DNA of 64,000 bases from contig NZ_KI271584.1 in the NCBI RefSeq assembly GCF_000469325.1, forward strand, positions 147,226 to 211,225, given 5' to 3'. The translations under genes were made by a program, and so were the position numbers. Each line of letters starts with the position of its first letter. Within the stretch, counting starts at the first letter, position 1. The stretch is from Schleiferilactobacillus shenzhenensis LY-73 (GTDB lineage: Bacteria; Bacillota; Bacilli; Lactobacillales; Lactobacillaceae). Under the pieces are notes generated by a model. It was given only the letters and a program-made list of their open reading frames with translations. It was not told where the DNA came from and made no database searches. Positions 1 to 64,000 of this stretch are shown here, piece after piece.

Positions 1-117
1 CTGGCCGAAGCAGCCCGCCAGCGGTTGCAGGCCGCCGTCAACGCCGTTCACGGTGAAGCCAAATTTATCGATATCACCAATAAAAACACGGCGCTGCCGC
101 CCCATCAGGCGCGGTAA
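1..117 (+). CDS. C-terminal end of an unidentified protein (partial)
   Basis: An open frame enters from the left edge and ends at TAA 115-117, giving 38 residues that finish PPHQAR. It contains no recognisable motif and I do not identify the family. It runs rightward and converges on mnmG, with a shared terminator between them. In many Firmicutes the gene next to mnmG on this side is rsmG or a noc/parAB gene running in the same direction as mnmG, so the opposite orientation suggests a different neighbourhood here. It is called coding because it is open to the edge and is followed at once by a strong terminator. Confidence 0.5.
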   Translation: MAEAARQRLQAAVNAVHGEAKFIDITNKNTALPPHQAR

Positions 118-126
118 TCCATACTC

Positions 127-163
127 AAAAAAGCGCGTCCCTGCAACCAGGAACGCGCTTTTC
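127..163. terminator. Bidirectional intrinsic terminator
   Basis: The stem AAGCGCGT/ACGCGCTT surrounds a short loop. T-rich tracts follow on both strands (TTTTCT on plus, TTTTTT on minus). It can end both the partial gene at the left edge and the mnmEG transcript. Confidence 0.8.
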
Positions 164-179
164 TCATACCAAAAATAAA

Positions 180-2078
180 TTAACCGACCTTCGCAATCTT
201 GCCTTGTTCAATATACACACTGAGAATCGCAATGTCGGCGGGGTTCACCCCGGAGATCCGCTCGGCCTGGGCAATAGTCTCCGGCTGAATCTTCGTCAGC
301 TTCTGGCGGGCCTCAGTAGCAATGCCGTTGATGGCGTTGTAGTCGATGCGGGCCGGAATGCGCTTGGCTTCCAGGCGGTGGAGCCGCTCGATCTTCTGCT
401 GCTCCTTGGCGATGTAGCCGGCGTACTTGATCTGGATGGTGACTTGCTCCACGACGCGGCGATCGACAGCTGGATGGTCTGGCATGAATTGAGCCAGATC
501 CGCATAGCTGACTTCCGGCCGCTTCAAGAAATCGCTGGCCAGGATGCCGTCCTTCAGCGGCGCACCGCCCTTGCTCGCCAGGAAGTCGTCCACCGCCTGG
601 CTGGGCTTGATGCGGATGCTTTGCAGCCGGGCCAGCTCAGCGGCAATGGCCCGTTTCTTCTCTTCGAAGGCGGCGAACCGGGCGTCGTCGATGAGGCCGA
701 GGGCGCGGCCCTTGGCGGTCAAGCGCAGGTCGGCATTATCGTGGCGCAGGATCAGGCGGTACTCGGCGCGACTGGTGAGCAGACGGTAGGGCTCGTTGGT
801 CCCCTTGGTCACCAGGTCGTCGATCATCACACCGATGTAGGCTTCGTCCCGGCCCAGGGTGAAGCCGGGCTTGCCCTGGGCGCGCAAGGCGGCGTTGATC
901 CCGGCCATGATGCCTTGGCCAGCTGCCTCTTCGTAGCCGGAGGTACCGTTCATCTGGCCGGCGGTGAACAGATTCTTCACCCGCTTAGTCTCCAGCGTAT
1001 GGGTCAGCTGCCAGGGCTCGATGACGTCGTACTCAATGGCGTAACCCGGCCGCATCATCTGGGCGTGCTGCAAGCCGGCGACACTATGCAGCATTTTCTG
1101 CTGGATCTCTTCCGGCATGGAGGTAGAAAAGTCCCCCACATAATATTCGCTGGTATCCCGACCCTCCGGTTCCAGGAAAATCTGGTGGCGGGGCTTGTCG
1201 GCGAAGCGGACGACCTTATCCTCAATGGACGGGCAGTAGCGCGGGCCGACGCCCTTGATGACGCCCGAGAACATTGGCGCCCGCTTGAGGTTGGCCCGGA
1301 TGATCTTGTGGGTCTCCTCATTGGTATAGGTCATCCAGCAGGACATCTGGTCCTTCAGGTAGTCTTCATCCTTAGTAGTGAAGCTGAAGGCATTGGGGGT
1401 CTTGTCCCCCGGTTCTTCCTGGGTCTGGTCGTAATCGATGGTGTGGCCATTGACCCGGGGCGGCGTACCGGTCTTGAACCGGCGCAGCTTGAAACCCAAG
1501 TGCTCCAGACTTTCAGAAAGCTTAATGGACGGAATCGAGTTGTTCGGGCCAGAGGAATACATCAGCTCGCCGATGATGATCTTACCCCGGGAGCTGGTGC
1601 CGGCGGTGAGCACCACCGCCTTAGCCCGGTAACGGGCGCCGGTATTGGTGACGATGCCCCGGCACTGACCGTCCTCGACGATCAGGTCCGTGGCCATTCC
1701 CTGGCGCAGCGTCAGGTTCGGCGTATTCTCCAGGGTATCCTTCATCACCCGGTGGTAGGCATTCTTGTCCGCCTGGGCCCGCAAGGCCCGCACCGCCGGC
1801 CCCTTGCCCGTATTCAGCATACGCATCTGGATGTAGGTGGCATCGATGTTTTTGCCCATCTGGCCGCCTAGCGCATCCACTTCCCGGACAACGATCCCCT
1901 TAGCCGGTCCGCCCACGGACGGGTTGCAGGGCATGAAGGCGACCATTTCCAAATTCAAGGTGATCAGCATCGTCTTTTGGCCCATCCGGGCGGCGGCCAA
2001 AGCGGCTTCGCTGCCGGCGTGGCCGGCCCCGACGACGATCACGTCGTAGTCTTCACCAGTATATGCAGGGACTGTCAT
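180..2078 (-). CDS. mnmG: tRNA uridine-5-carboxymethylaminomethyl synthesis enzyme MnmG
   Basis: This FAD-dependent enzyme works with MnmE to install the carboxymethylaminomethyl (or aminomethyl) group on C5 of wobble uridine 34 in several tRNAs. At 632 residues it matches the usual length. The dinucleotide-binding motif GAGHAG lies at residues 18-23, followed by the conserved [11 protein letters not shown] segment, and [16 protein letters not shown] is present in the middle FAD region. The ATG is preceded by a clear AGGAGGAAA ribosome site. It starts 10 bp after the mnmE stop, so the two form one leftward operon. The family assignment is certain from the motifs. Confidence 0.98.
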
Positions 2079-2088
2079 ACGTTTCCTC

Positions 2089-3483
2089 CTACTTTCCTAA
2101 ACAGAATTGACTGAACAGCTGGGTAATCAGCTCATCCGGGGCGTTTTGCCCAATCACTTCGCCCAGCTTTTCCCAGGCCGTGGTCATGTCGATCTGGACC
2201 AGGTCCAAGGGAACATCGTTTTTCAGCGCCGTCACCACATCGTCCAGGGCCGTCTTGGCCTGGGCTAACAACCCGTATTGGCGGGCGTTGGTAACCAGCA
2301 CGCTGCTCTGGGAATTCTCGATGCCCTCGCCGAAGAACAGGTGGGCGATGGCTGCCTCTAATTCGTCCAGCCCACTGGCCTGCAAGACTGAGACCGGAAT
2401 GATCAGGGTCTCGTCCGGCACCAATGCGGCCAGATTCTCGGGTGTGATCGCCGCCGGCAGGTCGGTCTTGTTCAGCAGAATGATCCGCTTCTTCGCCTGG
2501 GTCGCCTTCAGCAGCTCCCGATCGTCGCTTTGCAGCGGGGCGCTGGCGTCCAGCACCAGCAGTACCAAGTCGGCTTGGCCCAGCGCCTTTTGCGAACGGG
2601 CCACGCCGATTTTCTCCACCTTATCCGTCGTGTGGTGAATACCGGCAGTATCCACCAGCTTCAGCGGCACACCGCGGACGTTCACGTATTCCTCCAGCGT
2701 ATCCCGGGTGGTCCCGGCCACATCGGTGACGATGGCCTTATCCTCGTGAAGCAGGTAATTCAGCAGGCTGGACTTGCCCACGTTGGGCCGGCCGATGATG
2801 GCGGTGGCCAGCCCCTCGCGCAGGATCTTGCCCTGATTAGCGGTGGCCAGCAGTTGTGCCACATGGTCCCGCACCGCCGTCGCCTTTTCTAACATCATCT
2901 GCCCGGTGACCTCGTCCATCTCGTATTCGGGATAGTCGATGTTCACCTCTTCCTGGCCCAAGACCGAGAAGATCTCCTGGCGCATGGTCTTAATCAGGTG
3001 AGAAAGGTTCCCGTCCAGCTGGTCCACCGCCACCTGCATGGCCTTGTCCGTTTTCGCCCGAATCAGATCCATCACAGATTCCGCCTGGGTCAAGTCGATG
3101 CGGCCATTGAGAAAGGCCCGCTTCGTGAACTCCCCCGGCTCCGCCATCCGTGCACCGTGACTGAGCAGCAGCTGCAAGATCCGGTTGGTATCGACGATCC
3201 CGCCGTGGCAGTTGATTTCAATAACGTCTTCCCGGGTGTAGGTCTTGGGCGCCCGCATCACGCTGACCATCACCTCGTCGACGACACTGCCGTCGCTGGG
3301 GTCGATGATGTGGCCGTAATTAATGGTATGACTCGCCACTTTGGCCAGGTTGCGACCCTTAAAGACCCGCTGGGCCACCGGCAAGGCCTGGTCGCCAGAG
3401 AGCCGGACGATTGAAATGCCACCCTCCCCCGGCGGGGTGGAGATGGCCGCGATGGTATCGTATGCAGTGATTGAATTTGGCAT
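2089..3483 (-). CDS. mnmE: tRNA modification GTPase MnmE (TrmE)
   Basis: This is the GTPase partner of MnmG in wobble-uridine modification. The 464-residue protein has the expected order: an N-terminal tetrahydrofolate-binding domain, a helical domain, an inserted G domain near residues 220-380 and the C-terminal CxGK catalytic end, read here as CLGK. G-domain motifs seen are GRPNVGKSS (G1), DTAG (G3) and NKTD (G4). It is translated directly before mnmG. Its leader is unusually long, about 385 nt from a predicted promoter near 3.88 kb, and contains a terminator-like hairpin and a large branched palindromic structure, so control by transcript structure is possible. Confidence 0.98.
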
Positions 3484-3566
3484 GGATATTCCCTTCTTTT
3501 AACTAATGTACCGGCAGACGGCCCTTGCGTGGTGCCGGCCAGTCTGTCCGGGTTCAGCGGATAGAG

Positions 3567-3731
3567 GTGATTTTTGCCCGGAGCCCTGGGGCCTCAGCCT
3601 TGAAATTGTTGTTAGCGGACGGTCTTTGTCCGCTTACAACAAGGCCGAGCTTTGAGACAAGGGCGGTTCTTGCCCTTGGCTCAAAGTCGGCCCAAGGCGT
3701 TCCAGGCCCCAGGGCGGAGGGCAAAAATTAC
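3567..3731. ncRNA. Branched palindromic structured element in the mnmE leader
   Basis: A closing stem pairs 3567-3579 with 3719-3731 (12 of 13 positions plus one wobble). After a 4x4 internal loop, a perfect 11-bp stem pairs 3584-3594 with 3704-3714. Inside are two long arms. One pairs 3609-3620 with 3628-3639 around a GGTCTTT loop. The other pairs 3644-3664 with 3672-3691, with single-base symmetric mismatches, around a GGTTCTT loop. GCCTTG at 3597-3602 can pair with either of two CAAGGC copies (3640, 3693). A smaller hairpin, CCGGCA/TGCCGG, lies at 3511-3538. The element does not look like 6S, SRP, RNase P or tmRNA. It is palindromic enough to fold on either strand, but the only promoter I see puts it in the mnmE leader. 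Confidence 0.55.
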
Positions 3732-3782
3732 CGGGTCGGGGGAGGACATTAAGTAATCCAGATGGACCTCTCCCGCGGCAAC

Positions 3783-3842
3783 AAAAAAAGTGCGACAACC
3801 GAGGACTGTCCACCACCGGACAGTCCCCGGTCAAAGCACTTT
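3783..3842 (-). terminator. Terminator-like hairpin early in the mnmE leader
   Basis: The nested stem pairs AAAGTGC with GCACTTT, then CCGAGGACTGTCC with GGACAGTCCCCGG. On the minus strand a run of seven T follows (plus-strand A tract 3783-3789). It lies only about 30 nt after the predicted mnmE promoter start. It could be an attenuator or the 3' end of a small RNA of about 90 nt. Confidence 0.55.
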
Positions 3843-3874
3843 GACTACTTTCACCGCGAATTTGAATTAGGACC

Positions 3875-3903
3875 ATGATAGCACGCGCTATCGCCCGCCG
3901 CAA
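3875..3903 (-). promoter_or_regulatory. Predicted promoter for mnmE-mnmG
   Basis: On the minus strand TTGCGG (3898-3903) is 17 bp from an extended -10, TGCTATCAT (core 3875-3880). The rpmH promoter has the same extended -10 sequence. A small dyad GATAGC/GCTATC overlaps the -10. Confidence 0.5.
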
Positions 3904-3918
3904 CTCCCGCAACGCATA

Positions 3919-3950
3919 AGAAAAGCGCCCCCGCCAAGGGACGCTTTTCT
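3919..3950 (-). terminator. Terminator after jag
   Basis: AGAAAAGCG pairs with CGCTTTTCT around a GC-rich loop, with T-rich flanks on both strands. It lies downstream of the rnpA-yidC-jag operon. Confidence 0.75.
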
Positions 3951-3958
3951 CCCTGGTA

Positions 3959-3972
3959 ATTACCCGGGAAAT
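3959..3972. promoter_or_regulatory. Noc-binding-site-like palindrome (13/14)
   Basis: ATTACCCGGGAAAT differs at one position from the published Bacillus subtilis Noc-binding site ATTTCCCGGGAAAT. It lies in the gap after jag. It is one of four such sites in this window. Confidence 0.55.
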
Positions 3973-3992
3973 AATGGCACTGAACTCGAAAA

Positions 3993-4832
3993 CTAGATGA
4001 CGCTGCCTTTCTTCCGTTCGATGACCACGTACCGCTTGGGTTCGTCGCCCTCGGAATGGGTGATCACGTACGGGTTGTCGGCCAGCGTCGCGTGCAGGAC
4101 CTTGCGCTCAAAGGAAGGCATCGGGTCCAAGAAGATGGGCTGACCAGTGGCGACCACGTCGCGGGCGGTCTTCACAGCCAGCTTCTCGAGAATCTCTTCC
4201 CGCCGTTCCCGGTAGTTGCCCACATTCAGCTCCACCGTGTCGTGACTGTGCGTCAGGTGGGAGAAGAGGATCTGGGCCAGATACTGGAGCGAGTTGATCG
4301 TCCGGCCGTGCTTGCCGATGAGCAGCCCCTCCCGATCGGTCGTCAGGAAGAACGTCCACTTGTCGCGGCCGGTCTTCTCGATCTTCACCGTGGTGGGCAG
4401 GCCCAGCGCGGTGGTCACGTTGACCACGTATGCGGAGACCTGGGCGAGGGCGGCTTCGATGTGCTGCTCCCGGGGATTGGGTCCGCTGGGCGGTGCCGGG
4501 TGATGATGGTGGACCGGCGCGGGCGGCGGATCGCCCGCAGCGGCCGGCACCGGCGCTGCCGCCGGGGTTTCCTCCGGGGCCGCCGCTTGCGGCCGGCGAT
4601 CATCTCGCAGTTCGTGGTGGTGCTTCTCCGGGGCCGGTACGGCAATATTGAATGAATCCGCATTGATCTCGATCTTATTGATGTTGACGACGGCCGGTTT
4701 GCGGCCGAAGCCCAGGAAGCCGCGCTTACCTTCCGCGATCACATCGACAGTGACTTCATCCCGGGCCAAACCCAGTTCGGCCAAGCCGTTGTCGATGGCT
4801 TCCTGTAACGTACGTCCTTCGTATGTTGGCAT
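3993..4832 (-). CDS. jag: RNA-binding cell-elongation regulator Jag/KhpB (EloR)
   Basis: Jag/KhpB proteins bind RNA and tune cell elongation, usually together with KhpA. The protein begins with a Jag_N domain (GFLGFGRKPAVV near residues 35-50). A long linker rich in Ala, Pro and His follows at about residues 70-125. Next are a KH domain with the GxxG-type loop IGKHGRTI and a C-terminal R3H domain. I chose ATG 4832 (MPTYEGRTL), the usual family N-terminus. An in-frame GTG nine bases upstream sits too close to the GGAGG site. It is the last gene of the rnpA-yidC-jag operon and is followed by a terminator. Confidence 0.93.
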   Translation of the reverse strand: MPTYEGRTLQEAIDNGLAELGLARDEVTVDVIAEGKRGFLGFGRKPAVVNINKIEINADSFNIAVPAPEKHHHELRDDRRPQAAAPEETPAAAPVPAAAGDPPPAPVHHHHPAPPSGPNPREQHIEAALAQVSAYVVNVTTALGLPTTVKIEKTGRDKWTFFLTTDREGLLIGKHGRTINSLQYLAQILFSHLTHSHDTVELNVGNYRERREEILEKLAVKTARDVVATGQPIFLDPMPSFERKVLHATLADNPYVITHSEGDEPKRYVVIERKKGSVI

Positions 4833-4872
4833 AGTCTTCACGTTCCTCCCTTAACCCTGAGCGGGGCGGCGG

Positions 4873-5715
4873 TTACCGCTTTTTATACGCCCGGCGTTTG
4901 GCCTTGCGCAGCTGTTTCTCTTTCTCCCGCTTGGCCTGTTCCTTTTCTGCCATTTCCCGCTGCATCTGCCACGGGTTCTGGAGAAGCAGGGTCTGCCCAA
5001 TCTGGAACAGACTGGAGACGACCCAGTAGATGGAGACAGCCGACGGGGTGACCCAGGCGAACCAGAGCATCATGACGGAGGAGAAGACAGTCATGATCAT
5101 GCCCATGCCGCCCTGTTGGGGCGTCGCCTTCATTGCGATCCAGGAAGAAAGAAAGGTGAAGACACCGGCCAAGATCGGCAGCACGTGCCACGGGTCGGCC
5201 TCCCCCAACTGCATCCAGAGGAAGGTCCCCTGCCGCAGTTCCGTCGTCCGGAAGATGACTTGATACAGCATCAGCAGGATCGGCATCTGGATGACTAACG
5301 GCAAACACCCGAGCATCGGGTTGATGCCGGCCTCAGAATAAAGCTTCTGGGTCTCTTCGTTCAGCTTCTGGCGGGAATCCACGTCCTTACCGGGATACTT
5401 GGCTTGCAGCGCCTTGACCTCGGGCTGCAGCTGCATCTGCTTCTTGGTGCTCTTCGTTTGGAAGTGCATCAGTGGGAGCAGTACGATCCGGATCAGAATC
5501 GTGAAGACGATGATGGCCACGGCGTAGCTCATGTGCAGGTTGTGGACCATCCAAAGGAAGAATTGCTGGAAATAGTAGATTACGTAGCGGTCCCAAAAAC
5601 CAGTGGAGTTCTTGGTGACCGGGCTGGTACCGCAGCCGGTCAGCACAACGACCAGGGCGGCCAGCGCCACGAATAATAGAATGCGTTTGAGTGTCCGTTT
5701 CGTATGCTTGTTCAC
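4873..5715 (-). CDS. yidC: Membrane protein insertase YidC/OxaA
   Basis: YidC inserts and folds membrane proteins, alone or with SecYEG. The 280-residue protein has the Gram-positive form: a lipoprotein signal with lipobox VLTG|C and the modified Cys at residue 28, then five predicted membrane segments. Conserved insertase features include the charged loop KSTKKQMQLQPE and the GCLPLVIQMPILLMLYQ segment. The C-terminus is strongly basic (KREKEKQLRKAKRR), as expected for ribosome contact. It starts 4 bp after the rnpA stop, so the two are co-transcribed, and jag follows. Confidence 0.97.
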   Translation of the reverse strand: MNKHTKRTLKRILLFVALAALVVVLTGCGTSPVTKNSTGFWDRYVIYYFQQFFLWMVHNLHMSYAVAIIVFTILIRIVLLPLMHFQTKSTKKQMQLQPEVKALQAKYPGKDVDSRQKLNEETQKLYSEAGINPMLGCLPLVIQMPILLMLYQVIFRTTELRQGTFLWMQLGEADPWHVLPILAGVFTFLSSWIAMKATPQQGGMGMIMTVFSSVMMLWFAWVTPSAVSIYWVVSSLFQIGQTLLLQNPWQMQREMAEKEQAKREKEKQLRKAKRRAYKKR

Positions 5716-5719
5716 GTCA

Positions 5720-6094
5720 CTAACCTCGTTCTTCTTGATTTGAGTGGGCGGGCGCCGCCAGCAGGCGGGCCAGCGTCAGCACATGGATCAGGTTGCTTTT
5801 GGTCGCAGCCATGTCCAAGCTGCCGGCGCCTTTGCGGGCAATGACGAGAAAGTCCATTTGGCGGGGCAGCTCGTCGTGCAGCTCGTGGAGCGACTGGCGG
5901 ATATAGCGCTTGATCTGGTTGCGCAGCACTGCCGTGTGGCCGACTTTCTTCCCCACACTGATGCCCACGCGGAAGTGTTTCTGCCCTGGACGGGCCAGCT
6001 GGTAGATCACGAAGTAGCGGTTGGCTACTGAGTGGCCAGCAGAGAAAACGCGCTGAAAGTCCTTTTCCGATTTCACCCGATATGATTTACGCAA
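5720..6094 (-). CDS. rnpA: Ribonuclease P protein component
   Basis: RnpA binds the RNase P RNA and helps it recognise and cleave pre-tRNA 5' leaders. I place the start at TTG 6094 (reading [13 protein letters not shown]), 7 nt after AAGGA. This gives 124 residues, close to the family norm. A longer upstream frame exists but runs through the rpmH terminator and is not expected to be translated. The signature stretch is [11 protein letters not shown], where the family usually has RNRIKR, within a basic helix. The gene lies between rpmH and yidC in the conserved origin order. Confidence 0.95.
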
Positions 6095-6192
6095 AACGTG
6101 TTCCTTCCTGAACCGTTGGCCGCCCGAGCGGCGGCAACGATGTGTTCGATTACTGGAAATGAGCCGCCGCTGCCGCAGCGGCCAGTCGCCAC

Positions 6193-6238
6193 AAAAAAAC
6201 GGCGAAGCAGCACCACCAGGGGGCTCCTTCGCCGTTTG
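6193..6238 (-). terminator. Terminator between rpmH and rnpA
   Basis: AAACGGCGAAG pairs with CTTCGCCGTTT, and on the minus strand a run of seven T follows. It ends or reduces the rpmH transcript before rnpA. Confidence 0.8.
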
Positions 6239-6291
6239 GCTGGCGCAAAACGTCAAGCACGAGACTTGGGCGGCGCCGCACCGGGCTGCAA

Positions 6292-6432
6292 TTAAGCAGA
6301 CAGGACGCGACGGCCCTTGGCCCGGCGGCGTGCTAACACTCTGCGGCCGTTCTTAGTGCTCATGCGCTTCATGAAACCATGGACACGGGCACGGTGGATT
6401 TTCTTAGGTTGATAAGTACGTTTCGTTGACAT
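6292..6432 (-). CDS. rpmH: 50S ribosomal protein L34
   Basis: This small basic protein of 46 residues starts [20 protein letters not shown] and contains the L34 hallmark [18 protein letters not shown]. It is a component of the large ribosomal subunit. It is missing from frame lists that exclude very short genes but is unmistakable. It starts at ATG 6432, with a G-rich site just upstream. It runs leftward away from the origin, and its promoter is readable at 6497-6525. Confidence 0.97.
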
Positions 6433-6496
6433 CGATTGACACCCCCTCGATTGATAGGTGACGTTTATCCTACAGTGATAAGCGTATTACTAATGA

Positions 6497-6525
6497 ATGA
6501 TAGCATATTTCAAAGGCCCCGCCAA
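6497..6525 (-). promoter_or_regulatory. Predicted rpmH promoter
   Basis: On the minus strand TTGGCG (6520-6525) is 17 bp from an extended -10, TGCTATCAT (core 6497-6502). It is about 65 bp upstream of the rpmH start. Confidence 0.6.
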
Positions 6526-6590
6526 CAGGAAATTGCAAGGGAAAGGCGCTTTTTTTCAAAGGTTGGCAGGATTTCTGTTATAGTACAGCC

Positions 6591-6926
6591 TGTGGACAAG
6601 TCCGGGAAATAATGCCGATTTTTATCCACAGTGCAAAATCGAGTTGTGGATAATTGTTGGATAACGTCCTTTTTAGTCACGTGATTTATCCACCGGTTAT
6701 TCACCCTTCATGGGCAATCCACAGCCTGTGTTTTTATTATCCACAATGGCGGATAACTGCCTGTGGATAACTTTGTGGGCGCCGTGGTACCTGGTTTTCT
6801 TCGTCGTTTCTTGCTGTGGACAACTTGGCTGCTGCTGACAGTTTATCGGCATATCCTCTGCCTGTGGATAACTGTTCATCCTCTGGGTGTTCCTCCTTTG
6901 GGAAATAATTATCCACCTGTGGAAAA
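6591..6926. other. oriC: oriC, DnaA-box cluster upstream of dnaA
   Basis: DnaA boxes close to TTATCCACA are densely packed here. Exact copies lie at 6622-6630 (+), 6645-6653 (-), 6737-6745 (+), 6762-6770 (-) and 6863-6871 (-). One-mismatch forms lie at 6591-6599 (-), 6686-6694 (+), 6815-6823 (-) and 6909-6917 (+). Weaker ones are at 6697-6705 and 6918-6926. The gap between rpmH and dnaA holds no gene; short frames across it are chance. Confidence 0.92.
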
Positions 6927-6948
6927 CTATTGGCCGCAATGCTAAACT
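6918..6948 (+). promoter_or_regulatory. Possible dnaA promoter overlapping a DnaA box
   Basis: TGCTAAACT (extended -10, core 6943-6948) lies 17 bp from TGGAAA, which is inside the box-like TGTGGAAAA at 6918-6926. The overlap would allow DnaA to repress its own gene, as in other Firmicutes. Confidence 0.4.
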
Positions 6949-6992
6949 ATTCAGGTGACCCATTCGAGAAACATGGTTAGGGGGGCGAGGCG

Positions 6993-8369
6993 ATGGCCGA
7001 TAATTTGGCTGACCTTTGGCAATATATCGATCAGAACTTTCAGGAAAAATTTTCTAACTTCAGCTATAAAGCCTGGATTGCGACGGCCAAACCCGTGGCG
7101 ATTCAAGACGACAAATTGATCATCAGTGTCCCCACGCAGCTGCACAAGGACTACTGGGAGCGGCAGCTGATGGTGCCGGTCGTCGAGCTGGTTTATAAGT
7201 ATACGCAACGGGAACTGACGCCGATCATTGAGGTCGCTCAGTCCCCCGACACGAATCCGGAGACCGCTGAATTCGGCACCCCGGAAGACACGAAAGCGGC
7301 GGCGAAGGCCGACGCCAGTCCGGACTACTTGCGCGAGACCCATCTGAACGACAAGTACACCTTCGACACGTTCGTCATCGGCACCGGCAACCAGATGGCC
7401 CACGCTGCGGCGCTGGTCGTCTCCGAGCAGCCGGGACAGACGTACAATCCGCTCTTCCTGTACGGCGGCGTGGGGTTGGGCAAGACCCATCTGATGCAGG
7501 CGATCGGTCATCAACTATTAAAGTTGAACCCGCAGGCCAAGGTGAAGTACGTGACCAGCGAGGCCTTCGTCAACGACTACATCACGTCAATTCAGACCCA
7601 CCGGATGGAGCAGTTCCGCTTGGAATACCGGACCTGCGACTTGCTGATGGTGGACGATATCCAATTCTTCGCCGAAAAAGAAGGGGCCCAGGAGGAATTC
7701 TTCCATACCTTCAACGCCCTCTACGAGAATAAGAAGCAGATCGTGCTCACCAGTGACCGCCTGCCCAACGATATCCCCAAGCTGCAGGAGCGCTTGGTCT
7801 CCCGCTTCAAGTGGGGCTTGTCCGTGGACATCACCCCGCCGGATCTGGAGACCCGGACGGCGATCCTGCGTAACAAGGCCAACGCCGAACGGCTCGACAT
7901 TCCCGATGACACGCTGGGCTACATTGCCGCCCAGATCGATTCCAACGTGCGCGAGCTGGAAGGTGCGCTGGTGCGGGTGCAGGCCTACGCCAAGCTGAAG
8001 GGCGGGCCGGTGACCACCAGCTTAGCCGCCGATGCGTTGAAAGGCTTGAAGGCCTCGACGACGGAAGAAATTCCCATCAGCCGCATCCAACGGGTCGTCG
8101 CCCGCTATTACCACGTGACGGTCCAAGAGTTACAAGGGAAGAAACGCGTCAAAGCCATCGTCAATCCGCGCCAGATTGCGATGTACCTGGCCCGGGAGAT
8201 GACCGATAATTCCCTGCCGAAAATCGGCCAGGAATTCGGCGGCCGCGACCACACTACCGTCATCCACGGATACGATAAAATCGAGAATGAGCTGAAGAAC
8301 GACCCCGCCCTGCGCGACAGTGTGAACGAACTGAAGGGATTGATCCGCACGCAGGATGGGGATAACTAG
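6993..8369 (+). CDS. dnaA: Chromosomal replication initiator DnaA
   Basis: DnaA binds the boxes on both sides of its gene and opens the duplex to load the helicase. The 458-residue protein has an N-terminal helicase-interaction domain, then an acidic and Ala-rich linker. The AAA+ core has Walker A GGVGLGKTHL near residue 156 and Walker B LLMVDDIQF. Domain IV carries the DNA-binding signature GGRDHTTVIHGYDKI. ATG 6993 follows a G-rich site (GGGGGGCGAGG). It is the first gene of the rightward replichore. Confidence 0.99.
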   Translation: MADNLADLWQYIDQNFQEKFSNFSYKAWIATAKPVAIQDDKLIISVPTQLHKDYWERQLMVPVVELVYKYTQRELTPIIEVAQSPDTNPETAEFGTPEDTKAAAKADASPDYLRETHLNDKYTFDTFVIGTGNQMAHAAALVVSEQPGQTYNPLFLYGGVGLGKTHLMQAIGHQLLKLNPQAKVKYVTSEAFVNDYITSIQTHRMEQFRLEYRTCDLLMVDDIQFFAEKEGAQEEFFHTFNALYENKKQIVLTSDRLPNDIPKLQERLVSRFKWGLSVDITPPDLETRTAILRNKANAERLDIPDDTLGYIAAQIDSNVRELEGALVRVQAYAKLKGGPVTTSLAADALKGLKASTTEEIPISRIQRVVARYYHVTVQELQGKKRVKAIVNPRQIAMYLAREMTDNSLPKIGQEFGGRDHTTVIHGYDKIENELKNDPALRDSVNELKGLIRTQDGDN

Positions 8370-8501
8370 CGGACTTATCCGAAAAGTTATCCCCTGCTTG
8401 TCCACAGGCAAAAACCGTGCTGGACCAAGGCTGCAGATACTTATCCCCCGAATCAACAGGCCCTATTACTATTACTATAAATTCTTTTAATAATAATAAA
8501 G
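8358..8501. other. oriC: oriC, second DnaA-box cluster with DnaA-trios and AT-rich unwinding element
   Basis: Box-like sites are TTATCCGAA 8375-8383, TTATCCCCT 8387-8395, TTGTCCACA 8398-8406 and TTATCCCCC 8441-8449. Next, the minus strand at 8463-8478 reads as repeated TAG/TAA triplets, the form expected of DnaA-trios. An AT-rich stretch to about 8501 follows. This matches the dnaA-dnaN unwinding site of Bacillus-type bipartite origins. Confidence 0.75.
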
Positions 8502-8543
8502 CGCCGCATCGCACAGACGGAGAAAAGGAAGGATGTAGATGTG

Positions 8544-9683
8544 ATGAAGTTCACAATAAATCGTGATACTTTTATCAAGACACTCAACGATGTTTCACGG
8601 GCCATCGCCACAAAGACGACGATCCCGATTTTGACCGGGCTGAAACTGGATTTGACCGCTGATCAGCTGACCATGACCGGCAGTGACGCTGATATTTCCA
8701 TTGAGGCCAGCATTCCAGTGACCCAAGATACCGCGGCGTTACAGATTGCCGAACCCGGGAGCATCGTGCTGCCTTCCCGTTTCTTCACCGAAATCGTGAA
8801 GCGGCTGCCCGAAAAAGAAATGACCATTACGGTCACCGACACCCAACAGGCGGTCATTACTTCCGGCCAGTCCGAGTTCACCATCAACGGCCAGATCAGT
8901 GACGAATATCCGCTCTTACCAGAAATTGCCGCTGACCATTCTTTGCAGCTGCCCGCCGATGTCTTGCGGGAGGTGATTGCCCAAACGGTCATCGCCGTGT
9001 CCACCCAAGACAGCCGACCGATCCTCACTGGTGTGCACATCGTCATCCACGACGGTGCCCTGCTGGCCGTGGCCACCGATACCCACCGACTGTCCCAGCG
9101 GGTCGTCCGGCTGGACGGTGCCGGCGATGCCGATTACGATATCAATATCCCCGGCCGCAGCCTGACCGAACTGGCCCGCACGATCCCGGACACCGTGGCT
9201 ACGATCGATGTCCGGATCGCTGAGAACCAGGTGCTCTTCCGCTTGGGCGACACCGCCTTCTTCTCCCGGCTGCTTGAGGGTAATTATCCGGATACCCAGC
9301 GGCTGCTGCCGACGGAGCATACCACCGCCCTCACCGTGGCCGCCGATGCCTTCCAAGCGGCCATCGAACGGGCATCGCTGCTTTCTCACGAGAGCCGCAA
9401 CAACGTCGTCCGGCTGGTCCTGACGCCGGAGGCCAATACGGCAGTCCTCTCCAGCACCTCCCCGGATGTGGGGACCGTGCAAGAAGAGATTGCCTTCAAG
9501 ACCCTCACCGGCGATACCCTGGACATCTCCTTCAATCCGGACTACATGAAGGATGCCCTGCGGGTCGTCGGCCCCAGCGACGTGACCATGGCCTTCACTT
9601 CGGCACTGCGGCCTTTCACCATTGAACCGGCCGAAGCCACCAGCCAGTTCATTCAGCTGATCACCCCCATCCGCACCTTCTAA
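8544..9683 (+). CDS. dnaN: DNA polymerase III beta subunit (sliding clamp)
   Basis: This is the ring-shaped clamp that tethers DNA polymerase III and other repair factors to DNA. It has about 379 residues with the three-domain clamp layout. It begins MKFTINRDTF and ends with the conserved PFTIEP...QLITPIRTF tail. GTG 8541 directly precedes ATG 8544. Both lie at a workable distance from GGAAGG, and I prefer ATG because MKFTI is the family norm. A strong terminator follows at 9702, so the clamp gene is separated from the yaaA-recF-gyrBA unit. Confidence 0.98.
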   Translation: MKFTINRDTFIKTLNDVSRAIATKTTIPILTGLKLDLTADQLTMTGSDADISIEASIPVTQDTAALQIAEPGSIVLPSRFFTEIVKRLPEKEMTITVTDTQQAVITSGQSEFTINGQISDEYPLLPEIAADHSLQLPADVLREVIAQTVIAVSTQDSRPILTGVHIVIHDGALLAVATDTHRLSQRVVRLDGAGDADYDINIPGRSLTELARTIPDTVATIDVRIAENQVLFRLGDTAFFSRLLEGNYPDTQRLLPTEHTTALTVAADAFQAAIERASLLSHESRNNVVRLVLTPEANTAVLSSTSPDVGTVQEEIAFKTLTGDTLDISFNPDYMKDALRVVGPSDVTMAFTSALRPFTIEPAEATSQFIQLITPIRTF

Positions 9684-9701
9684 GCCGTTTCTGTATTTAT
9701 C

Positions 9702-9741
9702 AGCGCCGCCGACCAATCGTTTTGGTCAGCGGCGCTTTTTT
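9702..9741 (+). terminator. Terminator after dnaN
   Basis: AGCGCCGC plus GACCAA pairs with TTGGTC plus GCGGCGCT, followed by six T. It separates dnaA-dnaN from the yaaA operon. Confidence 0.9.
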
Positions 9742-9878
9742 CTGTTAAGAAAGGACATTTCCTCCTAGACCCCGCATATTTCGCCCAGATTTTCGTTCTA
9801 AGACGTTTTACGCGTTTTTGACGCTCCACACTATCCTCGATAAAAATGCCGTAAAATACGTCTATACGCCGTTTTTCG

Positions 9879-9907
9879 TTGTTTTACGGTCTTAAAAAAC
9901 GTATAAT
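9879..9907 (+). promoter_or_regulatory. Predicted promoter of yaaA-recF-gyrB-gyrA
   Basis: TTGTTT (9879-9884) is 17 bp from a perfect TATAAT (9902-9907). Three copies of a TTTTACG/CGTAAAA element lie within 100 bp (near 9804, 9849 and 9881); the last overlaps the -35. Confidence 0.7.
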
Positions 9908-9959
9908 AGTAATGTAAACTTTTTTACCAGACAACCGTCAGAAAGCGAGGTGGCCAGCA

Positions 9960-10188
9960 GTGGCCGAACACGTCGTCACATTACAAGCAAACGAAGAATT
10001 CATTACGGTGGGGCAATTACTCAAAGAAGTCGGCGCGATTCAAACCGGCGGCCAGGCCAAGTGGTTCCTGCGGGAACACCCCGTGGTCGTTGACGGGACA
10101 CCGGAAGACCGGCGCGGACGCAAACTCAGCGCCGGTACGACCGTCACGGTGCCCGGCAGCGGCGTTGTGACGGTCACTGCGGCACCCC

Positions 10189-10199
<11 letters not shown>
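9960..10199 (+). CDS. yaaA: S4-domain RNA-binding protein YaaA
   Basis: This 79-residue protein is almost entirely an S4-like RNA-binding fold (ITVGQLLKEVGAIQTGGQAK). The family sits between dnaN and recF throughout Firmicutes and is thought to bind ribosomal or other structured RNA. It starts at GTG 9960, preceded by AGCGAGG. Its end overlaps the recF start by 11 bp, so the two are translationally coupled. It is the first gene after the TATAAT promoter at 9902. Confidence 0.93.
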
Positions 10200-13352
<3,153 letters not shown>

Positions 13353-13375
13353 TTTGAGAGGAGACTGCATTTTTC

Positions 13376-16087
13376 ATGGATGAATCACAAGACCGGCGGA
13401 TCCATACCGTTAACCTGCCGGAGACCATGCGCAAGTCCTTCTTGGACTACGCCATGAGTGTCATCGTGGCCCGGGCCCTGCCCGACGTCCGCGACGGCTT
13501 GAAGCCGGTCCACCGGCGCATTCTGTACGGTATGAATGAGCTGGGCGTGACCCCGGACAAGCCCTATAAGAAATCGGCCCGGATCGTCGGGGACGTCATG
13601 GGGAAGTACCATCCCCACGGCGACTCCGCGATTTACGAGTCCATGGTGCGGATGGCCCAGGACTTCAGCTACCGCTACCCGCTCGTTGACGGCCACGGCA
13701 ACTTCGGTTCCGTCGACGGCGACGGGGCGGCGGCCATGCGGTACACCGAGGCCCGCTTGAGCAAGATCGCGACAGAAATGCTGCGGGACATCAACAAGGA
13801 CACCATCGATTTCCAGGATAACTACGATGGCACCGAACGGGAACCGGTCGTGCTGCCGTCCCGCATTCCGAACCTGCTGATCAACGGGGCAACGGGGATC
13901 GCCGTCGGGATGACGACGAATATCCCGCCGCATAACTTGGGTGAGGTCATTTCTGCCCTGCATATCCTGATGCGGAATCCGGACGCGACCACGGCCGACC
14001 TGATGGAGGCCCTGCCGGGACCGGACTTCCCGACTGGCGGTGTTGTGATGGGCAAGTCCGGCATCCGCCGGGCATACGAGACCGGCCGCGGGAACATCAT
14101 CTTGCGGGCCAAGGTCGAGGTCCAGACTGAAAAGAGCGGCAAGGAACGGATCATCGTCCACGAGATCCCCTACATGGTCAATAAGGCCAAGCTGGTGGAG
14201 CGGATCGCCGAACTGGCCCGGGACCACCGGGTCGACGGCATCACCACGCTGCAAGACGAGTCCGACCGGGAAGGGATGCGGATCACCATCGATATTCGCC
14301 GGGATACCTCGGCGACGGTGGTGCTGAACAACCTGTACAAGCTGACCCCGCTGCAGACCAACTTCTCCTTCAACATGGTGGCTATCGTCGACGGTGCGCC
14401 GAAGGTCTTGACCCTGAAGCAGATCCTGGTTTATTACCTGAAGCACCAGGAAGACGTCATCACCCGCCGGACCCGCTTTGACCTGCGCAAGGCCGAAGCC
14501 CGGGCCCATATCCTGGCCGGCTTGCGGACGGCGTTGGACCACGTCGACGCCATCGTCTCCTTGCTGCGCAGCGCTCCTAACGGCGACGTGGCTAAGGCCC
14601 AGTTGATCGACCAGTTCGACTTGGACGACAAGCAGGCGCAGGCTATCCTGGACATGCGGATGGTCCGTCTGACCGGTCTGGAACGGGACAAGATCGACAG
14701 CGAGTTCAACGACTTGCAGGCCGCGATTGCCGACTACAAGGATATTCTGGCCAAGCCTGAGCGGATCCACGAGATCATCTACCAGGAATTGCTGGATATT
14801 CAGAAACGCTACGGCGACAAGCGCCGCACAGAGCTCTTGGTGGGCGAAGTGCTGAGCATCGAAGATGAAGACTTGATCGAACAAGAGGACGTCGTCTTGA
14901 CCCTCAGTCACAACGGCTACATCAAGCGTCTGCCCGCTTCTGAATTCAAAGTGCAGAATCGCGGCGGCCGCGGGATCCAAGGCATGGGCGTGCACGATGA
15001 CGATTTCATTGAGCACCTCATTTCTTCCTCGACCCATGATGTCCTGCTCTTCTTCACGAACCAGGGCAAAGTCTATCGGGCTAAGGGTTACGAGATTCCG
15101 GAATACAGCCGGATGGCCAAGGGTATTCCCATTATCAACTTGCTGGGCATCGATTCCGGCGAGCAGATCCAGACGGTGATCAACGTGGCCGAGAATGATG
15201 CCGCGGAACACTACCTGTTCTTCATTACCCGGGACGGGACCGTTAAGCGGACCAGCGTACGCGAGTTCGCTAACATCCGCAGCAACGGCTTGAAGGCCAT
15301 CAATCTGCACGACGGCGACGAACTGAACAACGTGCTCTTGACGGATGGCCACCAGAACATCATCATCGGCACCCATGACGGCTACTCCGTCTCCTTCAGC
15401 GAGACGGCGGTGCGCAACATGGGCCGCGCCGCCAGCGGTGTCCGCGGCGTACGGCTGCGGGCTGACGATTACGTGATTGGTTCCGATATTTTGAAGCCGA
15501 ATGCCGAAGTGATGGTCATTTCAGAAAAGGGCTACGGCAAACGGACCCCGACCTCCGAGTACCCGATCAAGGGCCGCGGCGGCAAGGGGATCAAGACTGT
15601 CAATGTGACCAAGAAGAACGGCCCGCTGGCCGGCTTGACCGTCGTGGACGGCAGTGAAGATATGCTGCTGATCACGAATACCGGCGTGCTGATCCGCTTT
15701 GCCGTGACCGATGTTTCCCAGACCGGCCGCGCTGCGATGGGCGTGCGGGTGATTCGTCTGGACGACGATGCCAGCGTGGCCAGTCTCGCGAAGGTCGCAC
15801 CGGAGGAAGATGACGGCGATGACGGCAGTGACGCGACGGCGCCGGATGGCGGCGGCGATACCGCACCGGCCGGACCGGCTGCTGCCGGCAGTGATGCTGG
15901 CGATACGGTCAGCACGGACACGCCGGCGGCGCCAAGTGCTGATGCGGATGCCCCCCAGGAAGGCGCGAACCTGTCGAAGAGTCAATCGAACGCTTTGGAC
16001 GAGTTGCTGAACCGGGCGACTGAGGACCAGGATAAGGCGGAACACGATGATTCGGACGACAGTCATCATGATAATGATCAGGAGTAA
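13376..16087 (+). CDS. gyrA: DNA gyrase subunit A with long acidic C-terminal tail
   Basis: This is the DNA-cleaving half of gyrase. The 903-residue protein has the catalytic Tyr in [12 protein letters not shown] and a quinolone-region [13 protein letters not shown] with the Ser typical of susceptible enzymes. It also has a GyrA box, [10 protein letters not shown], in the beta-pinwheel. After the pinwheel, from about residue 805, a tail of nearly 100 residues is rich in Asp, Ala, Pro and Gly and ends in Asp/His runs. Acidic tails are known on some gyrases to tune DNA wrapping; this one is long. A strong terminator follows. Confidence 0.98.
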
Positions 16088-16100
16088 ATGAGTTTCACGT

Positions 16101-16148
16101 AAAAGGCCCCGAGGCGATTGGGTCAACCAGTCGTCTCGGGGCCTTTTT
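16101..16148 (+). terminator. Terminator after gyrA
   Basis: AAAAGGCCCCGAG pairs with CTCGGGGCCTTTTT. It has a long GC stem and a T tail and ends the gyr operon. Confidence 0.92.
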
Positions 16149-16202
16149 GAATACTCTGAAAGTGTAGTCAACAGTTGCACTACTCACTGAACGGGCGGTA
16201 AA

Positions 16203-16850
16203 TCATCGGCCGCTGGCGCTGTTCCGGAGAAGCGCCGATTTGAAGATGGACGTTGTTGCTGGCAGATGGAATAGATTGGACCCCTCATCAAATCCTGGCG
16301 TGAACGGCTTGCGGGCGGGGATGACAAGATCGTGTTGGCGGAGGTCGGCGATTGTGGGGTACAGCAAGGTCGTCCCATCGTTCAAGATGACCCGTTTCAC
16401 TTTGCGGACATAGCCCTGGGCATCGTGGGTGTAATCAACGTTTTTGACGTGGACCACAGTCACAAAGTGGGTTCTCGTCAAATTGTATTCTGCCAATTCT
16501 TCGCGATAACTATTCACCAATGTGATGCTAATGATGACAGCTAACACCGCCGCAATCGCAATGACGAACCGATTAGCTTGTTTGGTCAGCATCAGGGTAT
16601 GCTCCCTTCTCTGGTTGCTGCGGATCTTTTCCTGGGGATTCAGATGGAGGGTCTGAGGATTAAGCACTTGGTCGATGCTGACGTCATAAACCGCGCACAG
16701 CAGCAAGAGATTCTCGAAGTCCGGATAGCCCTTGCCGTTCTCCCACTTGGAGATCGTTTGCCGGGTCAGTCCGAGTTTGTCAGCGACCGCCTGTTGGGTC
16801 AGGTGGCGGTCGGTGCGCAGCTGGCGCAGCGAATGGCCGAATTCAATCAT
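16203..16850 (-). CDS. XRE-family membrane-anchored regulator
   Basis: The 215-residue protein has an N-terminal Cro/C1-type helix-turn-helix (residues about 5-60, LTQQAVADKLGLTRQTISKW). A basic linker, one membrane helix near residues 95-112 and an extracytoplasmic domain with no motif I recognise follow. ATG 16850 follows GGAGGT by 8 nt. It stands alone on the minus strand and converges on gyrA. A second gene at 38228 has the same HTH-TM-outer-domain layout, so the two may be related envelope-sensing regulators. No target gene is adjacent. Confidence 0.75.
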   Translation of the reverse strand: MIEFGHSLRQLRTDRHLTQQAVADKLGLTRQTISKWENGKGYPDFENLLLLCAVYDVSIDQVLNPQTLHLNPQEKIRSNQRREHTLMLTKQANRFVIAIAAVLAVIISITLVNSYREELAEYNLTRTHFVTVVHVKNVDYTHDAQGYVRKVKRVILNDGTTLLYPTIADLRQHDLVIPARKPFTPGFDEGSNLFHLPATTSIFKSALLRNSASGR

Positions 16851-16956
16851 CACAGGTCACCTCCATGCCTATATTCTAGCAAGAACGGGGGCAGAAAAGG
16901 GCTGACGAAGTGTTGCGCGGGGGGAGCGCAACAGAGCGTTGCGGGATGCGTAGGGA

Positions 16957-18021
16957 TTATTTCCCGGGCAATAATGAACTGGCGGCCCTATCAGATCGTT
17001 TGAGTCGTGCGGCTATCTTTCCGCGTTGTTGTTCTTCTTTTCTCACCTCCGCCGGGTGCGTCATGGCGGTGGAACAGTCGTAGAACAACGTCCTGTCCGC
17101 GCTGGGCTTCACCTGGATGCAGCAGTAGAGCACTGGGAACTGCTGCTGCAGATGGTCCGTGATGCGTTGGCAGATCTGATAAGCCTGTTTGATGTTCATG
17201 TGGTCCGAAACGACCACTTCGGCTTCGACGATGATGTTGTCCCCCGAGTAGCGTCCGTCCACGAACGAAACGCCGCTGACACTGGGGGTCGATGCAATCA
17301 CCTGACTCAGCTCGGCCCGGATGACGGGGGAAAAGCCGTTGGACAGCTTCTCGGCACTGTCACTGAGGATGCGGCTGCCGTTGTAGAGAATGAAAAAGCC
17401 CAACAATACTGCGGCGACGGGATCGATCCAGTGGACGTTCAGCAGGGCGGCGCCAAGAATGGCCAGCATCGTGCCGGCGGAAGTCAGGGCATCGCTGAGA
17501 AAGTCCCGGGCGGAGGCGGCCAACGAACCGCTGTGGGTGCGGCGGCCGACGAAGTGATTCAGTACGCTCAGACAGAGCATTGTCACCCCGGAGACCGCGG
17601 CCATCACGGCGGCTTGGCCCTTGATCGGTGCCGCGTAATGCCCGTTCAGCAGCGCCAGTGTCCCCGTGGCCCCTGTCCAAATGCAGCTGAGCCCGACCAG
17701 AAACATCACCAAACCGGAAAGAAAGACGGCCAAATTCTCATACTGCCAATGGCCCTCCAAGTGGAACGTATCCCGGGGCCGCTTGGAGAACGAGAGACCG
17801 ACAATCAGCGATGCCACCGAGACGATGCCGGTGAAATTGTTTTGGCCGTCGGCAACCAGGGCGGTGGAATGGTCGGCCTGACCGATCATCAGCTCTAACA
17901 CTGAAATGACGCTGTAGACGAGCAAGTTGAGAAACAGCAGGTTGCGGGAACGGCGCACTTTGTTCCTGCTGGCCGCCTCAATTTGGTCAGAAATGCCGAT
18001 ATGATCCGATTGCGTGGTCAT
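16957..18021 (-). CDS. Cation diffusion facilitator family transporter
   Basis: This is a predicted divalent-metal exporter with about six membrane helices and a cytoplasmic C-terminal domain of the CDF type (residues about 215-300). Helix 2 reads ADGQNNFTGI. In most family members the end of this motif holds a metal-binding Asp, which is Gly here. Helix 5 keeps the paired acidic residues in ARDFLSDALTS. Substrate is not predictable. It starts 2 bp after the stop of the frameshifted YhgE/Pip gene, so it is the second gene of that operon. Its last codons overlap a Noc-site-like palindrome. Confidence 0.88.
   Translation of the reverse strand: MTTQSDHIGISDQIEAASRNKVRRSRNLLFLNLLVYSVISVLELMIGQADHSTALVADGQNNFTGIVSVASLIVGLSFSKRPRDTFHLEGHWQYENLAVFLSGLVMFLVGLSCIWTGATGTLALLNGHYAAPIKGQAAVMAAVSGVTMLCLSVLNHFVGRRTHSGSLAASARDFLSDALTSAGTMLAILGAALLNVHWIDPVAAVLLGFFILYNGSRILSDSAEKLSNGFSPVIRAELSQVIASTPSVSGVSFVDGRYSGDNIIVEAEVVVSDHMNIKQAYQICQRITDHLQQQFPVLYCCIQVKPSADRTLFYDCSTAMTHPAEVRKEEQQRGKIAARLKRSDRAASSLLPGK
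16959..16972. promoter_or_regulatory. Noc-binding-site-like palindrome (13/14)
   Basis: ATTTCCCGGGCAAT has one mismatch to ATTTCCCGGGAAAT. It lies across the final Pro-Gly-Lys-stop codons of the CDF gene. Confidence 0.55.
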
Positions 18022-18023
18022 GG

Positions 18024-19903
18024 TCAATCCGCCTCGTCTTCAATCACGGCGAGCACGCTTTGGTGCAGGCCAATTTGGAAGCGGCCGATCATCAGCAGGT
18101 TGAACCCGATGATCAGTCCCGTGATGACCCAGAGATCCAAGGTCAGGGACTGGTGCGTGGAAATGAGGCTGCGCAGGGCATTGATCAAGTAGGTCATCGG
18201 CAGCCAGGTGTTAAGGGAACGGGCGAAAGCATTCACCAGGTAGGTGGGATACAGACCGCCCGCGCCGGCCAGCTGCAAGACTAGGACGATGGATACGAGC
18301 CAGGTCCCAAAGCCGCCCAGCAGCAGGCGCAAACAGAAAATCAGCGAGAGAAACAGCCATGATCCCAGCAGCAGGACCAAGAAGAAAAGCCCCTGGTCAG
18401 CCACGTGCAAATGGGTGGCACTGGTCAAAGACCAGTCGAGCAGGACCGTTTGGAGAACGCCCACCAGGGCTACGACAGACGCTTTGCTTGCCCACCAGGT
18501 CAATGCCCAGCGCGGCTTGCGGTGGGGCAGGAAGCCCTCGTACATCGTCCCCAGGGCAATGCCTCCGACATACAGGCCGATGGCAATGGCGAAGGGCGCC
18601 ATGCCCGTGCCGTTATTGGGGATCTTGGCCACATCACTGGTCACTTCGTGGATCGGTGCCGCCAGGGCATCGGCGTTCCGCGTCGTTGTATGCAGAATCG
18701 AGAGCTTCTGCACCCCGGTCGTTAAGCTGCTGGCCAGCGTTGCACTGCCTTTTAGCAACTGGATCGTGCCCGTCTGCAAGGCCGTCGTTCCGGCCGTGAG
18801 TTGAGTGGTGCCGGCGGTCAGCGTGGGCAAGTTCTGCTGGATCGCTGCCAGACCGGTACCGATGGCGCTGTTGCCGGCGGCCAAGGTACTGACGCCTTGG
18901 GTATAGGTCGTGAGACCAGCGGTCAAGGCAGCGGTGCCGATCAGGAGCTGCCGGCTGCCCCGGGCACTGGCCGTACTGCCGGCGTGAGGGCCTGGAGCCC
19001 GCGAGTCAAGGCCATCGTTTCTGCCGTCAGCCGAGTGGGGTTCGCCGCGCCGCTGGTGAGCTGCTGCTGAATGGCCTGCGCCAGGGTCGCGAGTTGAGCC
19101 GTTCCCTGGGCCAGCTGCGGGGATTTGGCCGCGAGCTGGGTCAATCCGCTCTGGATCTGGCTGAGCCCGCTGGTCAGCTTCGGTGTATTGGCCGTCAGCT
19201 GCGTGAATCCGCTGGCCATGGCGGTATTCCCACTGGCCAATTTGGCATTACCGGCCGTCAGCTGACCGACGCCGCTGCCCATGGCCCGCGTGCCGCTGGC
19301 CAGCTGCGTTTCGCCGGCCAACAGTTTCTCACTGCCCGCTGCGAGCTGAGTCCCGCCGGCGGCTGCTTTCTGCATCCCCGCCTGGGCACTGCCCAGCGCG
19401 CTTAAGACGATGCCGGCATACATCTTGGTCACTTGCGCGGAGACCTTAGCCTTAATGGCAGTGGCCGCCCCGTTGGTCATCTTCGAGACAATGAAGTTTT
19501 GCCCCGAGTTGAAGCGGAAGTACAGATTCATCCGCTGGGGATTTTCACCCATGATGGTGGTGGCCTTTTGAGAAAAGCCCTGCGGCACCGTCAGAATCAT
19601 GTAATAGCGCCCCGCCCGGAGCCTTTTTTCCGCCGTTGCGGCCGACACGTGATGGAAATCCAAGGCATCCGCCTGTAACAAACTGGTGGTCAAATTCTGA
19701 CCGATGGCGATCCGTTTACCGTGATAGGTCACGGGGGTATCGTGATCGACGATAGCGACGGGGATACGGTCCATCTTGCCGTAAGTATCCCACATCGAAG
19801 AGAGATAAATGAAACAGTAGATGGCTGGGATCAGGGCAATGGCCACGAGGACCACCAGCATCATCTTATGGTGCACAAGATAGGACCACTCGCTTTTGAA
19901 CAT
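18024..19903 (-). pseudogene. YhgE/Pip-domain membrane protein, frameshifted
   Basis: Two adjacent frames together make one YhgE/Pip protein of about 625 residues. The first starts at ATG 19903 (MFKSEWSYLVHHK). It has an N-terminal membrane helix and an ectodomain of repeated TxLAxGxxxL units, and ends at a TGA at 18941. The second continues the same repeats (TAGLTTYTQGVSTLAAGN) and supplies five C-terminal membrane helices. In minus-strand order, joining ALTPA to GSTASARG restores a continuous repeat domain, so the shift lies near 18960-18985. It could be a real lesion or a sequencing indel. The family resembles ABC-2 exporters; known members include a phage-infection protein of lactococci. 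A TetR gene diverges from it. Confidence 0.82.
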
Positions 19904-20132
19904 GTGATTACCGCCTTTCAAATTGACACGATGTTCAATTGCGATAGTAGGTGCTTTCGGCGGGCAGAGCAATACGCAAAAAGACGTGATGTGTTCAGTA
20001 AAAGACCCTCTGTGTGGGGGATAACTTCGCCTCTTTCTTTTGGCCAGCCGTTTTTTACCTGAACAAAAAACGCCCAACTGTGCATTGCCAGCGGGCGAAA
20101 AAAAGTGTTGAATAGAGTCAGAAATAGACAGC

Positions 20133-20753
20133 GTGTTAAAGGAGACGGCGATCATCGAAACGAATACTAAAATGCTGGCGACGGAAGTGAAGATTCAAAA
20201 AGCCTTCGTCCAACTGGTGGGGCGCCAGGGGTTCGATAAACTTAGCGTACAGCAGCTCACCCAGGCCGCGGGCATCAGCCGGGGGACTTTCTACCTGCAC
20301 TACGTCGATAAGTACGACCTGCTGACGCATTATGAGGATGAGATCGTCACGCATGTCACAGGGATCTTCCGCCGCTACCCCAAGCCGCAGACGGGCACGG
20401 AGACGGCGGCTGCGGACAATGCGTTCTTTCAGTTGTTCAAGTATCTCTACCGGCAGCGGGCACTGGCGGCGCTGCTGCTGAACGAGCAGGGCACGCAGAC
20501 GGTGGTCAAGGTGAAGCAGCTGATTGGGAATGTCTTGCAAGAAACGGGACCAAGCAAAGCAAAATCCCCCGCGGTCATTCCTAGTGATTTTGCCCAGGAA
20601 ATCGTCAGTCAGGGGATTCTGGATATTGTCATCTATTGGCTCAACCAGCCCACCGTGTTACCGCCGGAACAAGCCTACCAGATCTTTCAGCGGAGCCGCA
20701 GTATGACACCGGAGGAGCTGACGCGGGCGATTGGCCCGCTGCCATCAGCGTGA
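20133..20753 (+). CDS. TetR/AcrR-family transcriptional regulator
   Basis: The 206-residue protein has a TetR helix-turn-helix at the N-terminus (FDKLSVQQLTQAAGISRGTFYLHYVDKYDLL), and the helical remainder fits a ligand and dimer domain. It diverges from the YhgE/CDF operon, the usual arrangement for the regulator of a YhgE exporter. The start is uncertain. GTG 20133 has no ribosome site, ATG 20172 is 28 nt beyond the only good site (AAAGGAGA at 20139), and no start codon sits at the best distance from that site. The 230-bp gap before it carries an A-flanked hairpin, CGCCC/GGGCG, and no clear operator. Confidence 0.85.
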   Translation: MLKETAIIETNTKMLATEVKIQKAFVQLVGRQGFDKLSVQQLTQAAGISRGTFYLHYVDKYDLLTHYEDEIVTHVTGIFRRYPKPQTGTETAAADNAFFQLFKYLYRQRALAALLLNEQGTQTVVKVKQLIGNVLQETGPSKAKSPAVIPSDFAQEIVSQGILDIVIYWLNQPTVLPPEQAYQIFQRSRSMTPEELTRAIGPLPSA

Positions 20754-20772
20754 GTCCTATTTTCGGGAAAAC

Positions 20773-20898
20773 TCAGCGCCGCTTCTTATTCTGCTTTCGT
20801 TTTTTGTTCCGCCGGCGATAGGCCTGGCGAACCATCCGGCTGGTCGGCTTCTGAGCAGTCGGCTCAGGATTTTGTCTGGCTAGCTCTTGTGCAGCCAT
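20773..20898 (-). CDS. Possible small basic protein or tail of the neighbouring pseudogene
   Basis: A 41-residue frame starts at ATG 20898, overlaps the end of the upstream broken gene and ends in an extremely basic run (RRRNKKRKQNKKRR). It may be a real short protein. It may also be the original C-terminus of the broken gene in another frame, because a basic tail after a soluble domain is plausible. I have no family match. Confidence 0.3.
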   Translation of the reverse strand: MAAQELARQNPEPTAQKPTSRMVRQAYRRRNKKRKQNKKRR

Positions 20899-21738
20899 TG
20901 CAAACTCGCCGCAATTGGCGCGGTGCGGTCTCTGTCGAGTTTTCCTGATTCGATGAGGTGCATTAATAATTGCATCCAACTGCCGAGTAGAAGCTGGTTT
21001 TCGTGCAACGTTTGCTCCGGCATCAACTGAATGAGCTGTGTCTGAACATTCTCAGCGGTCCAATTATCCGGCGTTTCGAGGAACTGGGCGTAGAGGGCAT
21101 CGCCGAAAGGGACGATTGCCTCAAGCACTTCGCCTTGATCGTACGTCGAGCGTAAATCATCCGCCGCCGCCCAGGTCGCCCGGGCGTCTTCAATCAACTG
21201 ACGATGGACTTGTGTGGCCGTATCCATCGACCATTGTCGATTGCCGACGTTATCCACATGCGGGACGGTCTGGTAACCATCATCTAAAATATCGTTAGCC
21301 GGGGCGGTCGGATCATCTGCTTCATCCGGCAGCGGATTCGAAAAGTCAACGCCGATGGCGGTCAGTGCCTCGGTCATTACCCGTGTCGTGGTAAAGGTGA
21401 CCTGATAAGAGGGGATGCTCAATATTTCGCGATCACTCAGCCAAATTAAAAATTTTTGGATAATCATTGATGTTGCAGAAATTTTGTAACTCGCCATCAC
21501 TAGAGGCGGGCGTGTCAGCGAAGAGGGCCGCTAAGCTTTTTCGAATATGGCGGGCTTGCCACTGACGCGGATCTTCACCAGCGATAGCAGTGATCTGGGT
21601 GAGAAACGTCTGGATGATGGCGAGAACGCTTTGTTGGTTCAGGTAGCGGAGCGTAATGTCGTCCTCTGATTTCTGAAGGACCAGCGAGTATTCTTAGACA
21701 AGTTGCTGTAATTGGGCAGGATTTTGATTGTCAGCCAT
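20880..21738 (-). pseudogene. Unidentified protein, broken by a stop codon and a frameshift
   Basis: The gene begins at ATG 21738 (MADNQNPAQLQQLV) and meets TAA after 14 codons. The same frame then continues as plausible protein (EYSLVLQKSEDDITLRYLNQ ... SLAALFADTPASSDGE). Near 21480 the reading passes to the next frame, which stays open for about 200 residues to the stop at 20880 and includes an acidic stretch (LPDEADDPTAPANDILDDG). I do not recognise the family. Two independent lesions make a sequencing error less likely than decay. Confidence 0.65.
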
Positions 21739-21836
21739 TAGTACGCCACTTTCTTTTCTAGATACATCGATTGTAGCATGTCCGTCCTTTGAGTTCAGAG
21801 AGGAAGCGGCCGCAATTGCGGCGGGTTGCACGGGGT

Positions 21837-21850
21837 ATTTCCCGGGAAAT
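21837..21850. promoter_or_regulatory. Exact Noc-binding palindrome
   Basis: ATTTCCCGGGAAAT is a perfect match to the Bacillus Noc-binding site. It lies in the short gap after the ArsR-like gene. Confidence 0.7.
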
Positions 21851-21859
21851 GGCGGGCGG

Positions 21860-22828
21860 TTAACGCGTCCTTGGTTTGGGTTCGCTCAACCGTTGCATCA
21901 CCAGTTCCAGTTGTCGAAATCGGGCCCGGTTCAACGAATAATATTTTGCCCGGCCCACAGGTTCGATATGCACCAGTCCGGCGCGGTAGAGGACATCGAG
22001 GTGGTGAGAAATCGTTGGTGCGGAGAACCCCACTTGGTCGGCGAGATCGACAGCACGCAGCGGTCCGTTGTCATCGAGCAGTCTAATCAGCTGATAGCGG
22101 GTCTCGTCGGCCAGTGCTTTCCACGCTGTCACGATTGCCGCTTGGTCCAATGGCTGGGTCGGTACATGGATGAAGAGCGTTTGCTGCTTGCCGAAGAGGC
22201 GGATCGTTGGTCCAAAGAATGTTGGTACGAAGTAGAAACGCTGATACGGTCCGCGATTGCGGAATTGTTTACCCATCAGATCTTCCGCCAGGGCCAATGG
22301 GTCGTTTGTCTTTAGACGTGTCTCGATGTGCCCTTTAAATGACTTAGCCGCAGCGTCTGCGGAAGAAAAATCAGTGGCAGAAAAACGACTTGCTAAAGCG
22401 GTCAAATAGGATTGCAGGTCATTGATAAACGTTGTCTGATGGTCAAATACGTACTGCCCGACGAGCACGGGCAGTTCTTTTTCTTGGGTTTGCAATATTG
22501 CTGCCACGGCTGGCCACGTGTCAGCAGTCGCTGCTGATGGGACGCCCAGCATGACGCTGATCAGTTCAGCCGGCGTCCAGCGCGAGGTAATTGCGGCGAA
22601 TGCTGGGATGCTGAAGCCGGCAACGTCGCTGGCACTGATAATCTCAAGCAACGCTAAGGCGTGCTGTTGGTCCAATGCCGCCAATACGGCTCTGGCCGTC
22701 GGAGACAGCGCCAGACCGGCCGTCTTGCCCGTTAAATCATCTGGCAGGGTTAAATGACTGCTGAGCGCCATTTGGGCCACCATGGCAATTTCTAAATCAT
22801 GTGAATAGGCATACTCTGCAGTAACCAT
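21860..22828 (-). CDS. ArsR-type winged-helix regulator with large N-terminal domain
   Basis: The 322-residue protein has its DNA-binding domain at the C-terminus. A winged helix of the ArsR type occupies about residues 232-310 (LADETRYQLIRLLDDNGPLRAVDLAD, then FSAPTISHHLDVLYRAGLV). The N-terminal 220 residues form an all-helical region probably used for sensing, with no metal-binding Cys pair. It diverges from a three-gene ABC exporter, and the palindrome AGTTAGA-N6-TCTAACT next to that promoter is the likely operator. The most economical role is repressor of the exporter. Confidence 0.82.
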   Translation of the reverse strand: MVTAEYAYSHDLEIAMVAQMALSSHLTLPDDLTGKTAGLALSPTARAVLAALDQQHALALLEIISASDVAGFSIPAFAAITSRWTPAELISVMLGVPSAATADTWPAVAAILQTQEKELPVLVGQYVFDHQTTFINDLQSYLTALASRFSATDFSSADAAAKSFKGHIETRLKTNDPLALAEDLMGKQFRNRGPYQRFYFVPTFFGPTIRLFGKQQTLFIHVPTQPLDQAAIVTAWKALADETRYQLIRLLDDNGPLRAVDLADQVGFSAPTISHHLDVLYRAGLVHIEPVGRAKYYSLNRARFRQLELVMQRLSEPKPRTR

Positions 22829-22892
22829 CAAACCGCCCCTGTCTCTTAGTCAAACACCTAACATTATCTTACCAGAAAGTTAGCGTAACGTC

Positions 22893-22953
22893 TTGCAATT
22901 ATGCTTCTCATCGGTATAATAATGGGCATCAACAGTTAGACAGGCATCTAACT
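22893..22953 (+). promoter_or_regulatory. Promoter and operator of the ABC exporter operon
   Basis: TTGCAA (22893-22898) is 16 bp from TATAAT (22915-22920). Fourteen bases on is a perfect dyad, AGTTAGA-CAGGCA-TCTAACT (22934-22953). A repressor there would block the starting polymerase. The adjacent ArsR-type protein is the obvious candidate. Confidence 0.7.
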
Positions 22954-22969
22954 ATAGGAGGCTAAAAAA

Positions 22970-23788
22970 ATGCCGATGATCAAAGTGGATCATTTGGAAC
23001 GGGACTTTGTCCAACAGAACATTCACTGGTGGAAACGAACATCGACGATCGTTCATGCTGTCCGGGATCTCAGCTTTGCAGTGCAGCCGGGTGAAATTTT
23101 CGGACTGCTGGGCCAAAACGGCGCCGGTAAAACAACAACGATAAAAACGTTGACGACGCTGCTCTTACCCACTGCCGGCACCGCCCAGGTCAATGGGTTG
23201 GATGTTGCTCGGGACTACAAGGCCATTCGGCAGCACATTAATTTTATTTTCGGCGGCGAACTGGGCTTGTACCGGCGCCTTTCTGCCAGAGACAACCTAC
23301 TGTATTTTGGCAGTCTCTATCGCCTGCCCTTGCCCACCTTAGCCAAGCGCGCAGATGAGCTGCTGGCACTTGTCGGATTGGACAATGAGGCAGAACGCCT
23401 AGTGGAGACTTTCTCCAAAGGAATGATTCAAAAATTGCAAATTGCGCGCGGTTTGATCAATGACCCCTCTGTCTTATTCATGGACGAACCAACGATCGGC
23501 TTGGATGCCATGTCTGTCCAGAACCTGCACAAAATCATTCTGCAGGCCAAACAAAAGGGGACCACGATTGTCTTAACGACCCATTATCTGCATGAGGCGG
23601 AGGTTTTGTGCGACCACCTTGTCGTCATTGATCAGGGGCAGAAAGTCGCTGGCGGTACCGTTGCGGAAGTCATTGATGCTGGCCAAAAACAAGTACCGGA
23701 CACAGCCATCACGTCATTGGAAGATGCGTATATTGCGTTGATAGAAGGAGGCGGTACTCATGATCCACGTCATTTGGGAAACCATTAA
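22970..23788 (+). CDS. ABC transporter ATP-binding protein (ABC-2 exporter)
   Basis: This is the ATPase of a drug- or peptide-type exporter. The 272-residue protein has Walker A GQNGAGKT at residues 48-55, the signature variant FSKGMIQKLQIARG, Walker B VLFMDEPTIGLD and the switch His in LTTHYLHEAE. ATG 22970 follows GGAGG. An N-terminal insertion (QNIHWWKRTSTIVHA) before the core is typical of the daunorubicin-type subfamily. It overlaps the first permease by 29 bp and is controlled from the dyad-containing promoter upstream. Confidence 0.93.
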   Translation: MPMIKVDHLERDFVQQNIHWWKRTSTIVHAVRDLSFAVQPGEIFGLLGQNGAGKTTTIKTLTTLLLPTAGTAQVNGLDVARDYKAIRQHINFIFGGELGLYRRLSARDNLLYFGSLYRLPLPTLAKRADELLALVGLDNEAERLVETFSKGMIQKLQIARGLINDPSVLFMDEPTIGLDAMSVQNLHKIILQAKQKGTTIVLTTHYLHEAEVLCDHLVVIDQGQKVAGGTVAEVIDAGQKQVPDTAITSLEDAYIALIEGGGTHDPRHLGNH

Positions 23789-24539
23789 AGTACAAATGAA
23801 GAACTCGTGGGCGCGGCCGATGTTCCGCTTCACATTGGTTGCCAGTCCCGTGCTGAATACCGTCCTCATATACGAAATGTTTCTCCATTCCGGCCGCCAT
23901 GATGCCACCAGTTATATTATTCTTGGTTCAGGACTGATGGGGCTATGGAGCAGCATTTGCTTCTCGTCCATTGGCGACATCGCCCGGGATCGGTACATGG
24001 GGGTCCTGCCTTTTCTCTTCACCAGCCCGAGTAATTACAACTTGTTGATTGTCGCCAAGACCATTGGCAATACAGTGTTAGCCAGCCTGACATTGGTCAT
24101 TTCAGCGGTGACAGCGGCCGGCTTGTTTCGGTTGACTTTGCAAATTCCTCATCCTGGTCTGTTCATAGCGGCCTTGCTGGTGACCATTGCAGGATTCATT
24201 GCCATTTCGATTCCCATCAGTTATTTGATGCTGTTGTCCCGCAAGACCGGACTGTACATGAATGTTTTGGATATTCCAGTGACGTTGTTGTGCGGCTTTG
24301 TCTTTCCGTTAAGCATGTTACCCAGCTGGACGCGGCCAATCAGCGCAGTCCTGGTACCCACCTGGTCTACGCGTCTGCTCCAACTCAGTCTGCGGATCAC
24401 GCCGGATTGGCCAGCGTGGCGCACGACGTTATTATGGAACGGCGGTCTGATTGTGGTCTATGTTGGTTTAACGGCATTATTTTGGCGGGTCATTGAACAC
24501 CGCGTCCGGCAACAGGCGACCTTGGAGGTGAACGAATGA
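23760..24539 (+). CDS. ABC-2 type permease (first subunit)
   Basis: The 259-residue integral membrane protein has about six predicted helices and the ABC-2 membrane layout, including the short conserved region near FPLSMLPSW. It starts inside the ATPase gene with its own GGAGGCGG site. It overlaps the next permease by 4 bp, so all three products are made in step. It should pair with the second permease as a heterodimeric channel. Substrate is unknown. Confidence 0.87.
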   Translation: MIHVIWETIKVQMKNSWARPMFRFTLVASPVLNTVLIYEMFLHSGRHDATSYIILGSGLMGLWSSICFSSIGDIARDRYMGVLPFLFTSPSNYNLLIVAKTIGNTVLASLTLVISAVTAAGLFRLTLQIPHPGLFIAALLVTIAGFIAISIPISYLMLLSRKTGLYMNVLDIPVTLLCGFVFPLSMLPSWTRPISAVLVPTWSTRLLQLSLRITPDWPAWRTTLLWNGGLIVVYVGLTALFWRVIEHRVRQQATLEVNE

Positions 24540-25324
24540 TGACGACCTGGCGCTATTTTTGGCTGCAGGCCAAACTGAGTTTCAAGAGTACGCAATCCAT
24601 TTTCAAACCGGAGGAATTCTTGCTGCTCGACTTGGGCTACCCAATTATCTCGATGACCTTTTATGTTCTTCTGGCTGCGTACAGTTTTAACCCGGCCACG
24701 CTCGCTTCCTGGGTCGTCGGCAACGCGTTCTTGCTATGCATTCACGTGTGTATCTTTGTCATGGGGCAAGCTATTACGGCAGAAAGAGCCCAGGGGCGGT
24801 TGCGGACCGTGATCACGGCGCCCACCAGTGACTTACAATTCTTATTGGCGAAGGGTTTCTTTCCCATCATCACGGTCTTTATCACGGTACTCGCCGGCTT
24901 TATTATTGGGAGTCAGATTTTCCATATTGACCTGACCCGCATTGCTTGGCTGCCCTTGCTTGCGTGTATCTTCGTCGGAATGGCCAGTGCGACGGCTTTC
25001 GGCCTGTTTCTCGCGACATTCAGTCTCATCACCGACAGCATGCACTTTATCCTGAATTTTGTTGCCACCGGTTTATTTATCCTGACGGGCGCAAACTTTC
25101 CCGTTACGCAATTACCACTCTTCTGGCGCGGTGTCAGCCAGCTGCTGCCGCTGACGCATAGCATTCAAGCAGCCGGTCAAGTAACGGCAGGACGGATGGC
25201 TGGAGTTGGTTGGGACCTACTGATAGAAGGCGGCCTCGCCGTTCTGTATTTTTGTCTGGCAACGGTTGCCATTCGTATGTGCGAGCACTACGCCCGGAAA
25301 CATGCGACCTTAGAGATGTTTTGA
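24536..25324 (+). CDS. ABC-2 type permease (second subunit)
   Basis: The 262-residue membrane protein has six predicted helices and the ABC-2 motif region GANFPVTQLPLFWRGVSQLLPLTHSI before the last helices. GGAGGTGAACGA precedes the tandem ATGATG start. It is the third gene of the ArsR-controlled exporter operon. The two permeases share the same topology but little sequence. Confidence 0.88.
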   Translation: MMTTWRYFWLQAKLSFKSTQSIFKPEEFLLLDLGYPIISMTFYVLLAAYSFNPATLASWVVGNAFLLCIHVCIFVMGQAITAERAQGRLRTVITAPTSDLQFLLAKGFFPIITVFITVLAGFIIGSQIFHIDLTRIAWLPLLACIFVGMASATAFGLFLATFSLITDSMHFILNFVATGLFILTGANFPVTQLPLFWRGVSQLLPLTHSIQAAGQVTAGRMAGVGWDLLIEGGLAVLYFCLATVAIRMCEHYARKHATLEMF

Positions 25325-25408
25325 GAATGGCGGCATAAGCGAAAAAACAACCAATCGCTGATTCGTGGTATTCTAAGGCTATCTGCTTGAAGAAAGGAGC
25401 CGCCAGCC

Positions 25409-25987
25409 ATGCGGGTCTATACGATTCAGCCGCCTAATGTGGTCCGCCAAATACATCAGTATGGTCAAGTGTCTTCTTTGTGGCATAAAGCGATGGTGCA
25501 GCAACGAGGCTGGCGGGATCTGCAAGGCCAGTACGTGTTCGTTTACGATACCTACGCCCGTGAAAAGCACTATCAATTTCACTACGATCAGGGATTATTT
25601 TGGGCCGACACTGAGTTTGCGGATCTCGATCATGGCCGCTATCGTTCTTTAGTGTACAAGCGAGCGTCACGTTTCTTACTGACACTCGATGTCCCCGATG
25701 CGGAATTGCTGTCGCTTAATCGTACGGCATGGGATATCATGCTGCTGCAGTCGAATCTTTTAGAAAGCAATGCCGACAAGCCGTTGGGCACTGATTGGGA
25801 CTTGTTGTTTTCACCGACGGTAGAAGCCGTCATGGCTGCAGATTACCGGAAGCATCATCCGGAAGAGATTGACGCCAGTGATGATGACCTGATTGGCGCG
25901 AAGCGTGAGGTCGTATTTCCACTCATTAAAGAAGAATGGGTCATTTCTGCACGGCACTTTCGGGGAAAGCAAACCCCGGATTTCTAA
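25409..25987 (+). CDS. DUF3841-type protein
   Basis: This soluble protein of 192 residues begins MRVYTIQPPNVVRQI, the typical opening of the DUF3841 family. Aromatic and acidic residues follow (FWADTEFADLDHG). It has no signal peptide or membrane helix, and the family has no established biochemical role. AAAGGAGCC precedes ATG 25409. It lies 85 bp after the exporter operon and 22 bp before the acetyltransferase gene, so it probably starts a new operon with that gene and the TMEM175-like protein. Confidence 0.75.
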   Translation: MRVYTIQPPNVVRQIHQYGQVSSLWHKAMVQQRGWRDLQGQYVFVYDTYAREKHYQFHYDQGLFWADTEFADLDHGRYRSLVYKRASRFLLTLDVPDAELLSLNRTAWDIMLLQSNLLESNADKPLGTDWDLLFSPTVEAVMAADYRKHHPEEIDASDDDLIGAKREVVFPLIKEEWVISARHFRGKQTPDF

Positions 25988-26009
25988 CCACAAGGGAGAT
26001 GATGGCCAC

Positions 26010-26567
26010 ATGGTACAATTGACGTTTCGACCGCTGCGTTACACTGATGCATCAGCCTATGCGCGTTTCCGGCACGAAGTATTGACCGCAGATCAGGACA
26101 ACCCATACAGCACCAACATCGTTGCTACTCTTCGCGCCGAGGATACATTCAATACCACGCTGGCCAATCTGGCTGCGGACCGCCATGCCACTCATGATGA
26201 CCGGGTTCCGCAGGAGGCCTACTTCATGTTTTCTGCAGACGATACGATTCTGGGTCGGGTTCGCTGTCGGCTGGCGATGACCCCGGTGCTGGCCCGGACC
26301 GGCGGGCACATCGGCTATTACGTCACCCCCAGTCAGCGCGGCCACGGCTACGCCCGGCAGCTGCTGCAATTTGCCCTGACGATTTACCGGCAGCGGCAGG
26401 AGCCTTTCGTGATTGTGACCGCCCTGGTGGACAATGTCGCCAGCCGCAAGACGATTGAAGCATGCGGCGGAGTGCTGCAAGCAATCGTGCCAGAGGGGGC
26501 CGACCAGCTGGCGATTTACCACATTATCTTGAATCACCAATCGGAAGATGGAGAGAAAAATGGTTAA
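26010..26567 (+). CDS. GNAT-family N-acetyltransferase
   Basis: The 185-residue GNAT protein has the acetyl-CoA loop in GYYVTPSQRGHGYARQLL near residues 106-123. It has the C-terminal pattern VTALVDNVASRKTIEACGG that supports substrate and CoA binding. I start at ATG 26010 (MVQLTFRPL), 12 nt after GGGAG; a longer upstream frame overlaps the DUF3841 gene and lacks a site. The end overlaps the next gene by 8 bp (ATGGTTAA). Substrate is not predictable. Confidence 0.85.
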   Translation: MVQLTFRPLRYTDASAYARFRHEVLTADQDNPYSTNIVATLRAEDTFNTTLANLAADRHATHDDRVPQEAYFMFSADDTILGRVRCRLAMTPVLARTGGHIGYYVTPSQRGHGYARQLLQFALTIYRQRQEPFVIVTALVDNVASRKTIEACGGVLQAIVPEGADQLAIYHIILNHQSEDGEKNG

Positions 26568-27063
26568 CAAAACCAGACTGGAAGCATTCACGGACGCGAT
26601 CGTCGCTATCGCAGCCACAATTATGGTCCTGGAACTGCACGCGCCAAAGGGTTTCACGGTTCGTGGCTTGCTGGCCGAATGGTCGGTGGGTTTGGCATAC
26701 CTGGTCAGCTTTGCCTTAATCTACGTAGTCTGGTATTATCACCAGAACGCGTTTAAGAAAGCGGCCATTATTTCCAGCAGAACTTTCCTGATCAATGGGT
26801 TATGGATTTTCATGGTTACCCTCATCCCGTTCGTGACCAGTTGGGTCGGTGATTACCCGAAGCGCACGCTCCCAGAAATCTTGTATGCAACGGTACTGCT
26901 ATGCTGGGCAGCCTCGTTCCAGCTACTGGACTGGTCCATCGTTCGGGATAATCTAGCAGCGCAACGGGATGCCAGTAACGGATTTACCCGCCGGCTGGTC
27001 CTTTATGGCGGGTTCGTGCTCACGATTGTGGTGGCGTTCTTTGCGCCGGTCTATAGTTTGTGA
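26560..27063 (+). CDS. TMEM175-family potassium channel-like membrane protein
   Basis: The 167-residue membrane protein carries the family's first-helix motif as FTDAIVAIAATIMVLEL, where the core is normally F-S-D. About five hydrophobic segments follow. Bacterial members form tetrameric K+ channels. ATG 26560 (MVNKTRLEAF) is favoured because GGAGAGAAA precedes it directly; an ATG four codons upstream has no spacing for a site. The start is coupled to the end of the acetyltransferase gene. It ends before a strong bidirectional terminator. Confidence 0.85.
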   Translation: MVNKTRLEAFTDAIVAIAATIMVLELHAPKGFTVRGLLAEWSVGLAYLVSFALIYVVWYYHQNAFKKAAIISSRTFLINGLWIFMVTLIPFVTSWVGDYPKRTLPEILYATVLLCWAASFQLLDWSIVRDNLAAQRDASNGFTRRLVLYGGFVLTIVVAFFAPVYSL

Positions 27064-27126
27064 CTGATTGGCGGGGTGACACTCATCGAGATGGTGCAGG
27101 TTTTAGGCCAGAAACATTGAAGTGAA

Positions 27127-27181
27127 GAAAGGAGGGTCACTCTTCGCTGATTCAGTCAGCGCAGGGAAGGCCCTCCTTTCT
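27127..27181. terminator. Bidirectional terminator
   Basis: GAAAGGAGGG pairs with CCCTCCTTTC, with an inner hairpin CGCTGA/TCAGCG. T-rich ends lie on both strands. It sits between the TMEM175-like gene and the convergent TetR gene. Confidence 0.85.
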
Positions 27182-27744
27182 TACTGTTCAGGAAACAACG
27201 GTGCTAAGCACTGATCCACCATCTGCCGGAAACTCTCCTCAGCGCTCATCGCTGGATCATCGAACCACCCGGTCCCCACGTTGAAAATTTCCCCGACGAT
27301 GAGATTCCGCAGCATCCGTTCGCCGACGATTTGCGTCGCGGCGTCAGCGGGCGTGGATTGAATCAACTGGTTGATGAGCGTTCGCAAGTCAGTCATGGCC
27401 CCGGCTGTCGCTGGTGCGTTGTCTTGGTGCACGTGTGCCAATGTGAATTGGGTCAGCCGAAAATGGGCGAGGCCGCTGGTGCGGCATGTCAGCGCCAGTT
27501 GGGTCAGCGCGGCGCGGCCGCTCAAACCGAAGAGGGCCTTTTGGAGGCGCGGCACGAGCCAGTGCAGGTTGCGGGCACAGAGCGCATCGGTCAGCGCCGC
27601 CTGATTCGGATAATAATTGTAGAGTGCCTGGGAACGGCTGCCCAACGCGCGGGCCAGCGTCGAGAACGTGAGCGGTTCACCGGCGGTAATGAGGGCTGCC
27701 GCGTGGTCCAAGATGGTGTCAGCAGATAGTTTCGTTCGGGTCAT
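27181..27744 (-). CDS. TetR-family transcriptional regulator
   Basis: The 187-residue protein has a helix-turn-helix (LTFSTLARALGSRSQALYNYY) and a helical C-terminal domain. Two in-frame ATG codons are available; ATG 27744 is better spaced from AAAGAAG than ATG 27753. It diverges from a TSUP transporter gene across a 73-83 bp gap that contains two ATTACA/TGTAAT dyads, so it is probably an autoregulated repressor of that transporter. Confidence 0.85.
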   Translation of the reverse strand: MTRTKLSADTILDHAAALITAGEPLTFSTLARALGSRSQALYNYYPNQAALTDALCARNLHWLVPRLQKALFGLSGRAALTQLALTCRTSGLAHFRLTQFTLAHVHQDNAPATAGAMTDLRTLINQLIQSTPADAATQIVGERMLRNLIVGEIFNVGTGWFDDPAMSAEESFRQMVDQCLAPLFPEQ

Positions 27745-27762
27745 GTCATCCACTTCTTTCTA

Positions 27763-27797
27763 ATTACATATTGTAATCCATAATTACAAGTTGTAAA
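27763..27797. promoter_or_regulatory. Double TetR operator
   Basis: Two dyads lie 20 bp apart: ATTACATATTGTAAT (27763-27777) and ATTACAAGTTGTAAA (27783-27797). They lie between the divergent TetR and TSUP genes. Confidence 0.7.
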
Positions 27798-27826
27798 CTA
27801 GGGCCGTTGAAAAGGAAGCGGACAAA

Positions 27827-28573
27827 ATGACAGACGTGGTTTTACTACTCATTGGGCTTTTGATTGGGATCTTTGTGATTTCACTCGGCGGGGGCGGCGG
27901 TGCCATTTACTTGGGCGTGCTTACAGCCTTCTTCCACCTGGCGCCCGCAGCCGCCGCGGCGACATCGGTGGTCACCGCCCTGCCTGCACTGCTGCTGGGC
28001 GCGTTCGGTTATTACCGGCAAAAGACGATCAACTTCCGTGTGGGTAACCAGATGATGGTCGCGGCGATACCGGCCGTCGTGGTCGGCTCGCTCCTTTCCC
28101 CCTTCATCCCGAAAGTCATCTATACGTGGCTCATTGCGGTGATCTTGGTGTTGCTGGGCGTGCAAATCATGGTGCGCGCTCTGCGCCACCAGCAGGCACC
28201 GGCGGCGGGCAAGGGAAGTACACTCAAAGCAGCCGGGTTCGGTGTCCTCGCCGGCTTGATGGTCGGCGTGGCCGGCCTCAGCGGCGGCGGCCCGATCATT
28301 GCCGGCTTGCTGATCATGGGCCTGGACATGATGCATGCCGTCAGCACCTCCGCCTATGTATTGGTGGGCACGAGTATCGTCGGCGCCATCCTCCATGCCT
28401 TCGGCGGTCAAGTCGATTGGTCGGCCGGCGGTTTCCTGATGGTGGGCGCGCTGGCCGGTGCGTTGATTGCGCCGGTCATGATGCGCAAGCTGACGGCGAG
28501 CAAGGCGGGGCAATATGTGCAGCCGGTGATGGGGTTGCTGATCATCGTCATGGGGATCAAGACGGTGCTTTAA
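27827..28573 (+). CDS. TSUP (TauE/SafE) family membrane permease
   Basis: The 248-residue protein has about eight membrane helices in two related halves, each starting with a Gly-rich motif (SLGGGGGAIYLGVL near residue 20 and GVAGLSGGGPIIAGLL near 150). This is the signature of TauE/SafE permeases, which export sulfite or sulfonates or move small organic acids. It lies beside a divergent TetR gene with a double operator. Its end overlaps the convergent SDR gene by 17 bp. The substrate is not predictable from sequence. Confidence 0.9.
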   Translation: MTDVVLLLIGLLIGIFVISLGGGGGAIYLGVLTAFFHLAPAAAAATSVVTALPALLLGAFGYYRQKTINFRVGNQMMVAAIPAVVVGSLLSPFIPKVIYTWLIAVILVLLGVQIMVRALRHQQAPAAGKGSTLKAAGFGVLAGLMVGVAGLSGGGPIIAGLLIMGLDMMHAVSTSAYVLVGTSIVGAILHAFGGQVDWSAGGFLMVGALAGALIAPVMMRKLTASKAGQYVQPVMGLLIIVMGIKTVL

Positions 28574-29594
28574 CCAAACCGTATTGGGTCAGCGTGTCGG
28601 CAGCGGCTAATACCGCCTCTTCGGCCGAGTATTGGGGGTGCCAGCCTAGAAGATCCTTGGCTTTCTGGTTGCTCACCTGATGACTGATCCGGCGCATCAG
28701 ATTGCCCTCTTTGGCAGTTTGGTTAAAGCGGGCTGCCGTGTTCAGCACCCAATTGGGGAGCTTCTTCGTCGTTATCGCCGAGGCGAGTTGCGGCCGCTTT
28801 TCTCGAATCAATGCCGCCATCTGGGGGAGAGAAAGTGCTTGGTCGGCTACTGCGAGAAAACGGTGATTCAGAGCCGGCGGCTGCATTGCTAAAATATGCA
28901 GGGCCGCCACGTCCCGGACATCAACAACCGCCACGGTAATATCGGGAATGAGCTTGGTACTGCCATTGAGCAGGTTGTTGACCAAGCCAAAACTGCCGGA
29001 TACGTGACTGTTCAGCGCCGGGCCAAGCATCGCGCCTGCGTTGATCGTGGTCAATTGCAGGTGGTGCTGGTCATCGTGAACAAAGGCCCACGCCGCCTTC
29101 TCAGCCAGTAATTTGGACCGCTCATACAGTGACAATCCAGGCTGATCCGGATCAGTCCAATCGTCCTCGGTCGTAATTTTATTCTGGTCGAGGTTAGAAA
29201 AGCCGACAGCGCCAAAGTTCGCCGTCATAATCACGTGCCGGACACCCGCCTTCTCTGCCGCGGTCAAAATATTCATCGTTCCTTCCGTAGCGACATTGGC
29301 CATGGCGGCAGCCGTTTTCTCACCGTTCACAAAGACGGGCGCTGCTACTGAAAATACCGTGTCCACATCGGCGAAAGCAGCTTCCCAGCCCGCTGCTTGG
29401 GTTAAGTCGGCGGCCACGAAAGAAAGCTGGTCTAAGTTGGGTACGTGGTGTTTTGCTAAGGTGTCCAGGACATCGCTTTGCTTGTTTAATTGACGCACAC
29501 TCGTGATGACGGTGTGATTGGACCGGAGCAGCTGGGCGATTAGATGGAGCGCCAGAAACCCGTTGCCGCCGGTGACGAAGACTTTGTTTGACAT
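28557..29594 (-). CDS. NAD(P)-dependent epimerase/aldehyde-reductase-type extended SDR
   Basis: The 345-residue extended short-chain dehydrogenase has the N-terminal nucleotide motif VTGGNGFLALHL (TGxxGxxxxH type). The active-site YxxxK reads YERSKLLAEK. The family closest in pattern is the dihydroflavonol-4-reductase/aldehyde-reductase group, which reduces carbonyl compounds with NADPH. ATG 29594 (MSNKVFVTGG) is the natural start; an upstream extension lacks a site. It converges with the TSUP gene with overlapping 3' ends and diverges from the MarR gene. Confidence 0.88.
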   Translation of the reverse strand: MSNKVFVTGGNGFLALHLIAQLLRSNHTVITSVRQLNKQSDVLDTLAKHHVPNLDQLSFVAADLTQAAGWEAAFADVDTVFSVAAPVFVNGEKTAAAMANVATEGTMNILTAAEKAGVRHVIMTANFGAVGFSNLDQNKITTEDDWTDPDQPGLSLYERSKLLAEKAAWAFVHDDQHHLQLTTINAGAMLGPALNSHVSGSFGLVNNLLNGSTKLIPDITVAVVDVRDVAALHILAMQPPALNHRFLAVADQALSLPQMAALIREKRPQLASAITTKKLPNWVLNTAARFNQTAKEGNLMRRISHQVSNQKAKDLLGWHPQYSAEEAVLAAADTLTQYGLVKAPS

Positions 29595-29679
29595 ATGTCG
29601 GCTTCTCTCTTCAAAATTGATTAGGCTATTATAGCGCATCTCCCTGATCAAAGAATACAGTTCGCACTGAACTTCCGGG

Positions 29680-29733
29680 TTGGCATCTCAGGCAGTCCAT
29701 GCTATACTTCTATTTGGTTAGCCGGCTAACCAA
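29680..29733 (+). promoter_or_regulatory. MarR-gene promoter with perfect palindromic operator
   Basis: TTGGCA (29680-29685) is 17 bp from TATACT (29703-29708). A perfect 20-bp palindrome with half-site TTGGTTAGCC (29714-29733) follows just downstream. Placement over the start site implies autorepression by the MarR protein. Confidence 0.8.
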
Positions 29734-29752
29734 AAGACTGGAGGACATCACT

Positions 29753-30301
29753 ATGAGCTACTACAACTTTGTGGATCGCCCGAGTCAGGCGCGGATCAAG
29801 GAAATGGCTGATGAGCTGCATCTGGCCGTTTCGCCAGAAGACGTGCATCTGTTCCTGGACTTCCAACTGGCGTATCGGGAAGTAGAAAAGAACTACGAGA
29901 GTCTGGTGGCCAGTTTCGACCTCAGCGAATCCCGGTTCATCATTCTGATGTTCTTGTATTACGCCGATCAGCGCCAGCTGCTGCCGTCGGAGGTTGCCAC
30001 GAAACTCGGTGTTCAAAAGCCCACCGTCAGCAAACTCCTGAAAGGCATGACCGCCCAGCGTATCGTCACCAGCCACCCGTCCACGACGGATAAACGCGTG
30101 CGCTATATTCAGCTGACGGATGCTGGCGAGCAGCTGCTGCGGGCCTTTCTACCGTACAATTACCGCGTCTCGACAGAACTTTTCGCAGATTTCAGTGAAG
30201 AAGAAAAGCAGCAGTTTGCCCGCTTGTTACGCAAACTGCTGCACGCCAAAGACAGGATTCACCAATTGGAGGACGAGCATAATGGAAAACGAGAAAATTG
30301 A
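29753..30301 (+). CDS. MarR-family transcriptional regulator
   Basis: The 182-residue protein has a winged helix in the middle (LLPSEVATKLGVQKPTVSKLLKGM, then the wing STTDKRVRYIQLT). It is flanked by long helices for dimerisation. ATG 29753 follows GGAGG. The perfect palindrome over its own promoter marks it as autoregulated. The rhodanese-like gene starts inside its last codons, so both are made from one mRNA. No Cys or metal ligand stands out as a sensor. Confidence 0.88.
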   Translation: MSYYNFVDRPSQARIKEMADELHLAVSPEDVHLFLDFQLAYREVEKNYESLVASFDLSESRFIILMFLYYADQRQLLPSEVATKLGVQKPTVSKLLKGMTAQRIVTSHPSTTDKRVRYIQLTDAGEQLLRAFLPYNYRVSTELFADFSEEEKQQFARLLRKLLHAKDRIHQLEDEHNGKREN

Positions 30302-30644
30302 GCTATTGAAAACATACCTGAGCCTGTATATCAACCCCATGACCGTGCTGCAAAGCCAAAAAGCGGGTGATTCACCCTACGTTATTCTGGACGTACGTAA
30401 CGCCCCCGCACCAGTGAAGAAGGTCCAGATCAAGGGCGCTCAAGCGTTGGCTGCGAAGGATTTGGCGGATCACCTGGGTGAGCTCGATAAGTCCAAGACG
30501 TACGTGGTCTATGACTGGAACAGCGGCACCATCTTGGGCCAGCAAGCCCTCTTGATTTTGCTGCAGGCTGGTTTCAAGGCGTTTGAACTGGCTGGGGCGT
30601 TGGAAGGCTGGCAAGGGATGAACTTGCCGGTGGAAAATGTCTAA
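30282..30644 (+). CDS. Rhodanese-like domain protein lacking the catalytic cysteine
   Basis: The 120-residue single rhodanese domain has the CH2A-type strand YVILDVRNAP and the final ALEGWQGMNLPV motif typical of these proteins. The active-site loop, normally containing a Cys after the strand VVY, reads VVYDWNSGTILGQQA with no Cys anywhere in the loop. It should not be able to carry persulfide. Inactive rhodaneses often act as binding or sensory domains. It is coupled to the MarR gene with a 20-bp overlap, suggesting a joint regulatory role. Confidence 0.8.
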   Translation: MENEKIELLKTYLSLYINPMTVLQSQKAGDSPYVILDVRNAPAPVKKVQIKGAQALAAKDLADHLGELDKSKTYVVYDWNSGTILGQQALLILLQAGFKAFELAGALEGWQGMNLPVENV

Positions 30645-30666
30645 ACCCTAATTAATCATTCTAAAA

Positions 30667-30707
30667 AAGAGCGGCACCGTGGCGAAATGCCTTGGTGTCG
30701 TTCTTTC
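30667..30707 (+). terminator. Terminator after the MarR-rhodanese operon
   Basis: AAGAGCGGCACC pairs with GGTGTCGTTCTT (with wobble), followed by a short T-rich tail. It lies between convergent genes. Confidence 0.6.
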
Positions 30708-30731
30708 TCGGGCTGTTGATTGATGCACTTG

Positions 30732-32003
30732 TCACGGCTTTAGCACATCGGGGTTGACGACGTGCTGCAGCGGCTTACCGTTGACCTGCACTAAGATGTG
30801 GCGCGCGGTCAGGGCGCTGATGTTTGTCTTGATTTTGGTCTTGGCATACGGGGGATTGAGCCTGGCGACAATTTGCCGATCCTGGATACCTGACGTCTGT
30901 TCGTTGTTGAATAGATCAGACTGGAGAATCATCGATACAATATCCCATGCCATTTCAGAAAGGTTCGTTAACCGTTGGCGTATCAATGCCATCTTTTCCG
31001 CCAGCTGTTCTTGCCGGTCGTTTAACTGGTCCAGCACATACCGTTGGCCCCAAATAATGATTGTCAACATTGCTTGAACGAACAGCGTCAATTCTCCCCG
31101 ATTTTCCAGTTGATCCGCTTCTCGAAAAATACGGTAGTAAGTTTTGACGTGTTCGTGAATCGCCGTGGAGACAGATAGCCCCGTGAAGATGTCAAATTTA
31201 TTGGCCAGATAGGAAGCCAGGAGATAACGCCCCGTGCGACCGTTGCCATCCAAAAAGGGATGCGTGTTCTCAAACATAAAGTGCGTCACGATGGCCTTGA
31301 GTACGGGATCAAGGGCGTCGTCGTTCATAAAAGGAATGAGCTGGGCCAATGCCGTGCTAATCTCCTTTTCTGACGCAGGGGGTTGGTGAATCTTGGACGA
31401 TTCAGTGCCGATGTAAACGGGGGAAGCCCGGAATAGTTCCCCGTCCGGCAACTTGTCGCTATCAATTTCTCCTGCCAGTAAAGTGTCATAAATGATCCGG
31501 AAGTCGGGCAGGTTCTTGATTTGCAGGAGACGGCCCGCAATCGTATCTTGGTACATCCGCACAGTGGATTCCAACCGCCGCTGGTGGTGCCCTGCCGGCT
31601 GGGTCTCTAGATTACCAATGAGGGTTCCGATTTCTTCCCGGTCGGTTCTGACGCCTTCGATTTCATTGGTGAAGTAAATCTCGTTCAGCAACAAGGCGTT
31701 GATAAAACCGGCCTGGGCCACAGGCGGCAGATCCTGATGGTTGTTGGCAATCTGCGTAATCTTGCGGGATTGGGCATGGACTGTGGCGACAGCGGAATTG
31801 ATGTCTCGAGTCTCCACGAAGAAAACGGGATAACTGACCTCTGGCAAGCCGTCCCGCGTCAATAATGTAGGAAACATGGATGTCACGACCGTCGAAATGC
31901 CCGCCAGCCGCTTTTGGTATTCTGCTGTCACCTGCTCTGGGGAAAGCCGCCCTGTTTGACTGGTGCCGTATTTGAACTTGCCGAACAATAGGTAGTGCGC
32001 CAC
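30732..32003 (-). CDS. Fic-domain protein (class II, N-terminal inhibitory helix)
   Basis: The 423-residue protein has the complete Fic motif HPFLDGNGRTGR, so it can transfer AMP or a related group from a nucleotide to a target hydroxyl. The segment FTNEIEGVRTD near residue 110 fits the (S/T)xxxE(G/N) inhibitory motif, whose Glu blocks ATP binding in class II enzymes. The C-terminal 100 residues are helical and end in a likely winged-helix domain. I start at GTG 32003, 8 nt after GGAGG; an in-frame TTG lies five codons upstream. The gap upstream is filled by a phased palindromic repeat array. Confidence 0.9.
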   Translation of the reverse strand: MAHYLLFGKFKYGTSQTGRLSPEQVTAEYQKRLAGISTVVTSMFPTLLTRDGLPEVSYPVFFVETRDINSAVATVHAQSRKITQIANNHQDLPPVAQAGFINALLLNEIYFTNEIEGVRTDREEIGTLIGNLETQPAGHHQRRLESTVRMYQDTIAGRLLQIKNLPDFRIIYDTLLAGEIDSDKLPDGELFRASPVYIGTESSKIHQPPASEKEISTALAQLIPFMNDDALDPVLKAIVTHFMFENTHPFLDGNGRTGRYLLASYLANKFDIFTGLSVSTAIHEHVKTYYRIFREADQLENRGELTLFVQAMLTIIIWGQRYVLDQLNDRQEQLAEKMALIRQRLTNLSEMAWDIVSMILQSDLFNNEQTSGIQDRQIVARLNPPYAKTKIKTNISALTARHILVQVNGKPLQHVVNPDVLKP

Positions 32004-32054
32004 TAACTTCGCCTCCAATCCTTTGATTAGCTACTTGCATTGTACAGTGTCGAA

Positions 32055-32293
32055 TTCTATTTTTCAATTTTGGTGTTTTTGAAGAATATAAGTGCGAAAA
32101 GGTGGTTCTATTTTTCGATTTCGTCGTTTTTGAAGAATAGAAACCAAAACCGTGTATCTATTTTTCGATTTTGCCGTTTTTGATTTTTATAATAAAAAAA
32201 CCGGCCCACAAATCTCAAAAACGCCGAAATTGAGATTTGTGGGTCGGTATTTAACACGACATAATTCAAATTTGCTGTTTTTGACGAATAGAC
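32055..32293. repeat. Five AT-rich palindromic units phased at 50-51 bp
   Basis: The unit consists of arms TTCTATTTTTC and GAAGAATAGAA around a 15-bp core like GATTTCGTCGTTTTT. Copies lie at 32055-32091, 32106-32142 and 32156-32192 (right arm degraded). A fourth copy is inverted and embedded in the terminator hairpin (centre about 32224). A fifth lies at 32257-32293. The centres are about 32073, 32124, 32174, 32224 and 32275. The array fills nearly all of the gap between the Fic gene and the ABC permease gene. Confidence 0.8.
32191..32248 (-). terminator. Terminator of the two-component/ABC cluster
   Basis: An almost perfect 19-bp stem pairs 32200-32218 with 32230-32248. On the minus strand it is followed by TTTTTTT. 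The loop holds an inverted copy of the neighbouring repeat core. Confidence 0.85.
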
Positions 32294-32300
32294 TCAGTAC

Positions 32301-33020
32301 CTACAGACTCATTTTCTCAAACCGCCAAGCGTTCAGTATACCGCCGCCAATCACCATCACTAATGCCCCGATGACCGGCTTGCTCACCGCACCCAGGGTG
32401 GTGAGGTGGACAGTGGGCAGGTCGCTCACCGCCAGGATCCAGTCAGCGTAGGCGAAAAAGGGCGTGTGGATGAATTGAAAGTGCATGATGGAGACCAGTA
32501 CCAGCGCCAGGACGCCGCCGGTCAACGCGGCGGTCGTGCTGCCGCTCCAATACAGGATACCGGTGATAATGGTCATTTCGGTGAGGGTGAGCAGGACATA
32601 AACCAGCATCTGGCTGAACCAATCGCCCCAGTTAATGGTACCGGGGCCACCGAAGTAACTGCCAGCCAGGAATGCGACGATGTGCAAGGCCCACAACTGG
32701 AGGAGCAGGATAATGGTCATGGTTGCCATTTTGCTAAGGAAGTAGCGCAGGCGGGAGACGCCCATCGTCAGCGTGTCTTTGAGCAGGTGCTGAGAAAAGT
32801 CGGTTCCAATCACCAGCATGATCAGCGGCAGGAGCCACAGGAACAAGCCTTCGCTGTTATTGATGTGGGTAATCGCGGCCCAGCCGGTGATAGTCGTCTT
32901 GCTGTCGTGGCCCCAGGAGAACGTCGCGAAAGCGGTGAAGCCGAGAATGGCCAGCTGCCAGAACAGTAGCGAGCGGGAATGCCGAATCCGGTAAAAATCG
33001 GCGCGCATGATATTAAGCAT
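32301..33020 (-). CDS. ABC-2 type permease (lantibiotic-resistance type)
   Basis: The 239-residue protein has six predicted membrane helices and begins MLNIMRADFYRIRHSRS, like BcrB/LanE-type permeases of peptide-resistance exporters. GGAGGT precedes ATG 33020 by 8 nt. The start overlaps the end of the ATPase gene. Many LanFEG or Cpr exporters have two different permeases, but only one is present here, so it may act as a homodimer. The operon lies beside a two-component system that probably controls it. Confidence 0.87.
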   Translation of the reverse strand: MLNIMRADFYRIRHSRSLLFWQLAILGFTAFATFSWGHDSKTTITGWAAITHINNSEGLFLWLLPLIMLVIGTDFSQHLLKDTLTMGVSRLRYFLSKMATMTIILLLQLWALHIVAFLAGSYFGGPGTINWGDWFSQMLVYVLLTLTEMTIITGILYWSGSTTAALTGGVLALVLVSIMHFQFIHTPFFAYADWILAVSDLPTVHLTTLGAVSKPVIGALVMVIGGGILNAWRFEKMSL

Positions 33021-33948
33021 CCTGGCGCACCTCCTTCTTTTCTTCACGCAATAACGTCTTGAAGTAATTCTCCAGGTTCTGCCCCGCCTGGCTGATGCCG
33101 GTAACAGGCACGTCGGCACTCACCAGCGCGTGGTTGATGACGCTGATCGGCTGTTGGGCATTGAAGACATGGACTTCGTTGGCCGAGATGACCTTGAAGC
33201 TGTTCAGGTGCAGATCCGCCAGCGCGCGGGTCAAGGCAGGCATGTCCTCCGTCGTAATCCGGATATACTGGGCAGTCTCGGCGGTGAATTCCCGCTTTGT
33301 GACCTCCCGTACCATGTGGCCGTGGTCAATGAAACCGAAGCGGGTGGCGAGATGGAACAGCTCATCCAGAATATGACTGGAAATCAGGATCGTCGTGTTC
33401 TGCTCCCGGTTCAACTTCAGCAGCAGCTGGCGGAACTCAGCAATCGCAATCGGGTCCAACCCGTTGATCGGCTCATCCAGCAGCAGCAGGTCCGGTTTTT
33501 TCAGCGTCGCCAGAGCGAGTCCCATTTTTTGCTTCATCCCCAGGGAGAAATGCTTCACCTTTTTCTTGCCGGTATCGGCCAAACCGACAAATTGCAGACT
33601 GTCTTCGGCAGCGTGGGGCGTAACGATACCCTGGGCCAGACAGAAGTAGCGCACATTTTGCAGCGCCGTCAGTTCACCGAAAGCGGACGGTGTTTCGATG
33701 ATCGACCCGACCCGCTGCAGGCTGGCCACGTGGGCTTGATCGACCGGCTGGCCGAACAGCGTGATCGTGCCGCTGGTGGGTGCAATCAGTTGCAGAAAGG
33801 TTTTCAGTAACGTCGTTTTTCCGGCCCCATTTCTGCCCACTAAACCGTAAATATCGCCTTGGTGCAGGGTGAGGTTCAGGTCGTCCAGCGCCGTCTGGTG
33901 CTGGGAAAACTGCTTGGTGACGTTCTGTGCTTGTAATACAACATCCAT
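33013..33948 (-). CDS. ABC transporter ATP-binding protein (BcrA/LanF type)
   Basis: The 311-residue ATPase has Walker A GRNGAGKTT near residues 38-46, the signature variant FSLGMKQKMGLA, Walker B LLLLDEPINGLDP and the switch in ILISSHILDEL. The C-terminal extension of about 90 residues after the core is usual for bacitracin- and lantibiotic-resistance ATPases. It is transcribed leftward from a promoter with three OmpR-type repeats and is coupled to the permease. Confidence 0.93.
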   Translation of the reverse strand: MDVVLQAQNVTKQFSQHQTALDDLNLTLHQGDIYGLVGRNGAGKTTLLKTFLQLIAPTSGTITLFGQPVDQAHVASLQRVGSIIETPSAFGELTALQNVRYFCLAQGIVTPHAAEDSLQFVGLADTGKKKVKHFSLGMKQKMGLALATLKKPDLLLLDEPINGLDPIAIAEFRQLLLKLNREQNTTILISSHILDELFHLATRFGFIDHGHMVREVTKREFTAETAQYIRITTEDMPALTRALADLHLNSFKVISANEVHVFNAQQPISVINHALVSADVPVTGISQAGQNLENYFKTLLREEKKEVRQDA

Positions 33949-33980
33949 TGTCTTGGCCTCCGTATTGACTTGATGGGACT

Positions 33981-34036
33981 ATGATACGGACCAAGCATAA
34001 AGTGACTCTTAACCCAATCCTTAACTATGTCTTAAC
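33981..34036 (-). promoter_or_regulatory. Response-regulator box and promoter for the ABC exporter
   Basis: Three direct repeats of GTTAAG (minus strand; plus-strand CTTAAC at 34008, 34020 and 34031) are spaced 11-12 bp. They lie 21 bp upstream of a -10 TATCAT (33981-33986). There is no good -35, as expected for an activated promoter. The repeats overlap the stop of the kinase gene. Confidence 0.7.
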
Positions 34037-34949
34037 TCGCGGGGCGGTGCTGGGGGAGTGTGACGACGGCGGTGAATTCAGCCGCCGTGGCTGTGAGGGT
34101 CAGCGTGCCGCCGAGCAGTTCAGTCAGATGGCGGGTGATGTAGAGACCAAGGCCGGAATTGCCGGTCTGGTCGGCCAGATCCTCGGTGTAGAAGCGGTCC
34201 GTGAGCCGCGCCAAGTTGGCGATGGGGTGGGCGATGCCGTTCGTGACGGTGAGGGTCACCGTCTGGTCGGCGGACTGGTCGGTCAGCGCCACGCTAAGCG
34301 TCTTGGTCCCGTGGGTCAGCGCATTCCCCAGCAGGTTCTGGACGATACGCCGGGTCTTGTCCTGGTCCAGGTGCACCAGCACCCCGCTGGTAATCGTTGG
34401 CGTGACACTGAAGCTGGCCGCTTCCAGGGCGTCGTACAGCGTGAGCAGACTGTTTTGGACGAGGGCAGAAAGGTCAAAGTCGGTGGCTTCCACGGTGAGC
34501 CGGTGTTCCGTGATACGGTTGTATTCCAGGAGAGATTCCAGCCGTTCATTGACGGTTTCCAAGTTTTTCTCCGCCTGAGTCAAGACCTGCCGCGCCTTCG
34601 TGGGGGACAGGGTCTTTTCTTCCTCCAGATATTGCACATAACCGCTGGCGACGGTCAGCGGGGTGCGCAGATCGTGGGAAATGTTGTTGATGGCTTGGTC
34701 GATGTGCTTGGCCACGGCGGCGTTGTCCGCCCGTTCTTGGCGCTGGTCGGCTAATAAAGTATTGATGGCGTTGGCCAGGCGAATAATCAGCGGGTTGCGG
34801 CTGGTGGTGCGCACATCGTTGTTGGTCCGGCTGGCGGCAATCACTTGCACCTGGCGGCGGAGATTCCGGAGAGCGAGGAGCAAATAAGCTAAGTAGATGA
34901 GACTGGCCGCTACGAGGGCGATGAGGAAGATCGTGAGCAGTGCTGTCAT
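34032..34949 (-). CDS. Sensor histidine kinase (CprK-like)
   Basis: The 305-residue kinase has one N-terminal membrane helix (residues about 4-27), no extracellular domain, then a short linker. The phosphoacceptor box is NISHDLRTPLT near residue 90. The C-terminal ATPase has NLLGNALTHG (N box) and GNSGLGLYI (G box). Such single-helix kinases accompany lantibiotic-resistance exporters. It lies 4 bp after the response-regulator gene and 83 bp before the exporter, whose promoter carries repeats suited to that regulator. Confidence 0.93.
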   Translation of the reverse strand: MTALLTIFLIALVAASLIYLAYLLLALRNLRRQVQVIAASRTNNDVRTTSRNPLIIRLANAINTLLADQRQERADNAAVAKHIDQAINNISHDLRTPLTVASGYVQYLEEEKTLSPTKARQVLTQAEKNLETVNERLESLLEYNRITEHRLTVEATDFDLSALVQNSLLTLYDALEAASFSVTPTITSGVLVHLDQDKTRRIVQNLLGNALTHGTKTLSVALTDQSADQTVTLTVTNGIAHPIANLARLTDRFYTEDLADQTGNSGLGLYITRHLTELLGGTLTLTATAAEFTAVVTLPQHRPAS

Positions 34950-34953
34950 CCGC

Positions 34954-35634
34954 CTAAACCAGCTTCACGCCGATACCCCAGACCGTGGCGATGTGCTCCT
35001 GGTCGGGATCGAGTTGGCGCAGCTTCTTGCGCAGGGCCGCCAGGTGCACGTTGACCGTATTTTCGTCGCCGTAGTACGCTTCGTGCCAGACTTGGGTATA
35101 GAGGGCCTCTTTGCTGAAGACCTGGCCAGGATGCTGGAACAGCAGCTGGAGAATATCGAATTCCTTCTTCTTCAGAGAAACAGTCTGGCCGCGACCATGG
35201 AGGGCGTAATCTTTGGCAGTCAGAGAGAAAGGCCCAAACGAATACGTCGGCGGCGTGCCGGCCGCCGTTGCGGGACTGGTACTTTGACGCAACGCCACCA
35301 CGATGCGGGCTTTCAGCTCCTGAATATTGAACGGCTTGGTGATGTAATCAGTGGCCCCGGCCAGCAGCAAACGGGCGACATCCGCCTTATCGCTCAGCGC
35401 TGTTAACATAATAATGGGGATCGTCAGCGTTTGGCGCAATTCTTTCAAGACCTCTTCGCCATTCTTCCCCGGCAGCATACGGTCCAGCAGGATCAAATCG
35501 AATGGCCGCTGCTGGGTTTGAAGGAGGCCTTCTGTACCGGAATAGGCCTTGGTGAGGGCATAGTCGTCCCCTAGGACCGTGTCGAGCATGGCGCCGATAT
35601 CGGGATTGTCATCGATGAGCAGAATTTGTTTCAC
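34954..35634 (-). CDS. OmpR-family response regulator
   Basis: The 226-residue protein has a receiver domain (acidic pocket in LLIDDNPDIG, phosphoacceptor Asp in LILLDRMLPGKNG, Thr in MLTALS, Lys in ITKPF). A C-terminal winged helix follows (SKEALYTQVWHE, then ENTVNVHLAALRKKL). GTG 35634 (MKQILLIDD) is best spaced after GAAAGGTG; a GTG three codons upstream is unlikely. It pairs with the kinase gene 4 bp downstream. The three GTTAAG repeats upstream of the exporter are its probable targets. Confidence 0.94.
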   Translation of the reverse strand: MKQILLIDDNPDIGAMLDTVLGDDYALTKAYSGTEGLLQTQQRPFDLILLDRMLPGKNGEEVLKELRQTLTIPIIMLTALSDKADVARLLLAGATDYITKPFNIQELKARIVVALRQSTSPATAAGTPPTYSFGPFSLTAKDYALHGRGQTVSLKKKEFDILQLLFQHPGQVFSKEALYTQVWHEAYYGDENTVNVHLAALRKKLRQLDPDQEHIATVWGIGVKLV

Positions 35635-35763
35635 GTGGCACACACCTTTCTCGCCAGTGGATGGGCGGTTAAGTCGTGGCTAAGTTATTTCACTGAAGAA
35701 ATTATCTGCCATTCTGAACCCGCCTCACCGCTAGTATACATGATTGCACAATCGGCACCAGGC

Positions 35764-35809
35764 AAAAAAGCCGTTTAGGCCTGCCGGTGGATACCGGTGA
35801 CTTAAACGG
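35764..35809 (-). terminator. Terminator on the minus strand
   Basis: CCGTTTA pairs with TAAACGG, with an inner ACCGG/CCGGT pairing. A T6 run follows on the minus strand. It is the second of two terminators insulating the aldo/keto reductase gene from the two-component genes. Confidence 0.7.
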
Positions 35810-35867
35810 AATCTGAGTGATTTGCTGGCGGATCTTCACAACGAAGATTGATCAGCCAAAGGATTTG

Positions 35868-35916
35868 AAAAGACCGCGCCGACACTGGCTTCATGCCAGC
35901 ATCAGCGCGGCCTTTT
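35868..35916 (-). terminator. Terminator after the aldo/keto reductase gene
   Basis: AAAAG-CCGCGC pairs with GCGCGG-CTTTT, with an inner hairpin CTGGC/GCCAG. T-rich ends lie on both strands. Confidence 0.8.
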
Positions 35917-35924
35917 GGCACTGC

Positions 35925-36791
35925 TTAATCCAGGATATCTTGGTAAACCGGGAACTTGTCCGACTGACCATAGTCGGCCATGCGGGGCATGGCTTTCAGC
36001 TGGTCCATATCGGCGGTACTAATGACGAAATCAACATCCGCATTGCTGGCCATGTGGTCCGGGTTTTCTGTCTTCGGCAGCGGCAGCAGGCCCAGGTGCA
36101 GCAGGTAGCGAATACCCAGCTGGGCGATGCTGACCTGGTACTTGTCGGCCATGGCCTTGATGGCTGGGTTCTTGAACATCTCGCCGTGGCCGAACGGCGA
36201 ATAGGCTTCAACTAGAATATGGTGCTGCTGGGCGAAGGCAATCGTCTTGAACGGGGTCTGGGTAATGTGGGCCAGGACTTGGTCCACCATCGGCGCTGTC
36301 GTCGCGTGGTCCAGGATATTCGTCAGGTCCGTCTGGTCAAAGTTCGATACCCCGATGGCCCGCAGCTTGCCGGCTTGGTACGCCTCTTCTAATGCCTGCC
36401 AGGCCGCCAGGTTGCCCTCAAAGTACCGGTTATTTTCGTCATATTGGGCCCACGGCCGGGGGGCGTGGATGATCATCATGTCGATGTAGTCCAGGTTCAG
36501 CTTTCGCAGCGACTCGTCGATGGCCTTCACAGCCGCGTCATGATCCTTGATTTCGGCGGCCAGCTTGGTCGTCACGAAGATGTCGTGACGGGGAATGCCG
36601 CTTGTGCGCACTCCTTCGCCCACACCTTGCTCGTTACCGTAGGCTTCAGCGGTATCGATATGGCGATAGCCGACCTTGATTGCCTGGCGGACCGCTTCGG
36701 CCGCCTTGGCGTTGTCGTCGATCAGCCACGTACCGAAGCCGATCTTGGGGATTTTGACCCCGTTTGCTAGGGTATAAGTTTCATTCAACAT
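35925..36791 (-). CDS. Aldo/keto reductase
   Basis: The 288-residue NADPH-dependent carbonyl reductase has the AKR barrel. The motifs DTAEAYGNEQGVG (catalytic Asp and Tyr), TKLAAE (Lys) and MMIIHAPRP (His) complete the catalytic tetrad. The C-terminal cofactor region reads LPKTENPDHMASN, where IPKS is usual. It is the second gene after the SDR gene, in the operon whose promoter has MerR-type spacing. Two terminators follow. Confidence 0.92.
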   Translation of the reverse strand: MLNETYTLANGVKIPKIGFGTWLIDDNAKAAEAVRQAIKVGYRHIDTAEAYGNEQGVGEGVRTSGIPRHDIFVTTKLAAEIKDHDAAVKAIDESLRKLNLDYIDMMIIHAPRPWAQYDENNRYFEGNLAAWQALEEAYQAGKLRAIGVSNFDQTDLTNILDHATTAPMVDQVLAHITQTPFKTIAFAQQHHILVEAYSPFGHGEMFKNPAIKAMADKYQVSIAQLGIRYLLHLGLLPLPKTENPDHMASNADVDFVISTADMDQLKAMPRMADYGQSDKFPVYQDILD

Positions 36792-36815
36792 TGAATTCTG
36801 CCTCCGTTTTCTTTC

Positions 36816-37571
36816 TTAGACTTCCTGTTCCGTGGGCCGAATGAGCATGTCCGAAATGGCGACGTGCTTGGGCTGGTCCACCACGAATGCCACGGCGTTA
36901 GCGATGTCTTCCGGGTCGAGGACGTTCATCCGCCGCTGTTCGGCCGTGCTGTTCGCCGCTTCCTTGGCCATTTCTTCCTCCAATGCCGGGTTATCCACGG
37001 TCTGCTGCAGCTCGGTAGCTACGGCCCCGGGGGAGATGATGGTGGAGCGGATCCCGTGGAGCCGTTCCTCTTGCCGCAGACCTTCCATGATTGCCCGAAC
37101 TGCGTACTTGGTGCCGTTGTAGACGGCAGAAACGGGATAGACCACGTGGCCGGCGACGGAATCAGTGGTGATGATCAAGCCGTCGTTCTGCTTCTGCATG
37201 ATAGGCAGGGCGGCGCCAATGCCGTAGAGAACCCCCATGATGTTCACTTGGAGTTCCTTCTCCCAGTTGACATACTTGGCGTCGGCGAGTTTCTCGCGCG
37301 GCATGATACCGGCGTTATTGAAGAGGACGTCGATGCGGCCATACTGGTTGACGGTGAAGTCGATGAGCGCTTGGACATCATCTTTCTTGGTGACGTCGGT
37401 CACCCGATAAGTGGCATTATCGCCAATATCATCAACGATGGCTTGCAGCCGGTCCGCTCGGCGGGCCCCGAGAATAACCTTGGCCCCCTCACTGGCGAGG
37501 CGCTTCGCTGTGGCTTCTCCGATGCCGGAGGAGGCGCCGGTAATGATGACGACTTTATCTTTGATAGCCAT
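36816..37571 (-). CDS. SDR-family oxidoreductase
   Basis: The 251-residue classical short-chain dehydrogenase has the cofactor motif TGASSGIG at residues 13-20, NNAG near 90, and the catalytic Tyr and Lys in YNGTKYAV. It is related to a broad group often annotated as ketoacyl-ACP or serine dehydrogenase-like; substrate is not predictable. It diverges from a MerR gene. Its promoter has the 19-bp spacer and central dyad of MerR-activated promoters, so it is likely the direct target, together with the aldo/keto reductase. Confidence 0.92.
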   Translation of the reverse strand: MAIKDKVVIITGASSGIGEATAKRLASEGAKVILGARRADRLQAIVDDIGDNATYRVTDVTKKDDVQALIDFTVNQYGRIDVLFNNAGIMPREKLADAKYVNWEKELQVNIMGVLYGIGAALPIMQKQNDGLIITTDSVAGHVVYPVSAVYNGTKYAVRAIMEGLRQEERLHGIRSTIISPGAVATELQQTVDNPALEEEMAKEAANSTAEQRRMNVLDPEDIANAVAFVVDQPKHVAISDMLIRPTEQEV

Positions 37572-37606
37572 GGAGTTTCCTTCTTTCTGAAATACGTGCT
37601 AAGGTT

Positions 37607-37637
37607 AGCCTACCCCCTAAAGCACACTTTAGGTCAA
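37607..37637 (-). promoter_or_regulatory. MerR-type promoter (19-bp spacer with dyad)
   Basis: On the minus strand TTGACC (37632-37637) and TAGGCT (37607-37612) are separated by exactly 19 bp. The dyad CCTAAAG-N4-CTTTAGG lies in the upstream part of this unit. Over-long spacers with an internal dyad are the hallmark of promoters that MerR proteins activate by DNA twisting. Confidence 0.8.
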
Positions 37638-37670
37638 GAAAAGTTCAGAAATTATTTGGAGGTCTTTTGA

Positions 37671-38096
37671 TTGAGTGCTTATTCTATTGGTGAAATTGCC
37701 ACGATGACGCAGCTTTCTGTACCAACGATTCGGTATTACGACAAGGAGGGGTTGATCCCCGGGCTGGCGAAGAACGAGGCGGGGGTGCGCTGCTTCAGTG
37801 ATGACAACCTGGCGGCCTTGCAGATGATCGAGTGTTTGAAGACGGCTGGAATGTCGATCAAGGACATCCGCCAGTTCATGGCGTGGAACGTTGAGGGCGA
37901 CAAGACGCTGGCAACGCGGTTGGCATTCTTCAATCAGCTGCACGCCACGGTGCTGGACCAGATGGCGGCGCTGCAGCGGACGCTGGATACCGTGGAGTTC
38001 AAGCAGCGGTATTACGGACAGGCGGTTGCTGACGGGACGGAGAAGTATGTGAAGGCGGGGAAGAAAGCACCGGGGAATGTCCGGCAAGAGGCGTAA
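37671..38096 (+). CDS. MerR-family transcriptional regulator
   Basis: The 141-residue protein has an N-terminal MerR winged helix (YSIGEIATMTQLSVPTIRYYDKEGLI) followed by a long coiled dimer helix. It starts at TTG 37671 after TTGGAGG. It lacks the Cys triad of metal-sensing members, so it belongs to the large AKR/SDR-linked group that responds to carbonyl or aldehyde stress. The divergent SDR promoter carries its predicted site. Confidence 0.9.
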   Translation: MSAYSIGEIATMTQLSVPTIRYYDKEGLIPGLAKNEAGVRCFSDDNLAALQMIECLKTAGMSIKDIRQFMAWNVEGDKTLATRLAFFNQLHATVLDQMAALQRTLDTVEFKQRYYGQAVADGTEKYVKAGKKAPGNVRQEA

Positions 38097-38125
38097 TCGG
38101 TGAGCTGCGGCGAATAATCTGTGGG

Positions 38126-38155
38126 GAGAAAAATAGCCATCCGGAGTGGATGGCT
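38126..38155 (-). terminator. Terminator after the second XRE gene
   Basis: AGCCATCC pairs with GGATGGCT around GGAGT. The minus strand continues ATTTTTCTCC. Confidence 0.7.
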
Positions 38156-38227
38156 GGTATTGGTATTAGTGCCGAGATGCGGCCGGATCACGGCAGTATT
38201 AAACATGATCAATGGCCGTGCTGTCGT

Positions 38228-38824
38228 TTATTGCAGCTTGATTGTTTTGGTAACTTTCCCATCGTGGTTGAGAATCTGGAGGTATTTACCATTACTGAGG
38301 GACGGCTGGAGGGTCAAATCCATCTTCTGTCGGTGCTTGAAAGACAAATCCGGTCTTGAGTCCATGCTCAGTTGGATCGTATTGGTGCTGGTAAAGCTGT
38401 TGTTCACCATCCACGAGCTAATGCTCCGGTACACCGGTAAGGCGATATGCAAAGTGCCGTCGGTAATTGTCACCGCTTTGACGTCTTGCCCGGCAATATC
38501 ATGCGGCTGATTCTCCCCTTGGACGAAGAGCCCGCATAGTAGCAAGACGAGCAGGCACAGCCCTGCAATAACGGCGGTTTTGATGTGCTTGGTCTTTGCG
38601 TCACGCTTTACCTTTTGAATCATGTTGTTATCTCCCTTGAGTAAATTATCTAGCGAGAGATCCAGCGCGTCAGATAAAGCAATCACCGTGAGCAAGTCGG
38701 GGTAGTTTCTTCCCGCTTCCCAGTTAGAAACTGCGGAACGACTCACATTCAACTGGGCAGCAAGCTGCTCCTGCGTGAGGCCCAGGGCTTTTCGTCTTCT
38801 TTTGATTTGATTGCCGATGTCCAT
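38228..38824 (-). CDS. XRE-family membrane-anchored regulator
   Basis: The 198-residue protein has an N-terminal helix-turn-helix (residues about 5-60, LTQEQLAAQLNVSRSAVSNWE). A basic linker, one membrane helix near residues 85-102 and an outer domain of about 95 residues follow. ATG 38824 follows GGAGG by 7 nt; an upstream extension lacks a site. The layout matches the gene at 16203, although the outer domains look different. It has no obvious target nearby. The 360 bp upstream hold a Noc site and the operator of the MFS gene. Confidence 0.78.
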   Translation of the reverse strand: MDIGNQIKRRRKALGLTQEQLAAQLNVSRSAVSNWEAGRNYPDLLTVIALSDALDLSLDNLLKGDNNMIQKVKRDAKTKHIKTAVIAGLCLLVLLLCGLFVQGENQPHDIAGQDVKAVTITDGTLHIALPVYRSISSWMVNNSFTSTNTIQLSMDSRPDLSFKHRQKMDLTLQPSLSNGKYLQILNHDGKVTKTIKLQ

Positions 38825-39047
38825 ACCGACGCCTCCGTATTTCTCGCTGCGACAATTATGACGGTTTTGGATAGCTGGTTTAAAGCGCGGCAATCTGTCA
38901 TTTCTTCAGATTGGGAAGGACAGGATTTCTGACCAAGGAGAAAGTGCTGTGGTGCCTGACCATATCGTAAACCTAAGCTGCTTAATGGACACGTGAATTG
39001 CCTGTGGTCGTATTTTTTTGTGGCTGGAGCGGAAGAAGAATCGTGTC

Positions 39048-39061
39048 ATTTCCCGGGAAAT
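39048..39061. promoter_or_regulatory. Exact Noc-binding palindrome
   Basis: ATTTCCCGGGAAAT is an exact match to the Bacillus Noc site. It lies in the gap between the XRE gene and the MFS gene. Confidence 0.7.
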
Positions 39062-39135
39062 AATTACGAGGGGGGCTTTCCTGGCGGTCGCTCTATGTTA
39101 GTCAGCGCTAAGTGACAGATTTTTTTGTTGCCGTA

Positions 39136-39158
39136 TTAGTATATAAGGAATATACTAA
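39136..39158 (+). promoter_or_regulatory. Palindromic operator upstream of the MFS gene
   Basis: TTAGTATAT-AAGGA-ATATACTAA is a perfect dyad 30 bp before the MFS start. The Rrf2-type regulator encoded after the transporter is the likely binder. Confidence 0.65.
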
Positions 39159-39187
39159 ACACATCAAGTAGAAAAGAGGCAACACTC

Positions 39188-40585
39188 ATGGAAAAAGAAC
39201 CAGACAAAGCACCTATCGCTGCTATGACATCCGCCCCACACGGTAGCGAGGCAGCGGCAACGACCCGGGTACGCACCATCATTCTCGCCCTAACGCTGAT
39301 TGGCGCCTTTCTCGGCGTTTTGGATACGTCGATCGTCTATACCGGCACCGTCAAAATGGCGGCGCAACTGCAACTCAATGCCGGCGCGCTGTCGTGGGTT
39401 CAGGTGGCCTACGCCTTGACCTATGCCGGCTTCATGCTTGTCGGGGGTAAGCTCGGCGACATCTATGGCCGCAAGCCTTTGTTTATCAGCAGCCTGGTCA
39501 TTTTTGGAATCGGCAGCCTCGTGGTCGGGGCGGCGACAAACGCTGCCTTGATGATCAGCTTCCGGGCAGTCCAAGGCGTTGGTGCCGCTATTCTCGCCCC
39601 TAACTGTTTAGCACTGCTCACCGACACCTTCACCGGTGCTGACCGCCAGCGGGTGATTGGCTATTATGCTTCCGTCATTGGTGCCGGCGCCGCAGTCGGC
39701 TTGGTGATCGGCGGGTTCTTCGCCACCTTTGCCTCCTGGCGGGTCGGTTTCTACGTGAATGGGCCGATTGCCCTGGTCATGGTTGTGGTGGCTGCCCGGG
39801 TACTCCCCGCCGCGCGCCAGCAAGCCGGCCGCATCGACTGGCTAGGCACGATTCTATCCATTTTGGCGATGACGTCCATTTCTTACGGTTTGGACGGCAG
39901 TCCCTGGCCAATCCCCACATTACTGGTCTCTCTAGGATTGTGGGCCGCCTTCATCGCCAGCCAAGCCCGCGTCGCCCACCCGACGATGCCGCTGGAGATC
40001 TTTGCGGATAAGGAACGAATGGCATCTTACCTGAGTTCGTTGCTGTTCTCCGCGGCGGCCATCGGCTTCTGGTTCTACACGCCGCAATTCATGCAGAAGG
40101 CGCTGGGCTATAATCCGTTCCTGACCGCGCTGGGGATGGTGCCCATGGCGGTCCTGCTGTTCATCGTCGCCGTCCGAGCCGGCAAGCTGGTCCAGCGCTG
40201 GTCCAACGCCCGGGTGATGCTGCTGGGTTTTGCCCTGGTGATTGCGTCATTTGCAGAAATGGGCCTGGTCGCCCAGTACGCCAATTATTGGCTCTTATTA
40301 CTGGGGACGCTGGGCTTTGCGGTTGGCTTTGCGCTGGCCTTTGCCACATTGGCGACAGCGGGCTTGGCGCGGATTCGACCGGCGGTGTCCGGGGCGGCCT
40401 CCGGCGTTTATAACACGGCGCGACAGTTCGGCGGAGCGGTCGGATTAGCTCTGTTCGCCATGACCACCGCCCGGTTGACGACAATCACCGCCGTCTTCAG
40501 TCAAGCCATGTGGCTCGGGTCGGCTTTCACATTGATTGGCCTCGTCATGGTGTTGGTCCTGATCCTTCCGGCAGAAAGGCATTGA
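39188..40585 (+). CDS. MFS multidrug exporter, DHA2 (EmrB/QacA) type
   Basis: The 465-residue protein has predicted DHA2 topology with about 14 membrane helices. Motif D1-like LGVLDTSIVYTG is in helix 1, motif A GKLGDIYGRKP lies between helices 2 and 3, and the motif C region GAGAAVGLVIGGFF is in helix 5. It starts MEKEPDKAP at ATG 39188 after AAAAGAGGC. It lies under a dyad operator and is followed 60 bp later by an Rrf2-type gene. The pairing suggests an inducible efflux pump and its repressor. Confidence 0.92.
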   Translation: MEKEPDKAPIAAMTSAPHGSEAAATTRVRTIILALTLIGAFLGVLDTSIVYTGTVKMAAQLQLNAGALSWVQVAYALTYAGFMLVGGKLGDIYGRKPLFISSLVIFGIGSLVVGAATNAALMISFRAVQGVGAAILAPNCLALLTDTFTGADRQRVIGYYASVIGAGAAVGLVIGGFFATFASWRVGFYVNGPIALVMVVVAARVLPAARQQAGRIDWLGTILSILAMTSISYGLDGSPWPIPTLLVSLGLWAAFIASQARVAHPTMPLEIFADKERMASYLSSLLFSAAAIGFWFYTPQFMQKALGYNPFLTALGMVPMAVLLFIVAVRAGKLVQRWSNARVMLLGFALVIASFAEMGLVAQYANYWLLLLGTLGFAVGFALAFATLATAGLARIRPAVSGAASGVYNTARQFGGAVGLALFAMTTARLTTITAVFSQAMWLGSAFTLIGLVMVLVLILPAERH

Positions 40586-40645
40586 CCGCTATTGGTATCT
40601 TTGGCATAATCAAATAGACGTAATCAATCATGAGGAGGCTGAGTC

Positions 40646-41077
40646 ATGGCTTTTTCCGTTGCTTTCTCCCAAGCGCTGGAGATCGTCGGCTATGTGAATG
40701 CCAAGGCCAACGCGGAACACTACGACTATCTGGGGATCCAGAAGATTTCTGAAATGCTGAATATTCCGGTGCCGAGTATCAAGAAAATCTCCGGCGTGCT
40801 TAAAAAGACGGGTATTCTGGACTCAAAAACGGGTATCAACGGCGGGTTGCGCCTGGCGCGGGCGCCCGAGGCGATCTCCGTCTACGATGTGTTCGTCGCC
40901 ATTGAAGGCACCGCCCCGATTTTTCAGGTGCACACGGACATTAACCGGCAGGCGTTCGTTAATCAGGCCAAAATCGACCGTTGGCTGCAAGCGGGGACTG
41001 CTGTCTTGGGACAAGCAGAGACAGCCATGCTGCAAGTTTTCAAAAAAACCAGCATTGCCGACTTGGACAGGATCTGA
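40646..41077 (+). CDS. Rrf2-family transcriptional regulator
   Basis: The 143-residue protein has an N-terminal winged helix (LGIQKISEMLNIPVPSIKKISGVLKKTGIL) and the family's wing motif NGGLRLAR. The three Cys that hold an iron-sulfur cluster in IscR and NsrR are absent, so it belongs to the cluster-less group (such as YwnA or CymR relatives). GAGGAGG precedes the ATG. It is likely the repressor acting at TTAGTATAT-N5-ATATACTAA upstream of the MFS gene. Confidence 0.88.
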   Translation: MAFSVAFSQALEIVGYVNAKANAEHYDYLGIQKISEMLNIPVPSIKKISGVLKKTGILDSKTGINGGLRLARAPEAISVYDVFVAIEGTAPIFQVHTDINRQAFVNQAKIDRWLQAGTAVLGQAETAMLQVFKKTSIADLDRI

Positions 41078-41089
41078 GCAGAAGAAAAA

Positions 41090-41131
41090 CATCACGAACC
41101 GCTTAACTTTGCGGAACGTGATGCTTTTTTT
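41090..41131 (+). terminator. Terminator after the Rrf2 gene
   Basis: CATCACG plus CCGC pairs with GCGG plus CGTGATG, followed by TTTTTTT. Confidence 0.88.
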
Positions 41132-41147
41132 CGTTCCAGAAGGTCGG

Positions 41148-41489
41148 TCACGCGGTTAGCTGATAACTGGCTGCGGCCAGCTTGATGAGTTCGGTTGGCG
41201 CAGCCACGGCATTCACATCCACGGTGAGCCAGTGCTGTTTGTCGAAGTGCCGGCCGGCGGTGATATACGGTAAGGCGTCGCTCAGTTCTGCGGCCACGGC
41301 GGGGTCTGCTTTCAGATCCATGTAGAGGCGGCCATCCTGGTGATAGATTAAAGCAAATATTTTCTTGCTGGCCGCATGGCGGACCGCAGTGAAAATAATG
41401 CGGTTGTGATTTCCTGGCCGGTTGAATGGCTGGTCGGTGGTTATTGCTTGCCCCTGACTGATGGTGCTGACCAGTTGAGCGATGGTCAT
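41148..41489 (-). CDS. MmcQ/YjbR-family protein
   Basis: This small soluble protein of 113 residues has the CyaY-like YjbR fold pattern. YHQDGRLYMDLKADP and the final FDKQHWLTVDVN segment are characteristic. Members are sometimes called DNA-binding, but their function is not settled. ATG 41489 (MTIAQLVST) follows a GAGAGAGAC stretch. It is co-directional with and 50 bp downstream of the quinone-oxidoreductase-like gene. Confidence 0.8.
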   Translation of the reverse strand: MTIAQLVSTISQGQAITTDQPFNRPGNHNRIIFTAVRHAASKKIFALIYHQDGRLYMDLKADPAVAAELSDALPYITAGRHFDKQHWLTVDVNAVAAPTELIKLAAASYQLTA

Positions 41490-41538
41490 GTTCAATTTGG
41501 GTCTCTCTCCTTGTCTACAACTTGGCGGCTTTTTCGTT

Positions 41539-42489
41539 TTAATAAGACAACAGAATCCGGCCATGGGTGTGATGCGTCTTCCCCAGCGCCTGTGCTTCGC
41601 GAACTTGTTGGAAGGGCAGCACGGTCTGGATCATACTGGTGAGTGTCCCATTGGCCAGCATCGCCAGCAAGTCCTGGTAATCATGTAAGCCAACACTGCC
41701 ATTACCGAAGCGGAAGGCTTGCGCGGTTTTTGTCGGTTGGTAAGCGGGTAGCGAAAGAGAAAAAATGGTCAACGGCCCAGCAGTCCGGCTGATCTGATCC
41801 AATAGCGCGGCACTGCCGACAGTGTCGATCACTTGCGTGGGCGTTGGTGCGGTCGCCAATGCGGCGGGCAGATCTTGAGTGTAATCCAATACAACATCGG
41901 CGCCCAGAGTCAGCAGCCACTCTCTATTTTCTGGACGGGCCAGTGCCACCACTGTTGCCCCGCGTTGCTTAAGCAGCTGAACGAGATAGGTGCCGACGCC
42001 GCCGGACGCCCCCGTGATTAAGACCACGTCCCGGGCGGTGGGCCGCGTCTGTCTCACCGCCATCAAGGCGGCATCGGCACCGCCAATCAAAGTCGTGGCG
42101 GCAGCCAGATCCACCCCGGCCGGGACGGGAAAGAGCAGGGGCGGCCATTGGGAGTTGATGTATTCCTGGTGGCTGCCGGCGGGAGCGGCCCCGATGACGG
42201 CCTGCCCCAGCAGCTGGCGGGAACGCAGAGCCCCGACGGCGGTAACGATGCCGCCGAAGCCGTAACCGACCACTAAGGGCAGGCGCGTGGGCCGCAATTG
42301 CTGTAAACGGCCCTCTTCCGTCATGCGGTCATAGGGCAGAACGGGCGTGAACTTGGTTTGGATCATCACCGAGAGCGGGGTCAGATGGGGCTTAGCGACT
42401 GTTTGTATCTGGAGGTCCTGGATGCCGTTGTACGAGGTTTGGACAACGGCCCGCATGGTATTGTTGGTTGTTTCTGTTTCTGAAAGCAT
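41539..42489 (-). CDS. Zinc-independent alcohol dehydrogenase/quinone oxidoreductase-like protein
   Basis: The 316-residue medium-chain dehydrogenase/reductase has the Rossmann motif GASGGVGTYLVQLLK. Catalytic and structural zinc ligands are lacking, placing it with NADPH-dependent quinone or enoyl reductases. ATG 42489 (MLSETETTNN) is 10 nt after AAGGAG; an ATG directly touching that site is less likely. The YjbR-type gene follows. Confidence 0.87.
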   Translation of the reverse strand: MLSETETTNNTMRAVVQTSYNGIQDLQIQTVAKPHLTPLSVMIQTKFTPVLPYDRMTEEGRLQQLRPTRLPLVVGYGFGGIVTAVGALRSRQLLGQAVIGAAPAGSHQEYINSQWPPLLFPVPAGVDLAAATTLIGGADAALMAVRQTRPTARDVVLITGASGGVGTYLVQLLKQRGATVVALARPENREWLLTLGADVVLDYTQDLPAALATAPTPTQVIDTVGSAALLDQISRTAGPLTIFSLSLPAYQPTKTAQAFRFGNGSVGLHDYQDLLAMLANGTLTSMIQTVLPFQQVREAQALGKTHHTHGRILLSY

Positions 42490-42710
42490 GGAGCTCATCT
42501 CCTTAATTGATTGATGCCCATGTTACTGGGAGATGGCTTGGAGTGAAAATCAGAATACTGATAATGGCCTGGTGCGGGGGCGTCCAGCAGATTAGTACGC
42601 AGTAGATATCGGTACAATGGTCAGCAAATTCGGTCCTAATTATTGACACCTTTCACCCTGAAAAAACCAAGAAGCTATCCATTAGCATATGCCATTGTAT
42701 CCCCCGTGGG

Positions 42711-42739
42711 TTGCCATTGGCATCAAAACACTGTATTAT
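42711..42739 (+). promoter_or_regulatory. Promoter and dyad of the RelB-YafQ pair
   Basis: TTGCCA (42711-42716) is 17 bp from TATTAT (42734-42739). TGCCATTGGCA, a perfect dyad, overlaps the -35 and fits autorepression by the antitoxin complex. Confidence 0.7.
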
Positions 42740-42757
42740 TTAGATGGAGGTGCCGAG

Positions 42758-43027
42758 ATGGACACAAAAAAGAAAGATACACGATTGAGCATTCGCATTG
42801 ATCCTGAATTAAAAAAAGCGGGACAAGAAGTGGCGAAAAATATGGGATTCGATTTAACCACGGCGGTGACGATGTTTATTACGAAAATGGTTAAGTCTCA
42901 CGAGCTGCCTTTTACGCCAACCAGTTTACCCATCGAGACGTTGCGCGCATTGGAGGAAACGGACCACCCGGAAACGCGAAAGCACTACAAGACGCCAAAG
43001 GATATGTGGGAGGACATGAATGTATGA
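42758..43027 (+). CDS. RelB/DinJ-family antitoxin
   Basis: The 89-residue protein has an N-terminal ribbon-helix-helix (TRLSIRIDPELKKAGQEVAKNMGFDLTTAVTMF) that binds DNA. A C-terminal region should wrap the toxin. ATG 42758 follows GGAGGTG. It overlaps the toxin start by 8 bp, as usual for type II pairs. The low GC of this pair against its surroundings suggests horizontal arrival. Confidence 0.9.
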   Translation: MDTKKKDTRLSIRIDPELKKAGQEVAKNMGFDLTTAVTMFITKMVKSHELPFTPTSLPIETLRALEETDHPETRKHYKTPKDMWEDMNV

Positions 43028-43316
43028 GTTGGACCCTACGCCGACATTTCGACGTGATGTGAAGAAGCTCCAAAAAAAGCACTATTCACTGGAGAAACTC
43101 GAGCGTGTTGTTGATCTTTTAGCAGCCGGTGGTAACGAAAAAGAATTGGCCGTCCGATACAGTGACCACCCATTATCGTCTGATAGCAGTTGGAAAGAAC
43201 ATCGAGAATTGCACGTTGATGGACCAAGTGGGGATTGGTTGTTGATCTACCGAATATTACAAAACCTGCTTAGTCTTGTTCGTACGGGAAGTCACAAGGC
43301 ACTATTGGGTAAGTGA
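43020..43316 (+). CDS. YafQ/RelE-family mRNA-interferase toxin
   Basis: The 98-residue toxin has the YafQ pattern: FRRDVKKLQKK at the N-terminus, a central EHRELHV segment, DWLLIYRI and the final LVRTGSHKALLG. The His and Asp residues used in mRNA cleavage on the ribosome are present (H of EHRELH, D of DW, H of GSH). It looks intact and should be active when its antitoxin is degraded. It ends before a short hairpin with a T6 tail. Confidence 0.9.
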   Translation: MYELDPTPTFRRDVKKLQKKHYSLEKLERVVDLLAAGGNEKELAVRYSDHPLSSDSSWKEHRELHVDGPSGDWLLIYRILQNLLSLVRTGSHKALLGK

Positions 43317-43348
43317 CAACTTTGGCAAAAATATTAAAAGCAAAAAAA

Positions 43349-43377
43349 CGGGCAGGTTCAAATGAAGCCCTTTTTTA
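43349..43377 (+). terminator. Short terminator after the toxin gene
   Basis: GGGC/GCCC stem followed by TTTTTT. The stem is short, so it may be weak. Confidence 0.55.
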
Positions 43378-43396
43378 TCGCTGGCACTACGTTGTT

Positions 43397-44485
43397 TCAC
43401 CGCATCTGCGTGCCCTTATGCACCACCCGATACTGCCCCGGCGTCACCCCGTACCTTGCTCGAAAAATTCGATAAAAATGACTGACGTCCCCATAACCGA
43501 CCTGGGCGACGATGGCCTCGATGCTGAGTCTGGTGGTGGCCAATAATTGGGCGGCTTCCCGCAACCGCAACTGCTGGAGCAGGGCCGAGAACGACACCCC
43601 GGTCGCCTCTTTGATGTACCGGCTCAGATAGCCGTCACTCAAGTTGAAGCGGGCCGCGACCGCGGGCAGCTTGATGTCTGCCTGATGGGCATGAATGTAC
43701 TGCAAGATGGCCGGCAGTTTTTGCTGACGTTGGCTGCCCGTCAGTACCGCCACCGCGTCAAGATGGCGGCGCACCAGCTGGCCGAACAGCAGCAGGACAT
43801 AACTATTCATGATGATGGCCCGACCGGCGCGGGGTGGGTCCGCCTGGGTTTCGTCGTACAAGTGCAGGACGGCATCCTGAATCTCCACGTCCGCCGTGGC
43901 GGGGAAGAGGAGGATGTCAGAAAAGTGCTGGCCGTACAGCATCTGCCAGAAGAAGTCAGAAATGGTATTGCTGGCCATGAGCAGCGGGGAGAAAGCCGCT
44001 TCGAAGGTGCTGCGGCGCATAATGATATTGATGACGATCGTCTGGGCATCATTCACAAAGAAGGCCTGGTCGATGTTGGGGCCGATGATCAGTAAACTGC
44101 CTTGGTGGATCGTTCGGGTCTGGCCGTTCAAATAAAATAGGCAGTGCCCTGCGAGGATGTAGGCCAGCTTCACGAATTGCATGCTGTGAATGAATGCCGG
44201 CGTATACCGAAGATGTTTGAAGGCGATGATCTCCGACTGGCTCGTACCGGTGGCCGGGAAGAATTCTGCTTCCGAGAAGTGCGCGGCAATGGGAGTGGGC
44301 GGTTGTTTAGGGACCGCCTCCCCAGTGCCGGCTTTTTTGGTATACGCCGAAACAAATTCATTCCACGAGCGGACCAGCGGGAAGGCCGGCCCCGGCGTAT
44401 AGGGCAGATGCTGATACAGTGTGCGGTAGACCTTTTCGGCCGGTGTATCGTGCAACAGTTGGGTGACAAGCTGCGTGCGGTTCAT
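43397..44485 (-). CDS. AraC-family regulator, probable controller of the rhamnosidase
   Basis: The 362-residue protein has an N-terminal cupin-like sensing region (residues about 60-200) and a C-terminal AraC double helix-turn-helix. The first helix pair is in LPAVAARFNLSDGYLSRYIKEATG and the second in SIEAIVAQVGYGDVSHFYRIFRARYGVTPGQYR. It diverges from the GH78 gene across 124 bp, which strongly suggests it activates that gene in response to rhamnose or a rhamnoside. No clear direct repeats could be assigned as its site. Confidence 0.9.
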   Translation of the reverse strand: MNRTQLVTQLLHDTPAEKVYRTLYQHLPYTPGPAFPLVRSWNEFVSAYTKKAGTGEAVPKQPPTPIAAHFSEAEFFPATGTSQSEIIAFKHLRYTPAFIHSMQFVKLAYILAGHCLFYLNGQTRTIHQGSLLIIGPNIDQAFFVNDAQTIVINIIMRRSTFEAAFSPLLMASNTISDFFWQMLYGQHFSDILLFPATADVEIQDAVLHLYDETQADPPRAGRAIIMNSYVLLLFGQLVRRHLDAVAVLTGSQRQQKLPAILQYIHAHQADIKLPAVAARFNLSDGYLSRYIKEATGVSFSALLQQLRLREAAQLLATTRLSIEAIVAQVGYGDVSHFYRIFRARYGVTPGQYRVVHKGTQMR

Positions 44486-44609
44486 GACCCGCTCCCCCTT
44501 TCTATGCTCAGTTTACGGCACTGGTCATATAAAACCAATGACCCTGCCAGTGTAATCTGGTAAGTGGCCAGATACACTGGACGTAAATGTATATTAAGGG
44601 GTCTAATGT

Positions 44610-47294
44610 ATGACAATTAAAGCCATTATCCGCATCAACGACACGACGGACTTTCTCTTTACGGCCCAGCCCCAGTTTTCATGGCAGCTGGTCGGCGGGG
44701 TGAACACACTATACCAAACAGACTATACGCTCGTTTTGGCGGCTGACCCGGAATGCCGTCAGGTACTGTGGCAGACCACGCGGCATACCAGTCAATCTCT
44801 GGCGATTCGTCTGCCGGCGGCGCAGCTTCAACCGGCCACACGGTATTATGCCCGGGTGCGGGTACAAACGAATCAGGGCAGCACTGATTGGTCTGCTCCG
44901 GTATCGTGGGCCGACCCGCGCACCGCGTGGCAGGCCGCGTGGATTCGACCGGAAGTGACGGCGGTGGGCGGGCCCAAGGGTCAGCGCCGGCCGTTCATCG
45001 CCCAAAAGACATTCACGCTTACGGAACCGCTGGCCGGACGAGCAATCCTGCGCCTTTCTGCCCTGGGTCTCTATCATGCCCAGCTCAATGGCCGTGATGT
45101 CGGGGCAGACTACTTCCGTCCGGGCTTCACCGACTATGACCAGCGCGTGCAGTACCAAAGTGGCGACGTGACGGATCTGCTGTGCCAAGGGACTAATGTC
45201 CTGACTATTGAGGTGACTGCGGGCTGGTATTCAGGCCTCTATGGCTGGTGGGGCGCGCGGGGGCTGTTCGGCGACACCAACGCCCTCATTGGGCAGCTCG
45301 AAATCAATGGCCGGGTGGTCGTGGCCACGGATGACAGCTGGACCGAGTGGGTGGGTCCGCGGCAATACGCGGACTTTTATAACGGCGAGGCATACGACGC
45401 CCGTGTTCAGAAGCAGCAGGTCGGACACATGCTGCTGTTCCCCCACAGCCGGGCGGTGCTAGTCCCGCAGGAGGGCCCCAGCGTCCGGGTGGTGGAAAAA
45501 ATCACGCCTCGGCGCCTATTCCGTGATCCCGCCGGCGACCTCGTGCTCGACTTGGGTCAGAACATCGCCGGCTGGGTGGCGTTCCGCAACCGTCACGTGG
45601 CTGCCCCGGGGGTCGTCACGCTGACCTACGGGGAGGTGCTGGACCAAGCGGGGAATTTCTTCCGGGAGAATCTGCGCGGTGCAGACGCTCAAGACACGTA
45701 CCGGCTCGCGCCGAATGACGGGCAGACGTATCAGCCGCGCTTCACGTACCATGGCTTCCGGTATGTCCGGCTGACAGGCTTCACGGACGCGGTGACCGCG
45801 GCGGACTTCACCGGTATCGCCATCAGCAGTCTGCACCGGCAAACGGGCACCTTCACGACCGATCAGCCGGCTGTTAACCAGCTCCAAAGCAATATTACCT
45901 GGAGTCAGCGGGGCAACTTCGTGGAGATTCCCACCGACTGCCCTCAGCGCGACGAGCGGGCGGGCTGGACTGCCGACGCGCAAGTCTTCATGCCGACGGC
46001 GAATTTCAATGCGGATACGCAATTCTTCATCCGCCGCTGGCTGCGGGACTTCCTCCCTAGTCAGCAGGCCCAGGACGGGGCGCTGCCGGTGGTCATCCCG
46101 GACATCCTCCGGGGCGGCTTCAACGGGACCAGCGGCGTGTGGGGCGACGCGGCCGTCTTGATCCCGTGGGCGTTGTACTGCACATACGGCGACTTGCAGA
46201 TCCTCCAGGAGCAGTACGCCAGCATGCGAGCCTGGGTGGATTATGTTCGCCGGCAGGGTACAGTGGCCGGTCTTTACGATACCGGCGCCCAGCTGGGCGA
46301 CTGGCTGGCCCTAGACACGCCCGCGGGCAGTTACCACGGCGCCACCGATCAGAACTTCGTGGCGACGGCGTTTTTCGCCTGGTCCACCGCCGTTGTGGCG
46401 CAGACCGCCAGACTGCTGGGCGATGTCCCGGCGGCTCAGGACTATACCCAGCTGGACGATACGATTAGAAAAGCGATTCAGCAGACGTACCTCAACGGCA
46501 TCGTCCCGAAAAAAGATACCCAGACCGCCAACGTCCTGCTCCTGCAGTGCGGCCTGGTTCCGGCGGCTGAGCGGCCCGCCGTTGCTCGGCACCTGGCCGA
46601 CTTGATTCGGGCTAACGGCCATCACCTGGACACCGGCTTTGCCGGTGCGCCGTATCTGTGCCCGGTCCTTTCTGCCAACGGCCAAACCGAAACCGCTTAT
46701 GACCTGCTGTTCCAAGATGATTACCCCTCCTGGCTGTACGAAGTGAAGCAGGGGGCGACGACCATGTGGGAGCACTGGGACGGCATCAAGCCGGACGGCA
46801 GCTTCTGGAGCAGCGATATGAATTCGTTCAACCATTATGCCTATGGGTCGATCGGCCAGTGGCTGTACGAGACGGTCGCCGGGATCCGCGCCCAGCGGCC
46901 GGGGTATCAATGGTCGGTCATCGCTCCGCAACCCGATCCCCAGCGGCGCCTGCACCACGTCCGGGCCAGCATTGCGACGGCTTTTGGCCTGCTCGGGTCT
47001 GAGTGGACATTATCCGCTGCGGGCACATTTTCGCTGACTGTGACCGTCCCGGCAAATACGACCGCGCAGGTGGTGTTACCGCAGGGCGCGGGCGAGGAAG
47101 AAATGGTCCAGGCCGCCACAGCCGGACAGGCGCAGTTCACTGATGGCACGCTGCATGGCCGGTCAGTCGATTCGTTCGGAGTGCCGTTCACTGAACCAGT
47201 GCCGGCGGATGCGGAGGCTTATGCGGTACCAGCCGGGGCATTGGGCTTTACGGTGGGATCTGGAACGTATACGTTTAGCTATCCCGTGCAATAG
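44610..47294 (+). CDS. Alpha-L-rhamnosidase (GH78)
   Basis: This enzyme releases terminal alpha-L-rhamnose from plant glycosides or polysaccharides. The 894-residue protein has the GH78 order. A beta-sandwich domain comes first (residues about 1-110), then the Bac_rhamnosid_N region (YHAQLNGRDVGADYFRPGFTDY) and a second sandwich. An alpha/alpha six-hairpin catalytic barrel follows near 420-780, with the acidic motif DCPQRDERAGWTADAQ, and then a C-terminal sandwich. There is no signal peptide, so it acts in the cytoplasm on imported substrate, although no sugar importer is adjacent. An AraC regulator diverges from it. Confidence 0.95.
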   Translation: MTIKAIIRINDTTDFLFTAQPQFSWQLVGGVNTLYQTDYTLVLAADPECRQVLWQTTRHTSQSLAIRLPAAQLQPATRYYARVRVQTNQGSTDWSAPVSWADPRTAWQAAWIRPEVTAVGGPKGQRRPFIAQKTFTLTEPLAGRAILRLSALGLYHAQLNGRDVGADYFRPGFTDYDQRVQYQSGDVTDLLCQGTNVLTIEVTAGWYSGLYGWWGARGLFGDTNALIGQLEINGRVVVATDDSWTEWVGPRQYADFYNGEAYDARVQKQQVGHMLLFPHSRAVLVPQEGPSVRVVEKITPRRLFRDPAGDLVLDLGQNIAGWVAFRNRHVAAPGVVTLTYGEVLDQAGNFFRENLRGADAQDTYRLAPNDGQTYQPRFTYHGFRYVRLTGFTDAVTAADFTGIAISSLHRQTGTFTTDQPAVNQLQSNITWSQRGNFVEIPTDCPQRDERAGWTADAQVFMPTANFNADTQFFIRRWLRDFLPSQQAQDGALPVVIPDILRGGFNGTSGVWGDAAVLIPWALYCTYGDLQILQEQYASMRAWVDYVRRQGTVAGLYDTGAQLGDWLALDTPAGSYHGATDQNFVATAFFAWSTAVVAQTARLLGDVPAAQDYTQLDDTIRKAIQQTYLNGIVPKKDTQTANVLLLQCGLVPAAERPAVARHLADLIRANGHHLDTGFAGAPYLCPVLSANGQTETAYDLLFQDDYPSWLYEVKQGATTMWEHWDGIKPDGSFWSSDMNSFNHYAYGSIGQWLYETVAGIRAQRPGYQWSVIAPQPDPQRRLHHVRASIATAFGLLGSEWTLSAAGTFSLTVTVPANTTAQVVLPQGAGEEEMVQAATAGQAQFTDGTLHGRSVDSFGVPFTEPVPADAEAYAVPAGALGFTVGSGTYTFSYPVQ

Positions 47295-47331
47295 TCAGAA
47301 AGCTGATTACAGACCGTTGGCATGGCGAGGG

Positions 47332-47628
47332 TTATCCTTTCTGGGGGTGAGAAATAACGAGAAATTTGCTGCCCTCTTTCACCGCCAGAGGCGAAAGGCG
47401 ATGGTCAGCGATAAAGGCGGCCACCCAGGCAGGGTTATATTTGCTGTAGTCGCGCAGCGCCCAGCCGATGGCTTTTTGAATGAAAAATTCGTCGGTAGCA
47501 ACGTCGTACACGATAGCTTGGGTCAGCAGGCAGGTATCCACACGGTCTTTCTGCAACAACTGCAAAGTGATCGCCACCCGGCGCATCCAGAAATCCGGGT
47601 GCTGGTAGAAGAAGCCCCGCTCACGGTC
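47332..47628 (-). pseudogene. Remnant of an AlkD-like DNA alkylation repair gene
   Basis: The frame encodes the C-terminal part of an AlkD-type HEAT-repeat glycosylase: HPDFWMRRVAITLQLL, then DEFFIQKAIGWALRDYSK, then a short tail. Full-length members have about 220 residues; here about 99 codons remain and an in-frame TAG at 47629 closes the frame upstream. The N-terminal half is not found nearby. The remnant sits between the rhamnosidase gene and the Wadjet-like operon, as expected at an insertion or deletion boundary. Confidence 0.75.
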
Positions 47629-47669
47629 CTAAGCTTCTATTTATCAGCTGCCGTCACCTGTTTTCTTAT

Positions 47670-47710
47670 GCCCGCTCATCGCGTTCAGCACCGTGATGGC
47701 GGGCTTTTTT
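47670..47710 (+). terminator. Terminator before the Wadjet-like operon
   Basis: GCCCGC plus CATC pairs with GATG plus GCGGGC, then TTTTTT. It ends transcription from the rhamnosidase side and isolates the defence operon. Confidence 0.85.
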
Positions 47711-47742
47711 GTTGCGTGATGATCAGGGATGGTTCTGGAAGG

Positions 47743-47771
47743 TTGGGCCTTGCTCGTGAATTGTTTATACT
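47743..47771 (+). promoter_or_regulatory. Predicted promoter of the jetABCD-like operon
   Basis: TTGGGC (47743-47748) is 17 bp from TATACT (47766-47771), 40 bp before the first start codon. No dyad operator is visible. Confidence 0.6.
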
Positions 47772-47810
47772 AGCTTTAGCAGTATTTCTGACAGAAAGGA
47801 GCTCCCGCCC

Positions 47811-49310
47811 ATGGCCATCACCCTCGACCCGCACCTGCGCAATCTTCTCCTGGCCAGCCAGCTGGGGCTCAATCCCAACCACCCGCTGGCCGGCTGGACC
47901 GCGCTCACGATTCTTTACCACGACGCCGGGACCAGCGGCGAACCGATCACCCTGGATTACCTGGCGCGGAAGTACAACAACGATTACTTGGACACCGCCG
48001 GCGACGAGCAGCCCATTTCGAATGATGTCTTGAAGAAAGTCCTCGCGGTCCTCGCCAATCAGGCCGGGCTCGTGGAGGTCAGCCCGCGCAAGGTGCGGTC
48101 ACTGATGACCAGCGGCCGCTATCACATTTCTCTCTCCTACGTCTACCGTATTACCAGCAGCGGTATCGAGTACCGGAAGATGATGCAGCGGGTCGTGGAT
48201 GCAGAAAGTACGATCACGGCGAATACGAACCGGATCGACGAGTACGTCGCGCTGGTGCGGACACTGAGCCAGCCGGTGCGGTCGGGGACGGATACCAAGT
48301 TGTATAACAACTTCCAGAATATGCTGACGGCGTACGACGATGTGATGAAGGGCATGCACAAGCTGGAAGACGACCTGGATGAACTGGCCAATGACATTGC
48401 CTTCAACCACGGCAGCCAGGCGGCCGCTCACCTGCAGGCAATGCTGCGGGAAAAAGCCATTCCCGCCTATAACAAGATGCTGGACGAGGGCGCTCGGATC
48501 CAGCACTTGGCCGGGGATGCCGCGTTCATCGACCAGGTCGCCCATTCCCAGCAGGGCAGCGACGACCTGGACGCTGCCCGGGCCACGGACCAGCAAGATG
48601 TTCTGGTGCTCCGCTTCCAGCGCACCCGGACTTACGTGGCGGCGCAGTTGGAGCGGCTGGCGTTGAGCATGAATCCCAGTACGTCGGCCATCGACAGCAG
48701 CTTGGATTCGATTTACCTAGTGTTCCAGACCATCCAGAATGTTATCGGCATGCTCAGCCGGGAGTTTGAGCACGCCCGCACTCAGACCATCGATATCAAG
48801 GCGCTGTCCCGCCGGTTGGATGATCTGCTGACGCATTATCAGACGGTCCAGATCCCCCAGGCGCTGCCTCCCCATTTGCCCCAGGACCGCACGGTAGAAG
48901 ACCCGGCCGATTTGCTGGATGCGACCACGATGGGACCGGTGCGGTATGCTGTCCAGCCCACCACCCGCAAGGTGGCGACGGCCGCCGACAATCCGCCCAT
49001 CGTCGATGATGCCCCGGACGAACGCCAGCAGCACCAAGCCATCGCTGAGTTTACCCACTTGGTCATGACGGACGCGACCCATGGCGCCGTGGCCCATGAC
49101 CTCACTTTCCGCACCGTGCAGGCTCGGGACGAGGTGGTCAAGCTGTACGCGGCGACTTACTACCCGGTCGTGACGGGGTTTGCGCCGTTTGGCCGGCCCA
49201 TCAGTCAAGCGGGCAAGATTTCCGCCAGCAGGCCGGTCCGCTTACACGTCGCCGGCGAAACGTATGTCGCCGAACTGCCCAGCGGCTTCACGTTTTCGTT
49301 TTCTGAGTAA
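47811..49310 (+). CDS. jetA: JetA-like kleisin subunit of a Wadjet-type SMC complex
   Basis: This 499-residue protein is the first gene of a coupled operon. The N-terminal 130 residues look like a winged-helix region similar in organisation to MukF/JetA (VLAVLANQAGLVEVSP, SYVYRITSSGIEYRKMMQ). A long helical middle follows (residues about 130-340, heptad-like), then a Pro- and Asp-rich linker and a compact C-terminal domain. It should bridge the SMC heads and bind the MukE-like protein encoded next. ATG 47811 follows GAAAGGAG. Identification rests mainly on gene order and architecture, as kleisins diverge fast. Closest in size to the type II JetA group, but subtype is uncertain. Confidence 0.78.
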   Translation: MAITLDPHLRNLLLASQLGLNPNHPLAGWTALTILYHDAGTSGEPITLDYLARKYNNDYLDTAGDEQPISNDVLKKVLAVLANQAGLVEVSPRKVRSLMTSGRYHISLSYVYRITSSGIEYRKMMQRVVDAESTITANTNRIDEYVALVRTLSQPVRSGTDTKLYNNFQNMLTAYDDVMKGMHKLEDDLDELANDIAFNHGSQAAAHLQAMLREKAIPAYNKMLDEGARIQHLAGDAAFIDQVAHSQQGSDDLDAARATDQQDVLVLRFQRTRTYVAAQLERLALSMNPSTSAIDSSLDSIYLVFQTIQNVIGMLSREFEHARTQTIDIKALSRRLDDLLTHYQTVQIPQALPPHLPQDRTVEDPADLLDATTMGPVRYAVQPTTRKVATAADNPPIVDDAPDERQQHQAIAEFTHLVMTDATHGAVAHDLTFRTVQARDEVVKLYAATYYPVVTGFAPFGRPISQAGKISASRPVRLHVAGETYVAELPSGFTFSFSE

Positions 49311-49335
49311 GGGAAGAAAGGAGGTCTGCACCGCG

Positions 49336-50340
49336 ATGGCGAAACTGACCGAGAACGACCGCTTCATCATCAATGCACTGTTCGACCGCAGTGTCTTCAC
49401 CAGTTCTTACCAGCCTGGCATTACCCGCGCCAACCGGGCGGCGATCACGTCTCTGCAGACGCCCTCCGGCCAGCAGCGAGTCATTAATTACTGCAAGACT
49501 TTGCTGGGCCTGGCGCCGGAGAATTTCCAGGAGAACCTGCTGCTGCTCGTGGGCACAGATTACTTGCGGCCAGTAGCCGTCCACGTTTTGCTAGCGACCC
49601 TGAAGGCGATCATTAACGCGCCGGAATTGCAGGCTGGGTCCGGCGATCGCGCAGTGGCCGCTCAGACTGTGGTGCGCCAAGTGCACAGTGTCGTGGCAGA
49701 AGTGGATGAGAAAGAAATCCGCCGCCTCATCACCCGCTTGTTTGTGGACCGGTTCGGCCTCTTCACGCCCGACCAATTAGCCAGTACGCCCACCGATACA
49801 CCGGCAGAAGTGGCCGAGTACTGGGAAGTCAGTCCGGACTTTAACGTCTTTGCCCAAAACGTGGTCAATTATTTGGACCATGCCCGGCGCAACGAGGCGT
49901 TGACGGCGGTTCAGCGCGTGAACCGGGTGCTGCTGACCCAGACCTTTCTCAGCCCAGCAAGCGATCCGGCGGTGTGGCCGCTGCTTGCGGCGAACAAGAC
50001 AGCCATTGCCGACCTCTGGGCCCAAAGCGGGCGGTTCAACCTGGAAGTGGGTAATGGGTACGCCCTGTTATTGGATACGCAGCACACTCCCAGCGTCGCC
50101 ATGCCTTACCTGGTCGCTCTGGCGGTGGCCCACGAATTGGGGACCGGCGTCCAGGACAGCGGGCTGACGCAAAAAATCAAAGCGGCAGCCCACCGGCTGT
50201 ATCCGACGAACGCTGTCCCGCCCAGTGTGGTCAAGCAAGCCTTGCGGGACACCGGGTTGATCGAATTCCGCGACGGCTATGCCGTACCGACACCACTGGT
50301 CGCTCGTTTCACTGTGCAGCAAGGAGAAGACAAATCATGA
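49336..50340 (+). CDS. jetB: JetB-like MukE-type subunit
   Basis: The 334-residue, largely helical protein probably has two winged-helix domains (TENDRFIINALFDRSVF at the start and VKQALRDTGLIEFRDGYAV at the end). At this position in Wadjet and MukBEF-like operons lies the KITE/MukE subunit that binds the kleisin. It is longer than type I JetB and nearer the roughly 375-residue type II form. ATG 49336 (MAKLTENDR) follows GGAGGT. The stop overlaps the jetC start by 4 bp (ATGA). Confidence 0.75.
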   Translation: MAKLTENDRFIINALFDRSVFTSSYQPGITRANRAAITSLQTPSGQQRVINYCKTLLGLAPENFQENLLLLVGTDYLRPVAVHVLLATLKAIINAPELQAGSGDRAVAAQTVVRQVHSVVAEVDEKEIRRLITRLFVDRFGLFTPDQLASTPTDTPAEVAEYWEVSPDFNVFAQNVVNYLDHARRNEALTAVQRVNRVLLTQTFLSPASDPAVWPLLAANKTAIADLWAQSGRFNLEVGNGYALLLDTQHTPSVAMPYLVALAVAHELGTGVQDSGLTQKIKAAAHRLYPTNAVPPSVVKQALRDTGLIEFRDGYAVPTPLVARFTVQQGEDKS

Positions 50341-53300
50341 CCCTGAATCCGCAACTCGTGCCGGTGAGCTATCACCTGCGCCACTTCAACAAGTACAAGA
50401 CGCTGGACCTGCCTGCCGCGGCCAACGGCAACATGACGCTCATCGGCGAGAACGCCGTGGGCAAGACAACGCTGGCCAACTGTTTCTTCCCCATGCTGGT
50501 GGACGGGTCCATCGCTACGCCATCGTTCAACCCGGCGAAGAGTACCGACAAGGTCTCCCAGAGTGCCACGGCCCGCAACAGTCAGCGGGACACGCGGACC
50601 TTCGACAGTATGCTGCTGGGCTGGGGGCCGGGGGCGCTGAAGGTGCGCACTGGCTACAGCTATGTCCTGTTCCGCTCGGTCAGGCGCCAGGTGATCCTCG
50701 GGTTGGGCGCTCGCCGGGTCAGCGGCGAGACCCGCCAGCATACGTGGTGGTTCGTTGTGATCAGTGAAGACGTGACGGGGGCCCCACTCACCGTCGTGAC
50801 CACCGATGATGCGGGTCAGTGCCTAGAGGAGAAAGCCTTCCAGGAAGCAAACGCCGCGCTGGGCGACCAGCTGCAGGTGTTCACCACCGCGGTGGCCTAC
50901 CGGGATTACGTGGCGACCCATATTTACGGCTTCAGCGACGGCAAGACGCTGGGTCTGCTGGCGAACGACTACCGGCTGTTGGCGTCGCCGACCCTGACTT
51001 CGGGCAACGAGAAGTTTTCTCCCATCAAGGGGGCGCTGAAGAACGCCCAAGAGGGGATCGATCCGATGGTCATCGCGGCGGTGGCGAACAGTCAGCGGGA
51101 CGTGAATCAGTACCATGGGCTGCTGCGGCGCATTGACGACGCTCAACGCCGCTTGCGGCGGATGAAGAACGCCATTTTCTTAGCCAATCTGAATTATCTG
51201 GAGGCCACCCAGCTGCGGCCATACAACCAGGCGTATACCGCGAATGAACAGGCGAAGGAAGAAAAGACCCAGGCCGAGCAAGAGAAACGGCAGTACGAAA
51301 CGCAGCTGACCACTTTGACTGCAGCGAAAAACGAGGCCAGTGGTGCAGTGAAAGAGCTCCAGCAGGCTAACGCGGACCAGGGGACTGTAATCGAACGACG
51401 GCGCCAGTATGCGGATCAAATCAAGGCCGCCCAAGACAACCTGAGCCGGTTACTCAAGATCCTCGCCGATATTCAGGCCGCCCAAGCCCAGGCGGCCGAC
51501 TTAGCGACCGCCATTACGGCGCAAGAGACACAGGCAGCGCAATTGATTGACACCGAACTGACGCCCCGGAAAGTCCAGCTCATGGCCCGGTCCAGCCGGC
51601 TGCCGGGCCTGGCCCGGGTGATGGAGCGGGGTGCGTGGGCCGATATTCGGGACGGCTTGGCCCGTTATCTGCGCCAGATGGTGGCGGCCAAGGCCGAATA
51701 CGATCATTATGATACCCTGCTCGACCACTTGAGCCGGGATGTGGCCATTACCCACACCATGCAGGACCAGATGGGCCAGTCGATCGACCGCCATGTCCAG
51801 GGCTTCGCCAGCGGCCGGGCGCGGGAAGATTTGCAGGCCGACAACCAGGCCATCCACGAGGGCGGGGCCAGCCAGATGAGCAGCGAGTTCGCCCCGTTGC
51901 GGGCCAAGCAAGCGGCACTGCTCACCCAGACGCCGGACCTCAAGGTGTTTCTGACCGAGGGCGCGCTGCTGCCGCAATTGCAGAAAATCAGCCAGCAGAT
52001 CACCCCGGCGGTGGTGCGGCTGACGAAGATCACCCGGGAGAAAGAGACGTTACAGCAGCGGCAGGATAAGCTGCAGGGTCAAATCGCTGCTTGGCAGCAG
52101 ACTCTGCCGGCCGACTTCGACGCGGCCGCCGAGCGCCAGCAAATCGAGGACCTGCAGGCGGCTCGAGCGGCCTTGGTGATCGACACCAGCCTGCCCCAGC
52201 GGCTGGCGGCGGCCCAGGAGAAAGAAGCCAAACTCAGGGATCAAATCCAGCAATTCACCTATGAACGGGACGTGCGCACCGGCCGGATCGAGTCCCGGCA
52301 AGCTGATATTAAACGCTATACCGCCCAGCTCAAGACGCTGGGCGCCGATATTATGAGCAAGGTGACGACGCTCGCCCCGTATTTTCCCGAGGACGTGACC
52401 TTACCCGATATTGAAGCGTTACAAGCTTACATCCGCAGCCGCCGCAGCGACATTCGCGGGCACAGTTACGCTGATTTGGGGGGCCAAATTGGCCGGGCCA
52501 TTCACCACCACGACGGCAACGGCGAGGACCGCAGTGCGGTGGACGTACTCTTTGCTGAGCGCGATCACCCGGACATTGCCAGTGCCATGCGCCAGCAGCG
52601 GTCCATCGCCCGGAACGGCCTGACCGTGGTGGCCTTTGATTTGAACGGCGCCTTGGCGATCCTCACTGCCGACCATGCGGCCGTCACGAAGGCCTTGAAC
52701 CAGAGCAAGACGGGCAACGCGGTGGCGCTGCACACCTATCTGGTGGCCGCGGTCCAGCGGATCAGTGCCCAGTACGCCGTGATCACGGAATATAACCAGA
52801 TCCTGGCCGCCGGTGCCGCCCACCAGCATATCAAGCTGAAGGTCGCCCTCAGTCCCGCCGAAGGGGTTAAGCCGGCCGTCATCGACGAAGCCTGCGACCC
52901 CGAGTTAGATCAGCGGCCGCACCTGGCCGGGCTGATCAACCAGCGGCTGAACCAGCTGGCGAACAATACCGAAGTGGCCGATGACGAGGCGGCTTTCTTA
53001 ACGGAGGCCAACCGCCTGCTGGATACCCGCCAATGGTCCGACTTCAACGTCTATATTCGCCGGCGGGACAGTGCTGCGGACGACTTCGAATTGGTGGACG
53101 ACAAGTTCGTGCAGTCCGGCGGGTCGGGGGCAGAAAAGGCCCAGGCGATGGTCCTGCCCCTGCTGCTGGTCCCGAAGATGGTGCTGCAGCGGGCCAAGGC
53201 GGCGGATGCGCCGCACTTGGTGATGTTCGACGAATTCGCTGATAAGCTAGACCCGGAGACGGCCAAGGCCTTCGCCAAGACCATCGTCAACTTCGGCTTC

Positions 53301-53465
53301 AGCTTCATCGCCACCATGCCCAGCGGCGGCCAAAATAAGCTGCTGGCCGACGGTGTGGACAATATTGTGTGGGAAGTGGTCGGGGCCCCTGAGCAGGGTG
53401 ACGGCCGGTTCCACCTCAATCGGGTGGAGAAGAATATGACGTGGGCAGCCGGCGCGACCGCATGA
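50337..53465 (+). CDS. jetC: JetC-like SMC ATPase
   Basis: The 1042-residue SMC-type ATPase has Walker A GENAVGKT at residues 37-44. A predicted coiled coil covers roughly 265-420 and 555-690. The ABC signature SGGSGAEKAQA is near residue 927 and Walker B VMFDEFADKLD near 962, with both acidic residues. It should form the motor that extrudes plasmid DNA and presents it for cleavage. It is shorter than most JetC or MukB proteins, which implies shorter arms. It overlaps jetB and jetD by 4 bp each. The N-terminus is not the usual MukB-type opening. Confidence 0.9.
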   Translation: MTLNPQLVPVSYHLRHFNKYKTLDLPAAANGNMTLIGENAVGKTTLANCFFPMLVDGSIATPSFNPAKSTDKVSQSATARNSQRDTRTFDSMLLGWGPGALKVRTGYSYVLFRSVRRQVILGLGARRVSGETRQHTWWFVVISEDVTGAPLTVVTTDDAGQCLEEKAFQEANAALGDQLQVFTTAVAYRDYVATHIYGFSDGKTLGLLANDYRLLASPTLTSGNEKFSPIKGALKNAQEGIDPMVIAAVANSQRDVNQYHGLLRRIDDAQRRLRRMKNAIFLANLNYLEATQLRPYNQAYTANEQAKEEKTQAEQEKRQYETQLTTLTAAKNEASGAVKELQQANADQGTVIERRRQYADQIKAAQDNLSRLLKILADIQAAQAQAADLATAITAQETQAAQLIDTELTPRKVQLMARSSRLPGLARVMERGAWADIRDGLARYLRQMVAAKAEYDHYDTLLDHLSRDVAITHTMQDQMGQSIDRHVQGFASGRAREDLQADNQAIHEGGASQMSSEFAPLRAKQAALLTQTPDLKVFLTEGALLPQLQKISQQITPAVVRLTKITREKETLQQRQDKLQGQIAAWQQTLPADFDAAAERQQIEDLQAARAALVIDTSLPQRLAAAQEKEAKLRDQIQQFTYERDVRTGRIESRQADIKRYTAQLKTLGADIMSKVTTLAPYFPEDVTLPDIEALQAYIRSRRSDIRGHSYADLGGQIGRAIHHHDGNGEDRSAVDVLFAERDHPDIASAMRQQRSIARNGLTVVAFDLNGALAILTADHAAVTKALNQSKTGNAVALHTYLVAAVQRISAQYAVITEYNQILAAGAAHQHIKLKVALSPAEGVKPAVIDEACDPELDQRPHLAGLINQRLNQLANNTEVADDEAAFLTEANRLLDTRQWSDFNVYIRRRDSAADDFELVDDKFVQSGGSGAEKAQAMVLPLLLVPKMVLQRAKAADAPHLVMFDEFADKLDPETAKAFAKTIVNFGFSFIATMPSGGQNKLLADGVDNIVWEVVGAPEQGDGRFHLNRVEKNMTWAAGATA

Positions 53466-54265
53466 GCCGCTACACCGATGCCTACGCTGCTGTCGGCCGC
53501 CATACCCCGCCGGCTAACGCTGCCGTACTGGACCCGCTTTTCGACCAGATTGCAGCCGGCCGCCAGCTGCCGCCCAGGGCCCAGCAAGCCGTCGCTCTGG
53601 GGTTGACCGCGCACGCGCTCAACGACCGCACCGCTGACCCGGCGCTGTTTGACTACTATCGCTGGGTCTTGACCCACTGCTTCCCGGCCGGCCAGCTGAA
53701 CGAACTGACCGCCCGGCTGATTGGGATGGCCTTCACCGCCGCTAACATTTTCCAGACCGACCTGCCCCAGCCGCTCACGCTGAATCCCTGGCAGGTTCCA
53801 GCCATGCTGGATTATCCGCTGGCGGCTGACCGCGCAGTGGTCATCGAGAATAACGGCGTCTTTGCGCTCTTACACCAAGACCATCCGGACTGGCCGCTGA
53901 TCCTCCAGTCGGGCAACGACTTCAATGCGACCTATGTACAGCTAATTCAGCGCCTGGAGGGGCGCGGTATGCAGTATGCGTACTTGGGCGATATCGACAG
54001 CGCCGGCATCCGCATGGCTGATACCTTCGCCGGCCTCCTGCAGCGGACTAGCGCGGCGGCAGTCGCTGCTCTCCAGACTCCCGCCGACGTCACCCGCTGG
54101 CTGACATTTTACGGCCGCCAGGATTCCCGGCGGACGAAGCCGCTGACGGTCCGGTACCCGGTTTTCCGAGAAGAAATGACGGCCATTGCGACGTTTGGCA
54201 AGTTTGTGGAACAAGAGCAGCTGATGGGGGAGTATGAAGCAAGGATTGGGCGGTGGCTCACATGA
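53462..54265 (+). CDS. jetD: JetD-like TOPRIM nuclease subunit
   Basis: The 267-residue protein has a C-terminal TOPRIM domain of the DUF2399/JetD kind. The catalytic Glu is in VVIENNGVFALL (residue 129) and the DxD pair is in LGDIDSAGIR (residues 177 and 179). In Wadjet this subunit nicks or cuts the extruded plasmid and is related to topoisomerase VI A. The first 115 residues are a short helical arm region; type I and II JetD proteins of 385 residues or more have a longer one. It overlaps jetC and the SAP-domain gene by ATGA, so stoichiometry is coupled. Confidence 0.85.
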   Translation: MSRYTDAYAAVGRHTPPANAAVLDPLFDQIAAGRQLPPRAQQAVALGLTAHALNDRTADPALFDYYRWVLTHCFPAGQLNELTARLIGMAFTAANIFQTDLPQPLTLNPWQVPAMLDYPLAADRAVVIENNGVFALLHQDHPDWPLILQSGNDFNATYVQLIQRLEGRGMQYAYLGDIDSAGIRMADTFAGLLQRTSAAAVAALQTPADVTRWLTFYGRQDSRRTKPLTVRYPVFREEMTAIATFGKFVEQEQLMGEYEARIGRWLT

Positions 54266-54939
54266 ATCGAAAACAATTAATTAATGGTCAGAGTAAACAG
54301 GAAGTGGTGAAGTTCTTTAGCCAGTACCACTACAAGACGGAATTGGCTGCGCTTTGCCGTGCCCATCACTTGCCGGCAATCGGAACCAAGGCAGAGTTGA
54401 ATGCCCGATTGCGGGGCGCCATGCTGGGGACAGCAAGCAACATGGCACCAACACCAACACCGACTGCGTCACGCGGCCGTGCCCAGGCCTTGACGGCGTT
54501 TGAGATTACGTTAGACACGCCCATCGCCGGCTCCGGGTTTCGGTTCAACGCGGCTGCTCGGGAATTTTTTGCGGCCTATTTTCACATCCGTCGGTTTGCG
54601 TATACCAAACCCATGGCCATCGTGAAACGGCAGGCACTGGCCGACCCGTCTCAGAGATTAACTGTGCGGGACTTGGTGACGGTCTACCAGCAAACGCAAG
54701 AGCCGGCCGCCAAAAAAGCCTTCCTCGCCAATAATGCTGAGGAAGGCACCTATGAGTGGAACCACTTTGTCCGGGATTTCTGTGCCGATCCAGCGACAGC
54801 GCAATACCAGAGCAAGCTAAAAGCGGCGGCCCTATTATGGCGCCAGGTGCGGCAGGGACATGGTGAAAAGCGGTATCGGCATGCACTGCTGGCTGACTAC
54901 AGCACTCTCCTGCGGCAATACCAGCCTCATCAAAAGTGA
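54262..54939 (+). CDS. SAP-domain protein coupled to the Wadjet-like operon
   Basis: This 225-residue protein is the fifth gene of the operon. Residues about 10-50 form a SAP-type DNA-binding module (TELAALCRAHHLPAIGTKAE, then LNARLRG). A Thr/Pro-rich linker and a C-terminal domain of about 150 residues with many aromatic and basic residues follow. Known Wadjet sets have four genes, so this may be an accessory DNA-recognition or regulatory subunit, or a passenger. The ATGA overlap with jetD argues for a functional link. Its stop overlaps the convergent membrane-protein gene by 10 bp. Confidence 0.7.
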   Translation: MNRKQLINGQSKQEVVKFFSQYHYKTELAALCRAHHLPAIGTKAELNARLRGAMLGTASNMAPTPTPTASRGRAQALTAFEITLDTPIAGSGFRFNAAAREFFAAYFHIRRFAYTKPMAIVKRQALADPSQRLTVRDLVTVYQQTQEPAAKKAFLANNAEEGTYEWNHFVRDFCADPATAQYQSKLKAAALLWRQVRQGHGEKRYRHALLADYSTLLRQYQPHQK

Positions 54940-55316
54940 TACCGAATTGGCGGTTGCGGCGGCTCCGATCGGTGATCGTCATGCGGCGCTGGTTCTTTCT
55001 GTGGACGTCCGGCTTGTATCCATTTTTTGATATAGGCGCGGTAGTCTTCGACATTCCATTTGATGTATGCGCCGAGCATAAACGCCAGCGGCCAGAGCAA
55101 GACCACCAGGATCCACGAACGAATGTGTAACGCCATGAGGCCCAGCCACACCGCGAAGACGAACATGATGCCGTCGAAAAGCAGGGTATCGATGAACCGC
55201 CATTTATTCTTCCGGTGGGTTGGTGCATCGTAATTCGGCCAGCAGGCATAGACCTTGCTGTACAGCTGCTTGTTTTTCTGCAGGGTATCATGGAACCAAT
55301 GACCTGTTTGGGGCAT
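54930..55316 (-). CDS. Small membrane protein of unknown function
   Basis: The 128-residue protein has a basic N-terminal 40 residues, two or three hydrophobic helices (about residues 43-85) and a charged, Pro-rich C-terminal tail. I do not recognise the family. ATG 55316 lies 3 bp downstream of the GNAT gene's stop, so the two are co-transcribed leftward. It converges with the SAP-domain gene and overlaps it slightly. Confidence 0.6.
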   Translation of the reverse strand: MPQTGHWFHDTLQKNKQLYSKVYACWPNYDAPTHRKNKWRFIDTLLFDGIMFVFAVWLGLMALHIRSWILVVLLWPLAFMLGAYIKWNVEDYRAYIKKWIQAGRPQKEPAPHDDHRSEPPQPPIRYHF

Positions 55317-55319
55317 TTC

Positions 55320-55814
55320 TTACCTGTCCTTCCGATCGGGGCAGCGTTGTGTACCCAGCACCTTCGCCATGGTTGCATTGCGGAGCGCAACACCGTGGCG
55401 CAGTACCGTGTTCCGGTGCAATACATGGTACCCCTGGTGATGGAAGAAAGGCTCTGCGGTCAGTGAAGCAGCAACGGTGACAGTGCGGACACCGGCGCGG
55501 CGGGCGTCGTCCTCCAGCTGGCCCACCAGTTGCGTAGCAATCCCCTCGCGCTGGTGGGCAAAGTGCACATAGAGCCGGTCTAAATAACCCGTGGCGGTCA
55601 TGTTGGCGAAGCCGACGATTTCATCGTTGACGACGGCGACAAGTGTGTCATCGTTCGCCAGCGGCGCGCACCACTGGGCCGGGTCAATGGCGACCGGTGC
55701 CCAGGCGTCTTGCTGGACCGGTGTGTAGTCCGGTGTGGTCGATAGGTGCACGGTATCTTGAAAGAGGCGCACGATGGGCACGTCATCAGTATTTCTGTAC
55801 GGTCGAATTTCCAA
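55320..55814 (-). CDS. GNAT-family N-acetyltransferase
   Basis: The 164-residue acetyltransferase has the acetyl-CoA motif in LYVHFAHQREGIATQLVGQLE and the C-terminal strand pattern AEPFFHHQGYHVLHRNTV. I place the start at TTG 55814 (reading MEIRPYRNTDD); no ATG lies at this point and the upstream extension is not family-like. Substrate is unknown. It is first of a two-gene unit with the small membrane protein. Confidence 0.82.
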   Translation of the reverse strand: MEIRPYRNTDDVPIVRLFQDTVHLSTTPDYTPVQQDAWAPVAIDPAQWCAPLANDDTLVAVVNDEIVGFANMTATGYLDRLYVHFAHQREGIATQLVGQLEDDARRAGVRTVTVAASLTAEPFFHHQGYHVLHRNTVLRHGVALRNATMAKVLGTQRCPDRKDR

Positions 55815-55852
55815 CAGTATCCCCCCAAAGGTACTATCTGGTCCAGGTGCAG

Positions 55853-56173
55853 TTACAGCCAGTGGTCGAGCACGGCGTTGATCCCGGCAATAGCGGCGTA
55901 GACCACCCCGGCGGGCCAATTGAACGCCCGGCCGATGATGACTGCGGTGCTCCCAAAGATGATGATCTCTACCAGCCCGCGATACCCCTCTGTGAGGCGT
56001 GCTGGTGCCATAGGTGCCATGTAATGACTCCAGAATACCATAAGTAAAAGTGGGAAAAGTAGGCCAAGCAGCAGTTTGCTGAGTAAACCGCCGCGCCAGC
56101 CGCTGGCAATAAGCAGAATGACCGTGCCGAGTTCGACCAGAAAACGGATGACGGTATTGATGTCTTTAATCAT
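55853..56173 (-). CDS. YrdB/DUF2568-type membrane protein
   Basis: The 106-residue protein has four predicted membrane helices, typical of the DUF2568 (YrdB) family, starting MIKDINTVIRFLVELGTV. The family has no established role. The start lies within the end of the MerR gene (8-bp overlap), so it is co-expressed with and perhaps regulated by that protein. Confidence 0.75.
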   Translation of the reverse strand: MIKDINTVIRFLVELGTVILLIASGWRGGLLSKLLLGLLFPLLLMVFWSHYMAPMAPARLTEGYRGLVEIIIFGSTAVIIGRAFNWPAGVVYAAIAGINAVLDHWL

Positions 56174-56570
56174 CGATGGTTGCCAGCTTCTCGATGAGTG
56201 TATCCAGTGCGGGGGCGCTGGCCGGCGTTGTGACAGCCGTGACCATGGTTTGGGCCAAGGCAGCGAGTTGGCTGTAGTAGGCCGCGGTATGGGCAAACTC
56301 GGCTTGTTTAGTCGACATGAGGGCGAGCGTGTCCGCGCGGCAGTCGGCCGTTACGGGTTGAGTGCGCAACGCCAGGACCGTTTTGATTTCAGCGAGGGAT
56401 AAGTGGGCTTTCTTGAGGTTGGTAATGATTTTGAACGTGGCTTGGTCGGCTGCTGAGTAAAGCCAGTAGTGGTTGGCGGCCCGCTGCGGGACGAGCAGCC
56501 CGGTTTCTTCGTAGTAACGGAGGGTATCGCGGGTGGTGTGCATGGCAGCGGCGAAGGCGTGCGTGTTCAT
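56166..56570 (-). CDS. MerR-family transcriptional regulator
   Basis: The 134-residue protein has a MerR winged helix at the N-terminus (FAAAMHTTRDTLRYYEETGLLVP) and a long dimer helix. Two ATG codons are possible; ATG 56570 has better spacing from GAAAGAAG than ATG 56579. It is translationally coupled to a YrdB-type membrane gene and diverges from the ogt-ada operon. I see no clear 19-bp-spacer promoter next to it, so its target is not assigned. Confidence 0.85.
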   Translation of the reverse strand: MNTHAFAAAMHTTRDTLRYYEETGLLVPQRAANHYWLYSAADQATFKIITNLKKAHLSLAEIKTVLALRTQPVTADCRADTLALMSTKQAEFAHTAAYYSQLAALAQTMVTAVTTPASAPALDTLIEKLATIDD

Positions 56571-56775
56571 TGAAGCCATCTTCTTTCTTGATTGTTTAAT
56601 CGTAACATGGGGGCTGGCCCCCGGGTCAATGGTCAGGACAGTGTGGGATGAGAAAGCCAGATCGTGATATTTTCCTCCTGCTGGGCGTGCTAGAATGGGG
56701 CTACGATAAAGATGAATCACGGGCAGTCGGGTTTTCTGGGACATTTTCGTTGAATTGAGAAAGAGGGCGTGACCA

Positions 56776-57297
56776 ATGGAATTTGCGCAGCAAGTATATC
56801 CGTCGCCACTGGGGCCGTTAACGCTGCTCAGTGATGCTGACGCGATACTGGGACTGTGGTTTGCCGACCAGCAGCATTTCGGCGCCGGGTATGACCTCAG
56901 TTCAGTGCCGGTGCGGGAAAGTACGCCATTACGCGCTGCGACGGCCTGGCTGGGCCAGTATTTTGCGGGTGAACGACCAGATCCGCGGCAGGTGCCGCTG
57001 CACCCGGTAGTCACCGCCTTCCGTCAGCGGGTTCTGGCTGTCCTTGAAACGGTGCCCTACGGTGCGACGATTACCTATCAAGAGATTGCTGATCGCCTAC
57101 CCGGGGCTTCGGCCGCCGCTGCTCGGGCTGTGGGCGGTGCCGTCGGTCATAATCCCATTTCAATTATCATTCCCTGCCACCGGGTGGTGGGCAGGGACGG
57201 GTCGCTCACTGGTTATGCTGGCGGGATCAACCGGAAGATTGCGTTGCTGACCCTGGAAGGGCACGATCCCGAACGGCTCGCACATGACCGTATTTGA
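56776..57297 (+). CDS. ogt: Methylated-DNA-protein-cysteine methyltransferase
   Basis: This suicide enzyme removes methyl groups from O6-methylguanine by moving them to its own Cys. The 173-residue protein has the active site IIIPCHRVVGRDGSLTGYAGG near residue 135 and the DNA-binding helix ARAVGGAVGHNP. ATG 56776 follows AGAGGGCG. The stop overlaps the ada start (TGATG), forming a compact adaptive-response operon. Confidence 0.95.
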   Translation: MEFAQQVYPSPLGPLTLLSDADAILGLWFADQQHFGAGYDLSSVPVRESTPLRAATAWLGQYFAGERPDPRQVPLHPVVTAFRQRVLAVLETVPYGATITYQEIADRLPGASAAAARAVGGAVGHNPISIIIPCHRVVGRDGSLTGYAGGINRKIALLTLEGHDPERLAHDRI

Positions 57298-57866
57298 TGA
57301 GCGTCGGCGGAGTACCAACGGATGCGCAATGGGCGGCTATCACCACTAACGACACCGCCGCTGATGGCCAATTTTGGTATGCGGTGCAAAGCACAATGAT
57401 TTTTTGCCGACCATCCTGTCCGTCCCGCTTACCCAAGCGGGAGAACGTCACTGTGTACGCTGATCCGCATGCTGCTCTGGCCGCGGGTTATCGACCGTGC
57501 AAACGATGCCGACCACTGGCCCAGCCCGTCAGTAACGCCACCTGGGTGGCCGAGATCGATACGCTTTTAGCGACGCACTCCCAGGAACCGCTGACCTTGA
57601 ATGAGCTCGCCAGCCTGGCCCACGGTTCCGCGTCGTATCTCCGCCACGTTTATCAAGCAGCCACCGGTGCAACGCCATTGCAGCGGCTCAAAACGATTCG
57701 ACTGACACGGGCCAAGGCATTGCTGACAGCAACGGACTTGACCGTTGCTCAGATTGGCGTACTGGTGGGGATACCCACGACTTCTTATTTCATCGCGGCA
57801 TTTCGCACCGTCTATGGACAAACGCCGCTTCAGTTTCGGCGAGAGTGCCAGAAACGTAATTGCTGA
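57297..57866 (+). CDS. adaA: AdaA-type methylphosphotriester acceptor and AraC regulator
   Basis: The protein senses DNA alkylation by accepting methyl groups from phosphotriesters and then activates repair genes. The N-terminal Ada domain has all four zinc Cys: FCRPSC (two) and YRPCKRC (two). The C-terminal AraC double helix-turn-helix (LNELASLAHGSASYLRHVYQ and VAQIGVLVGIPTTSYFIAAFR) covers residues about 85-185. It is 189 residues long, close to the norm for AdaA. It starts at ATG 57297 coupled to ogt, its probable target along with itself. Confidence 0.95.
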   Translation: MSVGGVPTDAQWAAITTNDTAADGQFWYAVQSTMIFCRPSCPSRLPKRENVTVYADPHAALAAGYRPCKRCRPLAQPVSNATWVAEIDTLLATHSQEPLTLNELASLAHGSASYLRHVYQAATGATPLQRLKTIRLTRAKALLTATDLTVAQIGVLVGIPTTSYFIAAFRTVYGQTPLQFRRECQKRNC

Positions 57867-57903
57867 TTGTCAGTGATGGGCAGGTAGCTAACATCATTTT
57901 ATT

Positions 57904-57949
57904 AATCCCCCGGTGACACCGCACAAACGCTGTCGTCGGGGGATTTTTA
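57904..57949 (+). terminator. Terminator after ogt-adaA
   Basis: AATCCCCCG pairs with CGGGGGATT, followed by TTTT. The loop contains GTGACACC, resembling a half of the operators 60 bp downstream. Confidence 0.85.
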
Positions 57950-57966
57950 AATATTTTTTGGAAATG

Positions 57967-58024
57967 TTGACACGGTGTCACCATTGCAGTATACTATTTC
58001 CAATTAAGTGACACGGTGTCACTT
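57967..58024 (+). promoter_or_regulatory. Promoter with two identical palindromic operators for the MFS gene
   Basis: A perfect -35 TTGACA (57967-57972) is 17 bp from TATACT (57990-57995). TGACACGGTGTCA overlaps the -35 (57968-57980). AAGTGACACGGTGTCACTT lies downstream of the start (58006-58024). Centres are 41 bp apart, about four helical turns. The form suits a TetR-type repressor, but none is encoded next to it. Confidence 0.8.
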
Positions 58025-58057
58025 ATTTCAAGCCAAGAGAAACCGGGGGTCACCACC

Positions 58058-59548
58058 ATGACCAAGAAAAACAGTACCTTTGCGCTCATCATCTTCATTA
58101 TTGGGGTCTTCATGTCCGCCCTGGACAACGGTATCATCTCCAGTGCACTGTCGACGATCAATTACTCTTTCCACGTCAACGAAGTCCAAGGCACGTGGGG
58201 CATTACCTTGTATACGCTGGGCATGGCCATCGCGACGCCAATCATCGGCAAGTTGGCGGATAAGTTCGGCCGCCGCAAGCTCTTCCTGATTGAGATTGCC
58301 ATTTTCGCCTTCGGCTCTCTGCTGGTCGCACTGAGCCCGAATTTCATTTTCTTCCTGGCAGCGCGCCTCGTGCAGTCCATCGGTGGCGGCGGGATCTTCA
58401 TTATTGCCTCTAGCCACATTCTGGCGACATATCCTAAGTCGCAGCAAGGTGCGCTGTTGGGTGCGCTGGGCGCGGTGAACGGCATCGCGTCGGTCGTGGG
58501 GCCTAATCTGGGCAGTCTGATCCTGAACCTCACCGGCCAATGGCACTGGCTCTTCCTGATCAACCTGCCAATCGCCATCTTCATCGTGATTGCCGGCTTC
58601 TTCGCCATTCCAGAGACCAAGGCAAGCGTCATCAAGGCCTTGGACTACAAGGGGCTGGTACTGCTGACGCTGGGTATCTTCAGCCTCATGCTGGCCATCA
58701 CCAATCTGTGCAGTGACGCGTTGCTGGCGAGTCTGCTGACGCCGCAGGTTTGGGGCTTGCTGGTGTTGGGGGCGATTCTATTCTTCAGCTTTATGCGGGT
58801 GGAGAAAGGCGTACGGGACAACGTGGATCCTTTCTTGCCTTACCAGCTGATCAAGAGTAACGGCTTCCTGCTCACGCTGCTCATGGGCCTGCTGTCCGGT
58901 GCGCTGATTGCTGTGTTCGTGTTCATTCCTAGTTTCGTTGAGCAGCGCTACGGCATTTCTGCGAACAACAGCGGCGTCTGGATGAGCGGCATCGGGTTGG
59001 GTTCCATTGTTGGTGCCGCAGTCGGCGGCATGCTGGTGAGTAAGCTGGGCGCGACCAAGTCGATCATCGTATCGGGGACCCTGTCGACGATTGGCTTCGG
59101 CCTCGTCGCCTTCCTCAGTCCCACTACGCTGTGGTTCATCATTGCATCCACCATCGCCGGCATTGGTTTTGGGATGCTGATGGGGGCACCGTTCTCTGTC
59201 TTGATGTCCGAAATTGCCAGCAAGAAAGACAATGGGGTGGCACTGGGGACGCTCTCCGTCAGCCGCCAGATTGGGTTGACGGTGGCCCCGACGATTTATG
59301 CCACGTTGATCCAGAGCGGCTTCAGCAAGCTAGCCGTGGCCGGCGGGACGGCCTCCATTGAGAGTTTCTACCGCAGCATCCAGGGAATGGCTGCTGGTGC
59401 GCATAGAAGCCAATTGCTGGCTAACTTCTACACGGTGGCTCAGCAAGCTTATCAGAACATGTTTATTCTAGCCGTGGCGGCTTCGGCAATTATCTTGCTC
59501 GGTGGGTTGTATCTGCATCAGAAGCATTTGCAGCCGAGTGTCGATTAG
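58058..59548 (+). CDS. MFS multidrug exporter, DHA2 type
   Basis: The 496-residue protein has about 14 membrane helices. Motif A is GKLADKFGRRK between helices 2 and 3, and FMSALDNGIISSAL in helix 1 is the D1-like motif. A motif C-like GIASVVGPNLGSLI lies in helix 5. ATG 58058 follows GGGGGT. It is under a strong promoter with two palindromes, which points to tight repression by an unlinked regulator. The stop is directly followed by the headless flavodoxin-fold fragment. Confidence 0.92.
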   Translation: MTKKNSTFALIIFIIGVFMSALDNGIISSALSTINYSFHVNEVQGTWGITLYTLGMAIATPIIGKLADKFGRRKLFLIEIAIFAFGSLLVALSPNFIFFLAARLVQSIGGGGIFIIASSHILATYPKSQQGALLGALGAVNGIASVVGPNLGSLILNLTGQWHWLFLINLPIAIFIVIAGFFAIPETKASVIKALDYKGLVLLTLGIFSLMLAITNLCSDALLASLLTPQVWGLLVLGAILFFSFMRVEKGVRDNVDPFLPYQLIKSNGFLLTLLMGLLSGALIAVFVFIPSFVEQRYGISANNSGVWMSGIGLGSIVGAAVGGMLVSKLGATKSIIVSGTLSTIGFGLVAFLSPTTLWFIIASTIAGIGFGMLMGAPFSVLMSEIASKKDNGVALGTLSVSRQIGLTVAPTIYATLIQSGFSKLAVAGGTASIESFYRSIQGMAAGAHRSQLLANFYTVAQQAYQNMFILAVAASAIILLGGLYLHQKHLQPSVD

Positions 59549-59553
59549 AGGCC

Positions 59554-59901
59554 TTGATTATCGTAACCCCGATTTGGTGGAACGATATTCCTGGAATGCT
59601 CAAGGGATTCGTTGATAAAGTGATGAAGGAAGGACCAGGACTGACCCACGTCGTGACGAAGCGAGGTGTTCAGGGCACGTTGACTAACATTAAGAAAGGC
59701 TACGTGCTGACGACGTCCACATCGCCGACATTTTACCTGCGGTTCTTCTGCGGCAACGCCATCAAAAAAGTGTTTATCGACGCGACGTTGAAGCAGCTGG
59801 GTATCCATCATGTGCGGTGGTCGAATCTGGGTGGGATTACAAGCGCCACTAAGGAAAAGCGGCAGAAGTATCTGCAATCAGTTTCCCAAATGACGTTTTA
59901 G
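59554..59901 (+). pseudogene. N-terminally truncated flavodoxin-fold NAD(P)H oxidoreductase
   Basis: The frame opens at TTG 59554 in the middle of a family motif (IIVTPIWWNDIPGMLKGFVDKV) that normally lies about 70 residues into NAD(P)H-quinone or azoreductase-type proteins. About 115 residues of C-terminal half follow. The flavin-binding N-terminal part is absent, so it cannot be functional. It begins 5 bp after the MFS stop, suggesting a deletion that joined the two genes. Confidence 0.75.
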
Positions 59902-59990
59902 GGCAACCCTGAATCCTCGCCAATTATGGTGGGGATACTTTTGATTCGGAATTTTCCGGAGGTCGGGCAGATTGCTTGCACAATATTGTT

Positions 59991-60003
59991 TAGTACTATA
60001 CTA
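59991..60003 (+). promoter_or_regulatory. Possible MarR operator
   Basis: TAGTA-CTA-TACTA is a perfect dyad overlapping a TATACT/TATAAT region 30 bp before the MarR start. It is probably autoregulatory. Confidence 0.5.
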
Positions 60004-60033
60004 TAATTGATGTCCAGACAAGGAGGTTCACCT

Positions 60034-60513
60034 GTGACAACAACATTTGCTGATCTGCTTGACGCATTCCTAAAAGTGAACAATCAACTCACTCAGATTC
60101 AAAAAAGGCCGGTGGCGATTACGCCAACGGTAAAAGTGAGCACCAGCGCACTCCATCTTATTGACATCGTGGGTCGCTTTCCCCAAGCCAACATGACTGA
60201 ACTGGCGATGAAGCTGGGGGTAACCAAAGGCGCAATTTCGCAACAAGTGAGGAATTTGCAACAGCAGGGTCTATTGCAAGCTGTCAACCGGGCGGATGAT
60301 CAGAAAACCAAGCGTCTCGTGTTGACCAGCCAAGGCAGAACACTCTATCACGCACACCTCGCCCTGCATCGTGATTTGTATGCGGCTGTCCAAGACGATC
60401 TGACAGACTTCACTGACGAACAGTTGGCCACCCTCCGCACCATTCTTGAGCAAATCTCCCAAAGTATCACGACGTACCAAGATGAATTAACAGAAAAGAG
60501 CGTGCAGCCATGA
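60034..60513 (+). CDS. MarR-family transcriptional regulator
   Basis: The 159-residue protein has a winged helix (ANMTELAMKLGVTKGAISQQVRNL, then the wing ADDQKTKRLVLTS). It starts at GTG 60034 after a perfect AAGGAGGT. The stop overlaps the next gene by 4 bp, so the regulator and the unrecognised protein are made together. A TAGTA/TACTA dyad lies over the promoter. Base composition here is lower in GC than in the core region. Confidence 0.88.
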   Translation: MTTTFADLLDAFLKVNNQLTQIQKRPVAITPTVKVSTSALHLIDIVGRFPQANMTELAMKLGVTKGAISQQVRNLQQQGLLQAVNRADDQKTKRLVLTSQGRTLYHAHLALHRDLYAAVQDDLTDFTDEQLATLRTILEQISQSITTYQDELTEKSVQP

Positions 60514-61268
60514 CACCAATGATTTTTGTGATTGATGGGCAACAGGTCAGCAAAGAACGGATCGATGTTTGGGAAATTAATCGCATTGACCATGAGTATC
60601 GGTTTTTGACCAAAAAAGGATTCCATTTTTCCTATGAGTTCCCTCAATTGTTAGCCCGGCATGATGTGGCAGGTGCCCGGCAGGAAATGGCTGCAATGAA
60701 GGCGGCTCAAAGCCCGGATACATTTCGCCAGCTGTTACTCCCCAAATATACTTTGGGCAATGCTGCTTCCCACATGGCTGCCTTGTTTTCACGACAACGC
60801 AGGTTCAGTGTGACGGATATTATTATCCCTCAGTCAGAGCGCACGCCCACAGAGGTGATGACAGCTATCAACGACATTATGTTAATCAACACGGCGGCGC
60901 ATCGAAAAATCAATTTAGCCACCAACCCTGACCACTTCGTCCTACAAGAGACTGCCAAGAACGTCCAAGAAGTTTTTGAGATCACAGGCGGATCGCCATT
61001 ACCCACCCATTTCTTTGCGCACTATGGGGATGAGGAAGGCTTACAGTCGCAACTAAGCAAGGGGTTCCACGTGCAGGCTGCCGGGACCGCCCGCCTGGCC
61101 GACGGGACGATTATCGGCGGTGTGCGCCATCAAATTAAAAAAGAAGCCGCTGGTTTGCACTTTCGGGCACTGGTAGAGTTTCCGGCACTGGTGCCGAATA
61201 CCATGATCCGGCAGCACCAATATCATTTGGCGTGTGAATTCAGGGGCTGGTTGGATGCGGTATTATAA
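60510..61268 (+). CDS. Unrecognised protein coupled to a MarR regulator
   Basis: This 252-residue soluble protein has no signal peptide or membrane helix, and I do not recognise its family. Visible features are an N-terminal beta-rich start (MIFVIDGQQVSKERIDVWEI), a helical middle with two SxxR-type segments, PLPTHFFAHYGDEEG near residue 168 and a beta-rich end with repeated basic and aromatic residues. The last 90 residues could be a small ligand-binding barrel. The 4-bp overlap with the MarR gene makes it the probable effector or target of that regulator. Confidence 0.6.
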   Translation: MTPMIFVIDGQQVSKERIDVWEINRIDHEYRFLTKKGFHFSYEFPQLLARHDVAGARQEMAAMKAAQSPDTFRQLLLPKYTLGNAASHMAALFSRQRRFSVTDIIIPQSERTPTEVMTAINDIMLINTAAHRKINLATNPDHFVLQETAKNVQEVFEITGGSPLPTHFFAHYGDEEGLQSQLSKGFHVQAAGTARLADGTIIGGVRHQIKKEAAGLHFRALVEFPALVPNTMIRQHQYHLACEFRGWLDAVL

Positions 61269-61335
61269 CGCGCTGCCTAATTAGGTGTATGTAAATCAAA
61301 TTGCGGTCCCAATAAGTTTTTAAAAAGGCCCTTTA

Positions 61336-61364
61336 TTGACTTAAAAGAGTGTTCTCTGTATTAT
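61336..61364 (+). promoter_or_regulatory. Promoter of the second toxin-antitoxin pair
   Basis: TTGACT (61336-61341) is 17 bp from TATTAT (61359-61364). The -10 lies in TGTATTATTTACA, a weak dyad that may be the antitoxin site. Confidence 0.7.
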
Positions 61365-61387
61365 TTACAATCGGAAGAGATGAGGAT

Positions 61388-61696
61388 ATGAAAGTTTTAG
61401 ACGTCCCCACAGTGAGCATAACCGAGTTAAAGAAAGATCCGGCCAAAGTGGCTAAGATGGCTGCGGACATGGGAATTGGTGTTTACGTCCTGAATCGGGG
61501 TAAGGCTATTAGCGTGACGCTCACCCCGGAACAGTATGCCGCGTTAGTTGCTGATCAAGAGAGACTGTTGGACTTAGAAGTGGAACGGCAAGCCATCGAG
61601 AATATCAAGAATGACTCAGGTGAGCGGATTCCTGCCGAAAAGGTCATTGGCCATCCTATTGGCGATACCATTGATCCTGATGATGGCTGGGAATAG
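61388..61696 (+). CDS. Phd/YefM-type antitoxin
   Basis: The 102-residue protein has the Phd/YefM pattern at the N-terminus (VSITELKKDPAKVAKMA, VYVLNRGKAISVTLTPEQY) and an acidic C-terminal toxin-binding tail. ATG 61388 follows GAAGAGATGAGG. It overlaps the toxin frame by 14 bp. Because the toxin gene is cut by a stop codon, the antitoxin may now be dispensable or act on a related toxin elsewhere. Confidence 0.85.
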   Translation: MKVLDVPTVSITELKKDPAKVAKMAADMGIGVYVLNRGKAISVTLTPEQYAALVADQERLLDLEVERQAIENIKNDSGERIPAEKVIGHPIGDTIDPDDGWE

Positions 61697-62021
61697 TTTC
61701 TCTATGGACAATTATCAAGTCAGCTTTTATCCCGAAGCCCAAGCAGAATTCGAAAAATTGAAAGGGTCACAACGGGTGTTCGTTGATAAGGTACTCATTC
61801 GACTCCGTCAACTTGAAATGAACGCTGGACAAGAGCTGCATGGACCATTAGCAGGTTTTCGCAAGCTCAAAAGCAAAAAAACAGGGTTGCGTATTGTATT
61901 TGGTCAGTCGTCCCAAGGAATTACCATTATTGACATTGTGGCGGTCGGCTAGCGCAAGGATTTGCGAGTATACCGGGATGCAGAAAAGCGCATACAAAGA
62001 AAAAACGGCCATAATAGATGA
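61683..62021 (+). pseudogene. RelE/ParE-type toxin truncated by an in-frame stop
   Basis: The frame from ATG 61683 encodes a RelE-like toxin (YQVSFYPEAQAEFEKLKGSQ, FRKLKSKKTGLRIVFG, IDIVAVG) but meets TAG at 61950-61952. The same frame continues past the stop as RKDLRVYRDAEKRIQRKNG to TGA 62019. The family normally ends VAVGxRxDxxVYxxAxxR, so the TAG has replaced one codon inside the conserved C-terminus, where catalytic residues lie. The 89-residue product is probably inactive. Confidence 0.75.
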
Positions 62022-62029
62022 CTTACAGA

Positions 62030-62080
62030 AGAAATGAGGTGATTACCCGCATGTGAATGGTGGATAATCACCTCATTTCT
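62030..62080. terminator. Perfect 16-bp hairpin
   Basis: AGAAATGAGGTGATTA pairs perfectly with TAATCACCTCATTTCT around a 19-nt loop. It lacks a long T run. It lies between the decayed toxin and the convergent aldo/keto reductase, so a bidirectional terminator is plausible. Confidence 0.5.
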
Positions 62081-62160
62081 TGTTGGTTAACGGTTGTACG
62101 TTCGTAAAACGCAAATACGAGTGATCAATGTCTCTTTGATAAGTCTGATAGGGTCTCAGT

Positions 62161-63129
62161 CTAAATCTCCCGCACAAACTTCTCAAACCCAAACAGCTTG
62201 TCAACCTGCGGGTAGTATTCCTTTGGGATCTCCAAGTCAATCGCCTTCAGGTTATTCTGTAACTGCGCCGGCTTGCTGGCACCGGTGATCAGGCTGGAGA
62301 TGCGGGGGTCCCGCAACGCCCAGGCTAATGCGAAGGTGGCCAAGTCGGTGCCCAATGCATCCGCCATTTTGATCAAGGCTTCTACCTTGTCCAGGTTGGC
62401 AGCAGTCAGTTCATCCGCCATCAATCGGGGGTGCGTCGTGGCCCGGGAACCGGCGGGGACGGGCTGGTCTTTGCGGTATTTACCAGTCAGCAATCCTTGG
62501 GCCAGCGGGGAGAAGGGCACGATACCGATCCCCAGCTCACCGCACACATCCATTGATTCCTGTTCGATGTAGCGGTCAAACATATTGTATTCCGGCTGCA
62601 GCACAGCAATGGGGTGCAGGCCCCGTTCTTGAATGATCAGTTGCGCCTTCAGAATCTGCACTGGCGTCCATTCACTCACGCCGTAGTACAGGATCTTGCC
62701 TTGGTCGACCAGGTCGCTCAACGCTTGCAGCGTCTCGGCCAGCGGTGTCTCCGGGTCGAAGCGGTGGGTGAAGTACAAGTCGAGGTAATCCGTTTGCATG
62801 TTCTTCAGCGTAGCGTCGATAGACTCCATGATGTGCTTGCGGGAGAGCCCCCGATCGTTGGGACCTTTGCCGGTCGGGAAGAAAACCTTGCTGGAAAGGA
62901 CCAGTTCTTTACGCGGGAACTCTTGAATCACGTTCCCCAAGAAACGTTCTGCCGCCCCGTTGCTGTACACGTCGGCACAGTCGAAGTAGTTGACGCCGTT
63001 TTCGTAGGCCAGCCGAATGGTTTGCGCGGCCAAGTCCTGTTTGGCCTGGTCGCTGACATCGGTCATCCAGCTGCCCAGCGCGATTTCACTGACCCGCAGG
63101 CCCTGGCGGCCGAGTTGTCGATATTTCAT
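62161..63129 (-). CDS. Aldo/keto reductase (Kv-beta-like)
   Basis: The 322-residue AKR has the catalytic set in FDCADVYSNGAAE (Asp, Tyr), LSSKVFFPTG (Lys) and YFTHRFDPETP (His). This is the pattern of the Kv-beta/YghZ-like group. The cofactor segment SLITGASKPAQLQNNL is near the C-terminus. ATG 63129 (MKYRQLGRQG) follows an AGGAGGC site. It converges on the second toxin-antitoxin locus. Substrate is unknown. Confidence 0.92.
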   Translation of the reverse strand: MKYRQLGRQGLRVSEIALGSWMTDVSDQAKQDLAAQTIRLAYENGVNYFDCADVYSNGAAERFLGNVIQEFPRKELVLSSKVFFPTGKGPNDRGLSRKHIMESIDATLKNMQTDYLDLYFTHRFDPETPLAETLQALSDLVDQGKILYYGVSEWTPVQILKAQLIIQERGLHPIAVLQPEYNMFDRYIEQESMDVCGELGIGIVPFSPLAQGLLTGKYRKDQPVPAGSRATTHPRLMADELTAANLDKVEALIKMADALGTDLATFALAWALRDPRISSLITGASKPAQLQNNLKAIDLEIPKEYYPQVDKLFGFEKFVREI

Positions 63130-63211
63130 AAGCGTATTGCCTCCTTGTTTGCAATGCTTTCAGTATACACGGCGAATGTGAGAAAAGTTTGCGGCCTTAT
63201 TTCTGCGGACC

Positions 63212-64000
63212 TCAATCTGGATCGTCAGTCGGGGCAGCTGCCGGCACTTTTCTTCCCGCTAACCGACCAATCAGCACCATCGCCAGCAGATAAAGCACGA
63301 CGTTAATGAGAAAGGTCCATTGCATGATGCCCGCCCAATTCGTACCGCCGTTGGCAATGACGATGCCCATGATGGCGGTGCCGAAGAGGCCGCCAATCTG
63401 CTTGTTGGCGTTGAGGGCGGCGCCGGCGACACTGGCGTGGGTCTTGCCGGCGGCGGCCATCAGCAGGGTGGTGCTGGCCGGTACGACAACGCCGATACCG
63501 CTGCTCATGACGGCGAAGTTGAGGATGATTGCCCAGAGCGGCAGCGGCGCCAACAAATAGGCCAGCAAGAGCATACTGCCGGCCCCGAGGAGGGTGACCA
63601 GAGCCGCCCCTGCCGCCAGCCGGGCCGGCGCGATGCGGTCAGAAAACTTCGCGTAGACCATGTTGCCGAAGATCAGCACGGTCATCCCGGGCAGGATCAG
63701 CAGGCCGGCGGTCATGGCGGAGAGGTGCAGCGCCATCTGGTAGTATAAGCCTAAGACGAGCACGATGCCGTACAGTGAGACGTTCGTCAGAAGCCCGACC
63801 AAGTTCATTGCCGTGAATTCCGGCTTGCCCAGCAGCACCTTGGGGATAATTGGGGCCTGACTGTGGACCAGCCGCAGAGCGAAAAGGCCGCCGAAGAGGA
63901 TGGTGAGGCCCAGGAAAATAAGGATGCGCCAGCGCCCGTAACCGAACTGGTTACCTTCGACCAAGAAGATGACGCCGCTGGCCAGCGTGCAAACTAACAG
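63212..64000 (-). CDS. MFS multidrug exporter, DHA2 type (partial, N-terminus outside window)
   Basis: This is the C-terminal 262 residues of a DHA2-type exporter. The frame stays open to the right edge, so the start lies beyond the window. About seven membrane helices are visible. The order (MTAGLLILPGMTVLIFGNM, then VVVPASTTLLMAAAGKTHAS, then NANKQIGGLFGTAIMG) is typical for the second half of EmrB/QacA-like pumps. It lies 82 bp upstream of, and in the same direction as, the aldo/keto reductase gene. Confidence 0.88.
   Translation of the reverse strand: MLVCTLASGVIFLVEGNQFGYGRWRILIFLGLTILFGGLFALRLVHSQAPIIPKVLLGKPEFTAMNLVGLLTNVSLYGIVLVLGLYYQMALHLSAMTAGLLILPGMTVLIFGNMVYAKFSDRIAPARLAAGAALVTLLGAGSMLLLAYLLAPLPLWAIILNFAVMSSGIGVVVPASTTLLMAAAGKTHASVAGAALNANKQIGGLFGTAIMGIVIANGGTNWAGIMQWTFLINVVLYLLAMVLIGRLAGRKVPAAAPTDDPD

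Follow-up and report, generated by a model that had tools for sequence, protein, structure and literature searches.

The four genes jetA, jetB, jetC and jetD of Schleiferilactobacillus shenzhenensis LY-73 very probably encode an SMC nuclease of the Wadjet kind, compact and divergent, whose lactobacillar clade is either the sister of type II Wadjet or lies just outside it, with the SAP-domain gene behind them having been acquired separately. Our analysis establishes the gene order, the homology of JetC and JetD, the intact catalytic residues, the predicted fold of JetD and the compactness of the set. In the window (the whole 64,000-nucleotide stretch of DNA that was analysed), five open reading frames occupy positions 47811-54939, all on the + strand, as first described (Table 1). 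An earlier note on this DNA had read them as four overlapping genes in a Wadjet-like layout followed by a SAP gene with an ATGA overlap. The layout stands, with an SMC ATPase and a Toprim JetD in one operon and profile comparisons in agreement, and so does the 4-bp overlap of jetD with the SAP gene on the same strand (54262-54265). Overlap among the four genes holds in part: 4-base ATGA overlaps are also present at the jetB/jetC and jetC/jetD junctions, whereas jetA and jetB are separated by a 25-base gap, with jetB starting at an ATG behind a GGAGG ribosome site. This set of reading frames is not due to chance, since its lengths and order are kept in ~30 relatives. Just upstream of jetA, on the - strand, an 84-aa reading frame (47335-47586) matches only positions 136-212 of the 213 in Pfam DNA_alkylation, so that just the C-terminal portion of such a repair enzyme is represented; it is probably a gene remnant.

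Table 1. Genes of the jet locus and its downstream neighbour, in window positions
Gene	Position	Strand	Length	Description
jetA-like	47811..49310	+	499 aa	Presumed kleisin; gene 1 of the conserved four-gene order
jetB-like	49336..50340	+	334 aa	Presumed KITE/MukE-like subunit; conserved position
jetC-like SMC ATPase	50337..53465	+	1042 aa	All three ATPase motifs intact (Walker A, signature, Walker B)
jetD-like nuclease	53462..54265	+	267 aa	N-terminal domain 1-118 and Toprim 119-267
SAP-domain protein	54262..54939	+	225 aa	Hitchhiking neighbour, outside the Wadjet set

JetC carries all the SMC motifs assigned to it in the earlier note, namely Walker A (GENAVGKTT, residues 37-45), the signature (SGGSG, 927-931) and Walker B (LVMFDEF, 961-967), and these are mostly invariant across 26 sequences. 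It matches the PADLOC model JetC2 (1.2e-21) and Pfam SbcC_Walker_B (3.9e-9). Profile-profile comparison with hhalign aligns it over its whole length with type II JetC (99.9%; 5.6e-32 over 975 columns), and this alignment places the residues that it is short of in the arm region, between positions 343 and 450. At E <= 0.001, the sole PDB structure retrieved by the JetC profile is the 1371-aa JetC of 9qe0/9qe1 (1.1e-15).

JetD is likewise recognizable, matching PADLOC JetD2 (1.6e-10), the type II JetD profile (hhalign, 8.4e-17) and, above their cut-offs, Pfam DUF2399 and JetD_C. The Toprim residues proposed in the earlier note (E129, D177 and D179) are indeed invariant, in 29 of 29 sequences. 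Its AlphaFold2 model (mean pLDDT 92.7, pTM 0.87) predicts an N-terminal domain followed by Toprim, as in topoisomerase VI-A, Spo11 and JetD; the best PDB match of this model in Foldseek is topoisomerase VI-A, with Spo11 and Pseudomonas aeruginosa JetD (7til) next, at probabilities of 0.98-1.00 and modest TM-scores of 0.36-0.49. The Toprim domain begins at about residue 119 rather than at ~270. Residues 1-118 gave no sequence or profile match in type II or type III JetD, and activation of the nuclease could differ given this N-terminal domain without a detectable counterpart. The predicted domain contains a tyrosine pair, Y65 and Y66, that is invariant in all 29 sequences; for comparison with the catalytic tyrosine of topoisomerase VI, Pfam TP6A_N finds no match in this genome.

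The two remaining subunits are far more divergent. JetA matches no PADLOC and no Pfam family above cut-off, and none of the PADLOC Jet profiles matches JetA in any of the 28 clade members; against the type II JetA profile it gives a weak full-length match (hhalign score 31.4, 0.0063, 448 columns). JetB matches JetB2 of PADLOC weakly in this genome (0.0018). Of the 28 clade members, at least 4 match JetB2 and at least 7 match JetB1; these hits too are weak, the best value among the relatives being 4.6e-6. The match of JetB to the type II JetB profile is weak as well (0.0034 over 146 columns, hhalign). Marginal as these values are, JetA and JetB each pick their type II counterpart as the best of four possible partners, with scores reached by none of 60 block-shuffled controls for either protein. 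From gene position and these marginal matches, JetA would take the kleisin role and JetB that of the KITE/MukE-like subunit. An HMM check of the proteins against Jet profiles, which the earlier note had proposed, thus comes out mixed, assigning JetC to JetC2 and JetD to JetD2 while leaving JetA unmatched and JetB weak.

To place the set among the Wadjet types, we assembled from the genomes searched one type I operon, 26 type II-like operons and 13 type III operons with the order D-A-B-C, the type labels of which rest on the PADLOC models that found them and on operon layout. Lengths of JetA/JetB/JetC/JetD (aa) are 499/334/1042/267 in the S. shenzhenensis set, compared with means of 501/394/1388/439 in type II and 517/251/1483/354 in type III, and with 502/202/1128/393 in type I (one locus, L235). 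Across the clade, JetC2 and JetD2 give the best E-values and match most members (26-29 members per subunit). In the S. shenzhenensis proteins, the NCBIfam models TIGR02680 and TIGR02679 score far below their cut-offs. Both the gene order A-B-C-D and the best-scoring models, JetC2 and JetD2, are those of type II, and in hhalign all four subunits are nearest type II, JetA and JetB marginally so. However, the type II models JetA2 and JetB2 do not extend this agreement to all four subunits, and the clade nests inside type II in neither the JetC head tree nor the JetD tree. The set shows neither the D-A-B-C order and ~1480-aa JetC of type III, nor the JetD1/JetC1 best matches and DUF4194 JetB of ~200 aa of type I.

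These affinities bear on whether the set is simply an ordinary type II Wadjet that has diverged and become shorter, a reading that shares with the data the nearest relationship of the four subunits, the gene order and the placing of type II as the sister group when JetC heads are compared in a tree, and that we regard as rather unlikely. In that tree the lactobacillar clade is monophyletic (bootstrap 96) on a stem of 1.84, and in a quick JetD tree (FastTree) it is again monophyletic (0.98) and outside type II, although the order of the three groups is weakly resolved. The JetC distance from type II (5.6e-32) is about that between type II and type III (3.3e-31), and the failure of the PADLOC JetA profiles across the 28 members also argues against plain type II membership. 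On our best reading of the sequences, the set would be a lineage that has diverged from type II Wadjet as its sister, or just outside it; since the trees are rooted with only one type I sequence as outgroup, we claim a separate lineage and leave its exact rank aside. The suggestion of a distinct lactobacillar subtype is thereby borne out: the set stands apart from types I-III, of which type II is the closest, in profile comparisons, in trees, in the sizes of its subunits and in its distribution. A bolder proposal, tentative and short of an even chance, is that the clade constitutes a fourth, compact Wadjet type, in which a topoisomerase VI-A-like JetD without the N-terminal arm, bearing instead its own N-terminal domain with the invariant Y65/Y66, is loaded or activated differently.

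A search of 401 Lactobacillaceae genomes with JetD found relatives in 58 genomes from 11 of 40 genera (~14%, or about one in seven sampled species). The order jetA-B-C-D is intact, with nearly constant sizes, in ~30 loci from many genera, with JetC of 1025-1068 aa and JetD mostly of 263-282 aa, counted from the earliest start. Decayed jet loci also occur among the relatives (e.g. L084, L076 and L086). In L084, from a genome of the same genus as the window (G021), only the end of jetC and a jetD fragment carrying a stop are left, and in L076 (genome G049) jetA is followed by one 512-aa reading frame that begins like jetB and ends as jetD, jetC having been lost. L086, L095 and L096 hold jetD-like genes without detectable jetA, jetB or jetC alongside, being either remnants or orphan nucleases. 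Beyond the family, in 399 genomes from the phylum and 298 from the order, JetD matches lie solely in open frames of 340-521 codons, mainly within conventional A-B-C-D operons with a JetC of 1350-1440 aa. Because these outside matches are long JetD frames, the short form appears restricted to Lactobacillaceae in this sample. Plasmid carriage is ruled out for the sample searched, with no JetC or JetD relative of the short form on 72,556 plasmids. The flanks of the operon do not correspond to those in the sibling species, and the jet operon and the SAP gene are therefore both accessory.

In Wadjet, two SMC motors paired as a JetABC dimer extrude DNA, and cutting by JetD follows once a small circle has been fully extruded (PMC10586767, PMC12647877). 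The conserved ATPase and Toprim sites of the present set fit this scheme, in which JetA, JetB and JetC would form a dimeric loop-extruding SMC motor, full extrusion of a small circular DNA would switch the motor to turning on the JetD Toprim nuclease, and activated JetD would cleave the plasmid. By homology, we infer DNA extrusion, cleavage and an anti-plasmid function, and the set is probably a nuclease that works by SMC loop extrusion and is directed at small circular DNA. The shorter SMC arm and the arm-less JetD suggest that docking and activation of the nuclease differ in detail. SMC complexes of this superfamily can also organize chromosomes (PMC10586767), and the complex might accordingly be a chromosome-organizing condensin (MksBEF-like), or might target phage DNA rather than plasmids. 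We consider such roles improbable, given a JetD-type Toprim with invariant catalytic residues in all intact loci and a patchy spread (58/401) with decayed copies, which suits defence over housekeeping.

The SAP-domain gene had been put forward as a new fifth Wadjet component. SAP domains are typically DNA-binding, and this property, together with the 4-base overlap with jetD in the same orientation, would make the protein a plausible supplier of DNA binding to the complex. We examined this idea from several sides, and it now seems highly improbable that the protein is a true fifth subunit. The protein matches Pfam SAP_new25 (PF18953; 1.6e-10, 40.8 bits against a cut-off of 26.3), as do 19 of its 19 relatives, and its fold gave no match outside the SAP domain itself. 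First, relatives of the gene occur in 82 of the 401 Lactobacillaceae genomes, widely without jet genes, and the survey of co-occurrence with jetD found both in 16 genomes where ~12 are expected (Fisher p = 0.16). Second, adjacency is confined to the S. shenzhenensis genome: in the other 15 double carriers the two genes are on different contigs or at least ~11 kb apart, and a SAP gene lies beside jetD in none of the 39 other jetD loci inspected. In those 39 loci the slot after jetD is filled by variable, unrelated genes (acetyltransferase-, SNF2- or regulator-like, or on the opposite strand, as judged by eye), and the neighbours of SAP genes elsewhere are equally mixed, including RNA methyltransferase, CAAX protease, alcohol dehydrogenase and nitroreductase genes. 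Third, SAP relatives are present on 16 plasmids, conjugative ones included. Lastly, the GC3 of the SAP gene (61.5%) is unlike that of the jet genes (73-81%). The coupling proposed in the earlier note is thus not upheld, the family being found mostly away from jet operons, an outcome that the note itself had named as speaking against it. The SAP gene is a separately acquired accessory gene that abuts jetD by chance and shares at most a transcript with it; the ATGA overlap is genuine in this genome, yet gives no sign of a conserved partnership. A co-transcribed, oddly placed SAP gene could nonetheless act in this one species.

Two further observations concern the origin of the SAP gene and the slot it occupies. 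On both Lactiplantibacillus plantarum plasmids inspected (L236, L237), the SAP relative stands directly before a recombinase gene; a phage origin was considered and rejected, since the gene matches nothing in PHROG and turns up in just one phage record. A GNAT gene behind jetD in Lacticaseibacillus (L070, L071, L076) was rejected as a conserved partner, because no other genus has it there; the ATGA overlap that it seems to show in L070 reflects an upstream start absent from its relatives.

Work on the mechanism of Wadjet has mostly dealt with type I, with one type II structure in addition. Only three Wadjet types are named in PMC10586767 and PMC12647877, and we found no fourth type in the open-licence literature that we searched. 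With DefenseFinder, Wadjet has been detected in 9.38% of 1344 genomes of lactic acid bacteria (PMC13304284), and members of the lineage described here may already have been flagged by other tools without being recognized as separate; the annotation libraries that we tried name its subunits poorly. A clade found in about a seventh of the sampled Lactobacillaceae species, whose SMC is smaller and whose nuclease is close to minimal, would offer a practical and instructive minimal system, and it may help to explain the resistance of some food and probiotic lactobacilli to transformation with small plasmids. The negative result for the SAP gene disposes of an attractive but mistaken candidate for a fifth subunit.

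Compared with known systems, the set is closest to type II Wadjet (JetABCD; TIGR02680/TIGR02679; the N. vireti complex, with JetC in PDB 9qe0/9qe1), with which it shares the order jetA-B-C-D, whole-length homology of JetC, a homologous JetD Toprim, and the length of JetA, the profile of which matches weakly from end to end. It differs from type II in forming a separate clade that PADLOC JetA profiles do not match, in a JetC ~350 residues shorter (1042 versus ~1390 aa) through loss in the middle (arm region), in a JetB ~60 residues shorter, and in a JetD ~170 residues shorter (267 versus ~440 aa), which is without the ~150 N-terminal residues of type II JetD and whose own N-terminal domain shows no recognizable similarity in sequence. 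With type III it shares an SMC and a related Toprim nuclease (hhalign 9.8e-9), in contrast to the order D-A-B-C of that type and its JetC of ~1480, JetB of ~250 and JetD of ~354 aa. Type I/MksBEFG likewise has the order A-B-C-D, and its SMC is rather short (1128 aa in L235, the single type I locus), although the JetC and JetD described here are far more distant from this type (hhalign 9e-4 and 1.5e-4), which has a JetB of ~200 aa and a 393-aa JetD with a long N-terminal part. Outside Wadjet, the predicted JetD fold, an N-terminal domain plus Toprim, finds its best Foldseek matches in the topoisomerase VI A subunit and Spo11, at an identity of 12-15%; unlike in these proteins, the Toprim of Wadjet is a nuclease inside an SMC complex.
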